From: an uncultured Christiangramia sp.
GTDB taxonomy: Bacteria > Bacteroidota > Bacteroidia > Flavobacteriales > Flavobacteriaceae
DNA length: 49,239 bases
Direction of reading: 5' to 3'
Assembly: GCF_913046405.1 (NCBI RefSeq)
Contig: NZ_CAJWRQ010000009.1
Location: 1-49,239 of the forward strand
The translations under genes were made by a program, and so were the position numbers. Of the stretch, positions 1-49,239 are shown in pieces. The first letter of the stretch is position 1, and every line of letters begins with the position of its first letter. The notes beneath the pieces were generated by a model, which had not been told where the DNA came from, did no database searches, and saw nothing but the letters and a program-made list of their open reading frames with translations.

Positions 1-238
1 CGAAGAACGAGTCGATCTGTTCATCGCTGCTGACATCACACGGATACAGCGGCACGTCGGCGCCGAACGTGCCAGCGAGCTGCTCGACATTCCGCTTCAG
101 CCGTTCCCCTTGGTAGTTGAAGATCAGGGTAGCTCCCGCTTCCGCCCATGCCTTGGCGATGGCCCAGGCGATACTGCGTTTGTTCGCCACTCCGAACACC
201 ACACCGGTTTTTCCTGCCAGCGGTTTCGCGTCGCTCAT
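1..238 (-). CDS. fabI: enoyl-[acyl-carrier-protein] reductase FabI, 5' part
   Basis: The minus-strand frame starts at an ATG at 238 and is still open at the left edge, so only about the first 79 residues are present. The start reads MSDAKPLAGKTGVVFGVANK, followed by RSIAWAIAKAWAEAGA. This is the glycine-rich cofactor loop of FabI-type short-chain dehydrogenases, which typically begin GKxGLVxGVAN-xxSIAWGIA. FabI reduces enoyl-ACP in the last step of each fatty acid elongation cycle and is cytoplasmic. The sequence is GC-rich, unlike everything after about base 740, so it probably does not belong to the organism of the main window. It lies about 80 bases downstream of the FKBP gene on the same strand. 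Confidence 0.82.
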   Translation of the reverse strand, partial: MSDAKPLAGKTGVVFGVANKRSIAWAIAKAWAEAGATLIFNYQGERLKRNVEQLAGTFGADVPLYPCDVSSDEQIDSFF

Positions 239-317
239 GACGGACGAGTTTCGATTTTCGGGTCTCGCGTGTCAAGCGCGAGGCGAGCACCCACGAATCG
301 TGTGATCTGAATGGAGG

Positions 318-764
318 TCAATTCTCGACGATCTCCAGCAGCTCGACTTCGAACACCAGCGCGGCGTTGCCCGGGATCCCCGGCCGTCCCTGTGGACCGT
401 ACGCGAGATCCGGAGGACAGACCAGCCGACTCTTGCCGCCGACGGCAATACGCTGCACGCCTTCGGTCCAACAAGGAATCACCCCGGTGAGCGGAAAGGT
501 CGTGGGCTCGCCACGGTCGACCGAACTGTCGAAGACGGTGCCGTCTCGAAGCGTCCCGTGGTAGTGCACGGACACCGTGTCCTCCGCCGCGGGGTTGGCA
601 CCGGTTCCCACATTCATTTCCTGGATGATGATCCCGGACTCAGTCCGTTCCGCCCCGTCGAGACCGGCCTGTGCCTCCAGGAACGCGTTCGCCAGTTCCA
701 GTTCACCATCCGCGGCCACCGAGACCCGCGATTCCATGAACCGGTCCTCTAACATCGTGCGCAA
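318..764 (-). CDS. FKBP-type peptidyl-prolyl cis-trans isomerase, N-terminally truncated
   Basis: The conserved FKBP domain covers nearly the whole frame: VSVHYHGTLRDGTVFDSS, then TFPLTGVIPCWTEGVQ, LAYGPQG and a C-terminal ALVFEVELLEI. These are signatures of FkpA/Mip-type rotamases that speed proline isomerisation during protein folding. The reader upstream of the domain (ELELANAFLEAQAG) is the end of the long N-terminal helix seen in FkpA/Mip relatives. The rest of that helix and any signal peptide are missing, because the sequence changes to AT-rich DNA at about 715-740. In-frame ATGs at 764 and 737 are probably not the native start. GC content is high, matching fabI and not the main window. 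Confidence 0.8.
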   Translation of the reverse strand: MRTMLEDRFMESRVSVAADGELELANAFLEAQAGLDGAERTESGIIIQEMNVGTGANPAAEDTVSVHYHGTLRDGTVFDSSVDRGEPTTFPLTGVIPCWTEGVQRIAVGGKSRLVCPPDLAYGPQGRPGIPGNAALVFEVELLEIVEN

Positions 765-1311
765 TCTGGTTCTTGATTCGAACAGTTTCTGAAAGTGTAT
801 GCAAAGTTTCGTTCAACTTCTTTCTATGTTCCAGCTTATACACAATTTCACGTGCTATGACGGCAAGTGCCTGTTTCTTCTCTAATCCAATATCCTGCTG
901 CCGGGTGTCTAGCATACATAACGAACCTACATTCTCCCCTGAACTTAACGTAAGAGGCATTCCCAGGTAATAGCGGTAAGCCTCCACTCCAACAACATAG
1001 GCTTTGTTCTTAAACCTATCATCAAGATCCAGCCTTTCCACTTCCATAAAGCTGCTAGATCTTATCGTATAGGCGCAAATAGAGTCTTCTTTTGCAATAC
1101 GCTTAGGCTCGTCCTCAACAGCAGAGAGCGTCCATTGCGAATAATTATCTATAAGGTTTACCACAGAAACTTCAGTTCCGGCAATATGCCCGGCCAGTTC
1201 CATCAAGCTTTTGAATTGGTCTCGTAATTCGTAAAGATCAAGATCGAACTCACTTAATTTTTTTATCCTGAGGTATTCCTGCTGAAGACTCTCTGCTTTC
1301 GTTATTCTCAT
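703..1311 (-). pseudogene. GAF-domain sensor histidine kinase, truncated at the H-box
   Basis: The first ~160 residues form a GAF-like sensor domain (for example SVVNLIDNYSQWTLSAVEDE, SICAYTI, YYLGMPLTLSSGENVGSLCM). A helix and a histidine-kinase phosphoacceptor motif follow: KNQIAHDVRGPVHGI, with the phospho-His at about residue 184. About ten residues later the frame ends in GLGGRGW, exactly where composition switches from AT-rich to GC-rich. No HATPase domain remains; intact relatives are usually about 400 residues. Gene calling would give a 202-residue protein, but I read it as the 5' half of a normal kinase cut by a chimeric join. The ATG at 1311 is a good start. The neighbouring tRNA-Asp on the same strand has its own terminator. 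Confidence 0.72.
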
Positions 1312-1402
1312 AGCCAGATTTTCGGCTGCAAAGATAGATGAATCTTACAGACCATGTTATTAGAATTACCAAACATGATGAATTACGAACGTTCCTAAAA
1401 AC

Positions 1403-1439
1403 AAAAAAGCCTTCTCCCACCAAGTGGAAAAAAGCTTTT
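1403..1439 (-). terminator. possible second terminator hairpin
   Basis: AAAAAAGC (1403-1410) pairs with GCTTTT (1434-1439), and inside it CCAC (1417-1420) pairs with GTGG (1424-1427). Read on the minus strand it ends in a T-run. It would back up the terminator next to the tRNA. The rest of the 1312-1579 gap holds nothing else I can support. Confidence 0.35.
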
Positions 1440-1538
1440 CATTGGTTAACCGCAAATCCACACAACAAGGATTATAGGGCGGTTAACTACACATTCCCCT
1501 CTCAGGGAACAAAAACAACACAACTAATCTTTAGCGCC

Positions 1539-1570
1539 AAAAAAAGCCCCCCGTATAGAGGAGCTTTTTT
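1539..1570 (-). terminator. Rho-independent terminator after tRNA-Asp
   Basis: AAAAAGC (1541-1547) pairs with GCTTTTT (1563-1569), with a short C/G-rich inner stem. On the minus strand it lies directly after the tRNA 3' end and finishes in seven Ts. Confidence 0.6.
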
Positions 1571-1579
1571 GCAACTTTG

Positions 1580-1653
1580 CGGTCTGGACGAGACTCGAAC
1601 TCGCGACCCCCTGCGTGACAGGCAGGTATTCTAACCAACTGAACTACCAGACC
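1580..1653 (-). tRNA. tRNA-Asp (anticodon GTC)
   Basis: On the minus strand the acceptor arms GGTCTGG and CCAGACC pair and are followed by discriminator G. The D-arm region reads TAGTTCAGTTGGTTAGAA. The anticodon stem-loop is CCTGC-CTGTCAC-GCAGG, with anticodon GTC at its centre. The T-arm is CGAGTTCGAGTCTCG-like. The total is 74 nt. The 3' CCA is not encoded. A strong phylum-type promoter lies just upstream and a terminator just downstream, so this is a single-gene unit. Confidence 0.95.
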
Positions 1654-1671
1654 GTTGCGTTATTGCGAGGG

Positions 1672-1701
1672 CAAATATACGTCCCTTTTTAGATTGAGCA
1701 A
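1672..1701 (-). promoter_or_regulatory. promoter of tRNA-Asp
   Basis: On the minus strand, TTG (1701-1699) is followed after 19 nt by TATATTTG (1679-1672). This matches the Bacteroidota consensus TTG-N19-TAnnTTTG. The predicted start of transcription falls a few bases before the tRNA 5' end at 1653. Confidence 0.65.
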
Positions 1702-1739
1702 ACGTTTTTTTAAGTTTTTTAAAAATAATATTTCGAGTC

Positions 1740-2669
1740 CTACCCAAACTTTTGTTTCTCAAGCAAATAGGTCGTCAAAATATTTTCAAAATTTTTATTG
1801 ATATCTGTAGCCACATAGGTAATCCGGTACTTGGCACATTGTGATTTTAAGTTTTCGAGGTACTTTTTAACCTCTTCGCGGTAGGTATTTCTAATATTTT
1901 CAGAATAAAGATCTATTTCAGCGCCCGTTTCTACATCGGTGAATCTACGCGGACTGTTCTCAAAATCGAATTCGAGTTCCTTTTTTTGATCCATCACATG
2001 GAAAAGAACGATCTCATGCCTGTTGTATTTTAAATGCCTTAGTGCTTCGAACAGCTTCTTCTCATCGGTATCTTCCTGAAACATATCTGTAAATAGAAAA
2101 ACAAGACTTCTACGCTTTAGCTTTTCTGCAATTTGATGTAAATAAGTATATGTATCAGTAGATCTTCGAACCTTATCAGATCTTAGAACCTCATCAAACT
2201 TGTTTAACAACATATGATGATGTCGCTCCCCAGATCTTTCCGGAGCATAGAATTCAAATTCATCGCTGTAAATACTCACTCCAACAGCATCTCGCTGTCT
2301 TTTTAGAATCTCCATAAGACAGGCTGAAGCAAGTACAGAGAATCCAATCTTATTCAAGTGCTGCCGGTCCTGCTTTTCGATCTTAGGATAATGCATGGAG
2401 GCACTATTGTCAATAATAAGATGACAACGCAGGTTTGTCTCCTCTTCATATCGCCGCGTATACAGTTTCTCAGACTTCGCAAACAACTTCCAGTCTATAT
2501 GCCGGGTACTCTCCCCGTTATTATAGATCTTATGTTCTGCAAACTCGGCAGAAAAACCATGAAACGGACTTTTATGCATCCCTGAGATATAACCTTCAAC
2601 CACTTGCTTGGCCAAAAGGTCGAGATTCCTAAAACCTCCAATATTATGCAGCTCCTGCTCTATTTTCAT
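1740..2669 (-). CDS. DUF58 domain-containing protein
   Basis: A 309-residue protein of the DUF58 family. It has the family's N-terminal signature (HKSPFHGFSAEFAEHKIYNN, then STRHIDWKLFAKSEKLYTR). A von Willebrand A-like fold follows, with a DNSASMHYP segment corresponding to the MIDAS-type DxSxS metal site at about residue 107. Proteins of this family usually sit beside MoxR AAA+ ATPases and are thought to act as chaperone partners in metal or complex assembly; no MoxR gene is visible in this window. No signal peptide or membrane segment is evident. The gene follows trxA on the same strand but is separated from it by a strong terminator, so it probably has its own promoter or depends on read-through. 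Confidence 0.85.
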   Translation of the reverse strand: MKIEQELHNIGGFRNLDLLAKQVVEGYISGMHKSPFHGFSAEFAEHKIYNNGESTRHIDWKLFAKSEKLYTRRYEEETNLRCHLIIDNSASMHYPKIEKQDRQHLNKIGFSVLASACLMEILKRQRDAVGVSIYSDEFEFYAPERSGERHHHMLLNKFDEVLRSDKVRRSTDTYTYLHQIAEKLKRRSLVFLFTDMFQEDTDEKKLFEALRHLKYNRHEIVLFHVMDQKKELEFDFENSPRRFTDVETGAEIDLYSENIRNTYREEVKKYLENLKSQCAKYRITYVATDINKNFENILTTYLLEKQKFG

Positions 2670-2692
2670 TTCAGACTGAAATTAGGTAGTTT

Positions 2693-2726
2693 TATTCAAT
2701 AAAAAAAGCCCCGCTATTGCGAGGCT
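2693..2726 (-). terminator. terminator of trxA
   Basis: On the minus strand, AAGCCTCGC and GCGGGGCTT pair around a four-base loop and run into a T-rich tract. The hairpin lies about 25 nt after the trxA stop codon. Confidence 0.75.
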
Positions 2727-2748
2727 TGAATATATTAATCATTGTCTA

Positions 2749-3066
2749 TTACAACAACTGGTCGATAGCATCAGCGTAAGTTTGCTTTGGAGCAACACCT
2801 ACCTGGCGACCTACAACTTCTCCGTTTTGGAATACAAGAACAGTTGGGATGTTACGAACACCATATTTTGCAGCAAATTCCTGGTTTGCATCTACATCAA
2901 GCTTACCAACAACTGCTTTTCCATCATATTCAGAGCTTATCTCGTCAATGATTGGCCCAACCATTCTACAAGGTCCACACCATGCAGCCCAGAAGTCCAC
3001 CATTACCGGTTTATCACTCTTTAGTACTTGTTCTTCGAAATTCGCGTCGGTTATTTCAATAGCCAT
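2749..3066 (-). CDS. trxA: thioredoxin
   Basis: A 105-residue, single-domain cytoplasmic thioredoxin. The redox motif WCGPC lies at about residues 29-33 after DFWAA. The conserved Lys/Asp-containing VGKLDVDANQEFAAKYGV and the cis-Pro segment NIPTVLVF follow. It reduces protein disulfides using thioredoxin reductase. The length is exactly that expected and the ATG at 3066 fits. The gene is monocistronic as far as can be seen: it has its own terminator downstream and a 206-base gap to dnaE upstream. Confidence 0.96.
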   Translation of the reverse strand: MAIEITDANFEEQVLKSDKPVMVDFWAAWCGPCRMVGPIIDEISSEYDGKAVVGKLDVDANQEFAAKYGVRNIPTVLVFQNGEVVGRQVGVAPKQTYADAIDQLL

Positions 3067-3181
3067 AATATCTCTAATTTTATTTATTTAACATTCGATT
3101 CGTAAAAGTAGTCAATAATATAAAGAATCCTTACAGCCTCTATATTGCATTTGACTATGAGTATATTGTCTGGTTTTATAA

Positions 3182-3250
3182 GGGAGCCTCACGCTTGTCG
3201 CGTGACCGCGCTTTCGGCGCTACAGGGTAGCTTGCCTCTATCGCTGGCTC
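3182..3250. repeat. GC-rich multi-hairpin intergenic element
   Basis: This 69-base island is far more GC-rich than its surroundings and folds on itself. GAGCC (3184-3188) pairs with GGCTC (3246-3250). Inside that, TCACGC (3189-3194) pairs with GCGTGA (3200-3205), and GCGC (3208-3211) pairs with GCGC (3217-3220). It lies between the dnaE stop and trxA. It has no T-tail and no coding frame. It could be a dispersed repeat, a REP-like relic or a structured RNA; I cannot tell which from one copy. Confidence 0.45.
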
Positions 3251-3272
3251 AAATAATTCACAAATTACGAAT

Positions 3273-6200
3273 CTAATTCAACTTATACATGAATTGTTCC
3301 TTTTCCAATTCCTCGATAAGTTCCTGCGAAATTTGCACTTTACGTTTACGGCTTCGCATTTTTAGTTTCACCTGCTCCGCCATGTCATAAACTATGAATT
3401 GTAGTTGACATTCGCCTTTATGCGTATTAAATGTGTCGTTTAACCAATCGATCTTTTCAGCTTTCAGATCCTGAACATTCAGCTGAATTGTTAGTTTCTT
3501 TGCATTCTTATCCATGATATCATGTAACAAACTAATATCCCGAAACTGTATTCTTGGTTCTCCTTTTTTCCCGGTATCCTTATTTGTCCAGCCTTCTTTT
3601 ACAAAGATCTTAAGATGAATAAAGTTATTAGGAACAAAGAAATGTTTCATACGCAGATATTCTTCTCCAAATATTTTGAACTCGTAAGACTCCTCGTAAT
3701 CTTCTACCGTAAAGATCGCCCAGCCTTTCCCATTCTTGGAGACCCTGTGCTGCACATCGACCACCACACATCCAATAGTGAGTTCCCTATTTACTATGCT
3801 TTCCAGTTCCCTGCAATCTGACAATTTTCCATTACAGAAATAACTCATTTCTATTCTAAAATCATCCAATGGATGTCCGGAAATATAAATTCCCACCACT
3901 TCCTTTTCTCTTCGTAGCTTCTCCATAGTTCCCCATTCACTACAAGGTGGAACTTCCGGCTCGGGAATCTGAACATCGCTAGCTTCCCCAAACAGGCTTA
4001 CCTGAGAAGAATTCTGACTCTCCTGGAATTTTTGTGCATACTTCACCACCTTTTCCAGGAAGCTCATTCCGTTACCATCGTCATGAAAATACTGCGCCCG
4101 GTGCGTGCCACCAAACCCATCAAATCCTCCCGCAAGGGCAAGATTTTCAAAAGCTTTTTTATTTGCAGATCGTAGATCTATCCTTTTAGCCATGTCGAAA
4201 ATAGATCTGTAAGGACCTTCTTTAGACTTCCTGTTTTCAACAATGGTTGCTACCGCACCGGAACCAACTCCTTTGATCGCACCCATTCCAAATCTCACTG
4301 CATTTTCCTTATTTACAGAGAATTTATAATAGGATTCATTTACATCTGGTCCAAGAACATTCAGTTTCATTCTTTTGCACTCTTCCATAAAGAATGTTAC
4401 CTGTTTGATATCGTTCATATTATTGGAGAGTACCGCTGCCATATATTCCGCAGGATAATGCGCTTTTAAATATGCGGTTTGATAGGCGATCCAGGCATAA
4501 CAGGTGGAGTGAGATTTGTTAAAAGCATAAGAAGCGAAGGCTTCCCAGTCTTTCCATATCTTCTCCAACACCTCTGCAGGATGACCTTTTGCATTCCCGC
4601 CATCTATGAATTTTGGCTTTAGTTGCGCCAGTAAAGCAACGAGTTTTTTACCCATCGCTTTACGCAGCATATCGGCTTCACCTTTACTAAATCCTGCCAG
4701 CTTTTGCGAAAGCAACATCACCTGCTCCTGGTACACTGTGATCCCGTATGTTTCCTCGAGGTATTCTTCCATTTCCGGAAGGTCATAGGAGATCTCTTCA
4801 TCGCCATGCTTCCTTGCAATGAAACTTGGGATATACTCCATAGGTCCCGGTCGGTACAAAGCGTTCATGGCGATAAGGTCATCAAAAACCGTTGGCTTTA
4901 AGGCTTGCATGTGTTTTTGCATACCCGGTGATTCATACTGGAAAATTCCGACTGTTTCTCCTCGCTGGAATAATTTATAGGTTTCTTCATCATCAAGCGG
5001 AAAACTATCCGGGTCGAGGTCTATATCATGCCTTCCCTTTACGATTTTCACCGTATCCTTGATCAAAGTAAGGGTCTTCAGACCCAAAAAGTCCATTTTT
5101 AGCAGTCCGGCACTTTCAACGACCGAGTTATCAAACTGGGTAACATAAAGTTCTGAATCTTTAGCCACCGAAACTGGCACATAATTGGTAATATCCCCGG
5201 GAGTAATGATCACCCCGCAGGCGTGTATTCCTGTATTCCTAACTGAGCCTTCCAGGATTCTAGCCTGGTTTACCGTTTCTGCCTCCAGATCATCCCCTTC
5301 GGCAATATTTAAAAGCTCGTTAATTTTTTCAATTTCATCTCCACGAAATTTAGACCGGATGGTCTTCTCATCCATGGCAAACAGTTTCCCCAGCTTGGTA
5401 TTTGGAATAAGTTTCGCAATCCTGTCTGAATCCATAAGGGGAAGATCCAGCACCCTCGCGGTATCCCGTATGGAGGATTTTGCCGCCATAGTTCCGTAGG
5501 TAATGATCTGCGCCACCTGGTTCGCACCATATTTTTCGATCACATAATCCATCACCCGGCTTCGACCTTCATCATCAAAATCGATATCAATATCCGGCAT
5601 ACTCACACGATCAGGATTCAGGAATCTCTCAAAAAGTAAATCATACTTGATAGGATCGATGTTGGTGATCCATAAACAATATGCTACTACAGATCCCGCG
5701 GCAGATCCACGTCCAGGTCCAACCGAAACTCCCATAGCCCTTGCAGCCCTGATAAAATCTTCTACAATAAGGAAGTAACCTGGATAACCGGTATTTTCAA
5801 TTACCGACAGCTCAAAGTTAAGTCGTTCTTCAATCTCAGGGGTGATCTCTGGATATCTCTTTCGAGCTCCTTCAAAAGTAATATGCTTTAGAAAAGCGTT
5901 TTCACCTCTTTTCCCTCCATCTACAAGATCCTCTTCGCTTTTAAATTCTTCAGGAATTTCAAATGCCGGAAGTAAGACGTCTCTGGCCAGCTCAAAAGGC
6001 TCAATTTTATCTACAATTTCCTGGATATTACTAATGGCATCTGGAAGATCTTTGAAAAGCCGCTTCATTTCATTTCCAGACTTGAAATAATATTCGGTAT
6101 TAGGTAAGCCATAACGATAACCCCTTCCGCGGCCAATTGGCGTAGCCTGCTTTTCACCATCCTTTACACACAATAAGATATCGTGCGCATTGGCATCTTC

Positions 6201-7658
6201 CTGTTTCCAGTAATAGGTATTGTTGGTAGCGATCAGTTTTACCTCGTATTTTCTAGAAAATTCCACAAGTACGGGATTCACCCTGTTCTCATCTTCCTGG
6301 TCATGACGCATCAATTCGATATAAAGATCCTCACCGAATTCTTTCTTCCACCATAACAAAGCTTCTTCAGCCTGTTTTTCCCCAACATTCAGGATCTTAC
6401 TGGGAACTTCACCGTATAGATTACCAGTAAGCACGATCAGATCCTCTTTGTATTCCTTAATTACTTCCTTGTCTATACGAGGTACATAATAAAAGCCATC
6501 GGTATAGGCCTTGGAAGACATTTTTGCCAGGTTATGGTATCCCTTCTTGTTCTTTGCAAGGATTACCACCTGATACCCGTTATCCTTTCTACTATTATCT
6601 AAATGATTTTCACAAACGAAGAATTCACATCCTAATATGGCTTTTAGTGGCTTTCTCAGTTCCTCGCCATTCTCTTCTGCCGTGGCATTATGTTCTGCTA
6701 CACCTTTATTATAAGATCCAACTTCCTTTACGAAGTGAAAGGCGCCCATCATGTTTGCATGATCTGTTAGTGCAACTGCACTCATATCTTCTTCAGCAGC
6801 CGCAGCAACGAGGTCAGGTATACTTATAGTCGATTGTAAAACCGAAAACTGTGAATGATTATGAAGATGTGCAAAGCGTATCTCATCCAGCTTCTCTAGG
6901 TTCTCCTGAATTTCTTGATTGGAAATATCATCTGTGGGATGCTGTTTTTCCAGCCTTTTTCTTATCCTATCTGAAGCTTTCTTTAAGTTGATATGCTTTA
7001 GACCTATAAGCTCTATACTCGCCGGATTCTCTTCGGAAAAGTTTTCGAAATAGCCTGCAGGTACATCGAGCTCATCCAGCGTATAGATCCTTTGCCTGAT
7101 AAGTTCTAGAAAACACCGGGTAGTAGCTTCAACATCTGCAGTAGCATTATGCGCTTCAGCAAAAGGTTCGTTGAAAAGAAATTCGTGAAGCTCGGTAAGA
7201 GTTGGTAGTTTGAATTTACCACCACGACCTCCAGGAATCTCACAAAGCGATGCGGTTTTCTCTGTACAGGTGTCCAGAACTGGCATTTCCTGAAGAGAAT
7301 TATCAAAGTTTCTTCTGATAAATTCAGCTCCCATGATATTCAGGTCGAAACCAACATTCTGACCAACAATAAACTTTGATTTCTGAATGGCGATATTGAA
7401 CTTCTCCAGCACCTCATCCAAAGAAATTCCCTGTTCTCTAGCCAGATCTGTAGATATACCATGAATTCTTTCAGAATCATACGGAATATCAAATCCTTCT
7501 GGCTGAATGAGATAATCCTGATTTTCGATAAGATTACCCATCTCATCATGCAACTGCCAGGCGATCTGTATACAGCGTGGCCAGTTATCAGAATCGGTTA
7601 AAGGGGCATCCCATCGCTTAGGTAAACCGGTGGTTTCAGTGTCAAAAATCAGGTACAT
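3273..7658 (-). CDS. dnaE: DNA polymerase III subunit alpha with fused N-terminal 3'-5' exonuclease
   Basis: A 1461-residue replicative polymerase. Residues 1-190 are a DnaQ-like DEDDh exonuclease: D6 and E8 in FDTETTGLP, D105 in NVGFDLN, and H170 and D175 in EAHNATADVE. A PHP domain with intact HLHNHS (264-269) and ALTDHA motifs starts at about 262. The polymerase core carries the catalytic pair in PDIDIDFDDEGR (about 686) and the third Asp in LLKMDFLGL (about 855). The C-terminal part has the usual GYFLIVEDF, GHSTCYA-type and OB-fold segments. It copies the chromosome, and the fused exonuclease suggests proofreading in cis rather than by a separate epsilon subunit. The length exceeds the usual ~1160 residues because of this fusion. 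The start at 7658 is set by the exonuclease motif at residue 6. Confidence 0.96.
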   Translation of the reverse strand: MYLIFDTETTGLPKRWDAPLTDSDNWPRCIQIAWQLHDEMGNLIENQDYLIQPEGFDIPYDSERIHGISTDLAREQGISLDEVLEKFNIAIQKSKFIVGQNVGFDLNIMGAEFIRRNFDNSLQEMPVLDTCTEKTASLCEIPGGRGGKFKLPTLTELHEFLFNEPFAEAHNATADVEATTRCFLELIRQRIYTLDELDVPAGYFENFSEENPASIELIGLKHINLKKASDRIRKRLEKQHPTDDISNQEIQENLEKLDEIRFAHLHNHSQFSVLQSTISIPDLVAAAAEEDMSAVALTDHANMMGAFHFVKEVGSYNKGVAEHNATAEENGEELRKPLKAILGCEFFVCENHLDNSRKDNGYQVVILAKNKKGYHNLAKMSSKAYTDGFYYVPRIDKEVIKEYKEDLIVLTGNLYGEVPSKILNVGEKQAEEALLWWKKEFGEDLYIELMRHDQEDENRVNPVLVEFSRKYEVKLIATNNTYYWKQEDANAHDILLCVKDGEKQATPIGRGRGYRYGLPNTEYYFKSGNEMKRLFKDLPDAISNIQEIVDKIEPFELARDVLLPAFEIPEEFKSEEDLVDGGKRGENAFLKHITFEGARKRYPEITPEIEERLNFELSVIENTGYPGYFLIVEDFIRAARAMGVSVGPGRGSAAGSVVAYCLWITNIDPIKYDLLFERFLNPDRVSMPDIDIDFDDEGRSRVMDYVIEKYGANQVAQIITYGTMAAKSSIRDTARVLDLPLMDSDRIAKLIPNTKLGKLFAMDEKTIRSKFRGDEIEKINELLNIAEGDDLEAETVNQARILEGSVRNTGIHACGVIITPGDITNYVPVSVAKDSELYVTQFDNSVVESAGLLKMDFLGLKTLTLIKDTVKIVKGRHDIDLDPDSFPLDDEETYKLFQRGETVGIFQYESPGMQKHMQALKPTVFDDLIAMNALYRPGPMEYIPSFIARKHGDEEISYDLPEMEEYLEETYGITVYQEQVMLLSQKLAGFSKGEADMLRKAMGKKLVALLAQLKPKFIDGGNAKGHPAEVLEKIWKDWEAFASYAFNKSHSTCYAWIAYQTAYLKAHYPAEYMAAVLSNNMNDIKQVTFFMEECKRMKLNVLGPDVNESYYKFSVNKENAVRFGMGAIKGVGSGAVATIVENRKSKEGPYRSIFDMAKRIDLRSANKKAFENLALAGGFDGFGGTHRAQYFHDDGNGMSFLEKVVKYAQKFQESQNSSQVSLFGEASDVQIPEPEVPPCSEWGTMEKLRREKEVVGIYISGHPLDDFRIEMSYFCNGKLSDCRELESIVNRELTIGCVVVDVQHRVSKNGKGWAIFTVEDYEESYEFKIFGEEYLRMKHFFVPNNFIHLKIFVKEGWTNKDTGKKGEPRIQFRDISLLHDIMDKNAKKLTIQLNVQDLKAEKIDWLNDTFNTHKGECQLQFIVYDMAEQVKLKMRSRKRKVQISQELIEELEKEQFMYKLN

Positions 7659-7775
7659 TCCTTGGTATTTAAAGCCTTAAAAGAAGATATTCAAGCGGTT
7701 AGTTTTTGCCAACCTTCCGCGCTAAATTAATGAACTTTAGGCCTGATAAAAAACTTTGTTTTAAGGAATTATTAA

Positions 7776-7825
7776 CCATTAAAAAAGCCTCACAAAATCC
7801 TGAAAATTCAGAAATTCTGTGAGGC
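7776..7825 (-). terminator. terminator downstream of the DUF2383 gene
   Basis: GCCTCACA (7787-7794) pairs perfectly with TGTGAGGC (7818-7825), with an inner CTGA/TCAG pairing. On the minus strand it ends in a run of six Ts. It lies about 100 nt after the stop codon at 7928 and insulates dnaE. Confidence 0.75.
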
Positions 7826-7927
7826 CTGATACGAACACAAAAAACTACTACTACTTCAATCAAACATGGTTCGCATCATTGATTATATTAAAAGATCAAA
7901 TTGGTTAATTTCTGATCTAATTTTTAA

Positions 7928-8374
7928 TTAGGCGATATCTTCTAAAGCTTTAACCTCATTAAGAGATGCTACAATAGCATTCTTTTGCTTCATTAAAACA
8001 TTCCCAGTACTTGCAGGAATTTCAGAATCCTTAAGGATCTCTTCATATTCCTCTACAGCTGCCTTTTCTCCACGAATAGCTTCTTCAAGAACTGCTTCAT
8101 CTTTATCTCCAGATAAGCTAGCTTTTAAATTCATCCATCCACGGTGAAGATCACCTGCGATACTTGTTCCTTTATCCGGAGCTTCTCCGAAGTTGCTGAT
8201 CTCAGATTTTAATTCATGTCCAAAATCGTAACGTTCCTGTGCACGAGCAGAGAAAAAACTTTTTAATCGTTGGTTATTTACTTTTTCAGCTGCCAGTTTA
8301 TATCCTTTCTCAGCGTCATAATTCTTTTCTAGTAACTCATTAAGTTTCTTAGATACATTTTCTGAATAACTCAT
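7928..8374 (-). CDS. DUF2383 / PA2169-type four-helix-bundle protein
   Basis: The protein is about 148 residues from the chosen ATG (MSYSENVSKKLNELL) and all-helical. It resembles the ferritin-like DUF2383/PA2169 family: a repeated pattern of Glu/His-containing helices, with FFSARAQERYDFGHELKSEI and EEAIRGEKAAVEEYEEIL carrying candidate metal-ligand E and H residues. Function is not established for most members; stress-related roles are often suggested. An ATG six codons upstream (8392) is in frame, but the promoter at 8403-8410 would put the transcript start only a few bases before it, so I prefer 8374. The gene stands alone between divergent rpsP and its own terminator. Confidence 0.75.
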   Translation of the reverse strand: MSYSENVSKKLNELLEKNYDAEKGYKLAAEKVNNQRLKSFFSARAQERYDFGHELKSEISNFGEAPDKGTSIAGDLHRGWMNLKASLSGDKDEAVLEEAIRGEKAAVEEYEEILKDSEIPASTGNVLMKQKNAIVASLNEVKALEDIA

Positions 8375-8402
8375 TGCTTTATTTTTTTTCATATTAGTTA
8401 CC

Positions 8403-8433
8403 CAAAGATATGTTGAGCAAACCGCGATAACAA
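8403..8433 (-). promoter_or_regulatory. promoter of the DUF2383 gene
   Basis: On the minus strand, TTG (8433-8431) precedes TATCTTTG (8410-8403) by 20 nt, a close match to the Bacteroidota TTG/TAnnTTTG promoter. The predicted transcript start near 8396 argues for the downstream ATG of the gene. Confidence 0.6.
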
Positions 8434-8581
8434 CCTATTTAACAGGGTTTAGCACTAATTAACCTCTTTTAACAGCAAACCCATTTTTTAACGAAAATTA
8501 CTCCCAAATCGAAACTTTTATCACACCGAATCAGCAATTTTAAATTCTAAAGCTAAAGTATTCAGAATTAGAAAAATGTAG

Positions 8582-8621
8582 TATCTTTGCAGCCTTATTA
8601 ATAATCGGGGTCGAGAACCCC
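8582..8621 (+). promoter_or_regulatory. rpsP promoter and leader hairpin
   Basis: TATCTTTG (8582-8589) is a perfect -7 element; no clear TTG lies at the usual distance. Just downstream in the leader, GGGGT (8607-8611) pairs with ACCCC (8617-8621) around CGAGA, ending 14 bases before the rpsP ATG. Confidence 0.55.
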
Positions 8622-8635
8622 AAAATTTAATTTTT

Positions 8636-9232
8636 ATGCCAGTAAAAATAAGATTACAAAGACACGGTAAAAAAGGAAAACCTTTTTTCTGGATCGTAGC
8701 AGCGGATACCCGCGCTAAAAGAGATGGTAAATTCCTTGACAAATTAGGGATCTACAATCCAAACACAAATCCTGCAACTATCGAATTAGATGTTGATGGA
8801 GCTGTAAAATGGTTACAGAACGGTGCTCAGCCAACTGACACTGCTCGTGCAATTCTTTCTTACAAAGGAGCTTTACTTAAAAAACACCTTGCAGGTGGAG
8901 TTAAGAAAGGTGCTTTAACTGAAGAACAGGCTGAAGAGAAATTCAACGCCTGGCTGGAAGAGAAAGAAGGAAAAGTTGACGCAAAGAAAGAATCTTTGAC
9001 GAAAGCTCAGGAAGCTGAAAAAGCGAAAGCTTTAGAAGCTGAAAAAGAAGTAAACGCTAAACGTGACGCTGAAGCCAGAGAAGCTGCTGAAGCTGAAACG
9101 AAAGCGGCTGCTGAGGCTGAAGCTGCTGCAACTGCAGAAGCTACAGATGACGCAACTGTCGAAGCTGCTGAAGAAGAAGTGGGCGCTGCAACTGCAGAAG
9201 AAGCTAATACTGAGGATAAGAAAGACGCTTAA
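8636..9232 (+). CDS. rpsP: 30S ribosomal protein S16 with long acidic/alanine-rich tail
   Basis: The N-terminal ~80 residues are canonical S16: [40 protein letters not shown] and ALLKKHL. S16 is a small-subunit assembly protein bound to 16S rRNA. From about residue 120 to 198 the protein is low-complexity Ala/Glu/Lys, roughly doubling the usual bacterial length of 80-90. Extended S16 tails are, to my knowledge, common in flavobacteria. The gene is first in an rpsP-rimM operon (12-base gap), which makes sense because RimM acts in 30S maturation. The start ATG is fixed by homology. Confidence 0.96.
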
Positions 9233-9243
9233 AACAGTAGACG

Positions 9244-9771
9244 ATGACTAAGGAAGATTGTTTCTACCTGGGGCGCATCGTCGCAAAATTTAGTTTTAAG
9301 GGCGAAGTGCTTATTAAATTAGACACCGACGAACCTGAACTTTACACAGAAATGGAATCGGTTTTCGTTGAATACAACGAAAACCTGGTTCCATTTTTTA
9401 TTGAAAGATCTTACCTCCACAAAAGTACTCTTCTAAGAGCCAAGATCGAGGATATCGATACCGAGCAGGATGCAGAAGACATGATTGGTGCAGAACTCTA
9501 CCTGCCTCTTGAGCAATTACCTCAGCTTCCCGACGATAAATTCTATTTCCATGAGATCATTGGCTTTGATGTTATCGATCAACAACACGGGAATATTGGA
9601 AAGATTGTTTCCATCAACGATACTACAGCCCAGGCGCTGTTCGAAATTGATAAGGATGGCAAACAAATCCTGATTCCAATGAACGATGAGTTTATTGAAA
9701 AGGTAGACAAAAAGAACAAGCAGATCAAAGTTATCACTCCTGAAGGTCTGGTTGACCTTTACCTTAACTAA
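9244..9771 (+). CDS. rimM: 16S rRNA processing protein RimM
   Basis: A 175-residue protein with the two expected parts: an N-terminal RimM beta-barrel (YLGRIVAKFSFKGEVLIKLD) and a C-terminal PRC-barrel (KFYFHEIIGFDVID, QILIPMNDEFIEKVD, ITPEGLVDLYLN). It assists late 30S assembly, particularly around the head where S19 binds. It lies directly downstream of rpsP and is surely co-transcribed. Its stop codon overlaps the stop codon of the convergent ald gene by three bases, so the two genes share their ends with no visible terminator between them. Confidence 0.95.
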   Translation: MTKEDCFYLGRIVAKFSFKGEVLIKLDTDEPELYTEMESVFVEYNENLVPFFIERSYLHKSTLLRAKIEDIDTEQDAEDMIGAELYLPLEQLPQLPDDKFYFHEIIGFDVIDQQHGNIGKIVSINDTTAQALFEIDKDGKQILIPMNDEFIEKVDKKNKQIKVITPEGLVDLYLN

Positions 9772-10868
9772 GCATAGGTTTCATCCCATCCGAACGCCTC
9801 CAGTATTGGATCATAGACGATAGTTCCCTTTACAATATTAAGTCCCTTAGCAAGCAATGAATCATGATCACATGCTTTTTCCCAACCTGCATCTGCCAGT
9901 TTGAGAATATAAGGTAGTGTGACATTCGTTAAAGCAAGCGTAGAAGTATATGGCACCGCTCCAGGCATGTTTGCCACACAATAATGTACGATATCATTAA
10001 TGATATAAGCAGGATCTTCATGCGTAGTAGGCCTCGTGGTTTCGATACAACCTCCCTGATCCACCGCTACATCCACGATTACCGCCCCTGGTTGCATCGT
10101 CTTCAGCATATCTCTGGTAACAAGTTTTGGAGCTTTTGCGCCTGTGATTAGCACACCACCAACCACAAGATCTGTGGTTTTCAAGTGTTTCCTAATATTA
10201 TATTCGTTCGAGAATTCGGTTACCACGTGACTAGGCATGATATCGTTCACATACCTTAATTTATTCATGTTCACATCAAGAACGGTGACCTGTGCACCTA
10301 ATCCAGCTGCCATTTTCGCCGCTTGAATTCCAACCACACCTGCACCCAAGACAAGCACTTTACCTGGCGGAACACCCGGCACACCACCAAGTAACAAACC
10401 TTTACCCTGCACAGGTTTTTCAAGATATTTCGCTCCCTGCTGAATAGCCATCCTTCCTGCTACCTCACTCATGGGAGTTAATAATGGCAATGTACCATCC
10501 TTATCCTCTACCGTTTCATAAGCTATACACACAGATTTACTACGCATCATGGCCTCCGTAAGATTCTGGTTGGAAGCAAAATGAAAATACGTAAATACTA
10601 TCTGATCTTCTTTAATTAAACCATATTCCTGTTCGATCGGTTCTTTGACCTTTACGATCATATCGCTAACCTCGTAAACCCGGTCTATGGATGGAAGTAT
10701 CATAGCACCTGCAGCATGGTAGTCTTTATCATCAAAACCACTGGAATCTCCAGCAGTTGATTGTACATAAACCTCATGACCATTTTTCGAAAGTTCGAGT
10801 ACTCCGGCAGGTGTCATGCCCACCCTGTTTTCATTGTTTTTGATCTCCTTCGGAATTCCAATTTTCAT
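9768..10868 (-). CDS. ald: alanine dehydrogenase
   Basis: A 366-residue protein. It has the N-terminal MKIGIPKEIKNNENRVGMTP typical of alanine dehydrogenase/PNT-alpha proteins and the Rossmann motif VLVLGAGVVGIQAAKMAAGLGA at about 172. Also present are VGGVLITGAKAPKLV and DVAVDQGGCIETTRPT. It catalyses NAD-dependent interconversion of L-alanine and pyruvate plus ammonia. The full length is close to the usual 370. It lies downstream of leuS on the same strand, but a strong terminator separates them, so it is probably a separate unit. Confidence 0.93.
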   Translation of the reverse strand: MKIGIPKEIKNNENRVGMTPAGVLELSKNGHEVYVQSTAGDSSGFDDKDYHAAGAMILPSIDRVYEVSDMIVKVKEPIEQEYGLIKEDQIVFTYFHFASNQNLTEAMMRSKSVCIAYETVEDKDGTLPLLTPMSEVAGRMAIQQGAKYLEKPVQGKGLLLGGVPGVPPGKVLVLGAGVVGIQAAKMAAGLGAQVTVLDVNMNKLRYVNDIMPSHVVTEFSNEYNIRKHLKTTDLVVGGVLITGAKAPKLVTRDMLKTMQPGAVIVDVAVDQGGCIETTRPTTHEDPAYIINDIVHYCVANMPGAVPYTSTLALTNVTLPYILKLADAGWEKACDHDSLLAKGLNIVKGTIVYDPILEAFGWDETYA

Positions 10869-10899
10869 GGTAGATAATTTTATTTCCGAAAAATATAAA

Positions 10900-10952
10900 A
10901 GAAAATAAAAATAGGGGTATAAAAATTTATAAATAACATTTTACACCCCTAT
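10900..10952 (-). terminator. terminator of leuS
   Basis: ATAGGGGTATAAAA (10911-10924) pairs with TTTTACACCCCTAT (10939-10952), with one non-Watson-Crick position. On the minus strand the hairpin runs into TTTTATTTTC. It begins 18 bases after the leuS stop codon. Confidence 0.85.
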
Positions 10953-10970
10953 CCAATAATTTAAAGGGGT

Positions 10971-13784
10971 TTACATTACGATATTTACAATTTTACCCGG
11001 AACTACTATCACTTTCTTAGGGGTAGATCCGTCTAATTGATTTTTAGTCCGGTCATCGTTGAGAACATTCTTTTCAATTTCCTCTCTGGACATATCCATA
11101 GGTAATTCCATCGTAAATCTCATCTTACCATTAAAGGAAACCGGGTAGTTCTTCGTACTCTCCACAAGAAACTTCTCTTCATACTCCGGGTACTCCGCGG
11201 TAGTAATAGATTCAGCATTCCCAAGTTTTTCCCAGAGTTCTTCGGCAATGTGAGGTGCGTATGGTGCAATAAGGACAGTTAAAGGCTCAAGTACCTCCCT
11301 TTGGTTACAGTTTTGAGCAGTAAGCTCATTTACACAGATCATAAATGTAGAAACCGAAGTATTGAAACTGAAGTCTTCAATATCCTCTGTTACTTTTTTA
11401 ATGGTTTTATGTAGTGTTTTTAAAGAGTCGGCTGAAGCTTTATCGTTAGTAATAACGAACTGCTCTTCATTATGGAAAAGCTTCCAGAATTTCTTCAGAA
11501 AATTATGTACACCGGTAATTCCCGCTGTATTCCATGGTTTTGCCTGTTCGAGCGGCCCCAGGAACATTTCATACATTCTTAATGTGTCTGCACCATATCG
11601 TTCACAAATCTCATCTGGATTCACCACATTGTATTTAGACTTCGACATTTTCTCCACTTCCCTTCCAACAATATATCGTCCATCTTCCAGCACGAATTTA
11701 GCATCTACAAATTCAGGTCTCCACTTTTTGAAACCTTCTACATCAAGTTCATCTGAGGAATTTACCAACGAAACATCTACATGAATTGGCTGCACGTTGT
11801 TTCCCTTGATCTGGGTGCTTGAAATGAATACATTCTCACCTTCCAGCCTGTAAACAAACGCACTGGTTCCCAGGATCATTCCCTGGTTGATCAATTTCTT
11901 GAATGGCTCCTCTACCGTAAGTCTCCCACGATCGCTTAGAAATTTGGTCCAGAATCTGGAATATAATAAATGACCCGTAGCATGTTCGCTACCACCAATA
12001 TAAAGATCCACATTCTCCCAGTACTGCTGTGCCTCTTCGGAAACAAAAGTATCAGGATTGCCGGCATCCATATATCTGAAAAGATACCAGCTACTTCCAG
12101 CCCATCCCGGCATGGTATTCAATTCCAACTGAAATACTGTGGAGTTGTTAATCTTATCATTAGAAACTACCTCGTTTTTTTCAGTATCCCATGCCCAGTT
12201 GGTGGCATTTCCCAGAGGTGGTTCACCGGTTTCAGTAGGAAGATACTTCTCCACTTCTGGTAACCTCAATGGAAGGTGCTCCAGGTCTATCATTTTTGGC
12301 AGGCCATTCACGTAGTAAACAGGAAATGGCTCTCCCCAGTATCTCTGTCGGCTAAAGACGGCATCTCTAAGCCTGTAATTTGTCATACCATAACCCTGAC
12401 CTGTTTTTTCAAGCTCAAGAATTACACGGTTCAGCGCTTCTTTATATTCCAGCCCGCTAAGAAAATCTGAGTTTGCGATTACTGTTCCTTCTTTCCCCGC
12501 ATAAGCTTCCTGGGAAACATCTACATCTTCGAAAATATTAGTGATAGGGAGATCAAAATGTCTCGCAAAATCATGATCTCTTTGGTCTCCACAAGGAACG
12601 GCCATTACCGCCCCGGTTCCATATCCCGCCAGCACATAATCCCCGATCCAGATTGGAACAGGCTCTTTGGTAAAAGGATGTTCTGCATACGCACCAGTGA
12701 AAGCACCGCTAATGGTCTTTACATCTGCCATTCGCTCACGTTCACTCCTTTTTGCCGTAGCTTCAATATAAGTTTCAACTTCTTCCTTGCGATCTTCAGT
12801 AGTTATCTTAGATACGAGCTCATGTTCCGGAGCAAGTGTCATAAAATTGACTCCAAAAATGGTATCAGGTCTTGTAGTGAAAACTTCAAATTCTGCATCG
12901 CTGTTCATTACTTTGAACGCAACCTGGGCACCTACAGATTTCCCGATCCAATTACGCTGACTCTCCTTCAGACTTTCGGTCCAGTCAAGTTTATTTAGGT
13001 CCTGTAGCAATCTTTCAGCAAAAGCTGAAATTCTCATGCTCCACTGAGTCATTTTTTTACGAATTACCGGGTAGCCTCCTCTTTCAGAAACACCATTTAC
13101 GATTTCATCATTAGCAAGAACAGTTCCCAGTTGCGGACACCAGTTCACTTCAGTTTCAGCGAGGTAGGTAAGCCTGTATTTTAATAAAATTCGTTCTTTT
13201 TCATCTTCAGAATAACGATTCCATTCTTCCGCAGAGAATTCAGCAATATCAGCATCACAGGCAGCATTAACCCGTGTATTTCCTTCCGAAGAAAAAATAT
13301 CCACCAGTTCAGAAACCGGTCTTGACTTTTCAGCTTCCAGATCATACCAGCTCTCGAATAACTGGATAAAGATCCACTGTGTCCATTTGTAATAATCTGG
13401 TTCACTGGTACGCACTTCGCGACTCCAGTCGAATGAAAAGCCGATCTTATCAAGTTGCTCCCGGTAACGGGCAATGTTATTTTGAGTTGTCAACGCAGGA
13501 TGCTGACCCGTCTGGATCGCGTACTGCTCTGCCGGAAGCCCAAAACTATCATATCCCTGGGGATGCAATACGTTAAATCCCTTATGGCGCTTGTATCGGG
13601 CATAGATATCACTGGCAATATACCCTAACGGATGCCCTACATGTAAACCGGCTCCAGAAGGATAAGGAAACATATCCAGCACATAATATTTTGGTTTATC
13701 TGTATTGTTAGTAGCCTTGAAAGTCTGGTTTTGCGCCCAGTATTTCTGCCATTTTTCCTCAATCTTATTAAAGTGGTAACTCAT
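10971..13784 (-). CDS. leuS: leucyl-tRNA synthetase
   Basis: A 937-residue class I aminoacyl-tRNA synthetase. The HIGH-type motif lies in PYPSGAGLHVGHPLGY (about residues 41-56), and KMSKS lies in EKMSKSKYNVVNPDE (about 710). In between, FEVFTTRPDTIFGVNFM and YGTGAVMAVPCGDQRDHDFA mark the CP1 editing domain. TMPGWAGSSWYLFRYMD and YIGGSEHATGHLLYSRF are LeuRS-specific. The C-terminal anticodon-binding and LeuRS-specific domains are complete. It charges tRNA-Leu and hydrolyses misacylated products. The ATG at 13784 gives the expected N-terminus. Confidence 0.97.
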   Translation of the reverse strand: MSYHFNKIEEKWQKYWAQNQTFKATNNTDKPKYYVLDMFPYPSGAGLHVGHPLGYIASDIYARYKRHKGFNVLHPQGYDSFGLPAEQYAIQTGQHPALTTQNNIARYREQLDKIGFSFDWSREVRTSEPDYYKWTQWIFIQLFESWYDLEAEKSRPVSELVDIFSSEGNTRVNAACDADIAEFSAEEWNRYSEDEKERILLKYRLTYLAETEVNWCPQLGTVLANDEIVNGVSERGGYPVIRKKMTQWSMRISAFAERLLQDLNKLDWTESLKESQRNWIGKSVGAQVAFKVMNSDAEFEVFTTRPDTIFGVNFMTLAPEHELVSKITTEDRKEEVETYIEATAKRSERERMADVKTISGAFTGAYAEHPFTKEPVPIWIGDYVLAGYGTGAVMAVPCGDQRDHDFARHFDLPITNIFEDVDVSQEAYAGKEGTVIANSDFLSGLEYKEALNRVILELEKTGQGYGMTNYRLRDAVFSRQRYWGEPFPVYYVNGLPKMIDLEHLPLRLPEVEKYLPTETGEPPLGNATNWAWDTEKNEVVSNDKINNSTVFQLELNTMPGWAGSSWYLFRYMDAGNPDTFVSEEAQQYWENVDLYIGGSEHATGHLLYSRFWTKFLSDRGRLTVEEPFKKLINQGMILGTSAFVYRLEGENVFISSTQIKGNNVQPIHVDVSLVNSSDELDVEGFKKWRPEFVDAKFVLEDGRYIVGREVEKMSKSKYNVVNPDEICERYGADTLRMYEMFLGPLEQAKPWNTAGITGVHNFLKKFWKLFHNEEQFVITNDKASADSLKTLHKTIKKVTEDIEDFSFNTSVSTFMICVNELTAQNCNQREVLEPLTVLIAPYAPHIAEELWEKLGNAESITTAEYPEYEEKFLVESTKNYPVSFNGKMRFTMELPMDMSREEIEKNVLNDDRTKNQLDGSTPKKVIVVPGKIVNIVM

Positions 13785-13881
13785 GTGATATCTGCTTAAC
13801 TAAATTCTTATGAACAGCCCGGGAAGTTCAAAACCCCAAAGCACAGGTGACGGGATCTCTCCTGCCATTTTTATACGGATG

Positions 13882-13889
13882 CAAAAATA
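13882..13889 (-). promoter_or_regulatory. leuS promoter (-7 element)
   Basis: On the minus strand, TATTTTTG at 13889-13882 matches TAnnTTTG. This predicts a leader of about 90 nt before the leuS ATG. I see no recognisable riboswitch or T-box in that leader. Confidence 0.45.
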
Positions 13890-13927
13890 CAATTTTAAAG
13901 GACTTTTTTGAGGGTAACAAGGAACAC

Positions 13928-14857
13928 TTAAAGGGTTTTTCTCGCCTGCTCTTCCATGGGCTTCAGGCATTCATAGATCATTTTATTCACCGGCGTTTTA
14001 ATTCCCAGTCGCTCACCTTCCCGAACGATATAGCCATTAAAGTTCTCGATTTCTGAAGGTTTTCCCTCCATAATATCTCTTTGAGTGGAAGCTGTAGTTC
14101 CTTCCGGCTGATTTTCGATGATCTGAAAGGCCTTTTCAATATGCTCATTATTCAAGGGAATATCTTTGGCATTAGCAACTGATCTAATTTCTGCGGAAGT
14201 TTGTTTCATAAGATCAAACAGGTATGCACTATTTCTAATCTTATCGATACTTACGCGGGTAAGTCCGCCAATTCCACTGATGGTGCAGATAAAAAGAAAC
14301 TTTTTCCAGATCTCCAGCTGAATATTTTCCGGATTGAGAAAATCGATCCTGGCTTCTGAAAATAAATTACTGATCATCGAAATCCTTTCAGATTGGCTAT
14401 TATCTGCTTCCCCAAAAACGATCCTTGGCTCAAAAGAGGCGTGCTTGATCTTCCCGGGTTTTTCAATATAGCTCACGATAAAACATAAACCCGCAAGTAC
14501 GTTTTCCTTCGGAAGTATTTCGGTGAGTTTTTCATAATTATCAGCTCCATTCTGTAAAGGTAGCACGATCGTATCTTTGGAAATATTTTTTTTTAATTCT
14601 GAGGCGACCTCTGGAAGTTGCCAGCTTTTAACTCCTAATAGTATAAGATCTGGAGTCTCAACTTCATCAATATCACTGGTTACCAACTCTGGATGCACAG
14701 TAATATCTCCATTGATACTTTCCAGCTGCAAGCCTGATTCCTTGATCGCCCGCATGTGTTCTCCACGAGCGATAAAACTCACTTTGTTACCCGATTCTGC
14801 AAGTCTCGCTCCAAAGTAACCGCCAACTCCACCTGCTCCGTAAACTAAGATTTTCAT
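13928..14857 (-). CDS. panE: 2-dehydropantoate 2-reductase (ketopantoate reductase) family protein
   Basis: A 309-residue protein starting MKILVYGAGGVGGYFGARLA, the NADP-binding loop of the ApbA/PanE family. LILLGVKSWQLPEV and LPLQNGADNYEKL follow. The C-terminal helical domain has KFLFICTISGIGGLTRVSI and the late catalytic-region motif TTASTQRDIMEGKPSEIENF. PanE reduces ketopantoate to pantoate in coenzyme A synthesis. The family also contains reductases acting on other 2-keto acids, so the substrate is inferred. It is monocistronic with a good promoter (TACATTTG). Confidence 0.88.
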   Translation of the reverse strand: MKILVYGAGGVGGYFGARLAESGNKVSFIARGEHMRAIKESGLQLESINGDITVHPELVTSDIDEVETPDLILLGVKSWQLPEVASELKKNISKDTIVLPLQNGADNYEKLTEILPKENVLAGLCFIVSYIEKPGKIKHASFEPRIVFGEADNSQSERISMISNLFSEARIDFLNPENIQLEIWKKFLFICTISGIGGLTRVSIDKIRNSAYLFDLMKQTSAEIRSVANAKDIPLNNEHIEKAFQIIENQPEGTTASTQRDIMEGKPSEIENFNGYIVREGERLGIKTPVNKMIYECLKPMEEQARKTL

Positions 14858-14871
14858 AAACGTCTTTTGCC

Positions 14872-14879
14872 CAAATGTA
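14872..14879 (-). promoter_or_regulatory. promoter of the ketopantoate reductase gene
   Basis: On the minus strand, TACATTTG (14879-14872) is a perfect -7 element 15 bases from the ATG, implying a very short leader. Confidence 0.5.
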
Positions 14880-14975
14880 CTTATTTCGGTTTAACCTGAA
14901 GATCAGCAGGTTCAATCATTAAAACTTCACAACTTAATGCATCCAATATTTTCAAAAGTTTAAACGTTTTAAATA

Positions 14976-15003
14976 TTGAGAAAGCTGAACTTTCTTATTT
15001 TTA
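14976..15003 (+). promoter_or_regulatory. promoter of the ftsX operon
   Basis: TTG (14976-14978), then 17 nt, then TATTTTTA (14996-15003), a one-mismatch -7 element. It lies 21 bases before the ftsX ATG and is the likely start of the six-gene operon. Confidence 0.45.
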
Positions 15004-15024
15004 CAAAAAATCTGAAGTCACTAT

Positions 15025-15903
15025 ATGACCACATCTTTTGAAAGGTATCAAAAACGCCGACTCATATCCTCCTATTTCTCTGTTGTGATTAGTATTGCAC
15101 TGGTTTTATTTCTCTTAGGAATGCTGGGACTTTTGGTTTTGAACACTAAGAAAGTAGCAGATCACTTTAAAGAACAGATAGCGCTTACCGTATATTTAAA
15201 AGATACCGCCAAGGAAGTAGAGATCGAACAATTGAAGAAGAGCCTGGCAATGGCAGATTATACTAAAACTACCACCTATGTAAGCAAAGAAGATGCAGCT
15301 GCTGCACATAGCGAAGAAATTGGGGAGGACTTCATGGAATTCCTGGGTTACAATCCACTGCAAAATTCTATTGATGTTTATATGAATGCCGATTTCGTTT
15401 CTTCGGAACAGGTTGATGAAATCGCAGCAGATCTCACTTCCAAGAATTTTGTAGATGAGGTCGTATATGATAAACCGCTAATCGCCTTATTGAATGATAA
15501 TGTCAAGAAAATAAGTCTTTGGGTATTGATTGCCAGTACGGTTTTCACATTTATCGCAGTCCTGCTCATAAACTCTAGTATCAGGCTCGCTGTGTATTCA
15601 AAAAGATTTATCATCAAGACCATGCAAATGGTAGGCGCTACCAAAGGTTTTATACGCAGACCTTTTATCTGGCAAAGTGTAAAACTAGGTCTTATTGGCG
15701 CAATTCTCGCCCTTATTGGAATGGCCGCAGTGCTATTCTATCTCAACAACAGTTTTCAGGAATTGAATCTTCTGGGAGATGTAAAAATGCTTGTAATACT
15801 ATTCTCTGGAATTTTCCTGATGGGTATAGTAATTACCTGGATAAGCACATATTTCGCGACATCTCGTTTTCTGAATCTTAAAACAGATGAACTTTACTAT
15901 TAG
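15025..15903 (+). CDS. ftsX: cell division protein FtsX
   Basis: A 292-residue membrane protein of the FtsX/MacB permease fold. One N-terminal transmembrane segment follows the short cytoplasmic head (FERYQKRRLISSYFSV...). A large extracytoplasmic domain is next, then three membrane segments in the C-terminal half. The FtsX-specific AVYSKRFIIKTMQMVGATKGFIRRPF is present. With FtsE it forms the ABC-type complex that controls septal peptidoglycan hydrolases. No ftsE is adjacent, which is usual in flavobacteria. It is the first gene of a tight operon: a DUF3098 gene starts 3 bases after its stop. Confidence 0.93.
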   Translation: MTTSFERYQKRRLISSYFSVVISIALVLFLLGMLGLLVLNTKKVADHFKEQIALTVYLKDTAKEVEIEQLKKSLAMADYTKTTTYVSKEDAAAAHSEEIGEDFMEFLGYNPLQNSIDVYMNADFVSSEQVDEIAADLTSKNFVDEVVYDKPLIALLNDNVKKISLWVLIASTVFTFIAVLLINSSIRLAVYSKRFIIKTMQMVGATKGFIRRPFIWQSVKLGLIGAILALIGMAAVLFYLNNSFQELNLLGDVKMLVILFSGIFLMGIVITWISTYFATSRFLNLKTDELYY

Positions 15904-15906
15904 ACC

Positions 15907-16170
15907 ATGAAAAAAGAGAAAGAAATTCATCAAGGAGGAAGTTTTAATACCGGATTCGTTTTCGGGAAAAGAAACTATATGTTCATGTTCATTGGTCTTG
16001 CTGTGATCGCACTTGGCTTTATACTCATGTCTGGTGGTGGTAGCGAAGATCCGAACGAATTCAATGATGCTATTTACAACTTTCAACGCATAAGGCTTGC
16101 ACCTACCCTCGTTCTAATTGGCTTTGCGATCGAAGTCTATGCCATCCTGTTGAACCCACATAAAAAATAA
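15907..16170 (+). CDS. DUF3098 domain-containing membrane protein
   Basis: An 87-residue protein with two hydrophobic segments: YMFMFIGLAVIALGFILMSG at about 25-44, and one near the C-terminus (LAPTLVLIGFAIEVYAILL). SGGGSEDPNEFNDAIYNFQR lies between them; this arrangement is typical of DUF3098, a Bacteroidota family found between ftsX and uppP. The function is unknown. The constant position between a division gene and a lipid-carrier recycling gene suggests an envelope role, by inference only. Confidence 0.85.
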   Translation: MKKEKEIHQGGSFNTGFVFGKRNYMFMFIGLAVIALGFILMSGGGSEDPNEFNDAIYNFQRIRLAPTLVLIGFAIEVYAILLNPHKK

Positions 16171-16176
16171 TCGAAT

Positions 16177-16971
16177 TTGGATCTATTAGATGCGGTGATC
16201 CTAGGGATCATCCAGGGACTTACTGAATTTTTACCAGTTTCCTCAAGCGGACATTTAGAATTAGGAAAAGCAATTCTCGGGGATACTAGCGTACCTGAAG
16301 AATCACTATTATTTACGGTGGTACTCCATTTTGCTACCGCATTAAGCACCCTGGTAATTTTCAGAAAAGATGTTCTTGAAATATTAAGCGGTCTATTCAG
16401 TTTTAAATGGAACGAAGAAACCCAGTTTTCATTAAAGATCATTATTTCTATGCTTCCTGCTGTAATTGTAGGACTACTTTTTGAAGAACAGCTTGAAGCG
16501 CTTTTTGGAGGAAATATATTGTTCGTTGGGTTTATGCTTCTTGTGACTGCATTGCTTTTATGGCTTGCAGATAAAGCTAAAGATACCGGAAAAAAAGTAA
16601 GCTATTCTAATGCGTTCGTAATTGGAGTAGCCCAGGCGATCGCTATGCTCCCAGGAATTTCAAGAAGTGGTGCAACCATTTCCACTTCTGTTTTGCTTGG
16701 AAACGACAAAACGAAAGCTGCAAGATTTTCATTCCTAATGGTAGTACCTCTTATCTTCGGAAAGATCGCAAAGGATCTTTTAGGAGGAGAATTAACCTCC
16801 AGTTCCACAGACCTGACAGCCCTTGCAGTAGGTTTCATAGCGGCCTTTATCGCCGGTTTGGTTGCCTGCACCTGGATGATCACGCTCGTTAGAAAAAGCA
16901 AGCTCTCCTGGTTTGCCATCTATTGTTTTGTAGTGGGAATCGCAGCGATTATTTTTGCCTATGCTCAATAA
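16177..16971 (+). CDS. uppP: undecaprenyl-diphosphatase UppP (BacA)
   Basis: A 264-residue polytopic membrane protein. Both signature motifs are present: GLTEFLPVSSSGHLELG (about residues 14-30) and the phosphate-binding PGISRSGATIS (about 160-170). UppP dephosphorylates undecaprenyl pyrophosphate so that the lipid carrier can be reused in peptidoglycan synthesis; high levels give bacitracin resistance. The start is TTG at 16177, six bases after the DUF3098 stop; no ATG occurs before the conserved N-terminal helix. Its 3' end overlaps truB. Confidence 0.94.
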   Translation: MDLLDAVILGIIQGLTEFLPVSSSGHLELGKAILGDTSVPEESLLFTVVLHFATALSTLVIFRKDVLEILSGLFSFKWNEETQFSLKIIISMLPAVIVGLLFEEQLEALFGGNILFVGFMLLVTALLLWLADKAKDTGKKVSYSNAFVIGVAQAIAMLPGISRSGATISTSVLLGNDKTKAARFSFLMVVPLIFGKIAKDLLGGELTSSSTDLTALAVGFIAAFIAGLVACTWMITLVRKSKLSWFAIYCFVVGIAAIIFAYAQ

Positions 16972-17677
16972 ACAATTTACTGCGGAAGAATTCAAAGCCG
17001 GACAGGTACTGCTTTTTGACAAACCTTTGAACTGGACTTCTTTTCAGCTGGTGAACAAAGTAAGATGGCTCATTAGAAGAAGTTGTAATATCAAAAAAAT
17101 AAAAGTAGGTCATGCTGGAACTTTAGATCCGCTGGCTACTGGACTTTTGATTATTTGTACAGGAAAGTTTACTAAAACCATTCCCGATCTACAGGGACAG
17201 ATCAAAGAATATAATGGAACCATTAGTCTCGGTGCAACGACACCTTCTTTTGATCTCGAAACCGAATTTGACGCAACTTTCGAAACTTCCCATATTACTG
17301 AAGAAAAGTTGCTGGAAACCAGTAAAAAATTTATTGGAAAGATCGAACAGACACCACCGGTTTTTTCAGCTTTGAAAAAGGATGGAAAGCGACTTTACGA
17401 ATACGCCCGGGAAGGGGAAAAGGTTGAAGTCAAAAAACGAGAGATCGAAATAAACGCTTTTGATATCGACTCTGGTAAATTTCCAGATATAGATTTCAGA
17501 GTAGTTTGTAGTAAAGGAACATACATTCGCAGCCTGGCTCACGAATTCGGGATGGCTTTAGACAGTGGAGCACATCTTTCAGCTTTAAGAAGAACCGGTA
17601 TTGGGGAGTATTCCGTAGAAAATGCGATAGATATTGAATCTTTCGAAAAATTCTTACCTTCACGGGAGAACATTTAA
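16961..17677 (+). CDS. truB: tRNA pseudouridine(55) synthase TruB
   Basis: About 238 residues. The catalytic motif is GHAGTLDPLATGLLIICTGK, whose Asp is the nucleophile that isomerises U55 in the T-loop of tRNAs. TPPVFSALKKDGKRLYEYAR and CSKGTYIRSLAHEFG are further family hallmarks. I chose the ATG at 16961 (MLNKQF), which overlaps the uppP end by 11 bases; a TTG two codons upstream is possible. No PUA domain is evident, in line with short Bacteroidota forms. Confidence 0.94.
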   Translation: MLNKQFTAEEFKAGQVLLFDKPLNWTSFQLVNKVRWLIRRSCNIKKIKVGHAGTLDPLATGLLIICTGKFTKTIPDLQGQIKEYNGTISLGATTPSFDLETEFDATFETSHITEEKLLETSKKFIGKIEQTPPVFSALKKDGKRLYEYAREGEKVEVKKREIEINAFDIDSGKFPDIDFRVVCSKGTYIRSLAHEFGMALDSGAHLSALRRTGIGEYSVENAIDIESFEKFLPSRENI

Positions 17678-17698
17678 GATAGAGGGAACTCTAATCCC

Positions 17699-18412
17699 AT
17701 GGATTTTTTCGACAAACACAAAGCTCTCATTATTACTTCCCTGCTATTTGCTGTGCTCTTCCTTGCGCTGTACAATCTCAATATGGCTAACAAGAAAAAA
17801 GTAGCCGGAGAAATGCTCGTTGATCTTGAGCAATTTCAAAAGGAAGAAGCTCCGGAAGAAAAACCTGAACAGCAGGAAGAACCACCTCAGCAAAAACAAA
17901 GAAACATCCAGACAAACAAGGCTTACAATGAAGATAAGGAAGCCCGGGACGCAGACATGAAGAACAAGCTGGACGAAATTTTCCAGAAGAATAGTGCCAG
18001 CCAGGAAGCCGAGGAAAGCGAAGACACCCAGGGCGACGGAAACTACCAGGTTAATAAGAAAACTGCTGAGAGGAAGAAAGATGCTTCGAACGGTGATGAT
18101 TCCTCTGAAGAGAGCTCACAAAAATCGGCAGTGTATGATTATAGCAGTATTTCATTTTCCCTAAAGGGCCGTCGTGCAGTTAAGATTCCGAATCCAGTTT
18201 ATACCTGCGACGTTGCAGGTAAGATCGTGATCAACATTAGTGTGGATGCGAACGGATATGTTATCGACACCAGCCTGAATAAGGGTAGTTCTACATCAGG
18301 CAATGAATGTCTTGTTGAAAGAGCGATGGAATATGCGGCAGGAGCAAGGTTTAGTAAGCTTGCCGGCAAGAACGAGCAGCCAGGGACCATCACCTATTAT
18401 TTTAGATCTTAG
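17699..18412 (+). CDS. TonB-like membrane-anchored protein
   Basis: A 237-residue protein with one N-terminal membrane anchor (about residues 9-28, ALIITSLLFAVLFLALYNLN). A long charged, Gln/Glu/Lys-rich, proline-containing linker runs to about 150. The C-terminal ~90 residues resemble a TonB/TolA C-terminal domain (AGKIVINISVDANGYVIDTS, then AMEYAAGARFSKL and a terminal TITYYFRS). It probably spans the periplasm. Whether it energises outer-membrane receptors is uncertain, since no ExbB/ExbD lie nearby and the operon context is division, lipid carrier and RNA genes. It starts 21 bases after truB. Confidence 0.65.
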   Translation: MDFFDKHKALIITSLLFAVLFLALYNLNMANKKKVAGEMLVDLEQFQKEEAPEEKPEQQEEPPQQKQRNIQTNKAYNEDKEARDADMKNKLDEIFQKNSASQEAEESEDTQGDGNYQVNKKTAERKKDASNGDDSSEESSQKSAVYDYSSISFSLKGRRAVKIPNPVYTCDVAGKIVINISVDANGYVIDTSLNKGSSTSGNECLVERAMEYAAGARFSKLAGKNEQPGTITYYFRS

Positions 18413-18415
18413 AAA

Positions 18416-19009
18416 ATGGCAGAACCAAAACGATGTGGCTGGTGCGAAGGAGATGCGCTCTATGAAGCTTATCATGACCAGGAATGGGGAGTTCCGGTTC
18501 TTGATGACCAAAATTTATTTGAATTTCTTAGCCTTGAAACCTTTCAGGCGGGATTGAGCTGGATCACAGTATTAAGAAAAAGGCAGAATTTCAGGGAAGC
18601 GTTTGATGATTTTGATTATAGAAAGATCGCTTTGTATGAAGAACCTAAGATCATGGAACTAATGGAAAATGCCGGAATCATTAGGAACCAATTGAAAATT
18701 AGAGCCACCGTGAATAATGCACAGCAATTCATCAAAATTCAGGATGAGTTTGGCAGTTTTAGTAGGTATATCTGGAACTTCGTGGATGGTACTCCAATAC
18801 AGAATAAAGTGATTAATTATAGGGAAGCACCTGCAACCACGACTATCAGCGACAAGTTATCAAAAGACCTGAAGAAGCGCGGTTTTAAGTTTACCGGCTC
18901 CACGGTAATTTATGCACATATGCAAGCAACCGGAATGGTGAATGATCATGAAATCGATTGTTTTCGTTATGATGAGATCAGGAAACTTGGTGAAAAGATG
19001 AAAACTTGA
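18416..19009 (+). CDS. tag: DNA-3-methyladenine glycosylase I
   Basis: A 197-residue protein of the Tag family, with the N-terminal RCGWCEGDALYEAYHDQEWG, LFEFLSLETFQAGLSWITVL and FTGSTVIYAHMQATGMVNDH. The conserved Cys and C-terminal His residues form the family's zinc site. Tag excises 3-methyladenine from alkylated DNA, starting base excision repair. It begins 3 bases after the TonB-like gene and ends the operon. aat converges on it with only a 13-base gap. Confidence 0.93.
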   Translation: MAEPKRCGWCEGDALYEAYHDQEWGVPVLDDQNLFEFLSLETFQAGLSWITVLRKRQNFREAFDDFDYRKIALYEEPKIMELMENAGIIRNQLKIRATVNNAQQFIKIQDEFGSFSRYIWNFVDGTPIQNKVINYREAPATTTISDKLSKDLKKRGFKFTGSTVIYAHMQATGMVNDHEIDCFRYDEIRKLGEKMKT

Positions 19010-19022
19010 AAACTACTGGTTG

Positions 19023-19661
19023 CTACTTTAGATAACTAAGAAACTCTTCTCTCGGGATTTCCTGCGCTCCCAGGCTGGCAAGATGATCTGTATACACCTG
19101 ACAATCTATTAGACGTACGCCTTCTTCCTGAAGTTTTTGAACCATTTTTATAAATCCAAACTTGGAAGCGTTGCTCACATTGGCAAACATACTTTCACCG
19201 CAGAATAGTTTTTTCTCCCGAAGGTAAATTCCGTATAAACCTCCAACCAGATTATTCTCATCCCATACTTCAGCTGAAATGGCTATTCCCATTCGGTGTA
19301 ACTCCAGGTAAGATTTCTTAATCTCCGGAGTGATCCAGGTACCATCCTGACCTTTTCTGAAAACTTTTCCGCAGTGATCAATGACCGCTTCAAAATCCTG
19401 ATTGAAAGTGATCTGAAATTTGTTTTTATTCAGGTAAGGACGCATACTTTTCGAAATCTTTAGCTCTTCAGGAAACAGCACCATTCTGGGATCTGGTGAC
19501 CACCATAAAACAGGCTGCCCTTCACTATACCATGGAAATATCCCTAAGTGATAGGCCTCCTGTATTCGATCAATACTGAGTTCCCGCGTGACTGCAAGAA
19601 AACCATCTTCATCTGCCAGCTCTACTGGAGGAAATTTTTGTCCCGGACCTATAAAATACAC
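19023..19661 (-). CDS. aat: leucyl/phenylalanyl-tRNA--protein transferase
   Basis: A 212-residue protein with the Aat signature ayHLGIFPWYSEGQPVLWWS, followed by PDPRMVLFPEEL and, later, VGGLYGIYLREKKLFCGESM. The enzyme adds Leu or Phe from aminoacyl-tRNA to N-terminal Arg/Lys residues, marking proteins for ClpS/ClpAP under the N-degron rule. The length is normal. It is preceded by a terminator that closes the DUF3127 unit. Confidence 0.94.
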   Translation of the reverse strand: MYFIGPGQKFPPVELADEDGFLAVTRELSIDRIQEAYHLGIFPWYSEGQPVLWWSPDPRMVLFPEELKISKSMRPYLNKNKFQITFNQDFEAVIDHCGKVFRKGQDGTWITPEIKKSYLELHRMGIAISAEVWDENNLVGGLYGIYLREKKLFCGESMFANVSNASKFGFIKMVQKLQEEGVRLIDCQVYTDHLASLGAQEIPREEFLSYLK

Positions 19662-19684
19662 CTACTCAAAATTGTTTGATGAAA

Positions 19685-19720
19685 TTAAAAAAGTCCGATG
19701 AAATAATCACCGGACTTTTA
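19685..19720 (-). terminator. terminator downstream of the DUF3127 gene
   Basis: AAAAGTCCG (19689-19697) pairs with CGGACTTTT (19711-19719). On the minus strand the stem runs into a T-rich tract, 20 bases after the DUF3127 stop. Confidence 0.75.
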
Positions 19721-19739
19721 ATTTTTATAAGACTTCTAC

Positions 19740-20111
19740 CTAGAAAGGCAGATCGTCGTAATCCTCTTCGTTCAAATCACTTGCTGGCTCGAACTGGTCT
19801 GGTGGCGGCACATTACCTCCAGATGGCTGTTGCGCGGCAAGGTTCTCAATTCTCCAACCCTGTACAGAATTGAAGTATTTAGTTTCCCCTTGTGGACTCA
19901 CCCATTCTCTACCTCTAAGGTTGATACCAACCTTTACTGGCTGACCTACTTTAAAAGCATCCAGAAGACTACATTTATCCTGAACGAATTCGATCATGAT
20001 ATGCTGAGGATATTGCTCCTCTGTCGTCACAACCATTTCTCTCTTCTGAAATCCATTATTTCCGAAGGTTTTTGTATCTCCTATTAACTTGATTTTTCCC
20101 TGTACTTCCAT
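19740..20111 (-). CDS. DUF3127 domain-containing protein
   Basis: A 123-residue protein matching DUF3127. It starts MEVQGKIKLIGDTKTFGN and contains FQKREMVVTTEEQYPQHIMI, GQPVKVGINLRGREWVSPQG and WRIENL. It ends in an acidic tail (EEDYDDLPF) like those of single-stranded DNA-binding proteins. The fold is probably an OB-fold, and DNA or RNA binding is inferred from the SSB-like tail; function is not established. It starts 7 bases after the flavin reductase-like gene and is co-transcribed with it. Confidence 0.82.
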   Translation of the reverse strand: MEVQGKIKLIGDTKTFGNNGFQKREMVVTTEEQYPQHIMIEFVQDKCSLLDAFKVGQPVKVGINLRGREWVSPQGETKYFNSVQGWRIENLAAQQPSGGNVPPPDQFEPASDLNEEDYDDLPF

Positions 20112-20118
20112 TTTATCT

Positions 20119-20991
20119 CTATTTTGCTAATAATATTTTCCAGGCTTTCATTGGCTCATCCCGTTCAAGATAGCGCTGCGCCTGTTTATGAATTTTTTCC
20201 TGATCCTTGTTTTCAACTAATTCAGCTACTCCATCTTCGTGCTTCTTAAAATCCTGAATTTCGGCTTCATCTGGCAAGGATTCTACATTTCCAAGTTTCC
20301 CAAGATCATTACCAGTAAGAACATTACTGTTCTTGATCTCTTCAGGCATTGCATCTACACCAATTCCTAACGTTGAAAGCGGCTTAGGAACTTCGAACAT
20401 TCCTGTTCTGGCTCTTGAATACCAATTGCCACCCATACGGGCTACCTGGTCTATCTTATATTGATCAATATAACCGTTTTCATCCAGAACTTCTTCCTTC
20501 ACATGGATCTTGACTACGTGACAGATCACAAGATTTCCCGCTCCACCTTCAGTCCCGGTTTCTATGATATCAACGATCTTACATTCCATTTGAACCGGAG
20601 ATTCTGCCACACGAAATGGCTTCACCAGATCAGATTTCAGCATTGTAAGCCCGGCTTTCTCGAACTCATTTACACCTTCCCCATACTCCGTACTGGAAAG
20701 TGACATTTGCTGAACAATGTCGTAATTTACAACATTGATCACCACCTCATCTACTTTTTTTGCATTCTCAAAAGTATGCTTGGTCGTATTGTCCCGTCCC
20801 CGTCTTGCAGGAGAAAAAATAAGAACCGGAGGATTTGCGCCAAAAACATTGAAAAAACTAAAAGGAGATAAATTAGGTTTCCCCTCCTCGTCTATGGTAC
20901 TTGCAAAAGCAATAGGTCTTGGTCCAATAGACCCAAGTAAATACTGATGTAATTTACCTGTTCCTATATCTTTTGGCTCTATACTGAACAT
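20119..20991 (-). CDS. flavin reductase-like (FMN-binding split barrel) protein
   Basis: About 290 residues. The N-terminal ~200 residues form a flavin reductase-like split barrel (GSIGPRPIAFASTIDEEGKP, NLSPFSFFNVFGANPPVLIF, ARMGGNWYSR). A helical C-terminal extension follows (YLERDEPMKAWKILLAK). Members bind FMN and reduce it or act as redox partners; the substrate is unknown. The frame extends 17 codons further upstream, but a perfect -7 element at 21007-21014 would place transcription after that ATG, so I chose MFSIEPKDIG at 20991. Confidence 0.8.
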   Translation of the reverse strand: MFSIEPKDIGTGKLHQYLLGSIGPRPIAFASTIDEEGKPNLSPFSFFNVFGANPPVLIFSPARRGRDNTTKHTFENAKKVDEVVINVVNYDIVQQMSLSSTEYGEGVNEFEKAGLTMLKSDLVKPFRVAESPVQMECKIVDIIETGTEGGAGNLVICHVVKIHVKEEVLDENGYIDQYKIDQVARMGGNWYSRARTGMFEVPKPLSTLGIGVDAMPEEIKNSNVLTGNDLGKLGNVESLPDEAEIQDFKKHEDGVAELVENKDQEKIHKQAQRYLERDEPMKAWKILLAK

Positions 20992-21006
20992 ATACTTTAT
21001 TTTCGC

Positions 21007-21014
21007 CAAAGATA
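21007..21014 (-). promoter_or_regulatory. promoter of the flavin reductase-DUF3127 unit
   Basis: On the minus strand, TATCTTTG (21014-21007) matches the -7 consensus. The transcript would start close to 21000, giving a leader of only about 10 nt before the ATG at 20991. Confidence 0.5.
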
Positions 21015-21103
21015 AAGAAATGTAGAGGGAATGAAAAGCCAAAGCATTACAATAAAAATCATTTTAAAACGCTTATATTTATTCTATAAAGCCGTAGTAA
21101 TAC

Positions 21104-22252
21104 ATGAATCTACCCGACGAACGCAGCTTTAATCGCTGGTTTATCATTCTTTCCTGTCTTGTGGTTACCGCGTTGGTCCTTTGGAACACCAGCATCTTTT
21201 TTCAACGGCTTAAGGAAGACGAAAGAGCTAAAATGAATATCTGGGCCCAGGCGCAGGAAGAACTTAGTGCAGCTCCTGAAGATGCTGATCTTAGCCTCAT
21301 CCTCGAGATCCTGAATAATAATACCACAATTCCCATCATACACACCAATGAAGATGGAGCAATCGCCTATACCACGAATATTGACCCGGTGATCCTGGAA
21401 GATCGCGAAAGATTAGAGGAATATCTTATTGAGCTAAAACAAGAAAATGAACCAATCGCCGTAGATCTTGGAGAAGGTCAGGTCCAGAATTTATACTACG
21501 GAAATTCTCCCGCACTTAATAAACTCAAATACTACCCAATTGGGCTTACGCTTATAGGCTTTCTATTTATTGGGGTCGTTTACTTCTTTTATACCACTAC
21601 AAAGAATAGTGAACAGAATAAGTTGTGGGCGGGTATGGCCAAGGAAACTGCCCATCAAATCGGTACTCCGCTTAGCTCATTAATTGGCTGGACTGAAATT
21701 TTAAAATCTGAAGATGTGGATCCTTCTTATATCAAGGAGATGGAAAAGGATATCGATCGATTACAAACCATTACTGAAAGATTTTCGAAAATTGGATCGG
21801 CACCAAACTTAAAGGAGATAAACATTGTAGAAGCTACAAGGGAAAGTTTTGACTATCTGAAATTGAGAAGTTCCAATCTTATTGATTTCAGCATACAGAC
21901 TCCAAGGCAACCAATCTGGGTTATGCTTAATGAACAACTCTATAGCTGGACCATAGAAAACCTGGTTAAGAATGCAATAGATGCCATGCGTGGAAAAGGA
22001 GAGCTTTTGATCGAGATCAAGCAGGATATGAAGCAGGCACATATCTACATTACAGATACTGGAAAAGGTATAGACAAGAACAAATTTAAAGTGATCTTCG
22101 AGCCGGGACAAACCACCAAAAAACGTGGTTGGGGACTCGGCCTTTCGTTAGCCAGAAGAATTATAGAGGAATATCACCAGGGTAAGATCAAGGTTGCTAA
22201 AAGTGAGCTTGGAAAAGGCACGACTTTCCAGATAAGTCTCAAAAAGATCTAA
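21104..22252 (+). CDS. sensor histidine kinase
   Basis: A 382-residue membrane kinase. One transmembrane segment lies at about 12-31 and a second at about 145-165, enclosing an extracytoplasmic sensor loop of roughly 110 residues. The phosphoacceptor is MAKETAHQIGTPLSSLIGW (His about 182), with Q-I-G-T in place of the usual D/E-L-R-T. The ATPase boxes follow: NLVKNAIDAM (N), DTGKGI (G1), IFEPGQTTKKRG (F) and GWGLGLSLARRI (G2). No HAMP domain and no adjacent response regulator are seen, so its partner and signal are unknown. It converges on the thioesterase gene with a 4-base overlap. Confidence 0.88.
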   Translation: MNLPDERSFNRWFIILSCLVVTALVLWNTSIFFQRLKEDERAKMNIWAQAQEELSAAPEDADLSLILEILNNNTTIPIIHTNEDGAIAYTTNIDPVILEDRERLEEYLIELKQENEPIAVDLGEGQVQNLYYGNSPALNKLKYYPIGLTLIGFLFIGVVYFFYTTTKNSEQNKLWAGMAKETAHQIGTPLSSLIGWTEILKSEDVDPSYIKEMEKDIDRLQTITERFSKIGSAPNLKEINIVEATRESFDYLKLRSSNLIDFSIQTPRQPIWVMLNEQLYSWTIENLVKNAIDAMRGKGELLIEIKQDMKQAHIYITDTGKGIDKNKFKVIFEPGQTTKKRGWGLGLSLARRIIEEYHQGKIKVAKSELGKGTTFQISLKKI

Positions 22253-22662
22253 TACTTGCTTATATTTTCCCTTAACCAAACTGGAACCGGGAAAGTACAG
22301 TTCTTATCGAAATCATAACAGACTACTGTGTCCAGACCTTCAGCACAGATCTGATCCTCATTGTTCATTATCAAGTGCCTTAGAGAGAAACTGCTATTCC
22401 CTACCTTATCAAGTTTGGTTAAAACTCGGGCAACTCCCGGATAATGTAAAGGTCGCTTGAAATCGCAATTCGTAGACACCAGCATAGTTCCCTTATTTGT
22501 TTTCTGATAGAACTCGTGGATACCGGTAGACTCCCAGAAATTGACTCTTCCGCTTTGCAGAAAGCGCATGAACGTGATATTATTCACATGCTGATACATA
22601 TCCAGATCGCTCCAGTCAATCCTAAGTTCAAGACTCAGTTTATAATCTGCGATTTCTTTCAA
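22249..22662 (-). CDS. acyl-CoA thioesterase (4HBT hotdog fold)
   Basis: A 137-residue protein of the 4-hydroxybenzoyl-CoA thioesterase/YbgC-like group. It has the hallmark IDWSDLDMYQHVNNITFMRFL (D in the catalytic position, followed by HVNN) and the strand pattern STNCDFKRPLHYPG. It hydrolyses acyl-CoA thioesters; the chain specificity is unknown. The start appears to be TTG at 22662, whose TG forms part of the TGA stop of the HIT gene (TTGA overlap), implying translational coupling. Confidence 0.82.
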   Translation of the reverse strand: MKEIADYKLSLELRIDWSDLDMYQHVNNITFMRFLQSGRVNFWESTGIHEFYQKTNKGTMLVSTNCDFKRPLHYPGVARVLTKLDKVGNSSFSLRHLIMNNEDQICAEGLDTVVCYDFDKNCTFPVPVWLRENISKY

Positions 22663-23054
22663 AGCTCTACGTTCGCATGAATTTTATCTGCAAGTTCCTG
22701 GAATTCCTCTTCAGTCATTTTCACTTTGTTGGAAAAGTTCATTTCATCCATGGTATTTAAAGGAATAAGATGAACATGGGTATGTGGTACCTCAAGTCCA
22801 ATAACGGCCATTCCCACTCTTTTGCAGGGAACGGTTTTTTCAAGTGCAAGAGCAACACTTCTGGAGAAACGCATTAATTCCTGGTAGATCTCTTCCTCAA
22901 GATCCCAGATCTTATCCACTTCCTTCTTCGGAATGCAGAGGGTATGCCCCTTTCCATTAGGATTCACATCGAGAAATGCAAGAAACTGACTGTTCTCTGC
23001 TACTTTATAAGCTGGCACTTCTCCTCTAACGATCTTTGTAAATAAGGTTGACAT
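22659..23054 (-). CDS. HIT family protein
   Basis: A 131-residue histidine-triad protein with the catalytic HTHVHLIPL motif (about residues 96-104) and the upstream FLDVNPNGKGHTLCIPKKEV. HIT proteins are nucleotide hydrolases or transferases, often acting on AMP-lysine, adenosine phosphoramidates or dinucleoside polyphosphates. It sits between greA and the thioesterase, an arrangement repeated in flavobacterial genomes as far as I recall. A terminator separates it from greA, and its end overlaps the thioesterase start. Confidence 0.9.
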   Translation of the reverse strand: MSTLFTKIVRGEVPAYKVAENSQFLAFLDVNPNGKGHTLCIPKKEVDKIWDLEEEIYQELMRFSRSVALALEKTVPCKRVGMAVIGLEVPHTHVHLIPLNTMDEMNFSNKVKMTEEEFQELADKIHANVEL

Positions 23055-23084
23055 AATATTAGTATGGTTGGTTTGCCTTAAAAT

Positions 23085-23132
23085 TAAAAAATCCTTTTCT
23101 CAAATCTTAAAAATAGGATGAAAGAAAAGGAT
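23085..23132 (-). terminator. terminator of greA
   Basis: ATCCTTTTCT (23091-23100) pairs perfectly with AGAAAAGGAT (23123-23132). On the minus strand the stem ends in a T-run. It starts about 24 bases after the greA stop. Confidence 0.8.
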
Positions 23133-23155
23133 CATATTTTAACTGTAATGAACTG

Positions 23156-23632
23156 TTACTCTCTCCAGATCTCGATTACATCAAAGGTAACTGTACCGTT
23201 AGGCACCTGAATTTCAGCAGTATCACCTACTTTTTTACCAAGTAAACCTTTACCAATTGGAGAGTCGACAGAGATCTTTCCAGATTTAAGATCGGCTTCG
23301 CTTTGTGCGACCAGCTTATAAGTCATTACTGCTCCGTTGGTCTGGTTCTTAATTTTAACATGTGAGTGTACAAGCACTTTGGAAGTATCCAGTTGAGATT
23401 CATCGATCACTCGCGCATTAGCCATAACTTCTTCCAGTTTGGAAATTTTCAATTCCAATAATCCCTGGGCTTCTTTGGCAGCATCATATTCTGCATTTTC
23501 ACTAAGGTCTCCCTTATCTCTCGCTTCACCAATTGCATTTGATGCCTTCGGTCTCTCAACATCTTTTAAGTGGTTAAGCTCATCTCTGAGTTTTTTCAAC
23601 CCTTCAGGGGTGTAATAAGATACTTTACTCAT
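23156..23632 (-). CDS. greA: transcription elongation factor GreA
   Basis: A 158-residue protein with the N-terminal coiled-coil finger (YTPEGLKKLRDELNHLKDVE, then GDLSENAEYDAAKEAQGLLE carrying the acidic tip) and the C-terminal FKBP-like domain (SVDSPIGKGLLGKKVGDTAE). It enters the RNA polymerase secondary channel and stimulates cleavage of backtracked RNA. Length and start are standard. Its leader holds a striking dyad (separate entry). Confidence 0.96.
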   Translation of the reverse strand: MSKVSYYTPEGLKKLRDELNHLKDVERPKASNAIGEARDKGDLSENAEYDAAKEAQGLLELKISKLEEVMANARVIDESQLDTSKVLVHSHVKIKNQTNGAVMTYKLVAQSEADLKSGKISVDSPIGKGLLGKKVGDTAEIQVPNGTVTFDVIEIWRE

Positions 23633-23649
23633 AACTTTATCGTTTTAAG

Positions 23650-23731
23650 ATTCCGCAGAAATAACCATGGTTAGATTGCGGAATTAATAGCTTAATGATC
23701 TGGTAATTTTTATAGTTCCACGACGTGGAAA
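23650..23731. promoter_or_regulatory. dyads in the greA upstream region
   Basis: ATTCCGCA (23650-23657) pairs with TGCGGAAT (23677-23684) around the perfect palindrome AACCATGGTT (23663-23672), ending 18 bases before the greA start. About 33 bases further up is TTCCAC-GAC-GTGGAA (23717-23731). These could be RNA leader hairpins or protein-binding sites; no T-run follows the first one. Confidence 0.45.
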
Positions 23732-23881
23732 AGCCCGGATCTACAAATTTTTAGTGCTCCGGGTTCAAATTATTACATTATTAATTAAAAAAATCCCATG
23801 AATAACGGGATTTCTTTGAACAAATGTAAGAAATTTAATCTTTTGGAGCAATTATATTATTTTCGCCTCAATACAATTTAC

Positions 23882-24310
23882 ATGAAGAAACTACTGAGTC
23901 TATTGACTGTTTATGTACTACTTACAGCCTGTTCCGGGTCTGATGATTCCTTTAATAACAACCCAAATCTTGCCGATCTAAATTTCAGGTTTCAGGTGAA
24001 TTTATCTTTACCTGAATACAACAATCTGCAGTTTCCAGGAAACGCTTACGCGACCTACAATTATGGAGTAAAAGGGGTGGTTATATACAATATCAACAAC
24101 GATCAATTTGTCGCTTTTGAACTAAGTGATCCAAATCACCCGCCAAGATCCTGTTCTGCCATGACCCTGAATGGAGTGATCGCAAATTGTAACTGTGATG
24201 ATAATTCTTATAATGTGATCACAGGACAACTTTCAGAAGGAGAAGGTGAATATGGTATGAAACCATATAGAGTTGAGCGGTCTGGCAACGTACTGCAGAT
24301 ATTCAACTAA
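23882..24310 (+). CDS. Rieske-like lipoprotein of unknown function
   Basis: About 142 residues from MKKLLSLLTVYVLLTACSGS, a lipoprotein signal with lipobox LTAC. The first 28 codons of the longer frame look like upstream non-coding sequence. The C-terminal half (SCSAMTLNG, ANCNCDDNSYNVITGQ, GEYGMKPYRVERSGNVLQIF) follows the layout of a Rieske 2Fe-2S domain, CxH...CxxH followed by FD.xxG and a final beta strand. The two His ligands are not in place, so a cluster is doubtful. The protein probably sits in the periplasm, lipid-anchored. The gene converges on the TonB receptor and diverges from greA. Confidence 0.6.
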   Translation: MKKLLSLLTVYVLLTACSGSDDSFNNNPNLADLNFRFQVNLSLPEYNNLQFPGNAYATYNYGVKGVVIYNINNDQFVAFELSDPNHPPRSCSAMTLNGVIANCNCDDNSYNVITGQLSEGEGEYGMKPYRVERSGNVLQIFN

Positions 24311-24351
24311 AAAAAACCTTCTCTTCAAACCCCTACAATTTGAAAAGAAGG
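24309..24351 (-). terminator. terminator of the TonB-dependent receptor gene
   Basis: CCTTCTCTTCAAA (24317-24329) pairs with TTTGAAAAGAAGG (24339-24351), with one mismatch. On the minus strand it is followed by eight Ts. It lies 24 bases after the receptor stop codon. Confidence 0.8.
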
Positions 24352-24375
24352 CTGCAAAAATGCATTGAAGTTGAT

Positions 24376-26757
24376 TTAGAACTTCAATGTAAGTCCAAGT
24401 AAGAAGTTTGTTGTTGCCTGTGGATAATATCCGGCTCCGTCAAAGGTTTGCACTCCAGATGGATTAGTATCGCTGGAAATATCATAGGTGTAATAATACC
24501 CGTTAGACACATATTCTTCTCCAAATATATTATTTACCAGTCCTGTAAGCACGATCTCACGGAACATCCAGGCCTTATCCCAGGTGTATTGAACATTAAA
24601 ATCGTTCACAAAATAGCTGTCCAGTTTAGAATTTTCTGCTTCCACGTTACTCATAAACTGCTCCCCAACATATTTAGAGAGAAATTTGAGTTCCAGCCCG
24701 TAAACCGGTGAATATTCCAGCATGTTCGCAGCGACAATCTCTGGAGAATATGAAATATCTGTATCCCCATAGGCTACCAGTTCTCCATCGAATGGAGAAA
24801 CAAAGTCCACATTCTTATTCCGGCTTAAGGCAACATTTGGTCGAATATTAAAATTGTCTGTCACTCTAACTGTTGCATCTACCTCTAGTCCCAGTCGGTA
24901 AGAATTTCCGCTATTCTGGCGAATAAACGCCCCAACATCATCAAGACCACCGGTAAGCACCAGCTGGTTTTGATAATCCATATAATACAGGTTCGTGTTC
25001 AAAACGAAATTGGTGCTTTGATGTCTCCATCCAAGTTCAAAATCATTCAATTCTTCAGGTTCCGGATCTCCATTTTCATAATCGCCACGACTTGGCTCAC
25101 GATGAGCACGTGCATATGATAGGTAGAACTGGTCACCTTCGCTTAATTGATAGGTTAACCCAGCCTTCGGATTAAAGAAACTAAAGTTATCATCGTTCAA
25201 AAATCGGGTCTGGTCATCCAGAATTCCATCGGTTTCATAGTTCACGGTTCTTAACTGGAGATCCAAATAACCTCCAAGTTTTTCAGTAATGGCAAAGTTT
25301 GCTTTTCCGTAGATATTGAAGTCGGTTTTATCTGCCTGGTTGAAATAGTATGGTGCGTAAGGGTCATTATTTCTCGCAAATCTGGTATAGATCACCTCGC
25401 CATAATGATCACCTTCATATTTGTTCCATCCTCCACCAAGGGTAAGATCCCAGTTAGTGGTTTCATAGTTCATGCTAAAAACAGTTCCGTAGAAATGATT
25501 ATCCAGCCATTTGGTCCCTACAAGATCTGATGATGCAATTTCCTCGTCATTAGACAAAAATAAGGGAAGACCGAATTCCTGAAGATCTGCATCTTCTTCA
25601 TATTCTTCGTAATATCCACGACCATAGGTATAGTGCAGGGCAAGGTTTGTAGACCAGTTAGACCCAAAATCCTGGTTCCATAGTAACTGGTAATGATCCT
25701 GTTTATAATTATCTGTCTGCCCATCATAGAACTTCGTATTCCCATCCTCATCGGTATAGATTCCTGCCGGATTGAAAGTCCGGTCATTTTCTAGTGTTTC
25801 AGCATCGATACCATACCAGGCCTGATATGTTCTTTCGCTACCACCAAAAGTAAGAGCTTTAATAAGTGTATTATCATCTACAAAAGATCCCTGAACAAAG
25901 TATGATTTCAAATCGCTACTTGCCCGGTCTATATAACCATCACTTCTAATTTTTGAAGCACGTCCCGTAAAACTGAAATGATCATTAATAAGACCAGTGC
26001 TAAATTTAACGGTATGCTTAAAGGTATTGTAAGAGCCGATACTGTTCGCGATCTCACCCTGAGCTTCTTCTTTGTAAGCATCTGTAAGGATGTTAAGACT
26101 CGCACCAAAGGCTCCGGCTCCATTGGTGGATGTTCCCACACCACGCTGTAGCTGTAAATTTTCTACGGAAGAAGCAAAATCTCCCAGGTTCACCCAGAAA
26201 GTTCCCTGACTTTCAGAATCGTTATATGGCACACCGTTGATGGTTACATTCACCCTTGTGGCATCACTACCACGAACACGAATTCCCGTATACCCTACAC
26301 CGTTCCCCGCATCGGTTGTGGTAACCACATTGGGCATATAGCTCATAAGTACCGGGATATCCTGTCCAAGATTCCTGTCGGCAATTTCTTCGTTGCTTAA
26401 ATTGCTATAGGTAATTGGAGATTCGTCGGTTACCCTCACAGAAGATAGAAATACTTCATCCAGAGATTCCTGTGCTCCGGCAAGATCAATATTTAAAGTC
26501 GAGTCTTCGGTTAGATTTACAGTTCTACTTCTTTGATTTCCGAAGGAGAAGATAAGCGTATAATTTCCTTCTGAAAGTTGAAGCTCATAATAACCATTTT
26601 CGTTGGTCAAAGTTCCGGAGCCTGTGCTTTGTAGATAAACTGAAGCTCCATCGATAGGATTTCCATTTTCAGTTACAATACCACTGAGTTTGTAATCCTG
26701 TGCATAGGCCTGAAGAGAAATTGCCAGCAGCGCCACAAAAGATAATAAATGTTTCAT
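24376..26757 (-). CDS. TonB-dependent receptor under TPP riboswitch control, probable thiamine receptor
   Basis: About 793 residues. A signal peptide (MKHLLSFVALLAISLQAYAQ) is followed by a carboxypeptidase D regulatory-like beta-sandwich (about 22-100: LSGIVTENGNPIDGASVYLQ). The plug comes next (about 105-225: MPNVVTTTDAGNGVGYTGIR, VRGSDATRVNVTINGVPYND), then a 22-strand-type barrel ending in LLGLTLKF with the terminal Phe expected of outer-membrane proteins. The gene lies behind a TPP riboswitch with its own terminator, so the natural substrate is thiamine, TPP or a precursor. This agrees with published comparative genomics that found thiamine-regulated receptors in Bacteroidota. The ATG at 26757 is preferred over an in-frame TTG two codons earlier. 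Confidence 0.88.
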   Translation of the reverse strand: MKHLLSFVALLAISLQAYAQDYKLSGIVTENGNPIDGASVYLQSTGSGTLTNENGYYELQLSEGNYTLIFSFGNQRSRTVNLTEDSTLNIDLAGAQESLDEVFLSSVRVTDESPITYSNLSNEEIADRNLGQDIPVLMSYMPNVVTTTDAGNGVGYTGIRVRGSDATRVNVTINGVPYNDSESQGTFWVNLGDFASSVENLQLQRGVGTSTNGAGAFGASLNILTDAYKEEAQGEIANSIGSYNTFKHTVKFSTGLINDHFSFTGRASKIRSDGYIDRASSDLKSYFVQGSFVDDNTLIKALTFGGSERTYQAWYGIDAETLENDRTFNPAGIYTDEDGNTKFYDGQTDNYKQDHYQLLWNQDFGSNWSTNLALHYTYGRGYYEEYEEDADLQEFGLPLFLSNDEEIASSDLVGTKWLDNHFYGTVFSMNYETTNWDLTLGGGWNKYEGDHYGEVIYTRFARNNDPYAPYYFNQADKTDFNIYGKANFAITEKLGGYLDLQLRTVNYETDGILDDQTRFLNDDNFSFFNPKAGLTYQLSEGDQFYLSYARAHREPSRGDYENGDPEPEELNDFELGWRHQSTNFVLNTNLYYMDYQNQLVLTGGLDDVGAFIRQNSGNSYRLGLEVDATVRVTDNFNIRPNVALSRNKNVDFVSPFDGELVAYGDTDISYSPEIVAANMLEYSPVYGLELKFLSKYVGEQFMSNVEAENSKLDSYFVNDFNVQYTWDKAWMFREIVLTGLVNNIFGEEYVSNGYYYTYDISSDTNPSGVQTFDGAGYYPQATTNFLLGLTLKF

Positions 26758-26810
26758 TCGCAAAATTTTCTACGAATAAAAGGGGCAATTATTCTTTCCT
26801 GATTTAGTTA

Positions 26811-26853
26811 TAAAATAAAAAATCCTGAGATCACCAAAATGGCAATAACAGGA
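26811..26853 (-). terminator. expression-platform terminator of the TPP riboswitch
   Basis: On the minus strand, TCCTG (26853-26849) and CAGGA (26827-26823) enclose ATTGCCA/TGGTGAT (with G-U pairs) around TTT, then a T-rich tract (26822-26811). It lies between the aptamer and the receptor ATG, as expected for premature termination when TPP is bound. Confidence 0.75.
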
Positions 26854-26874
26854 GTACATACACCGCAGTTTCGT

Positions 26875-26947
26875 GCGTATCCCTTGGCAGCATTACCTGC
26901 CCAGGTTCATTGGGTATGATCTCAGCCCGTGAAGGCACCCCTTATGA
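26875..26947 (-). promoter_or_regulatory. TPP (thiamine pyrophosphate) riboswitch, THI element
   Basis: The minus strand reads GGGGTGCC, then GGGCTGAGATCATACCC, AATGAACCTGGGCAGG, TAATGCTGCC and AAGGGATAC. All the invariant THI-box blocks occur in the right order: GGGGTGC, CTGAGA, ACCC, GAACCTG, GGTAATGCTG and AGGGA. It precedes the TonB-dependent receptor and is followed by a terminator hairpin. Confidence 0.95.
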
Positions 26948-26957
26948 GATTATGGCG

Positions 26958-26987
26958 CAAATGTAATATGCTTTTTTAGAAATGCAA
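26958..26987 (-). promoter_or_regulatory. promoter of the riboswitch-receptor transcript
   Basis: On the minus strand, TTG (26987-26985) precedes TACATTTG (26965-26958) by exactly 19 nt, an ideal Bacteroidota promoter. Transcription would start around 26950, right at the beginning of the TPP aptamer. Confidence 0.7.
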
Positions 26988-26995
26988 TACATTTG
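26988..26995 (+). promoter_or_regulatory. promoter (-7) of the hybrid histidine kinase gene
   Basis: TACATTTG on the plus strand, 41 bases before the kinase ATG. It mirrors the minus-strand TACATTTG at 26965-26958, so the two divergent promoters form an inverted repeat. Confidence 0.45.
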
Positions 26996-27036
26996 AGGAA
27001 AATTGGGAATAAAGTTTTAAAGGACACGGGAAGTTT

Positions 27037-29472
27037 ATGCTAAATACAAAACGCTCTTTAACAGTAAAGGTTGTTGCAGGATATGTAATTGTTTCCATTC
27101 TCGCCGGGCTTGCCGTCTGGTATATTTATAACCAGGTACTTACCTATTCTGAAATTGCGCAGACGAATACTGAAAATACACAGCAGCTCATCCTGGTATC
27201 TGAGATTTCCACCAACCTCAACGAATCTGAAAATACAAGCCGGCGTTTGATACAAACCGGTAACGAGGAAGAACTGCAGCTTTATAATTCCCAGATCGAT
27301 AGCATCAAATCCAAGATCGATGAACTGGAGAAAAGTTATACTGCGCTTGATTTTGAAGACGAAGCAGACAGTATTTACCAACTTCTCGAACAAAAGACAG
27401 AAAACCTGAAGGAGCTGGTTGCCTTGCGAGATACCGACAGGAATACCAATTATTACCGGAAAGCTCTTGGGGAGCTTCGGAATATCGACCAGTCTTTCAA
27501 GGATTACAATTACGAGAACAGATTCAGGAATTTAAAATCTTATCAAAAGGATGTGCTGGTAAAGTGGCTGGAATATTCAAGAGAAGATAATGCCGAAAAT
27601 ATTACTACTCAGCGTTTGGATTCGCTGGTCAAATCTGTAAAAAGAGTACTAACGGACCTTGAATTTGCTAACCGACAGTTTCAAAACGAGGTGGTTCAGA
27701 AGGAAAATGAGTTGCTCAATAATGATATGATTCTGAATCAGCAATTACAGGGTTTGCTTTCCAATTTAGAGAAAAGCGAAAGGAAAAATTCTTTGGAACG
27801 TGCAGAGACTTTTCAGAATATGCTGGACAAAACTTCCACGATTATCCTAATTGGGAGTTGTATCATTATCCTGATTATCCTTTATTTTATCATCAATATT
27901 ATTGGAGATATTACCAGAAGTCAGCGTTACAGGGTGCAATTGGAAGAGGCCAAGAATTTTGCAGAATCACTACTGGCCAGTAGAGAGCAGTTCATGGCGG
28001 CGATCACTCACGATCTACGTAGCCCATTGACGACCGTCATGGGATATACAGATCTTATACAGAAAACCGATCTTGATGAAAAGCAGGCTTATTATTTAAA
28101 GCAGATCAAGAAATCTTCAGAATTTATTTTGAGACTGGTCAATGATCTGCTCGATCTTTCCAAGCTGGAAGCGGGAAAAATGTTGATAGAAAAACTAGCT
28201 TTTCACCCCGGAAAATTGATCGAGGATACTGTAAATAATATCATTCCTGCGGAAAGGACTAAGAATGTTACTATTGAAATTGTAGTTGCTCCTGAAGCAC
28301 AAATGCAGCTGGTTAGTGATCCTTTCAGAATAAAACAGCTCCTGGCGAACCTGATCTCAAATGCCTGGAAATTTACTGAAGAAGGAAGTATTGTCATCTC
28401 TGCAAATCTCCTAAAACCGAAGAAGAACAAAGAAATTCTTGAATTGAGAGTCAAGGATTCCGGGATCGGAATCTCAAAAGAGAAACAGGATAGTATTTTC
28501 GAGGAATTCTCCCAGGAAGACAACAGTATTGAGAAGAAATTTGGCGGTACTGGCCTTGGACTTGCCATCACGAAAAGACTGGCGCATCTATTAGAAGGTG
28601 ACATCAGGGTGGAAAGTGAACCCGGGATGGGAAGTGAATTTATCATTGAAATTCCTGTGGAAAAATATCAGCCTTCAGATGAGAAATCGAAGAAACGTTC
28701 AGAAAAGAAAATCGAGAAGAATTATGTTGCTTCCGGACTAAAAGCTCTGGTTGTGGATGACGAACCTGGACAATTATCCCTTACCGTAGAACTATCCAGA
28801 TCTATGGGTTTCGAAATTGATACTGCGGCAAATGGTAAGATCGCGCTGGAAAAGATAAATGGGAAAGAATATGATCTTATTCTTACCGATATTCAAATGC
28901 CAGTGCTGGATGGTTTTGAACTAATTAAGACTATTCGCGGTACCGATGAGATCATGCATCTGCCTGTTATCGCTCTATCGGGTCGTACAGATCTTGAAAA
29001 ACAAGTCTATATGGATGCTGGTTTTGATGAAAAATTACTTAAACCCTATAAATCTTCAACTTTAAAAGATACCATTGCTGAAGTGCTGGACTTGGAACAC
29101 AAAGAAACAGTTTCCAGTAATGTACAGGAAGGATCTAAAGAGCTGCAAACAGGTCTTTACGATCTTTCTGAGATTTATGAATTTGCTGGTAAAGATGATC
29201 ATGCCTTTAAAGAAATACTTCGGGCCTTTATTGAGGGAACCAAAGAAAGTATGGTTCAGTTGAAATCGGCATGGGAAAGTCAGAACGAGGGTGAATTGGG
29301 CAAAACTGCTCATAGAATGCTACCCATGCTTAGACAAATGCAGGCACATACCATCACGCCAGATCTATTAAAGCTTGAGGAAAGGAAAAATATAAATGAA
29401 ACTGAGTTTTTAAATCTTCAGGAAAAGCTTGAAAAGCTATTAAACGATATCGCAGCGAAAGTTAAAGCTTGA
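27037..29472 (+). CDS. hybrid sensor histidine kinase with receiver and HPt domains
   Basis: An 811-residue membrane kinase. TM1 lies at about 10-30, then a ~240-residue coiled-coil-rich periplasmic region, and TM2 at about 268-290. A HisKA domain follows with FMAAITHDLRSPLTTVMGY (His about 329). The ATPase boxes are NLISNAWKF, DSGIGI, FEEFSQEDNSIEKKFGGTGL and GLGLAIT. A receiver (ALVVDDEPGQ at about 568; phospho-Asp in LILTDIQMPVLDG) comes next. A C-terminal HPt-like helical domain carries KTAHRMLPM. This is a complete internal phosphorelay. It converges with an NtrC-type regulator whose gene overlaps its last 11 bases, so the two are probable partners. The signal is unknown. Confidence 0.9.
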   Translation: MLNTKRSLTVKVVAGYVIVSILAGLAVWYIYNQVLTYSEIAQTNTENTQQLILVSEISTNLNESENTSRRLIQTGNEEELQLYNSQIDSIKSKIDELEKSYTALDFEDEADSIYQLLEQKTENLKELVALRDTDRNTNYYRKALGELRNIDQSFKDYNYENRFRNLKSYQKDVLVKWLEYSREDNAENITTQRLDSLVKSVKRVLTDLEFANRQFQNEVVQKENELLNNDMILNQQLQGLLSNLEKSERKNSLERAETFQNMLDKTSTIILIGSCIIILIILYFIINIIGDITRSQRYRVQLEEAKNFAESLLASREQFMAAITHDLRSPLTTVMGYTDLIQKTDLDEKQAYYLKQIKKSSEFILRLVNDLLDLSKLEAGKMLIEKLAFHPGKLIEDTVNNIIPAERTKNVTIEIVVAPEAQMQLVSDPFRIKQLLANLISNAWKFTEEGSIVISANLLKPKKNKEILELRVKDSGIGISKEKQDSIFEEFSQEDNSIEKKFGGTGLGLAITKRLAHLLEGDIRVESEPGMGSEFIIEIPVEKYQPSDEKSKKRSEKKIEKNYVASGLKALVVDDEPGQLSLTVELSRSMGFEIDTAANGKIALEKINGKEYDLILTDIQMPVLDGFELIKTIRGTDEIMHLPVIALSGRTDLEKQVYMDAGFDEKLLKPYKSSTLKDTIAEVLDLEHKETVSSNVQEGSKELQTGLYDLSEIYEFAGKDDHAFKEILRAFIEGTKESMVQLKSAWESQNEGELGKTAHRMLPMLRQMQAHTITPDLLKLEERKNINETEFLNLQEKLEKLLNDIAAKVKA

Positions 29473-30820
29473 TGCCGTACTGCTTCAGCTTATTATAAAG
29501 CGTCTTTCTATCTATAGAAAGCATTCTGGCGGCTTTACTTTTATTACCGTCGGTTTTCTCAAGAGCATCAAGAATTAGCTGTTCCTCATTCTTATTCTTA
29601 AACAAGCCGTAATCGTTTTCCGTAGAACGACTGGAAGTTGCGATCTCATGAGGTAAAACTTTTAGCGGAATTAGATCTTCCTGAGTGAGCAATACTGCTC
29701 TTTTCACCATGTTCCGAAGTTCACGAAGATTACCAGGCCAGTTATAATTCCTAAATGCATCTATCGCTTTATCTGTAAAGCCAAGCACATTTTTCTCCAG
29801 GTCCTTGTTCGCCTCATCAAGAAAATGGTTCGCAAACAACATCAAATCCTCTTTACGCTCGCGAAGTGCAGGAATTTTTATAGAAAACTCATTAAGTCTA
29901 TGGTAAAGATCTTCACGAAAATCACCTTCTTTTACTGCATTCGAGAGATCTTCATTGGTTGCTGTTACCACACGGATGTCTACTTCTATCTCATTATTAC
30001 TACCAACAGGCTTTACACGTCTTTCCTGAAGCGCACGTAATAATTGTACCTGAAGTTCATAACTAAGATTTCCGATTTCATCAAGAAACAATGTTCCACC
30101 GTTGGCGGCTTCAAAGTGACCGGTTTTATCGTTTATCGCGCCGGTAAAGGAACCTTTGATATGACCAAAGAATTCACTGGATGCTATTTCTTTTGGGATC
30201 GCTCCACAATCTACAGCGATAAAAGGCGCATCACGTCTTTTACTTTCCAGATGGATGCTCTTTGCAACCTGCTCTTTTCCCGTACCACTTTCACCGGTGA
30301 TCAAAACCGACATGTTTGTTGGGGATACCAGTTCCACATAATCGGCAAGTCTTCGGGAAGGTTCACTAACGCCCTCTACAAGATCAAGTCTTTGTGTTGT
30401 TGTACTGGATTTGCTGGCTTTCTTTGCGGGTTTCGCGGCAACTTCTTTTGGTGCTACCACCTTGGTACGCAAGGCGTTTTCAATCGTTTGCAATATTGAT
30501 TCAGGTCGAAATGGCTTGGATACGTAATCAAATGCACCTTCTTTCATTGCATTTACAGCCATACTGATTTCAGCATAACTCGTCATTACGATCACCTGAG
30601 TAGCAATGTCCTTAGCTTTAACCTTTTTCAGGATCTCAAGGCCATCATGATCTGGCAAGCGAACATCTGTAAGTACAAGTTCAAAGTTGCTTTTTTCAAT
30701 CTTATTGAATGCTTCTGCTGCAGAAAATACCAGCTCGACTTTATACTCCCTTTTCTCTAAAAAGGTTTTGAGCATAGTACCGAAGGCAACATCGTCTTCA
30801 ACGACCAGAACTTTAGACAT
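29462..30820 (-). CDS. sigma-54-dependent response regulator, NtrC family
   Basis: A 452-residue protein. The receiver (VLVVEDDVAFG; phospho-Asp about 52 in LVLTDVRLPDHDG; Lys about 104 in VSKPFRP) is joined by a linker to an AAA+ domain: Walker A GESGTGKE (about 174), sigma-54 contact loop GSFTGA in place of GAFTGA, and Walker B GGTLFLDEIGNL. It ends in a Fis-type helix-turn-helix (SKAARMLSIDRKTLYNKLKQ). It activates sigma-54 promoters after phosphorylation. The linker is Lys/Ala/Ser-rich. It is encoded convergently with the hybrid kinase and is likely its output. Confidence 0.93.
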   Translation of the reverse strand: MSKVLVVEDDVAFGTMLKTFLEKREYKVELVFSAAEAFNKIEKSNFELVLTDVRLPDHDGLEILKKVKAKDIATQVIVMTSYAEISMAVNAMKEGAFDYVSKPFRPESILQTIENALRTKVVAPKEVAAKPAKKASKSSTTTQRLDLVEGVSEPSRRLADYVELVSPTNMSVLITGESGTGKEQVAKSIHLESKRRDAPFIAVDCGAIPKEIASSEFFGHIKGSFTGAINDKTGHFEAANGGTLFLDEIGNLSYELQVQLLRALQERRVKPVGSNNEIEVDIRVVTATNEDLSNAVKEGDFREDLYHRLNEFSIKIPALRERKEDLMLFANHFLDEANKDLEKNVLGFTDKAIDAFRNYNWPGNLRELRNMVKRAVLLTQEDLIPLKVLPHEIATSSRSTENDYGLFKNKNEEQLILDALEKTDGNKSKAARMLSIDRKTLYNKLKQYGIKL

Positions 30821-30887
30821 AGAATAGCTTTAGTGAGCTGCAAAGGTAAGAATCTTTAACTCATATGGTTTTAAAAGAAAGCATAAA

Positions 30888-30913
30888 AAAAGAGGCTTCG
30901 AAAAAGCCTCCTT
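30888..30913 (-). terminator. terminator upstream of the NtrC-type gene
   Basis: GAGGCTT (30891-30897) pairs with AAGCCTC (30903-30909). On the minus strand it runs into seven Ts. It ends whatever is transcribed leftward from 31124 or from within 30915-31120. Confidence 0.7.
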
Positions 30914-30922
30914 AGGTAGCCT

Positions 30923-31063
30923 GCAAAATTTAGATTTTGCAAGTAACTGGTTTCCATTTGATCAGATCTACGTCATGAACTTTTTAATTTATAGAAATGG
31001 ATCTGGTGTTAGTTGTTATGGTTGTTGCAGCTAGGCTGCTACCATTTCTATAAATTTCAAGTT
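30923..31063 (-). ncRNA. strongly structured intergenic region, possible small RNA or 3' UTR
   Basis: In this 300-base gap a hairpin GCAAAAT/ATTTTGC (30923-30940) is followed by a perfect 15-base inverted repeat: 30986-31000 with 31042-31056. It is extended by AACTT/AAGTT (30978-30982, 31059-31063) after a small internal loop. Its 41-base loop holds a second hairpin, GCAGC-TAG-GCTGC (31027-31039). On the minus strand a terminator follows at 30888-30913. I find no coding frame. It may be the 3' UTR of the secreted protein gene (stop at 31124) or a separate RNA; strand and function are inferred. Confidence 0.4.
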
Positions 31064-31123
31064 TTCAAACTTCATATAGGATCCAATATGCCTTGAGTTG
31101 GGTTCTCATTGATCAGACAAATT

Positions 31124-31462
31124 CTATTTTTCAGTTCCATCTTCTTTAAGCCAGTTTCCATCAGAATCTATAAAAACTTGCTCTTGCTCACCTTTTACAT
31201 CCAGGTTCAGTTTGTAAACCTTAGTTTCATCCTCTTTGGTCATTACCCATGCTTCACTAGCTACTGCACCATTATAGTCGGTCAATACAGCATCTTTGAT
31301 ATTCTGTGGTAATGAGATCACATCGATAGATTCAAATTCCGTAGTTTCCTGTTCCATTTCCACTTCGGTCTCCACTTCTATCTCTTCATCCTGTGCGTGT
31401 AGATTTCCTGTAGTAAAAAGTAAAGCTGCAATGGTCGCTGTACTTAAAATAAACTTTTTCAT
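31124..31462 (-). CDS. small secreted acidic protein, unknown function
   Basis: A 112-residue protein with a clear Sec signal peptide (MKKFILSTATIAALLFTTGN, cleavage near LHAQ-DEE). A very acidic stretch follows (EEIEVETEVEMEQETTEFE). The compact C-terminal half (LPQNIKDAVLTDYNGAVASE, VYKLNLDV, VFIDSDGNWLKED) resembles the PepSY/BLIP-like repeat seen in small periplasmic Bacteroidota proteins: a helix followed by strands with a final Asp-Gly turn. The role is not known. Upstream and downstream gaps exceed 300 bases, so it is monocistronic. Confidence 0.72.
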   Translation of the reverse strand: MKKFILSTATIAALLFTTGNLHAQDEEIEVETEVEMEQETTEFESIDVISLPQNIKDAVLTDYNGAVASEAWVMTKEDETKVYKLNLDVKGEQEQVFIDSDGNWLKEDGTEK

Positions 31463-31918
31463 AATGATTGTTTTGTGGTTATGTAAAGAATAGAGTCAAA
31501 ATCATACCAAATTCAATTAATTCTACGGAAGCGCCAGATAACCAATAGATTCGATGAATTGCTGAAATTTATTTCACACTTTATTATGTAGATATTCTGT
31601 GATTTTTAGGAAATGAGTGTAGAAAATCAGAGTCATTTTTCCAGAGAGACATAAATACAGAAAGGGCTCCCGAGGGAGCCCTTTCAATCCGAAAATCTAA
31701 ATTATAAAACAAAATAAATTAAGTGTAACTCATTTTGTTCCCAATACTAACCTATTTACTTAATAGTAATAATTATACCAAAACTAAAAAACTATATTTA
31801 CACCTCTTAAAACTCAGTATTCCAGCGATATAAAAGAATAATACATGCACATAAGGTCAATGCCAATTCAAGAAATTACGTGGAATCTACAGAATAACTG
31901 AGGATTTAATACCCACTT
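31463..31918. other. 456-base gene-free gap with one hairpin
   Basis: The only structure I can support is a perfect 11-base stem, GAAAGGGCTCC (31660-31670) and GGAGCCCTTTC (31675-31685), with a CGAG loop. It may end the arfB operon transcript although no T-run follows. No frame, repeat or clear promoter is seen in the remainder. Confidence 0.5.
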
Positions 31919-32320
31919 TTACTTCAAGGGATTTTTTCTATTTGCCTTGATCTCCGATCTTTTCTTTTTAGAGTGTAATCTTTTCAGTTTTGAAGCCCTG
32001 GATGGTTTTGTTTTCTTTCGAGGTTTCTGTTTTTTTAGTGCAGATTTTATTACTTCCAAAAAATTATGAATGACGATCTCTCGATTGGAATGCTGACTCC
32101 GGGAATCTTCACTCGACATCTTCAAAAATCCCTCGCGGTTGATCCTGTTCTCAAGCTTCCTTTGGATTCTGCCTTTTTCGGCTTCTGAAAGTCCGTTAGA
32201 ATTCTCCACATGAAAACTAAGTTCCACTTTTGTAGAGGTCTTATTAGCATGTTGCCCACCGGGACCTGAACTTCTTACAGCTTTAAATTCAAGCTCAGTT
32301 TCAATTTGATGTTGATCCAT
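31919..32320 (-). CDS. arfB: alternative ribosome-rescue factor ArfB (peptidyl-tRNA hydrolase, YaeJ-like)
   Basis: A 133-residue protein with the release-factor GGQ motif in RSSGPGGQHANKTSTKVEL (about residues 17-35) and a Lys/Arg-rich C-terminal tail (KKQKPRKKTKPSRASKLKRL...). This is the classic layout of ArfB/YaeJ. The tail enters the empty mRNA channel of stalled ribosomes while GGQ hydrolyses peptidyl-tRNA. Its ATG overlaps the stop codon of the DUF4301 gene (TAATG), so it is translationally coupled as the last gene of a five-gene operon. Confidence 0.92.
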   Translation of the reverse strand: MDQHQIETELEFKAVRSSGPGGQHANKTSTKVELSFHVENSNGLSEAEKGRIQRKLENRINREGFLKMSSEDSRSQHSNREIVIHNFLEVIKSALKKQKPRKKTKPSRASKLKRLHSKKKRSEIKANRKNPLK

Positions 32321-33858
32321 TAAGCTGGTTGATGCGAATTCTTCAGCAGATCTGAAACAGTTTTTACAGGATTAAAGGTTTCCACGGGAACTTCTACAAA
32401 GATCGTATTCCAGCGTGCCATTCCTCCATTCCATAAACCAGGTCTCTCTAAAGCCTTCAACTCCTTACCGTCTTTTGTTTTATCTGCAATAAAACTCATG
32501 TCTTCATCTACATACTCATTAAGATCATAAGCTTCTCCCTTGTGGTCTTTGAGTCCGCAAACGATATCCACCGGATTAAAATGGGTAGCTTCACGCGCTG
32601 TTTTAGCCTGTTCCGGATTATTATTATCGATCTGTGCTCCTTCAATTATTTGCAGGGAAGTATTGCCGTCGCTGTCTTTCACAAGAAAAGGACCTCCGCC
32701 TGGTTCACCTTCGTTCTTTACCATCCCGCAAACACGCAATGGTCTACGAAGTTTGTGCTTCAGGTTTTCCACGAACATATCGCCGTCACTACCAGATTTT
32801 ACGAATAATTCATCGTTCAGAAATGTCTGGATCTCATCCAGTTTTTCATGCGATACATTTCCTTTGTCCAGGGTTTCAAGGTACTCATATACTTTAGTCT
32901 GAACCTTCAGCAGTTTTCCTCCCAGTAATTTCTTATGATCGGCTACCTGCTGAACTTTATCTTCAGTAACCACATTATCAATATTCTTTACAAATACGAT
33001 ATCGGCATCTAACTGATTCATGTTTTCGATAAGCGCGCCATGACCACCGGGTCTAAAGAACAAGGTATCCTCCTCTGTTCTAAATGGTTCAAATTCGCCA
33101 GTGACCGCAATGGTATCTGTTTTTGGATCCTGGTAAGAATAGTGGATCTCGAATTTTACCCCTGTAGATTTCTCTACACGTTCCCCAACATCATTCCACT
33201 CAGCTTCAAACTTCTCGCGATCTCCTTCAGCTACCGTAAAATGAACTCTGGCAACTCCATCTACAGTAATGTACTTTGCGGCTTCGAATAAATGTTCTTC
33301 AAAAGCAGTGGAAATATGAGTGTCATATTTATGAAATGGAACGAGGCCTTTTGGGAGATTGCTGAGATAGAGACCATCTTGATCCAGGATCGTGTGTACC
33401 AGAATGGAATGCTGATGATCGTGTGAAAGATCCTCATAGTCTGGATGGCTCTTTTTAGCTTTGTTCACCGCATGTTTATAGAAAGGCAATTTATCTACGT
33501 GATCAAAAAATCTTTGAAGATCTGCATCAGCTTTTTTATCAAGATAGTCTCTTAGCTCATCATTTTCCGGATCGAATTCTTCGGAAAAATTATGCAAAGC
33601 CTTGAACATTCTGGAAGCTGCACCAGATGCCGGTACGAACTTGAGAATACTGTATTTAGATTTTTCTGAATTGTAAAAATCTATCAATTCGTGTTTTTCA
33701 GTAGCTTCTATCCTGCTAATGCCTTTTCCTACCGTAGCAGCTTCGGTTATATTTACCTTGAGGTTACCACGTTTAAAAATGGCGATCTGGTCTTCTACTT
33801 CATCTTTGCTTATTCCTTTTTTCTCAATCTGAAGGATATCTTTTTCGTTAAAATTCAC
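32320..33858 (-). CDS. DUF4301 family protein
   Basis: A 512-residue cytoplasmic protein of DUF4301. The segment ILKFVPASGAASRMFKALH resembles a nucleotide-sugar-transferase-like phosphate-binding loop. FRPGGHGALIENMNQLDADI, CGMVKNEGEPGGGPF and ERPGLWNGGMARWNTIFVEV are conserved-looking blocks, consistent with a nucleotidyltransferase-type fold. No biochemical function is established to my knowledge. It is coupled to its neighbours on both sides: ATGA overlap with the NadR-like gene and TAATG with arfB. The context suggests cofactor or nucleotide metabolism. Confidence 0.82.
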   Translation of the reverse strand: MNFNEKDILQIEKKGISKDEVEDQIAIFKRGNLKVNITEAATVGKGISRIEATEKHELIDFYNSEKSKYSILKFVPASGAASRMFKALHNFSEEFDPENDELRDYLDKKADADLQRFFDHVDKLPFYKHAVNKAKKSHPDYEDLSHDHQHSILVHTILDQDGLYLSNLPKGLVPFHKYDTHISTAFEEHLFEAAKYITVDGVARVHFTVAEGDREKFEAEWNDVGERVEKSTGVKFEIHYSYQDPKTDTIAVTGEFEPFRTEEDTLFFRPGGHGALIENMNQLDADIVFVKNIDNVVTEDKVQQVADHKKLLGGKLLKVQTKVYEYLETLDKGNVSHEKLDEIQTFLNDELFVKSGSDGDMFVENLKHKLRRPLRVCGMVKNEGEPGGGPFLVKDSDGNTSLQIIEGAQIDNNNPEQAKTAREATHFNPVDIVCGLKDHKGEAYDLNEYVDEDMSFIADKTKDGKELKALERPGLWNGGMARWNTIFVEVPVETFNPVKTVSDLLKNSHQPA

Positions 33859-34427
33859 TGGTTATGAGTTTTTAATAGTTGGTCAATTTTTTTCACTGCG
33901 GAATTTAATCGGGTTTGCCGATCACCTTTCAGAATCATATAAGGTTTTTGATATTCATCGAGCGTTTGCTGAAATCTCTGAAACATTCCCTCACGGTCGT
34001 GAGGTTTATCCCTTAGATCATCTGGCGTCCACGGAACATCAATATACGTTAAAAAGTAGAGAGCGTATTCGTTGTTTAACGCATGTTTAAGAAGTTGAGG
34101 ATCTACGAAATTATCATAGTAAGCTTCAGAATAGACCTTTATCTCCAGTAGATCGGTATCACATATTAATAGCTTGTCTGCCTGTCCTGACTTCTCATTT
34201 TCCAGTTGCATCTGTCCACGGGCGATAGGTAATATATCCTGAGGCTCGCAAATTCTACGTTCGAGATCCCATACCTTCTGAAGATATTTCCGCATAAATT
34301 CTGGCACCAGCGGTTCAGAATAGTATTTAGACAGATCTTCTGAAAGCGTAGTTTTCCCAGTAGATTCTGGGCCGAACAGGACTATTTTCAGGCAGGACGA
34401 AGGTCGTTGCGCAAGTTTTTCTTCCAT
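33855..34427 (-). CDS. NadR-like ATPase / putative vitamin kinase
   Basis: A 190-residue P-loop protein with Walker A GPESTGKTT (about residues 19-27). Then come VPEFMRKYLQ, ARGQMQLENE, LLICDTDLLEIKVYSEAYY (Walker B-like) and DVPWTPDDLRDKPHDREGMF. This is the nicotinamide-riboside-kinase domain of NadR without its adenylyltransferase part. It likely phosphorylates the vitamin imported by the adjacent PnuC-type transporter: nicotinamide riboside if PnuC proper, or thiamine if the transporter is PnuT-like. The gene overlaps pnuC by 40 bases; no later start leaves the Walker A motif intact. Confidence 0.8.
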   Translation of the reverse strand: MEEKLAQRPSSCLKIVLFGPESTGKTTLSEDLSKYYSEPLVPEFMRKYLQKVWDLERRICEPQDILPIARGQMQLENEKSGQADKLLICDTDLLEIKVYSEAYYDNFVDPQLLKHALNNEYALYFLTYIDVPWTPDDLRDKPHDREGMFQRFQQTLDEYQKPYMILKGDRQTRLNSAVKKIDQLLKTHNQ

Positions 34428-35020
34428 GCTAGATAACCGTAAATGGCAATTATGGTAAATAAAAGATATTGTAAGCTGGTTAAAGTTAGCCCTTTATAAA
34501 AGTACAGCGGTACAGAAATAATATCTCCAATGATCCAGTAGATCCAGTTTTCGATTTTCTTTCTCGCCATAAGCCACATTCCCACGAAGAATATCGCGGT
34601 TGTGATCGTATCTACGTAAGCCGTCCAGTTATTCCATTTATCGAACCATTCATAGATCCCGAAAACAAAGAGCAGTGTTCCTGTAAAAATTACCACCGAA
34701 AGTATTTTTTCTTTTCTGGTGGTAGAAGTGATTGGCGTAAAGTGATCATCATCTACTTTCCTCGTCCATACATACCAGCCATAAATGCTCATGGAAAAAT
34801 AATAGGCATTGATCATCATATCCCCAAGCAATTCCCATTGCCAGAGTAGGTATACGAAGATCATCGTGCTTACGATACCGGTTGGATAAACCAGGATATT
34901 ATTTTGCTTGGAATACCAGACAGATAGAAAACCAAAGATCACGGCAATGATCTCCAGAATTATAAAAAGCGTAGGATAATCTGAATACTGACTAAACAGG
35001 TAATCAAAAATCGGCTGCAT
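34388..35020 (-). CDS. pnuC: PnuC-family vitamin transporter
   Basis: A 210-residue polytopic inner-membrane protein with about seven hydrophobic segments. It carries the PnuC hallmark stretches (VWYSKQNNILVYPTGIVST, NAYYFSMSIYGWYVWTRK, WIIGDIISVPLYFYKGL). Family members take up nicotinamide riboside, riboflavin or thiamine by facilitated diffusion, with trapping by a kinase. The upstream YkoF-like thiamine-binding gene (17-base overlap) makes the thiamine form (often called PnuT) plausible. The downstream kinase supplies the trapping step. Substrate is inferred, not shown. Confidence 0.87.
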   Translation of the reverse strand: MQPIFDYLFSQYSDYPTLFIILEIIAVIFGFLSVWYSKQNNILVYPTGIVSTMIFVYLLWQWELLGDMMINAYYFSMSIYGWYVWTRKVDDDHFTPITSTTRKEKILSVVIFTGTLLFVFGIYEWFDKWNNWTAYVDTITTAIFFVGMWLMARKKIENWIYWIIGDIISVPLYFYKGLTLTSLQYLLFTIIAIYGYLAWKKNLRNDLRPA

Positions 35021-35264
35021 ACTCGGAGCGATCAGATTTTACAATTTTCACGTACATGAGTCCACGGTCTATCGCTTCAAAGGCATTTTTGATCTCATTA
35101 TTGAGCAGACCCATAACCTCATCATAATCACCATATACCTGAGTACTTAGAGGGTTTTCTTTTACGGTGAGTCCGGAATCACGCATTTTTTTGATAAAAT
35201 TGATGATCGCCGGTTCGTAATCATCCTGAATTGGGGTTAGCGTAAGTTCTACTGAAATGTTCAT
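35004..35264 (-). CDS. YkoF/MTH1187-like thiamine-binding protein
   Basis: An 86-residue ferredoxin-like protein: MNISVELTLTPIQDDYEPAI, LTVKENPLSTQVYGDYDEVM and a final MYVKIVKSDRSEY. This matches the small thiamine-binding domain of YkoF/MTH1187. Those proteins bind thiamine or HMP in the cytoplasm. It is the first gene of the vitamin operon and overlaps pnuC by 17 bases. A perfect -7 element (TAACTTTG, 35289-35282 on the minus strand) lies 18 bases upstream. No TPP riboswitch precedes it. Confidence 0.78.
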   Translation of the reverse strand: MNISVELTLTPIQDDYEPAIINFIKKMRDSGLTVKENPLSTQVYGDYDEVMGLLNNEIKNAFEAIDRGLMYVKIVKSDRSEYAADF

Positions 35265-35281
35265 AATAGCGGTTTGTATTC

Positions 35282-35289
35282 CAAAGTTA
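35282..35289 (-). promoter_or_regulatory. promoter (-7) of the vitamin operon
   Basis: On the minus strand, TAACTTTG matches TAnnTTTG. The transcript would start within about ten bases of the ATG, leaving no room for a leader riboswitch. Confidence 0.5.
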
Positions 35290-35396
35290 GCTATTATCTG
35301 AAGTTTACTGAATGGTTGGCAGCTTAAATTTGATCAACACAGGGCTTTAGTCAATCGGCTAGAATAATCATGTTCAATTAAAAGGTGTCATCTGTA

Positions 35397-35420
35397 GTTG
35401 CACTGAGCCTGTCGAAGTGC
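35397..35420. repeat. CTGAGCCTGTCGAAG-type dispersed repeat, copy 1
   Basis: A 24-base unit, GTTGCACTGAGCCTGTCGAA then GTGC, with GCACT/AGTGC-type ends able to form a hairpin. An identical copy lies at 35496-35519. The flanks after both copies are also similar (CTTCTGAAGAA and CTTCAGAAGAA). The core matches a motif common as intergenic repeats in many bacterial genomes. It sits in a 326-base gap with no gene. Confidence 0.7.
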
Positions 35421-35495
35421 TGTCTTCTGAAGAAATGAAAAATTATAACCGGTGCACCAATACAAATTTAGATAGCATAAAATCTGAAACAAATT

Positions 35496-35519
35496 GTTGC
35501 ACTGAGCCTGTCGAAGTGC
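35496..35519. repeat. CTGAGCCTGTCGAAG-type dispersed repeat, copy 2
   Basis: Identical to the 24-base unit at 35397-35420, in the same orientation and offset by 99 bases. It lies 72 bases after the end of the GGGP synthase gene. Confidence 0.7.
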
Positions 35520-35590
35520 GATCTTCAGAAGAATTAAAAAACTGAAACAATCAATATTTTCCGAAGTTTCATTAATTCAAGAACGAAAGA

Positions 35591-36292
35591 CTATTTTTCA
35601 AAAGCAGTTCCCATGACCACCATTGTCGCACCAGATTTATAGGCATTGTGCATTTGCTGCTGCTTTCGAATACCTCCTCCAACAATTACGGGGATTTCGA
35701 GACTGGAAGACACCGCCTTAATTATTTCCGAAGAAACCGGGTATTCTGCGCCACTTCCAGCTTCAAGATAAATTAATTTCTTTCCCGAATACTGTCCTGC
35801 CAGCGCGGTATTTACAACAAGCTTTAGATCCTTCTGATTGATAGGAATGGTTTTACTTACTTTTTGAACTGAAGTTTCCCTGCCACCATCAATGAGAATA
35901 TAACCAGTAGGAATCACTTCAAGATCTGAACTTTTGATCTTCTCCACAGAGCGCACCTGTTGTTCGATTAGAAATTCAGGATTTCTCCCCGAGATCAAGC
36001 TTAGAAAAAGCAACGCATCTGCTTCCGAAGAGATCTGAGAAGAATCGCCAGGAAAAAGTATCACCGGAAGTCTGCTTACCAACTTGATAGCTGAGACCAC
36101 GGCACAGGTTCTCCCATGTTCCACCGTACTGCCTCCAACTAAAATATGGGTTGTTTCACAAGGCAGGTTTTGAAAAAAATCATCAACCTGTTGCTCATCA
36201 AATTTATCGGGATCTATCAGGATCGCAAGTAACTTTCTATTCTCTACAAAAGCTTGCTGTATATCCTGCAAATAGCTGAGTACTTCGTGCAT
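35591..36292 (-). CDS. geranylgeranylglyceryl phosphate synthase family protein
   Basis: A 233-residue TIM-barrel of the GGGPS/PcrB family: LLAILIDPDKFD (substrate-end Asp), HILVGGSTVEHG, VILFPGDSSQIS, KLIYLEAGSGAEYPV and VIVGGGIRKQQQ. Archaeal and bacterial members join a polyprenyl diphosphate to glycerol-1-phosphate by an ether bond. Bacteroidota carry group II enzymes whose lipid product in the cell is poorly known. The motifs for glycerol-1-phosphate binding look intact. It overlaps the phosphopantetheinyl transferase gene by one base and is co-translated with it. Confidence 0.9.
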   Translation of the reverse strand: MHEVLSYLQDIQQAFVENRKLLAILIDPDKFDEQQVDDFFQNLPCETTHILVGGSTVEHGRTCAVVSAIKLVSRLPVILFPGDSSQISSEADALLFLSLISGRNPEFLIEQQVRSVEKIKSSDLEVIPTGYILIDGGRETSVQKVSKTIPINQKDLKLVVNTALAGQYSGKKLIYLEAGSGAEYPVSSEIIKAVSSSLEIPVIVGGGIRKQQQMHNAYKSGATMVVMGTAFEK

Positions 36293-36936
36293 TACTTGTT
36301 GTTTACGGTAGAAGAAAGGGCATAAACACAGGTGAAATTCTCAAATTCGAGGAAATCGATATCATACCAGGAATCCAGTTCATGGTATCTCACATGAGCA
36401 GTAGTTTTGGAATCGTCGAAATCAAAGTCGGTCACATTGATATGCTGTAAAAAACCAACTCCAGGCCTGGCAATCAATTTATAAACAGATTCCTTGGCAC
36501 CCCAGACAATGGTAAGCTTCCGTATCAACGCGTCTTCATTCGCCAAGGTATGATATTCGTTAAGCGGAGTAAATTTGTTAGCGATCTTTAGAATCTTTTC
36601 CCGTTGCTTTTCAATATCAATCCCTACATCGCGATTACTAATAATGATCGCGGTGAAATTGAATGAATGAGTAATGGAAATATACCTGTCATCCCGAAGA
36701 TGGGGTTTCCCTATTTCGTCATAATAAAGATCATGATCTGTATACCCTGCCTCGGCCATCAAATGTCTAATGCTCATGAATCCACGACGGTGAATTTCAG
36801 ATTTCATATCGTCTACTCTTTTTTGACAATGTGCTGTAAGATCGATCCCTTTTGCGAGCCAATCAAAAGACTCTTCCACCTTCCAAATGAAGACTTTAGT
36901 ACGTTCATCAACTGTTATTGTTTTATAAAGAGGCAT
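36292..36936 (-). CDS. 4'-phosphopantetheinyl transferase superfamily protein
   Basis: A 214-residue Sfp-type protein with the magnesium-binding GIDIEKQRE (about residue 103) and the helix [10 protein letters not shown] (about 148). An upstream [11 protein letters not shown] corresponds to the SxSH motif. It transfers phosphopantetheine from CoA to carrier proteins. The carrier could be the fatty acid ACP or a secondary-metabolite synthase; nothing in the window decides this. It is the first gene of a two-gene unit with GGGPS and divergent from ahcY. Confidence 0.85.
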
Positions 36937-36956
36937 ATATTTTCTAAGCTTTTCCT

Positions 36957-36964
36957 TATTTTTG
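36957..36964 (+). promoter_or_regulatory. ahcY promoter (-7)
   Basis: TATTTTTG, a perfect TAnnTTTG element, lies 36 bases before the ahcY ATG. No clear TTG is at the usual distance. Confidence 0.45.
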
Positions 36965-36999
36965 CGACATTAAAATTGCTAATATTCAAATATAATAAT

Positions 37000-38316
37000 A
37001 TGTCAACTAAAACAGTACCGTATACCGCCTATAAAGTCAAAGATATTGAGCTAGCCGAATACGGCCGCCTTGAAATTGAACTTGCTGAAGCTGAAATGCC
37101 GGGACTTATGGCATTACGTAAAGAGTTTGGGGAATCCAAGCCTTTAAAAGGTGCCAGAATTGCGGGTTGTTTACATATGACGATCCAGACTGCAGTTCTT
37201 ATCGAAACTTTGGTAGAACTAGGGGCAGATGTAACCTGGAGTTCATGTAATATATTTTCTACTCAGGATCATGCAGCCGCTGCTATTGCTGCTGCCGGTA
37301 TTCCTGTTTATGCATGGAAAGGAATGACTGAAGAGGAATTTAACTGGTGTATCGAACAAACACTTTTCTTTGGGGAAGATCGTAAGCCACTTAATATGAT
37401 TCTTGATGATGGTGGAGATCTTACCAATATGGTACTTGACGAATACCCTGAACTTGCTGAGGGAATTAAAGGACTTTCAGAAGAAACAACTACGGGTGTT
37501 CACAGATTATACGAGCGTATGAAAAATGGAACGCTTCCAATGCCGGCGATCAACGTAAACGATTCAGTAACCAAGTCAAAATTCGATAATAAATACGGTT
37601 GTCGTGAGAGTGCAGTAGATGCGATTCGTCGTGCTACAGATGTGATGCTAGCTGGTAAACGAGTTGTTGTTTGTGGGTATGGTGATGTTGGAAAAGGAAC
37701 AGCGCAATCTTTTAAAGGTGCTGGTTCTATTGTAACTGTTACTGAAATTGATCCAATTTGTGCATTACAGGCAGCAATGGATGGTTTTGAAGTGAAACAA
37801 CTGGAAACTGTTCTTCCGAAAGCAGATATCGTCATTACTACCACAGGAAATAAAGACATCGTACGTGGAGAGCATTTCGAGGCGATGAAAGACAAAACTA
37901 TCGTAGCGAACATTGGTCACTTTGATAACGAGATCGCTGTTGCCTGGTTAAATGAAAACCACGGAAGTTCTAAAGTAGAGATCAAACCACAGGTTGACAA
38001 ATACACTATCAACGGGAAAGATATCATTCTTCTTGCTGAAGGCCGTTTGGTGAATTTAGGTTGTGCAACTGGACATCCTAGTTTCGTGATGAGTAATTCT
38101 TTCACAAACCAGACCCTGGCACAGATGGAACTTTGGAATAATACAGATAAGTATAATAACGAAGTTTATATGTTACCTAAGCATCTTGATGAAAAAGTTG
38201 CCAAGCTTCACCTGGAAAGAATTGGAGTTGAACTAACTGAACTTAAACAGGATCAGGCAGAATATATTGGTGTAACGGTTGAAGGACCATACAAGCCAGA
38301 ATACTACAGGTACTAG
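37000..38316 (+). CDS. ahcY: adenosylhomocysteinase (S-adenosylhomocysteine hydrolase)
   Basis: A 438-residue protein. The conserved N-terminus ([20 protein letters not shown]), [20 protein letters not shown], the NAD-binding loop [17 protein letters not shown] and the C-terminal KPEYYRY are all intact. It splits S-adenosylhomocysteine into homocysteine and adenosine, keeping methylation running. The frame extends upstream to 36667, but that part is antisense to the phosphopantetheinyl transferase gene and lies before the promoter. The start is therefore the ATG at 37000 ([13 protein letters not shown]). Confidence 0.97.
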
Positions 38317-38340
38317 AAATTAACCACTTGTTGATTACAA

Positions 38341-38369
38341 AAGCCTCTGCCCTCGCAGAGGCTTTTTTT
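38341..38369 (+). terminator. terminator of ahcY
   Basis: GCCTCTGC (38343-38350) pairs with GCAGAGGC (38355-38362), followed by seven Ts, 25 bases after the ahcY stop. Confidence 0.9.
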
Positions 38370-38406
38370 GTTAATTCAGTTCATATTTTAATTTCAGTTT
38401 AACAAG

Positions 38407-38442
38407 CCTGAGTTAAAAAGCTTAATCCTGAGTTAAAAGCTT
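38407..38442. repeat. tandem direct repeat upstream of the propeller lipoprotein gene
   Basis: CCTGAGTTAAAAAGCTT (38407-38423) and CCTGAGTTAAAAGCTT (38427-38442) are the same site 20 bases apart, about two helical turns. They lie 65-100 bases before the ATG, where an activator or repressor could bind. Confidence 0.5.
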
Positions 38443-38506
38443 CTATTCAGAAAACCGGAGTTGGTATGTTTCGTAAGTATTCATGTAATCAATAAAAAAG
38501 TTACTT

Positions 38507-39526
38507 ATGAAAATTTTGAAAAAACCTTTATTATTTATAGCGATGTCCGCTATGTTGGGATTCACCTCATGTTCAGATGATGATGATGACATGACCGATG
38601 ATATCGTGGAGATGGATTCTGCAATGTTATATGCTACCACACATTCTGGATCTGTAGTACAGTACAATCTTGATGATGGTACTTCTTATACAGTAAATAC
38701 TTCTTCAACAGATGCTGAAGGAATTTTTTATGACGAAGATGACAGTTCTTTAATCGTAGCTTCCAGAGACCCTAAACAACTTCAGTATTATGGAGATGTT
38801 GATATGTGGGATGGATCTATGTCTACAGTATCTGCAGAGTTTATGAGCTCTAGTGATCTAATGAGCCCTAGAGATGTTGCTGTTAATGGTGACCTTATCG
38901 TAGTTGCAGATAATGCCGATGTTGATGGTGATGACACCACTGCCGATGGTAGATTTTATATCTATAGTAAAGAAGACAATGGTTTCACACTAAGAAACAC
39001 AGTAACCGTAGACTTTAAAGTTTGGGGTATCGAGTTTGTTGGAAATACATTGTACGCGATTGTAGATACTACAAATATGCTAGCTAGTTTCGACAACTTC
39101 CTGTCTAATAATACAGACGGAATGGTGAGCGCTACAAAAACTGTTATGGTAGAAGGAATCGTGAGAACTCATGGTTTAGACTATGATGGTGGGACGATGG
39201 TACTTACAGATATTGGAGATGCAGGATCTGATGCTGATGGTGGACTTCATGTAATTACTGACTTTGACAGTAAATTTAATAATACAATGGATGCTGCAAC
39301 TTTAGGTCTTTCAGATCAAATGAGAATTTCTGGAGCAGCTACTTTATTGGGTAACCCGGTAAATGTTGCTTACGATGCAGATTCTGATATGATCTATGTT
39401 GCTGAACTTGCTAATGGTGGTGGTAGAGTACTAGCTTTTGATGATGCATCAAATGCAAGCGGAAATGCAACTCCAGCTGTGAATAATATGCTTTCTGGAG
39501 TATCTGCAGTATATTTTGAAGACTAA
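38507..39526 (+). CDS. beta-propeller-like lipoprotein, unknown function
   Basis: A 339-residue protein with a lipoprotein signal (lipobox GFTSC at about residue 22) and an Asp-rich spacer (SDDDDDMTDD). Repeated strand-turn units follow, such as GSVVQYNLDDG, SPRDVAVNGDLIVVADN, VWGIEFVGNTLYAIVDTT and NVAYDADSDMIYVAELANGG. This pattern is typical of NHL/YVTN-like propellers. The high Asp content suggests calcium-compatible loops. It is probably surface- or periplasm-exposed. The function is unknown. It is monocistronic, flanked by terminators on both sides. Confidence 0.78.
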   Translation: MKILKKPLLFIAMSAMLGFTSCSDDDDDMTDDIVEMDSAMLYATTHSGSVVQYNLDDGTSYTVNTSSTDAEGIFYDEDDSSLIVASRDPKQLQYYGDVDMWDGSMSTVSAEFMSSSDLMSPRDVAVNGDLIVVADNADVDGDDTTADGRFYIYSKEDNGFTLRNTVTVDFKVWGIEFVGNTLYAIVDTTNMLASFDNFLSNNTDGMVSATKTVMVEGIVRTHGLDYDGGTMVLTDIGDAGSDADGGLHVITDFDSKFNNTMDAATLGLSDQMRISGAATLLGNPVNVAYDADSDMIYVAELANGGGRVLAFDDASNASGNATPAVNNMLSGVSAVYFED

Positions 39527-39545
39527 TTTAGTTTTTTAGTTTCAA

Positions 39546-39580
39546 AAGAAAAGCCCGGTCGTATGACCGGGCTTTTTGTT
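39546..39580. terminator. bidirectional terminator
   Basis: AAGCCCGGTC (39551-39560) pairs perfectly with GACCGGGCTT (39565-39574), with T-rich sequence on either strand. It separates two convergent lipoprotein genes. Confidence 0.88.
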
Positions 39581-39595
39581 TTCAATTCCGAATGA

Positions 39596-40003
39596 TCACT
39601 CAGGAATCACTACCGCAGTTTCTTCAGAAAGTACGTTCTGGCCATTTAACCAGTCCTGGAAACCTGCTTCTCCCATACGGGCTTTCATTGCTTTAGTGCT
39701 TACAGCAGTACCTTCTACAGTCACTCCCGAAACGAAAGGATAGCTGGTGTATCTTACCACACCATCAATTAGCATGTCATACTCAGGACCTGCTTCTTCC
39801 AAAGCTTCATCCATAGCATCTTTAATATTCCATCCAATTCCTAGAAAATAAGATTTTTTACCCTCAGTTTTTACACCCTGAGCTCTATCGATGTCAAGAT
39901 TTACATTTTTTGAACTAATTACGGTAAAGTCAACCAGTCTAAAAGAGCAACTGGACAATGTCATTGCAGCGATGGCAATGATTAGTAAAGATTTAAACTT
40001 CAT
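39596..40003 (-). CDS. small lipoprotein, unknown function
   Basis: A 135-residue protein with a lipoprotein signal (KSLLIIAIAAMTLSSCSF, Cys at about 19). The mature part contains FTVISSKNVNLDIDRAQGV, FLGIGWNIKDAMDEALEEAG, YDMLIDGVVRYTSYPFVSGV and a variable tail. It looks like a compact alpha/beta periplasmic domain of the type found in many short Bacteroidota lipoproteins. No function is known. A one-mismatch -7 element (TATCTTCG, minus strand 40068-40061) lies upstream. Confidence 0.72.
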   Translation of the reverse strand: MKFKSLLIIAIAAMTLSSCSFRLVDFTVISSKNVNLDIDRAQGVKTEGKKSYFLGIGWNIKDAMDEALEEAGPEYDMLIDGVVRYTSYPFVSGVTVEGTAVSTKAMKARMGEAGFQDWLNGQNVLSEETAVVIPE

Positions 40004-40117
40004 TTGGTTAGATTAAGTGTTTCCCCTACTCTCAGGATTTTCGGGTTCCTCCATACAAACGAAGATAGTATTTTTTATTTTATGTCTAAGAGTTAATTTT
40101 CTATTTTCTGAAAGCGC

Positions 40118-40351
40118 TTAATTTAAGGATAGATTAAATTTTCTCATCATTTTATAGATACAACGAAAGACGGGTTTGGTCGCTTTATCTGCACCTGAAT
40201 TATCAAATCTGAATTTTATAATTTTTGATCCCGGCTCTTCTGAAGGATTGCGAAATCCGGTGCCATCCAGAACAAACCTGGTTTTTTCAGAAAAGATAAA
40301 ATCTGTAGCATATTTTTTTATGAGTCCGCGTTTTCCTGAAGATCCTTTCAT
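40118..40351 (-). CDS. possible small basic protein
   Basis: A 77-residue frame starting MKGSSGKRGLIKKYATDFIF and continuing TRFVLDGTGFRNPSEEPGS, then FRFDNSGADKATKPVFRCIY. Amino-acid composition and codon choice look more like a gene than its antisense frame does. No family is recognised. It sits between the lipoprotein and the HNH gene, at the edge of the AT-rich accessory block, so it could also be a gene remnant. Confidence 0.35.
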   Translation of the reverse strand: MKGSSGKRGLIKKYATDFIFSEKTRFVLDGTGFRNPSEEPGSKIIKFRFDNSGADKATKPVFRCIYKMMRKFNLSLN

Positions 40352-40435
40352 AATCCTGGGTATTAATGAATTATTAAGTTACGAAAAAAATAGATTGATT
40401 ATAATCTCGATCAAATTTTTACGAAATATCGGTTG

Positions 40436-41416
40436 TTATAGTTGAAAGACTTCTTTGTTATGCCACCTTAGCGATTGTAGAGATGGAAACCAACGTTCTT
40501 CTCTAGGAAGCATAATTTGATTACCATCGAATTGGGTGATTGAAAACTCTGAGTTTTGATCGTCTACGGTTGGTGAAACTCGAACTATATAATCTGAATT
40601 AATTGTGATCAGCCCTCGATCAAAAGCTCTATGCATCGTTGGAGACAATGCGATACCATTAGGAACTGTGTCATCACTAGAAAGGCTGAATGGATAAATA
40701 TGGCAGGCATCAACCATTTGAACATTATTACTGGTCTCAATCTTAAGTCCAGAAATGCAACAGGTATATTCGTATATTTTTGGAATTGTTCTTTTGAACA
40801 GCCCGCCCCGAACGAAAATTTCCTCCTCGAATTCGTCATCTTTTAGGCGTTCTCTTAAGCTGATAATTTGACTCTGATAGATCTCAGATGATTCATTTAG
40901 AATGGAATTTTCGATAAAACTTTCCTCATTGGTTTTTTGTTGTTCTGAATATTGATTTTTTGTTGAAGTAAAATATTGATCCAAAATAAATTGTTCAAAC
41001 AATGTTTTTGAAATTGGATGTTGTAATAGAACATACAACTCTTTGTCTATCTCAGCATATGCCAAATTCTCTTTTAGATACTTGAAGCTTTTTATACTCT
41101 TTGATTTTGTAACTGAAATTTTACCACCAGCTTTGGGAATTAAGTACCAAAAGGGTTCAGATTTCAAATGAAAAAAGGGAAGAGAGAAATTAGCAGTGTG
41201 ACCAGTATCTACAAGTTGTTTCCAATTTCTTTTGAAGGCCAAGATTAATTCTGGAGTAATAAATATCTTAGTGGAATCAATACTTCCACCTTGAATCAAT
41301 TGAAGAATTGAAAGCAGTAAAATTGGTTTATGCGGCGCACGGCCAAGATTCTTAGAATAACCGCGGTTCAATTTCTTGAAGTAAGTTAAATATTTTGCAA
41401 TAGATTCTTCAATCAT
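40436..41416 (-). CDS. HNH endonuclease with sulfur-binding-like N-terminal domain
   Basis: A 326-residue protein. The C-terminal HNH nuclease has YTCCISGLKIE, then VDACHIYPFSLSSDDTVPNG and ALSPTMHRAFDRGLITI, giving the H-N-H residues of the HNH_2 type. The N-terminal ~110 residues (APHKPILLLSILQLIQGG, later FSLPFFHL and EPFWYLIPKAGGKISV) resemble the sulfur-binding domain of ScoMcrA-like enzymes. Those read phosphorothioate-modified DNA and join that reader to HNH. It would then be a type IV (modification-dependent) restriction nuclease. It is AT-rich and lies 9 bases downstream of the helicase gene. The SBD assignment is by pattern and needs a profile search. Confidence 0.78.
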   Translation of the reverse strand: MIEESIAKYLTYFKKLNRGYSKNLGRAPHKPILLLSILQLIQGGSIDSTKIFITPELILAFKRNWKQLVDTGHTANFSLPFFHLKSEPFWYLIPKAGGKISVTKSKSIKSFKYLKENLAYAEIDKELYVLLQHPISKTLFEQFILDQYFTSTKNQYSEQQKTNEESFIENSILNESSEIYQSQIISLRERLKDDEFEEEIFVRGGLFKRTIPKIYEYTCCISGLKIETSNNVQMVDACHIYPFSLSSDDTVPNGIALSPTMHRAFDRGLITINSDYIVRVSPTVDDQNSEFSITQFDGNQIMLPREERWFPSLQSLRWHNKEVFQL

Positions 41417-41425
41417 AAGTCAAGT

Positions 41426-44400
41426 TCATCCAACAGCTAATTTCTGACTCTCTTTTAAAATAGACGGCGGCATTGGCTCCTCTAATTTCCATTCAATATT
41501 CATGGGTTTCTCACCTGAATGACTTTGAAATATTGCCTCTCCCAAAAACACATAACCCATCGTAAATCCATACGCATCCTTAGCTTGTTCTCTCACAAAT
41601 AATAGGACGTTTTTTTCACTTTGAATATACGCTTGTCCTTTTGATGTATTTGGAGATGCACTATTTTGAGTCTGCCAGTGAAATAGATTTTTATTTAATG
41701 CATAATCCTCATACATAGTAGTAGGTGAATAATCCTTATCAGACTTTTTAAGGGTGACAAACAATGCCTCAGTATTTATAGATTTTTCATAAGATGCTCC
41801 TTCCCTACTTGGTTTAGCCTTGTCAAACTTATGCTTTCTAATGGCTACAAGAATTTGGTTACGATTATAACGACTATGAATTTTTAATGGGAATGGGAAT
41901 CCAAGATTAATAGGTTTCTCAATAAAATCTATCCTATTTAGACAATAATCAACAACTTCCACGATTTCCTGAATCATTACAGGATTTTTCTTGATTTGAT
42001 TCAAGCTTGACTGTAAGTCGTCGAAATTGAGGTCTGGACCAGATTTTTGCCATATGTCATAATGGAGCATCAAAGTTTTCAAATGATCTATTTCAGAATC
42101 CTTAGAAACTTCAAAACTATTATTATACAGTTGCTTTATAAAAGTGAGGTAACTTACTGAATTGCAATGTATCAACCTGCTACTTATAAAATTTGATATT
42201 TCTTTTTCATTAGGTTCTTCAAATTGCTGGATTATACCGGCATCTGCACAAAGTCTTTTCCAACTTCCTTTTTTATAAATTTGCTGTATTTCTAGATGAT
42301 GGAAATCTAAGAAATTATCTATAGTAAGAATTCTTGAAGAATGATGTTTGAAGTTTTGAATTTTTCTAAGAAGCTCTGGTCTTCTAAATTCCGTAGCTTC
42401 TCTAATATTGTTTAGTATTATATCTTTAGCTTTCCGCTCTAAAATAATCGAGCAGCCTAGTGGCAAATGCGGGAATTCGTCTTCGATTTCTTTGATAATT
42501 GAAGTATGTGTTCTCCCAATTAATGCTCTGAATTTATGTTCAAAATCATATTCTGGTTTTGCATTTCCTACAAAATCTAAAACTGTAAGACAATCTTTAT
42601 TCTCGGCTAAGCGAAGTCCTCTTCCTAATTGCTGCAAAAATATCGTTAGACTTTCGGTAGGACGCAAAAATAGGACCGTATCAATTTCTGGAATATCAAC
42701 ACCCTCGTTAAAAATATCAACGACAAATAAGTAATTAATTTCCTTTTTACTGAGTCTATCTTTCAAAACTGCCCTATTGGAGCTATTCCCACTTATTAGG
42801 TAATCTGCTTTCAACCCAGCAATTGTAAATTTATCAGCCATATATTTTGCATGGTCCTGACTCACACAAAAACCTAAAGCTTGCACATCATGAACATCTG
42901 TAAGGTATTCATCACAATTTTTGAGGATATCCCCAACCCGCCTATCATTTTCAGTATAGAGCTTAGTTAATTCTTTAATCTCGTATCTGCCGTTTTTCCA
43001 ACTTACATTCGTTAAATCAATAGAATCGGAAAGTGCGAAATATTGGAATGGAGATAATAACTTTCTATTTAATGCTTCAGGAAGCCGAATTTCAGCTGCA
43101 ATTTTATGATGAAAATCTTCAGTAATATCACCACCATCCATTCTTTCAGGTGTAGCGGTAAGGCCTAAAAGTATTTCAGGTTTGAATCTTCTTAATATTG
43201 GTCTATAACTATCGGCTTTGATATGATGTACTTCATCTACTATAATATAATCAAAGAAGCTCTCATCTATCTCTAAGTTCTTTAATCGACTGTTCAAAGT
43301 TTGAACAGAAGCAAAGAGCTGATCATACTTTACGGGTTCATAGCCTCCTACCCACAATTCCCCAAAATTAGAGTCTCGTAATACATGTTGAAACGTCTTT
43401 TGGGCTTGCTCTAGAATTTCTTTTCGGTGCGCAACAAATAGGAATTTTGTATTTGGATTTGAATTTCTAAAGCGTTTGAAATCGAAAGCAGAAATGACTG
43501 TTTTACCGGTTCCTGTTGCAGCCACCACCAGGTTCTTATTTCTTTTATGAATAATCCTTTCAGAATCGAGCTTGGCTAATATTTCTTCCTGATAGGGATA
43601 AGGTTTTAGATCGAAAAATGTAGTGATTTGATTTGTGCCGTAAAGACTCTGTCTTTTTAAGGAACTAATTAGTTTCTCTCTATCTCTACCGTTATTATAA
43701 TTTTCGAATTCTGGATCTTCCCAGTAAGTATCAAATGTCTTCTGAAACTTATCTATAATATGAGAGATCTCTTGGGTTGTCACTTTCAAGTTCCATTCTA
43801 GACCGTTGGTTAAGGCAGATCTCGAGAGATTAGATGAGCCTATATAACCTGTATGAAAACCTGAATTTCTCAGGAATAAGTATGCCTTCGCATGTAATCG
43901 TTCATGCTCTACATTATAGGATACTTTGATTTCAGTATTAGGTAAAGAAGATAGATATTCTACGGCTTTCGCATCTGTTGCACCCATGTAGGACGTTGTG
44001 ATAATTTTTAATTTTTTACCACTATGCGTGAACTCTTCAAGTTCCTTTTTAAAAATTCGAATTCCTGAGTATTTAATAAATGATACTAACCAACATATAG
44101 AATCAGCCGAAAGAATTTCTTTTTTAATCTCACTTTCTAAAGATATTCCAGTATTATTTCCTGTGAAAAGTTCACTTTGACTTAGGCGAGTATAGGGTGT
44201 AATTTTTTTGAGTCTATCTTTTAGATTGGAATAAGGAAAATTAGATTTTGAAAATACGGCCTCCAGTATCTTTCCTTCATTTTCTATAAGATTGTTGGTT
44301 AAATCTAAATTTTTAAGCTCTGCAGCCAATAAACTTATGATCTTATTAGATATCTCAATTTGCTTCAAGGGTCTATCCTTGTCTTTAATTTCATTTAAAG

Positions 44401-44563
44401 CAAAACGAATTGTTTCTGACAAATAAAGACTTAGATATTGGGATGCTTCCTCTTTGTCTAACGCTGTTTTACTAATATGAAATTCTTGGCAGTCAAGTGA
44501 CTCTAACTTATTTTTAATAAGCTTATTAATTAACTGCTCGTATAGCCCTGTTTCAAAACTCAT
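41426..44563 (-). CDS. PLD-nuclease / SF2 helicase / DUF3427 protein
   Basis: A 1045-residue protein. The N-terminal third carries a phospholipase D-like (HKD) motif, HAKAYLFLRNSGFHTGYIGS then SNLSRSALTNG (about residue 224). The helicase core follows: Walker A VAATGTGKT (about 350), FLFVAHRKEILEQA, DEVH box IIVDEVHHIKADSY (about 443), LLGLTATPERMDGGD and motif VI QQLGRGLRLAE (about 640). The C-terminus ends in a DUF3427-like domain (SYEKSINTEALFVTLKKSDK, LLFVREQAKDAYGFTMGYVF). Such proteins occur in defence islands and probably translocate on DNA or RNA and cut it. The gene overlaps the Nudix gene by 4 bases. Codon use is clearly more AT-rich than in the housekeeping genes. Confidence 0.87.
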   Translation of the reverse strand: MSFETGLYEQLINKLIKNKLESLDCQEFHISKTALDKEEASQYLSLYLSETIRFALNEIKDKDRPLKQIEISNKIISLLAAELKNLDLTNNLIENEGKILEAVFSKSNFPYSNLKDRLKKITPYTRLSQSELFTGNNTGISLESEIKKEILSADSICWLVSFIKYSGIRIFKKELEEFTHSGKKLKIITTSYMGATDAKAVEYLSSLPNTEIKVSYNVEHERLHAKAYLFLRNSGFHTGYIGSSNLSRSALTNGLEWNLKVTTQEISHIIDKFQKTFDTYWEDPEFENYNNGRDREKLISSLKRQSLYGTNQITTFFDLKPYPYQEEILAKLDSERIIHKRNKNLVVAATGTGKTVISAFDFKRFRNSNPNTKFLFVAHRKEILEQAQKTFQHVLRDSNFGELWVGGYEPVKYDQLFASVQTLNSRLKNLEIDESFFDYIIVDEVHHIKADSYRPILRRFKPEILLGLTATPERMDGGDITEDFHHKIAAEIRLPEALNRKLLSPFQYFALSDSIDLTNVSWKNGRYEIKELTKLYTENDRRVGDILKNCDEYLTDVHDVQALGFCVSQDHAKYMADKFTIAGLKADYLISGNSSNRAVLKDRLSKKEINYLFVVDIFNEGVDIPEIDTVLFLRPTESLTIFLQQLGRGLRLAENKDCLTVLDFVGNAKPEYDFEHKFRALIGRTHTSIIKEIEDEFPHLPLGCSIILERKAKDIILNNIREATEFRRPELLRKIQNFKHHSSRILTIDNFLDFHHLEIQQIYKKGSWKRLCADAGIIQQFEEPNEKEISNFISSRLIHCNSVSYLTFIKQLYNNSFEVSKDSEIDHLKTLMLHYDIWQKSGPDLNFDDLQSSLNQIKKNPVMIQEIVEVVDYCLNRIDFIEKPINLGFPFPLKIHSRYNRNQILVAIRKHKFDKAKPSREGASYEKSINTEALFVTLKKSDKDYSPTTMYEDYALNKNLFHWQTQNSASPNTSKGQAYIQSEKNVLLFVREQAKDAYGFTMGYVFLGEAIFQSHSGEKPMNIEWKLEEPMPPSILKESQKLAVG

Positions 44564-44973
44564 CTAAAAGTTTGTATGTAATGTTTAACAATTGGAATAT
44601 CTGCTTCCGCCCAATCAAATTTTTCTAATTGGAATACGGTTGACCATTCTATTGTAGAGTGCTCTTTTAAAATAATTTCTGAAGTTTGTAGGGAACAGCG
44701 AAATGGAATAAGTTCTATAATCTTGTTATCAGAATATTTGTGGATATTGGAAGGGAGACGTTGTATAACTTTAATATCTAATCCCAGTTCTTCTTTAATT
44801 TCTCTCCTGAGACAATTCTCCAGTGTTTCTCCAGCTTCAAGTTTCCCACCTGGAAATTCCCATTTCAAAGGATGGCTCATATTCTTACTGCGTTGCGCGC
44901 ATAATACTCTATGATTATCCTCTATCAAGGCGCAAGTAACTTGAATCAAACTGAACTTTCGATTATTTGACAA
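44560..44973 (-). CDS. Nudix hydrolase, (deoxy)nucleoside triphosphate pyrophosphohydrolase
   Basis: A 137-residue MutT-like protein. The full Nudix box is GGKLEAGETLENCLRREIKE, continuing ELGLDI (about residues 43-68); the N-terminus reads IQVTCALIEDNHRVLCAQRS. It should hydrolyse modified or canonical NTPs to the monophosphate and pyrophosphate. It is the first gene of the three-gene block, and its stop overlaps the helicase ATG (ATGA). The tight coupling suggests it works with the helicase rather than as a general house-cleaning MutT. Confidence 0.88.
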   Translation of the reverse strand: MSNNRKFSLIQVTCALIEDNHRVLCAQRSKNMSHPLKWEFPGGKLEAGETLENCLRREIKEELGLDIKVIQRLPSNIHKYSDNKIIELIPFRCSLQTSEIILKEHSTIEWSTVFQLEKFDWAEADIPIVKHYIQTFR

Positions 44974-45062
44974 TTAAAATTACAGTATTAATTCAACATT
45001 CAATTTCAAAATTTCCATTTCTTTTTAACGCTCCCTCAACATCATAAACCAGATAAAATTTA

Positions 45063-45103
45063 TAATTTTGGAATTATTCCTATTTAATGGATTTATTCCT
45101 ATT
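45063..45103 (+). promoter_or_regulatory. promoter and operator-like repeats of the dinB-dnaE cassette
   Basis: A -7 element TAATTTTG (45063-45070) is followed at once by GGAATTATTCCTATT (45070-45084) and GGATTTATTCCTATT (45089-45103). These two copies differ at one base, lie 19 bases apart, and each has an inverted-repeat core (GGAAT-T-ATTCC). The second ends directly before the dinB ATG at 45104. The placement over the transcript start suggests a repressor site. Confidence 0.55.
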
Positions 45104-46324
45104 ATGAAATTAGAGAAATCAATTATACACCTGGATCTTGATACCTTTTTTGTTTCCGCAGAAAGGCGTCTGGATTCCAAATTGAATGATAAACCCCTTA
45201 TCGTAGGCGGCCTGGGAGATCGCGGTGTGGTAGCAGCCTGCAGTTATGAGACTCGCAAGTTTGGAGTACATTCCGGGATGTCTATGAAAGTTGCCAGGCA
45301 ACTCTGCCCTCAGTCTATCGTGATCAAAGGGAATGCTTCCACATACACCAAATTCTCCCATGAGGTAACCGAAGTTATTCGTAGCAAAGTTCCCTCTTTT
45401 GAAAAGGCCAGCGTAGATGAGTTCTATGCAGATCTCACGGGAATGGATCGGTTTTTCGGGATCACCCAGTTTGCTAAAGAACTTCAGGAAACTATCAAAA
45501 AAGAAACTTATTTACCTATTTCCTTCGGACTTTCCACCAACAAAGTAGTTTCCAAGATCGCTACCGGCGAAGGCAAACCTTATGCCCAGAAAGTCATCGA
45601 AGCAGGTTCAGAAAAAACATTTCTTGCTCCGCTTGCAGTGAACAAGATCCCGATGATCGGGAATAAAACATTTCAGAAACTTTTAAATCTCGGCGTTCGT
45701 AGGATTGAGACAATTCAGAAGATGCCTGTAGAGGTTTTAGAGAGCGTTTTGGGTAAGAATGGCCGTACTATATGGAAACGTGCTCACGGGATCGACAATC
45801 CTCCTATCATTCCGTTTCACGAGCGCAAGTCTATTTCAACTGAAAGAACCTTTAACCGGGATACTATCGATATGATCCGTTTGCATGGTACGCTGGTTGC
45901 CATGGCAGAAAGTCTCGCCTATCAGCTTCGCCGGGGAAATAAACTTGTTTCCACAGTGAGTGTAAAGATCAGGTATTCAGATTTTCAAACTTACAGCAAA
46001 CAGGTAAGGATCCCGTATACCAGTGCAGATCATATTCTAATTCCTAAGGTCGAGGAACTTTTTAAACAACTATACAGCAGGCGCCTGCTCATCAGGTTGA
46101 TTGGGGTCAAGTTTAGCGGACTCGTGGGTGGTCACTACCAGATCAATCTTTTTGATGATTCTGAAGATATGCTGAATCTCTACAATTCCCTGGATAAGAT
46201 CAAAAATCGTTTTGGTGAACATGCGGTCATGCGTGCTGCTGCTATGGATGCGAAAACCATCGGCAGAATGAAGAATCCTTTTAACGGGGAGCCACCAATC
46301 GTTCTTGCTCATAGAAAACAATAA
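45104..46324 (+). CDS. dinB: Y-family DNA polymerase (DinB/Pol IV type)
   Basis: A 406-residue protein. The catalytic residues lie in IIHLDLDTFFVSAERR (first Asp) and KASVDEFYADLTGMDRFFG (Asp-Glu). The ACSYETRKFGVHSGMSM fingers/palm segment and VNKIPMIGNKTFQKLLNLG (thumb HhH motif) are present. The little-finger domain ends LFDDSEDMLNLYNSLDKIKN followed by RFGEHAVMRA. It copies damaged DNA with low fidelity. The frame extends 12 codons upstream, but MKLEKSIIHLDLD at 45104 is the natural start. It is followed after 34 bases by a second dnaE gene, forming a likely two-gene translesion operon. Confidence 0.93.
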   Translation: MKLEKSIIHLDLDTFFVSAERRLDSKLNDKPLIVGGLGDRGVVAACSYETRKFGVHSGMSMKVARQLCPQSIVIKGNASTYTKFSHEVTEVIRSKVPSFEKASVDEFYADLTGMDRFFGITQFAKELQETIKKETYLPISFGLSTNKVVSKIATGEGKPYAQKVIEAGSEKTFLAPLAVNKIPMIGNKTFQKLLNLGVRRIETIQKMPVEVLESVLGKNGRTIWKRAHGIDNPPIIPFHERKSISTERTFNRDTIDMIRLHGTLVAMAESLAYQLRRGNKLVSTVSVKIRYSDFQTYSKQVRIPYTSADHILIPKVEELFKQLYSRRLLIRLIGVKFSGLVGGHYQINLFDDSEDMLNLYNSLDKIKNRFGEHAVMRAAAMDAKTIGRMKNPFNGEPPIVLAHRKQ

Positions 46325-46358
46325 TGATGATCTATTCTGAAGTATAAAAAGATTATTG

Positions 46359-49239
46359 ATGTATTTAAACTGCCACACATACTATTCACTGCGATATGGG
46401 ACTTTTCCCATCAGGGAGTTGTGTGAGCTCGCCTACTCCAACGATATCTGGCAGTTCGCTATTACAGACATCAACAATACTTCTGCCTGCCTGGAGTTTC
46501 TAAGGCTTACCAATGGAACCAAAATTAAACCGGTTCTGGGAATTGACTTTAGAAATGCTGCCGAGCAACAATATATTGGACTGGCGAAAAACAATGCTGG
46601 CTTCCTTCAGCTAAACGATCATCTTTCAAATCACCTTCATGAAAAGAAAGATTTTGAAACGGTAGCTCCACAACTACCCGATTGTTTTATCATTTATCCC
46701 TTCGGAAAAGTGGTGGAACAAAAACGTAAAAATTTCAGAAGCAATGAATATATAGGAGTTTCCAAAGAAGAGATCGGGAAACTAAGGTTTTCAGAATACA
46801 GAAATCTGAAGGATAAACTGGTTATTCTACAAACGGTCAGCTTTCGGAATAAAAAGGACTTTAATGCGCACCGCTTACTAAGGGCGATCGACAATAATTT
46901 GCTGCTTAGCAAGCTTCCTGAAACAGAGCAGGGAAAAGCTTCACATAAAATGTATCCCAAAAGGGAAATGGAAGTCGCTTTTGAAGATTTCCCTCATATT
47001 CTGGAAAATACACAACAAATTATGGACGCTTGCAAGGTGCATTATGACTTCGGAAAAGGACAGAACCGGAATTTAAAGGTCTATCGAAACACTATTGAAG
47101 AGGATGCAGATATGATCCGGCGGCTCACCTACGAAAAACTTCCTAAAAAATACCCAAATGCAAATCGGGCAGTTTACACTCGGGTTGAAAAAGAACTGGA
47201 ATCTATCATCAGGCTTGAGTTTGTTTCTTATTTTCTTATCAACCTGGGAATCGTTGACTATGCGCGTTCACAAAATTATCCTTTTGTAGGACGCGGTAGT
47301 GGTGCGAATTCTATCGTTGCCTATATTCTTGGCATCACCAATGTGGATCCTATAGAACTTGATCTTTATTTTGAACGTTTTATAAATCCTAACCGGAAAT
47401 CTCCCCCAGATTTTGACCTTGATTTTTCATGGAAAGACCGTAATGATATTACAGATTATATTTTTGGCACGTATAAGAATACAGCGCTTATGGGTACTTA
47501 TGTTACTTTCAAACAGCGCGCGGTTGCCCGTGAACTTGGGAAGGTTTTTGGTTTGCCTAAAGAAAATATCGATAAGCTCGCTTCTGGTTTCTACACTTAT
47601 AACAACCTGGATCATCTGGAGAAACTGGTGATCCGGTACAGCAAACTCATAGAAGGCTTTCCTAACTATTTGAGTGTTCATTCCGGCGGAATTTTGATCC
47701 TGGACGATTCGGTTCATAATTATGCTGCTACGTTTTTACCTCCCAAAGGCTTCCGGACGATGCAGATCGATATGAACATTGCTGAAGAAGTAGGCATTCA
47801 TAAATTTGATATTCTTGCCCAACGCGGACTATCAAAAATCACCGATACCATCGAGATCGTAAAACAGAATCAGCCAGACGCCAAATTAGAGGATATCGAA
47901 AATATCAAAGCTTTTAAAGAAGATCCTGCTATTAACGAATTGCTGACAACCGGCGATTGTATGGGAGTTTTTTACGTGGAATCCCCTGCCATGCGAGGTT
48001 TACTTACAAAACTACAAACCCGGGATTACCTAAACCTGGTTGCAGCAAGTTCTGTAATTAGACCAGGAATTTCCAGCGCTGGAATGAAGGATGAATTTAT
48101 TCTAAGACATCGCTTTCCTGAAAAAAGAAAGGAAGCGCACCCGGTAATGTACGAGATCATGCCCGACACTTATGGCGTGATGGTTTATCAGGAAGATGTA
48201 ATGAAAGTCGCTTACCATTTTGCCGGTTTGAGCCTGGATGATGCAGATGTATTACGAAGAGGGATGAGTGGAAAAAAAACTTCCCGGGGGCAAATGGAAA
48301 AGATCGAGAATACCTTTCGTGAAAATTGTAATATTAAAGGTTACGAACCAAAACTGATCGATGAAGTCTGGGAACAGATCTCTTCTTTTGCCGGCTATGC
48401 ATTTCCGAAGGGACACTCTGCTTCCTACGCTGTGGAAAGCTACCAGAGTTTGTACCTGAAGAAATATTTTCCATTGGAGTTTATGGTCGCAGCAATCAAC
48501 AATGGAGGTGGTTTCTATGATCTGCAAACCTATATTCAGGAAATAAGACGCTGGGGCGGCACGATTCACGCTCCCTGTATCAATAAAAGTGACCACCCTA
48601 ATGTCATCTACGGAAAAAACGTCTATTTAGGTTTTGGATATATTAAAGAGCTGGAAGCAAAAACTATTCAGCAAATACTGGAAAACAGACAATTCTTTGG
48701 AGAATTTAGTTCGCTGGATGATTTTATAGACCGTATCCATATTTCTATTGAGCAACTTAGCTTATTACTGAAGATCAACGCCTTCAGGTTTACCGGCATG
48801 GACAAACACGAACTTTTATGGAAAGCTTATTTCAAACTGGATAAGAATAAACCAAAAACGAATCAGCCGCTACTTTTTAAACCAAAGCATAAAGATTTTG
48901 AATTGCCTGAATTTGAGGCTTCTAAAATGATCGAAGCTTACGACCAGATGGAACTTCTGGGATTTCCCCTATGCAGTCATTTTGAATTACTGAAAGATCC
49001 TTTAAAACAAAATGTGGTGACAGCTTCGCAACTAAAAGATCATATCGGGAAAAATATAGAGATCTATGGCAACCTGGTAAACTCTAAAAAAACCGGAACT
49101 TCAAATGGCAAATACATGTATTTCGGTACTTTCTATGATCCTGAAGGAGTCATTTTTGATGTGGTACTTTTCCCTTCAGTAGCCGAAAAGTATCCTATAA
49201 GATCTAAAGGAATTTACCTGTGTTATGGTGAGGTGGTTT
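46359..49239 (+). CDS. dnaE: second DNA polymerase III alpha-type subunit (damage/translesion DnaE), 3' end outside window
   Basis: An open frame of 960 codons from ATG 46359 to the right edge, without stops. The N-terminal PHP domain is degenerate: LNCHTYYS replaces the H-x-H of HLHNHS, and AITDIN replaces ALTDHA. The polymerase core is intact: FVGRGSGANSIVAYILGITN, PPDFDLDFSWKD (catalytic Asp pair, about 348), KFDILAQRGL (third Asp, about 481), YGVMVYQEDVMKVA and FPKGHSASYAVE. An OB-fold (IEIYGNLVNSKKTGTSNG) is near the edge. There is no exonuclease domain. About 20-50 residues are probably missing. It is the partner of the Y-family polymerase, functionally like the DnaE2-ImuB pair of other bacteria, though by analogy only. 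Confidence 0.9.
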   Translation, partial: MYLNCHTYYSLRYGTFPIRELCELAYSNDIWQFAITDINNTSACLEFLRLTNGTKIKPVLGIDFRNAAEQQYIGLAKNNAGFLQLNDHLSNHLHEKKDFETVAPQLPDCFIIYPFGKVVEQKRKNFRSNEYIGVSKEEIGKLRFSEYRNLKDKLVILQTVSFRNKKDFNAHRLLRAIDNNLLLSKLPETEQGKASHKMYPKREMEVAFEDFPHILENTQQIMDACKVHYDFGKGQNRNLKVYRNTIEEDADMIRRLTYEKLPKKYPNANRAVYTRVEKELESIIRLEFVSYFLINLGIVDYARSQNYPFVGRGSGANSIVAYILGITNVDPIELDLYFERFINPNRKSPPDFDLDFSWKDRNDITDYIFGTYKNTALMGTYVTFKQRAVARELGKVFGLPKENIDKLASGFYTYNNLDHLEKLVIRYSKLIEGFPNYLSVHSGGILILDDSVHNYAATFLPPKGFRTMQIDMNIAEEVGIHKFDILAQRGLSKITDTIEIVKQNQPDAKLEDIENIKAFKEDPAINELLTTGDCMGVFYVESPAMRGLLTKLQTRDYLNLVAASSVIRPGISSAGMKDEFILRHRFPEKRKEAHPVMYEIMPDTYGVMVYQEDVMKVAYHFAGLSLDDADVLRRGMSGKKTSRGQMEKIENTFRENCNIKGYEPKLIDEVWEQISSFAGYAFPKGHSASYAVESYQSLYLKKYFPLEFMVAAINNGGGFYDLQTYIQEIRRWGGTIHAPCINKSDHPNVIYGKNVYLGFGYIKELEAKTIQQILENRQFFGEFSSLDDFIDRIHISIEQLSLLLKINAFRFTGMDKHELLWKAYFKLDKNKPKTNQPLLFKPKHKDFELPEFEASKMIEAYDQMELLGFPLCSHFELLKDPLKQNVVTASQLKDHIGKNIEIYGNLVNSKKTGTSNGKYMYFGTFYDPEGVIFDVVLFPSVAEKYPIRSKGIYLCYGEVV

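What the first reader, a model, noticed from the sequence alone, without database searches (positions are those of the whole stretch)
40436..44973. Candidate defence module: Nudix + PLD/helicase/DUF3427 + SBD-like HNH nuclease
Three tightly coupled genes (4-base overlap, 9-base gap) in markedly more AT-rich DNA than the neighbourhood: a nucleotide hydrolase, a helicase with its own HKD nuclease, and a nuclease with a putative modification-sensing domain. Helicase-PLD-DUF3427 proteins are found in defence islands, but I know of no settled mechanism for this combination. A working model: the HNH protein senses sulfur-modified or invading DNA, the helicase-PLD protein degrades it, and the Nudix protein alters nucleotide pools or removes a signal nucleotide. 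No dnd/ssp modification genes are in the window, so the host should be unmodified.
Basis: partly seen in the sequence, partly recalled or inferred. Interest (0 to 1): 0.7.

Follow-up and report, generated by a model that had tools for sequence, protein, structure and literature searches.

The report
Mobile modified-DNA restriction cassette with nucleotide cleaner
Three neighbouring genes travel together between bacteria and look like two enzymes that cut chemically modified foreign DNA plus a small enzyme that probably removes the matching modified DNA building blocks from the cell.

Summary
The three genes are real, intact and tightly coupled. The central 1045-aa protein is a SauUSI-family Type IV restriction enzyme (PLD nuclease, SF2 translocase, SRA-type 5mC/5hmC reader; best PDB match SauUSI, 7clg), so "no settled mechanism" does not hold for it. 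The HNH protein carries a sulfur-binding domain (best match 8h0l, solved with phosphorothioate DNA), a second Type IV nuclease. The Nudix sits beside SauUSI-like genes of both subfamilies in Bacteroidota and Bacillota, including S. aureus SauUSI itself. Its best structural match, B. fragilis 3GWY, is published as hydrolysing 5-methyl-dCTP and 5-hydroxymethyl-dCTP, the nucleotide forms of SauUSI's two DNA targets; among 198 genomes the 11 closest relatives of 3GWY all lie next to SauUSI-like genes. The trio stands together in nine loci, the window included, in three arrangements. DNA homology to two other genomes covers the trio and almost nothing else. Best reading: a mobile Type IV cassette whose Nudix keeps modified dCTP out of host DNA, preventing self-cleavage (inferred, untested). 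Against it: most SauUSI-like genes in the named sample (58 of 80) lack a linked Nudix, and 18 of 22 genomes of that kind show no close one elsewhere.

The parts
44560..44949 (-). Nudix hydrolase, probable 129-aa form from TTG 44949 (ORF open to 44973); PADLOC PDC-S07; NudG/3GWY-like, predicted 5-methyl-/5-hydroxymethyl-dCTP pyrophosphatase
   Evidence: Nudix box intact and Asp (not Asn as in MutT) at the column of the ADIP motif
41426..44563 (-). SauUSI-family Type IV restriction enzyme, 1045 aa
   Evidence: mREase_IV PDLC03659, E 4.9e-222; 7clg SauUSI, E 8e-88
43721..44125 (-). PLD nuclease domain (residues 147-281); H224-x-K226, G242-S243-x-N245 and E256 invariant in the 15 aligned homologues
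42608..43609 (-). SF2 helicase-like translocase (residues 319-652), Walker A ATGTGKT at 349
41453..42163 (-). DUF3427 match (residues 801-1037), which overlaps the coupler and target-recognition region of SauUSI; SRA pocket residues D953 and W963 invariant, F935 nearly so, in the 15 aligned homologues
40436..41416 (-). SBD-HNH endonuclease, 326 aa
40955..41404 (-). sulfur-binding domain (residues 5-154): H29-K30 and P80 invariant in 8 aligned sequences
40598..40762 (-). HNH_2 nuclease core (residues 219-273); H239, N253, H262 invariant in 8 aligned sequences
40445..45030 (.). extent of the mobile cassette: DNA homology of the fetched Christiangramia sediminis locus (13.1 kb; window 45030-40447, 76.5%) and Salegentibacter salarius locus (10.0 kb; window 44948-40445, 70.1%) covers this and nothing else in the window

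Best explanation
A mobile Type IV (modification-dependent) restriction cassette. (1) The SauUSI-like protein flips out 5mC/5hmC with its C-terminal SRA domain, translocates with its SF2 motor and shreds the DNA with its PLD nuclease (by homology to SauUSI). (2) The SBD-HNH protein is a second, separate Type IV nuclease that binds phosphorothioate DNA and nicks or cuts near it (by homology). (3) The Nudix hydrolyses 5-methyl-dCTP and 5-hydroxymethyl-dCTP to the monophosphates, so that these bases, from salvage of DNA broken down by the nuclease or from a phage, are not built into the host's own unmodified chromosome, where they would become targets of protein 1. Shown here: domains, active-site residues, the repeated pairing and the shared transfer unit. 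Inferred: Nudix substrate, and its role as a self-protection partner.
For: SauUSI membership; SauUSI biochemistry and SRA pocket from passages of PMC3874153 and PMC7913695. Nudix within 300 bp of the SauUSI-like gene: 18 of 25 family loci, 13 of 35 phylum loci, 22 of 80 named genome loci, 4 of 16 plasmid/phage loci, all 57 codirectional. In S. aureus the gene identical to 7clg over its first 655 residues begins one base after the Nudix stop codon, and that Nudix is letter for letter the solved protein 5x1x. In five Bacillota loci, one Bacteroidales MAG and three phage/viral contigs the Nudix lies downstream instead of upstream, which suggests repeated assembly. Substrate: 3GWY hydrolyses 5-Me-dCTP (kcat/Km 4.8e6) and 5-MeOH-dCTP (4.4e6) (PMC5158307). 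The top 11 of 53 matches to 3GWY in 198 genomes all adjoin SauUSI-like genes. 3GWY falls in a clade with 15 linked Nudix (SH-aLRT 95). The window Nudix model's best PDB match is 3gwy; MutT2, including its 5mdCTP complex, follows closely. Asp at the ADIP column in 59 of 59 linked Nudix, as in NudG, Asn in MutT. Three-gene cassette: nine loci including the window, three arrangements; transfer unit. A related Nudix is fused to Vsr in Collinsella (that Vsr acts at 5mC sites is recalled). S. suis: PDC-S07 and RM type IV co-localised in 23/23 (PMC12813430).
Against: Many SauUSI-like genes have no linked Nudix: 58 of 80 named loci (49 of the 69 with at least 450 bp on both sides) and 22 of 35 phylum loci. 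Of 22 genomes of that kind, 18 have no 3GWY-like Nudix anywhere at E<=1e-15, and one of the 4 matches is linked to a second SauUSI-like gene (two of the 22, G652 and G503, have under 300 bp of upstream flank). So the Nudix is not generally essential. m5C methyltransferases are scarcer in genomes with the enzyme in the family sample (5/25 vs 139/274, p 0.003), but not in the wider sample (16/38 vs 15/42, p 0.65). The window Nudix is only about 39% identical to 3GWY and lies in another, mostly linked clade. SauUSI's HxK(x)4E glutamate is Leu in the window protein, and the counterpart of methyl-contacting Tyr-831 falls in an alignment gap. No activity was measured.
Confidence: 0.55

Rival explanations
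1. The Nudix is an attacking, not a protecting, part: it destroys 5-hydroxymethyl-dCTP (or 5-methyl-dCTP) made by a phage, starving replication of phages that replace cytosine, while the SauUSI-like enzyme cuts DNA that is already modified.
For: The substrate evidence is the same as for the main reading. hm5C phages convert the dCTP pool before replication (review passage). PADLOC lists the family as a candidate defence gene in its own right, PDC-S07.
Against: An enzyme useful by itself would not need to be tied so closely to SauUSI-like genes: the stop-to-stop frames touch or overlap in 48 of the 57 adjacent cases counted (real start codons were not assigned). Removing the modification from phage DNA would blunt the partner nuclease.
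Confidence: 0.22
2. The Nudix is an ordinary MutT-type nucleotide cleaner (for example of 8-oxo-dGTP) that was picked up by chance or reduces mutation during SOS/DNA repair and has no functional tie to the nuclease.
For: Nudix enzymes are common and often promiscuous (recalled); NCBIfam also scores the window protein against a MutT model (70 bits, below cut-off). Many SauUSI-like loci do without it.
Against: Both gene orders occur; all 59 linked copies carry the NudG-type Asp instead of MutT's Asn; linked copies cluster on the tree (7 changes against 18.8 in shuffles; near-copies inflate this); Nudix and helicase distances correlate (r 0.69, 0 of 999 permutations, which shared descent alone could give).
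Confidence: 0.13
3. Unrelated defence genes gathered by defence-island clustering; the SBD-HNH in particular has no cooperation with the other two.
For: SBD-HNH is within 300 bp of a SauUSI-like gene in only 10 of 156 loci counted and mostly lives elsewhere: 4 of 22 SBD-HNH loci (one of them interrupted) adjoin one (the five not read with wide flanks lie in genomes without a helicase match). It is separable: the congener G266 carries the pair without it.
Against: Same three genes in Bacteroidota and Bacillota in different orders, with the SBD-HNH codirectional and within 80 bp in five loci; the whole trio is the homologous unit between the window and two other genomes; none of ten genes scanned at 27-46 kb of the window matches a defence family by its Pfam name. 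Chance adjacency expected about 0.001 in the phylum sample (assuming 3,300 genes a genome) against 3 seen in 2 genera, though this ignores island clustering.
Confidence: 0.35

Closest known systems
SauUSI (Staphylococcus aureus Type IV restriction enzyme; PDB 7clg)
   Same: PLD-SF2-coupler-SRA order; HxK, GSxN, Walker A, SRA Asp and Trp retained; a Nudix gene directly upstream in both
   Different: About 100 more residues before the PLD domain; Leu for the Glu of HxK(x)4E; scores best with PADLOC model PDLC03659, whereas the SauUSI-subfamily member scanned scores best with 03658; an SBD-HNH gene follows
B. fragilis Q5LBB1 / PDB 3GWY and E. coli NudG (Orf135)
   Same: Nudix box, ADxP motif with Asp, EH motif; 3gwy is the best fold match; these enzymes prefer 5-Me-dCTP over canonical substrates, and 3GWY also takes 5-hydroxymethyl-dCTP
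   Different: About 39% identical to 3GWY; substrate of the window protein not measured; NudG's annotated neighbours in K-12 include no restriction gene; the neighbours of the 3GWY gene were not seen
SBD-HNH phosphorothioate-dependent endonucleases (SprMcrA, EcoWI, SBDHga)
   Same: N-terminal SBD with H-K and pocket Pro, C-terminal HNH; EcoWI restricts PT plasmids in vivo (PMC7461809, passages)
   Different: Tyr of the usual Y-P pair is Leu, as in SBDHga1; below NCBIfam NF045808 cut-off (106 of 180 bits), although the Brevibacillus and Paenibacillaceae partners pass it with 371
PADLOC PDC-S07 + mREase_IV
   Same: The two labels fit the window's Nudix and helicase; co-localisation of PDC-S07 with RM type IV, 23/23 in S. 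suis, is in print (PMC12813430, passages)
   Different: That paper's text holds no 'nudix', 'MutT' or 'hydrolase', so no substrate is proposed there

Membership tests
SauUSI-family Type IV restriction enzyme | Whole-length homology to SauUSI | tested here: met
   7clg, E 8e-88, query 136-1011 to chain 34-915; PADLOC mREase_IV E 4.9e-222
SauUSI-family Type IV restriction enzyme | PLD HxK nuclease motif | tested here: met
   H224, K226, N245, E256 invariant in 15 sequences
SauUSI-family Type IV restriction enzyme | Full 119-H(X)K(X)4E-126 motif as published | tested here: not met
   Position of E126 is Leu in the window protein (motif)
SauUSI-family Type IV restriction enzyme | SRA target-recognition domain with Asp-858, Trp-868, Phe-841, Tyr-831 | tested here: inconclusive
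   D953 and W963 invariant, F935 nearly so; Tyr-831 falls in an alignment gap
SauUSI-family Type IV restriction enzyme | Cleaves 5mC/5hmC DNA and not unmodified DNA | not testable with these tools
   Indirect sign only: m5C methyltransferase depletion in one sample, not in the other
5-methyl-/5-hydroxymethyl-dCTP Nudix (3GWY/NudG type) | Intact Nudix box | tested here: met
   59 of 59 linked Nudix by a loose GX5EX7REXXE pattern
5-methyl-/5-hydroxymethyl-dCTP Nudix (3GWY/NudG type) | Asp rather than MutT Asn at the base-contact column (role of MutT Asn119 recalled) | tested here: met
   Asp in 59 of 59 linked and NudG, Asn in MutT
5-methyl-/5-hydroxymethyl-dCTP Nudix (3GWY/NudG type) | Groups with a characterised enzyme | tested here: inconclusive
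   3GWY lies in a clade of 15 linked Nudix (support 95), the window Nudix in another, mostly linked clade; few columns
5-methyl-/5-hydroxymethyl-dCTP Nudix (3GWY/NudG type) | NCBIfam NudG equivalog cut-off (PRK10546) | tested here: not met
   86 of 156 bits
5-methyl-/5-hydroxymethyl-dCTP Nudix (3GWY/NudG type) | Hydrolyses 5-Me-dCTP and 5-hydroxymethyl-dCTP | not testable with these tools
   Published for 3GWY only
SBD-HNH phosphorothioate-dependent endonuclease | SBD fold with HK/HR and Pro of the sulfur pocket | tested here: met
   8h0l by sequence and predicted fold; H29-K30 and P80 invariant in 8
SBD-HNH phosphorothioate-dependent endonuclease | Tyr of the Y-P pair | tested here: not met
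   Leu79 in the window; also Leu in SBDHga1, solved with PT-DNA
SBD-HNH phosphorothioate-dependent endonuclease | NF045808 cut-off | tested here: not met
   106 of 180 bits; partners L230 and L233 reach 371
SBD-HNH phosphorothioate-dependent endonuclease | Host without matching PT modification genes | tested here: inconclusive
   No DndC in own genome, which is 90% complete; Ssp genes not searched

The most novel reading that the evidence does not exclude
SauUSI-type restriction enzymes are often accompanied by a dedicated Nudix immunity protein that works at the level of the nucleotide pool: it destroys 5-methyl- and 5-hydroxymethyl-dCTP so that the host genome never acquires the base the nuclease attacks. 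This would be a self/non-self control by precursor removal instead of DNA modification or protein inhibition, packaged with a phosphorothioate-dependent nuclease into a mobile cassette.
Probability: 0.4. Interest if true: 0.8.

Novelty: new variant of a known kind. Interest (0 to 1): 0.64.

Why it matters
SauUSI is called a major barrier to gene transfer in S. aureus (title of PMC7913695), and its Nudix neighbour already has a solved structure (5x1x) labelled only as a mutator MutT protein. If the Nudix removes exactly the modified nucleotides whose DNA form SauUSI cuts, it would explain a gene pair found in Bacteroidota and Bacillota and give a simple, testable answer to how cells with modification-dependent nucleases avoid attacking themselves when they salvage modified nucleotides. 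It would also give a function to PADLOC's PDC-S07 and a physiological role to 5-modified-dCTP Nudix enzymes.

Tried and rejected
Rejected: HNH as sensor for the helicase; the helicase protein has its own SRA-type reader and nuclease and usually stands without an SBD-HNH. Rejected as first choice: MutT (8-oxo-dGTP) assignment. Rejected: a local defence island; of ten genes scanned at 27-46 kb none matches a defence family by its Pfam name and one has no match (PADLOC was not run on them, and the rest of the window was not scanned).

Tests that did not help or went against the reading: m5C methyltransferase depletion held in the family sample and failed in the wider one; a post-hoc look at seven close relatives (1 of 7, p 0.40) is too small. 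The prediction that genomes without a linked Nudix carry one elsewhere failed: 4 of 22 had a match, one of them a Nudix linked to a second SauUSI-like gene. Plasmid search with 3GWY: 9 records; two are linked (H63, H65), five read ones are not next to a SauUSI-like gene (H64, H66, H68, H70, H71), two were not read. Of the 53 matches, 30 were given as loci: 13 have a SauUSI-like ORF within 1.5 kb, 17 have not; a further one, G127, is linked (L064); the other 22 were not read. The hypergeometric figure takes 14 of 53 as linked. Viral scan: 80 loci returned; I examined only five (L252-L256) for neighbours. Of 32 plasmid and phage records with the helicase (21 + 11) I read 16. Wide flanks were not fetched for 5 of the 43 helicase-positive phylum genomes (G344, G389, G393, G467, G469); two of these have the Nudix adjacent. 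Three Nudix hits lying far from the helicase (L141, L207, L222) were left out of the linked set. Of the 22 SBD-HNH loci, 17 were read with wide flanks. Loci overlap between samples (for instance L065 and L183 look like the same genome), so sample counts are not independent. A search for SBDHga papers gave nothing of use. Literature searches for a Nudix-Type IV link and for PDC-S07 covered PMC open-licence papers only; one search listed 20 of 59 papers and one search listed 15 of 94. The 2011 SauUSI paper PMC3141236 is not held. Reading: PMC3874153, PMC7461809, PMC7913695, PMC5158307, PMC5389931, PMC7470945, PMC11514479, PMC12813430, PMC12839542, PMC7159879 as passages found by term; PMC12923530 abstract, outline and passages; others in search listings only.
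Full report
What is there. Three genes on the minus strand, in transcription order: Nudix (44973 or, more likely, 44949 to 44560), a 1045-aa helicase (44563-41426) and a 326-aa HNH protein (41416-40436), with a 4-base overlap and a 9-base gap. The stretch is AT-rich, 31-36% GC against 37-42% in the nine bins beside it, although two other bins of the window are nearly as low. The own genome (2.9 Mb, 90% complete) has one SauUSI-like gene (a second hit, E 2e-21, covers the helicase part only) and one match to the HNH protein at E<=1e-10, no PF00145 m5C methyltransferase and no DndC. Of ten genes scanned around it at 27-46 kb none matches a defence family by its Pfam name, so it looks like an isolated insertion.

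The helicase is a SauUSI-family Type IV enzyme. PADLOC's mREase_IV model covers residues 121-1037 (E 4.9e-222). The best solved relative is SauUSI itself (7clg, E 8e-88, residues 136-1011). PMC3874153 (passages) lists DUF3427 as SauUSI's C-terminal part, 5mC and 5hmC as its targets and ATP or dATP as required. PMC7913695 (passages) shows that the C-terminal target-recognition domain is an SRA fold, that in a model Asp-858 is placed to bond the flipped cytosine and Trp-868 to stack on it, and that the motor translocates. In an alignment of 15 members of both subfamilies H224, K226, N245, E256 (PLD), D953 and W963 (SRA) are invariant and F935 nearly so. Two departures: the Glu of SauUSI's HxK(x)4E is Leu, and the residue matching Tyr-831, which is thought to contact the methyl group, falls in an alignment gap. 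I therefore count family membership as shown and 5mC/5hmC specificity as likely.

The HNH protein is an SBD-HNH nuclease. Residues 5-154 match the sulfur-binding domain of Hga by sequence (E 2.2e-15), and the predicted model (mean pLDDT 77, weak around residues 230-250) matches 8h0l, that domain with phosphorothioate DNA, best; SprMcrA and ScoMcrA domains follow at weaker E-values, behind two other modification-dependent enzymes. PMC7461809 (passages) names HR/HK and YP as the relatively conserved sulfur-recognition residues: the window has HK and the Pro, with Leu for Tyr, as SBDHga1 has. It does not reach the NCBIfam cut-off for PT-dependent nucleases (106 of 180 bits), but the partners in Brevibacillus and a Paenibacillaceae strain do (371 bits).

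The Nudix is tied to SauUSI-like genes. Counting Nudix within 300 bp: 18 of 25 family loci (13 of 20 in the window's subfamily, 5 of 5 in the SauUSI subfamily), 13 of 35 phylum loci (6 of 27, 7 of 8), 22 of 80 named genome loci (16 upstream, 6 downstream), 4 of 16 plasmid/phage loci; all codirectional. The 1.37 Mb of flank searched held only three further Nudix hits at the same HMM threshold, all away from the helicase. In an S. aureus record the gene identical to SauUSI (7clg) over its first 655 residues begins one base after the stop codon of an annotated (deoxy)nucleoside triphosphate pyrophosphohydrolase, which is identical over all 130 residues to the solved 'Mutator mutT protein' 5x1x; in that record the SauUSI frame itself is interrupted further on. 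PADLOC calls these Nudix proteins PDC-S07; in S. suis, PDC-S07 and RM type IV were reported co-localised in 23 of 23 occurrences, without a functional proposal in the passages I saw (PMC12813430).

What the Nudix acts on. PMC5158307 (passages) reports that B. fragilis Q5LBB1 (3GWY) hydrolyses 5-Me-dCTP and 5-MeOH-dCTP (which I read as 5-hydroxymethyl-dCTP) with kcat/Km of 4.8e6 and 4.4e6 per M per s, 5-OH-dCTP about 50-fold less well, and canonical NTPs much less; NudG prefers 5-methyl-dCTP over CTP. Searching 198 Bacteroidota genomes with 3GWY gave 53 matches in 50 genomes. The eleven best all lie next to SauUSI-like genes; of 30 matches read as loci 13 have the SauUSI-like ORF within 1.5 kb and 17 have not (hypergeometric 5e-9, which ignores shared descent and rests on 14 linked of 53). 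On a tree of 83 rows with few columns 3GWY falls in a clade with 15 linked Nudix and nothing else (SH-aLRT 95); the window Nudix lies in another, mostly linked clade. The window Nudix model (pLDDT 94.8) matches 3gwy first, then BdRppH and MutT2 structures including the 5mdCTP complex, with NudG eleventh. All 59 linked Nudix keep the Nudix box and have Asp where MutT has Asn.

The trio recurs and moves. All three genes stand together in nine loci: the window, Christiangramia sediminis L172, Salegentibacter salarius L173, L088 (G375), L148 and L149 (one genus), Rufibacter latericius L242 (helicase frame interrupted), Brevibacillus centrosporus L230 and Paenibacillaceae L233. The arrangements are Nudix-helicase-HNH on one strand (three loci), Nudix-helicase with a convergent HNH (four) and HNH-helicase-Nudix on one strand (two). 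A MAG named Pirellula (L247) has helicase and HNH only; a Chitinophaga MAG (L188) has the HNH about 1 kb away and no Nudix. DNA homology of the fetched C. sediminis locus to the window runs from 45030 to 40447 and of the Salegentibacter locus from 44948 to 40445, and nowhere else. In congener G266 only the Nudix-helicase pair is homologous (44966-41430), and it is not beside its dinB, the window's neighbour gene. So both the pair and the trio behave as transfer units.

Mechanism. The nuclease steps follow from SauUSI and SBD-HNH precedents. That the Nudix protects the host by removing 5-modified dCTP is my inference: the pool enzyme and the nuclease would share the same chemical mark, are directly adjacent genes and travel together, as a guard and its weapon would. 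The attack model, starving hmC phages, uses the same chemistry and is not excluded. Against obligate protection: 58 of 80 named loci have no linked Nudix, and 18 of 22 tested genomes without one have no close homologue elsewhere. Other enzymes may serve there, or those relatives may read another mark; an L. plantarum plasmid carries a MazG-like hydrolase downstream of the pair. The methyltransferase test is split: depleted in the family sample (5/25 vs 139/274, p 0.003; Type I N6_Mtase at E<=1e-20 went the other way, 21/25 vs 140/274), not in the phylum sample (16/38 vs 15/42).

Novelty. Each component belongs to a known family, and the pair's co-localisation is partly in print under PADLOC labels. 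Five open-licence full-text searches (two of them with longer lists than were shown) gave no paper linking these Nudix enzymes' substrates to SauUSI-like restriction in what they listed or in the passages I read; subscription papers were not covered. The three-gene cassette and the nucleotide-pool explanation look new as a combination.

Mended: the phyla of the pair (two, not several), gene overlap (stop-to-stop frames only), the description of the neighbouring genes, and how many 3GWY matches and SBD-HNH loci were read.

Noticed in passing
L368:4495-5484: Collinsella aerofaciens gene annotated vsr is a fusion of a NUDIX domain (residues 5-127) and a Vsr mismatch endonuclease domain (197-257), another physical tie between this kind of Nudix and (as recalled) 5mC biology.
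   Followed up: partly
L103:3493-7128: On an L. plantarum plasmid the Nudix-SauUSI-like pair is followed by a MazG-like nucleotide pyrophosphohydrolase, i.e. two nucleotide hydrolases flank the nuclease.
   Followed up: partly
L227:8139-9245, L193:8162-9241, L206:1544-2659, L225:8178-8909: In some loci without an adjacent Nudix or SBD-HNH other nuclease domains adjoin the SauUSI-like gene (HNH_4, Mrr_cat, NERD), as if there were an accessory-nuclease slot; 20 neighbours were scanned.
   Followed up: partly
L236:8135-10618 and L239:2104-4959: A second PLD-helicase protein of 828 or 952 aa sits directly beside the SauUSI-like gene; Pfam sees no DUF3427 in these two. Similar second helicase ORFs appear in other loci of the same scan.
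   Followed up: partly
L123/L162 (G385:C26): A SauUSI-like stretch lies inside an open frame reported as 4425 aa without stops; assembly oddity or giant fusion.
   Followed up: no
L105: Record NZ_CP077890.1, labelled a plasmid of S. aureus, looks chromosomal (phospho-sugar mutase, scrA) and holds SauUSI pieces in opposite orientations with interrupted reading frames.
   Followed up: no
L364:3097-6044: Selenomonas plasmid pSRC2: a 3GWY-like Nudix (47% identical) lies among vWA, AAA, macro-domain and nucleoside 2-deoxyribosyltransferase genes, without an annotated SauUSI-like gene nearby.
   Followed up: no
family sample of 299 genomes: Genomes with a SauUSI-like gene have fewer m5C methyltransferases but more Type I N6 methyltransferases than the rest; the m5C part was not seen in the wider sample.
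   Followed up: partly
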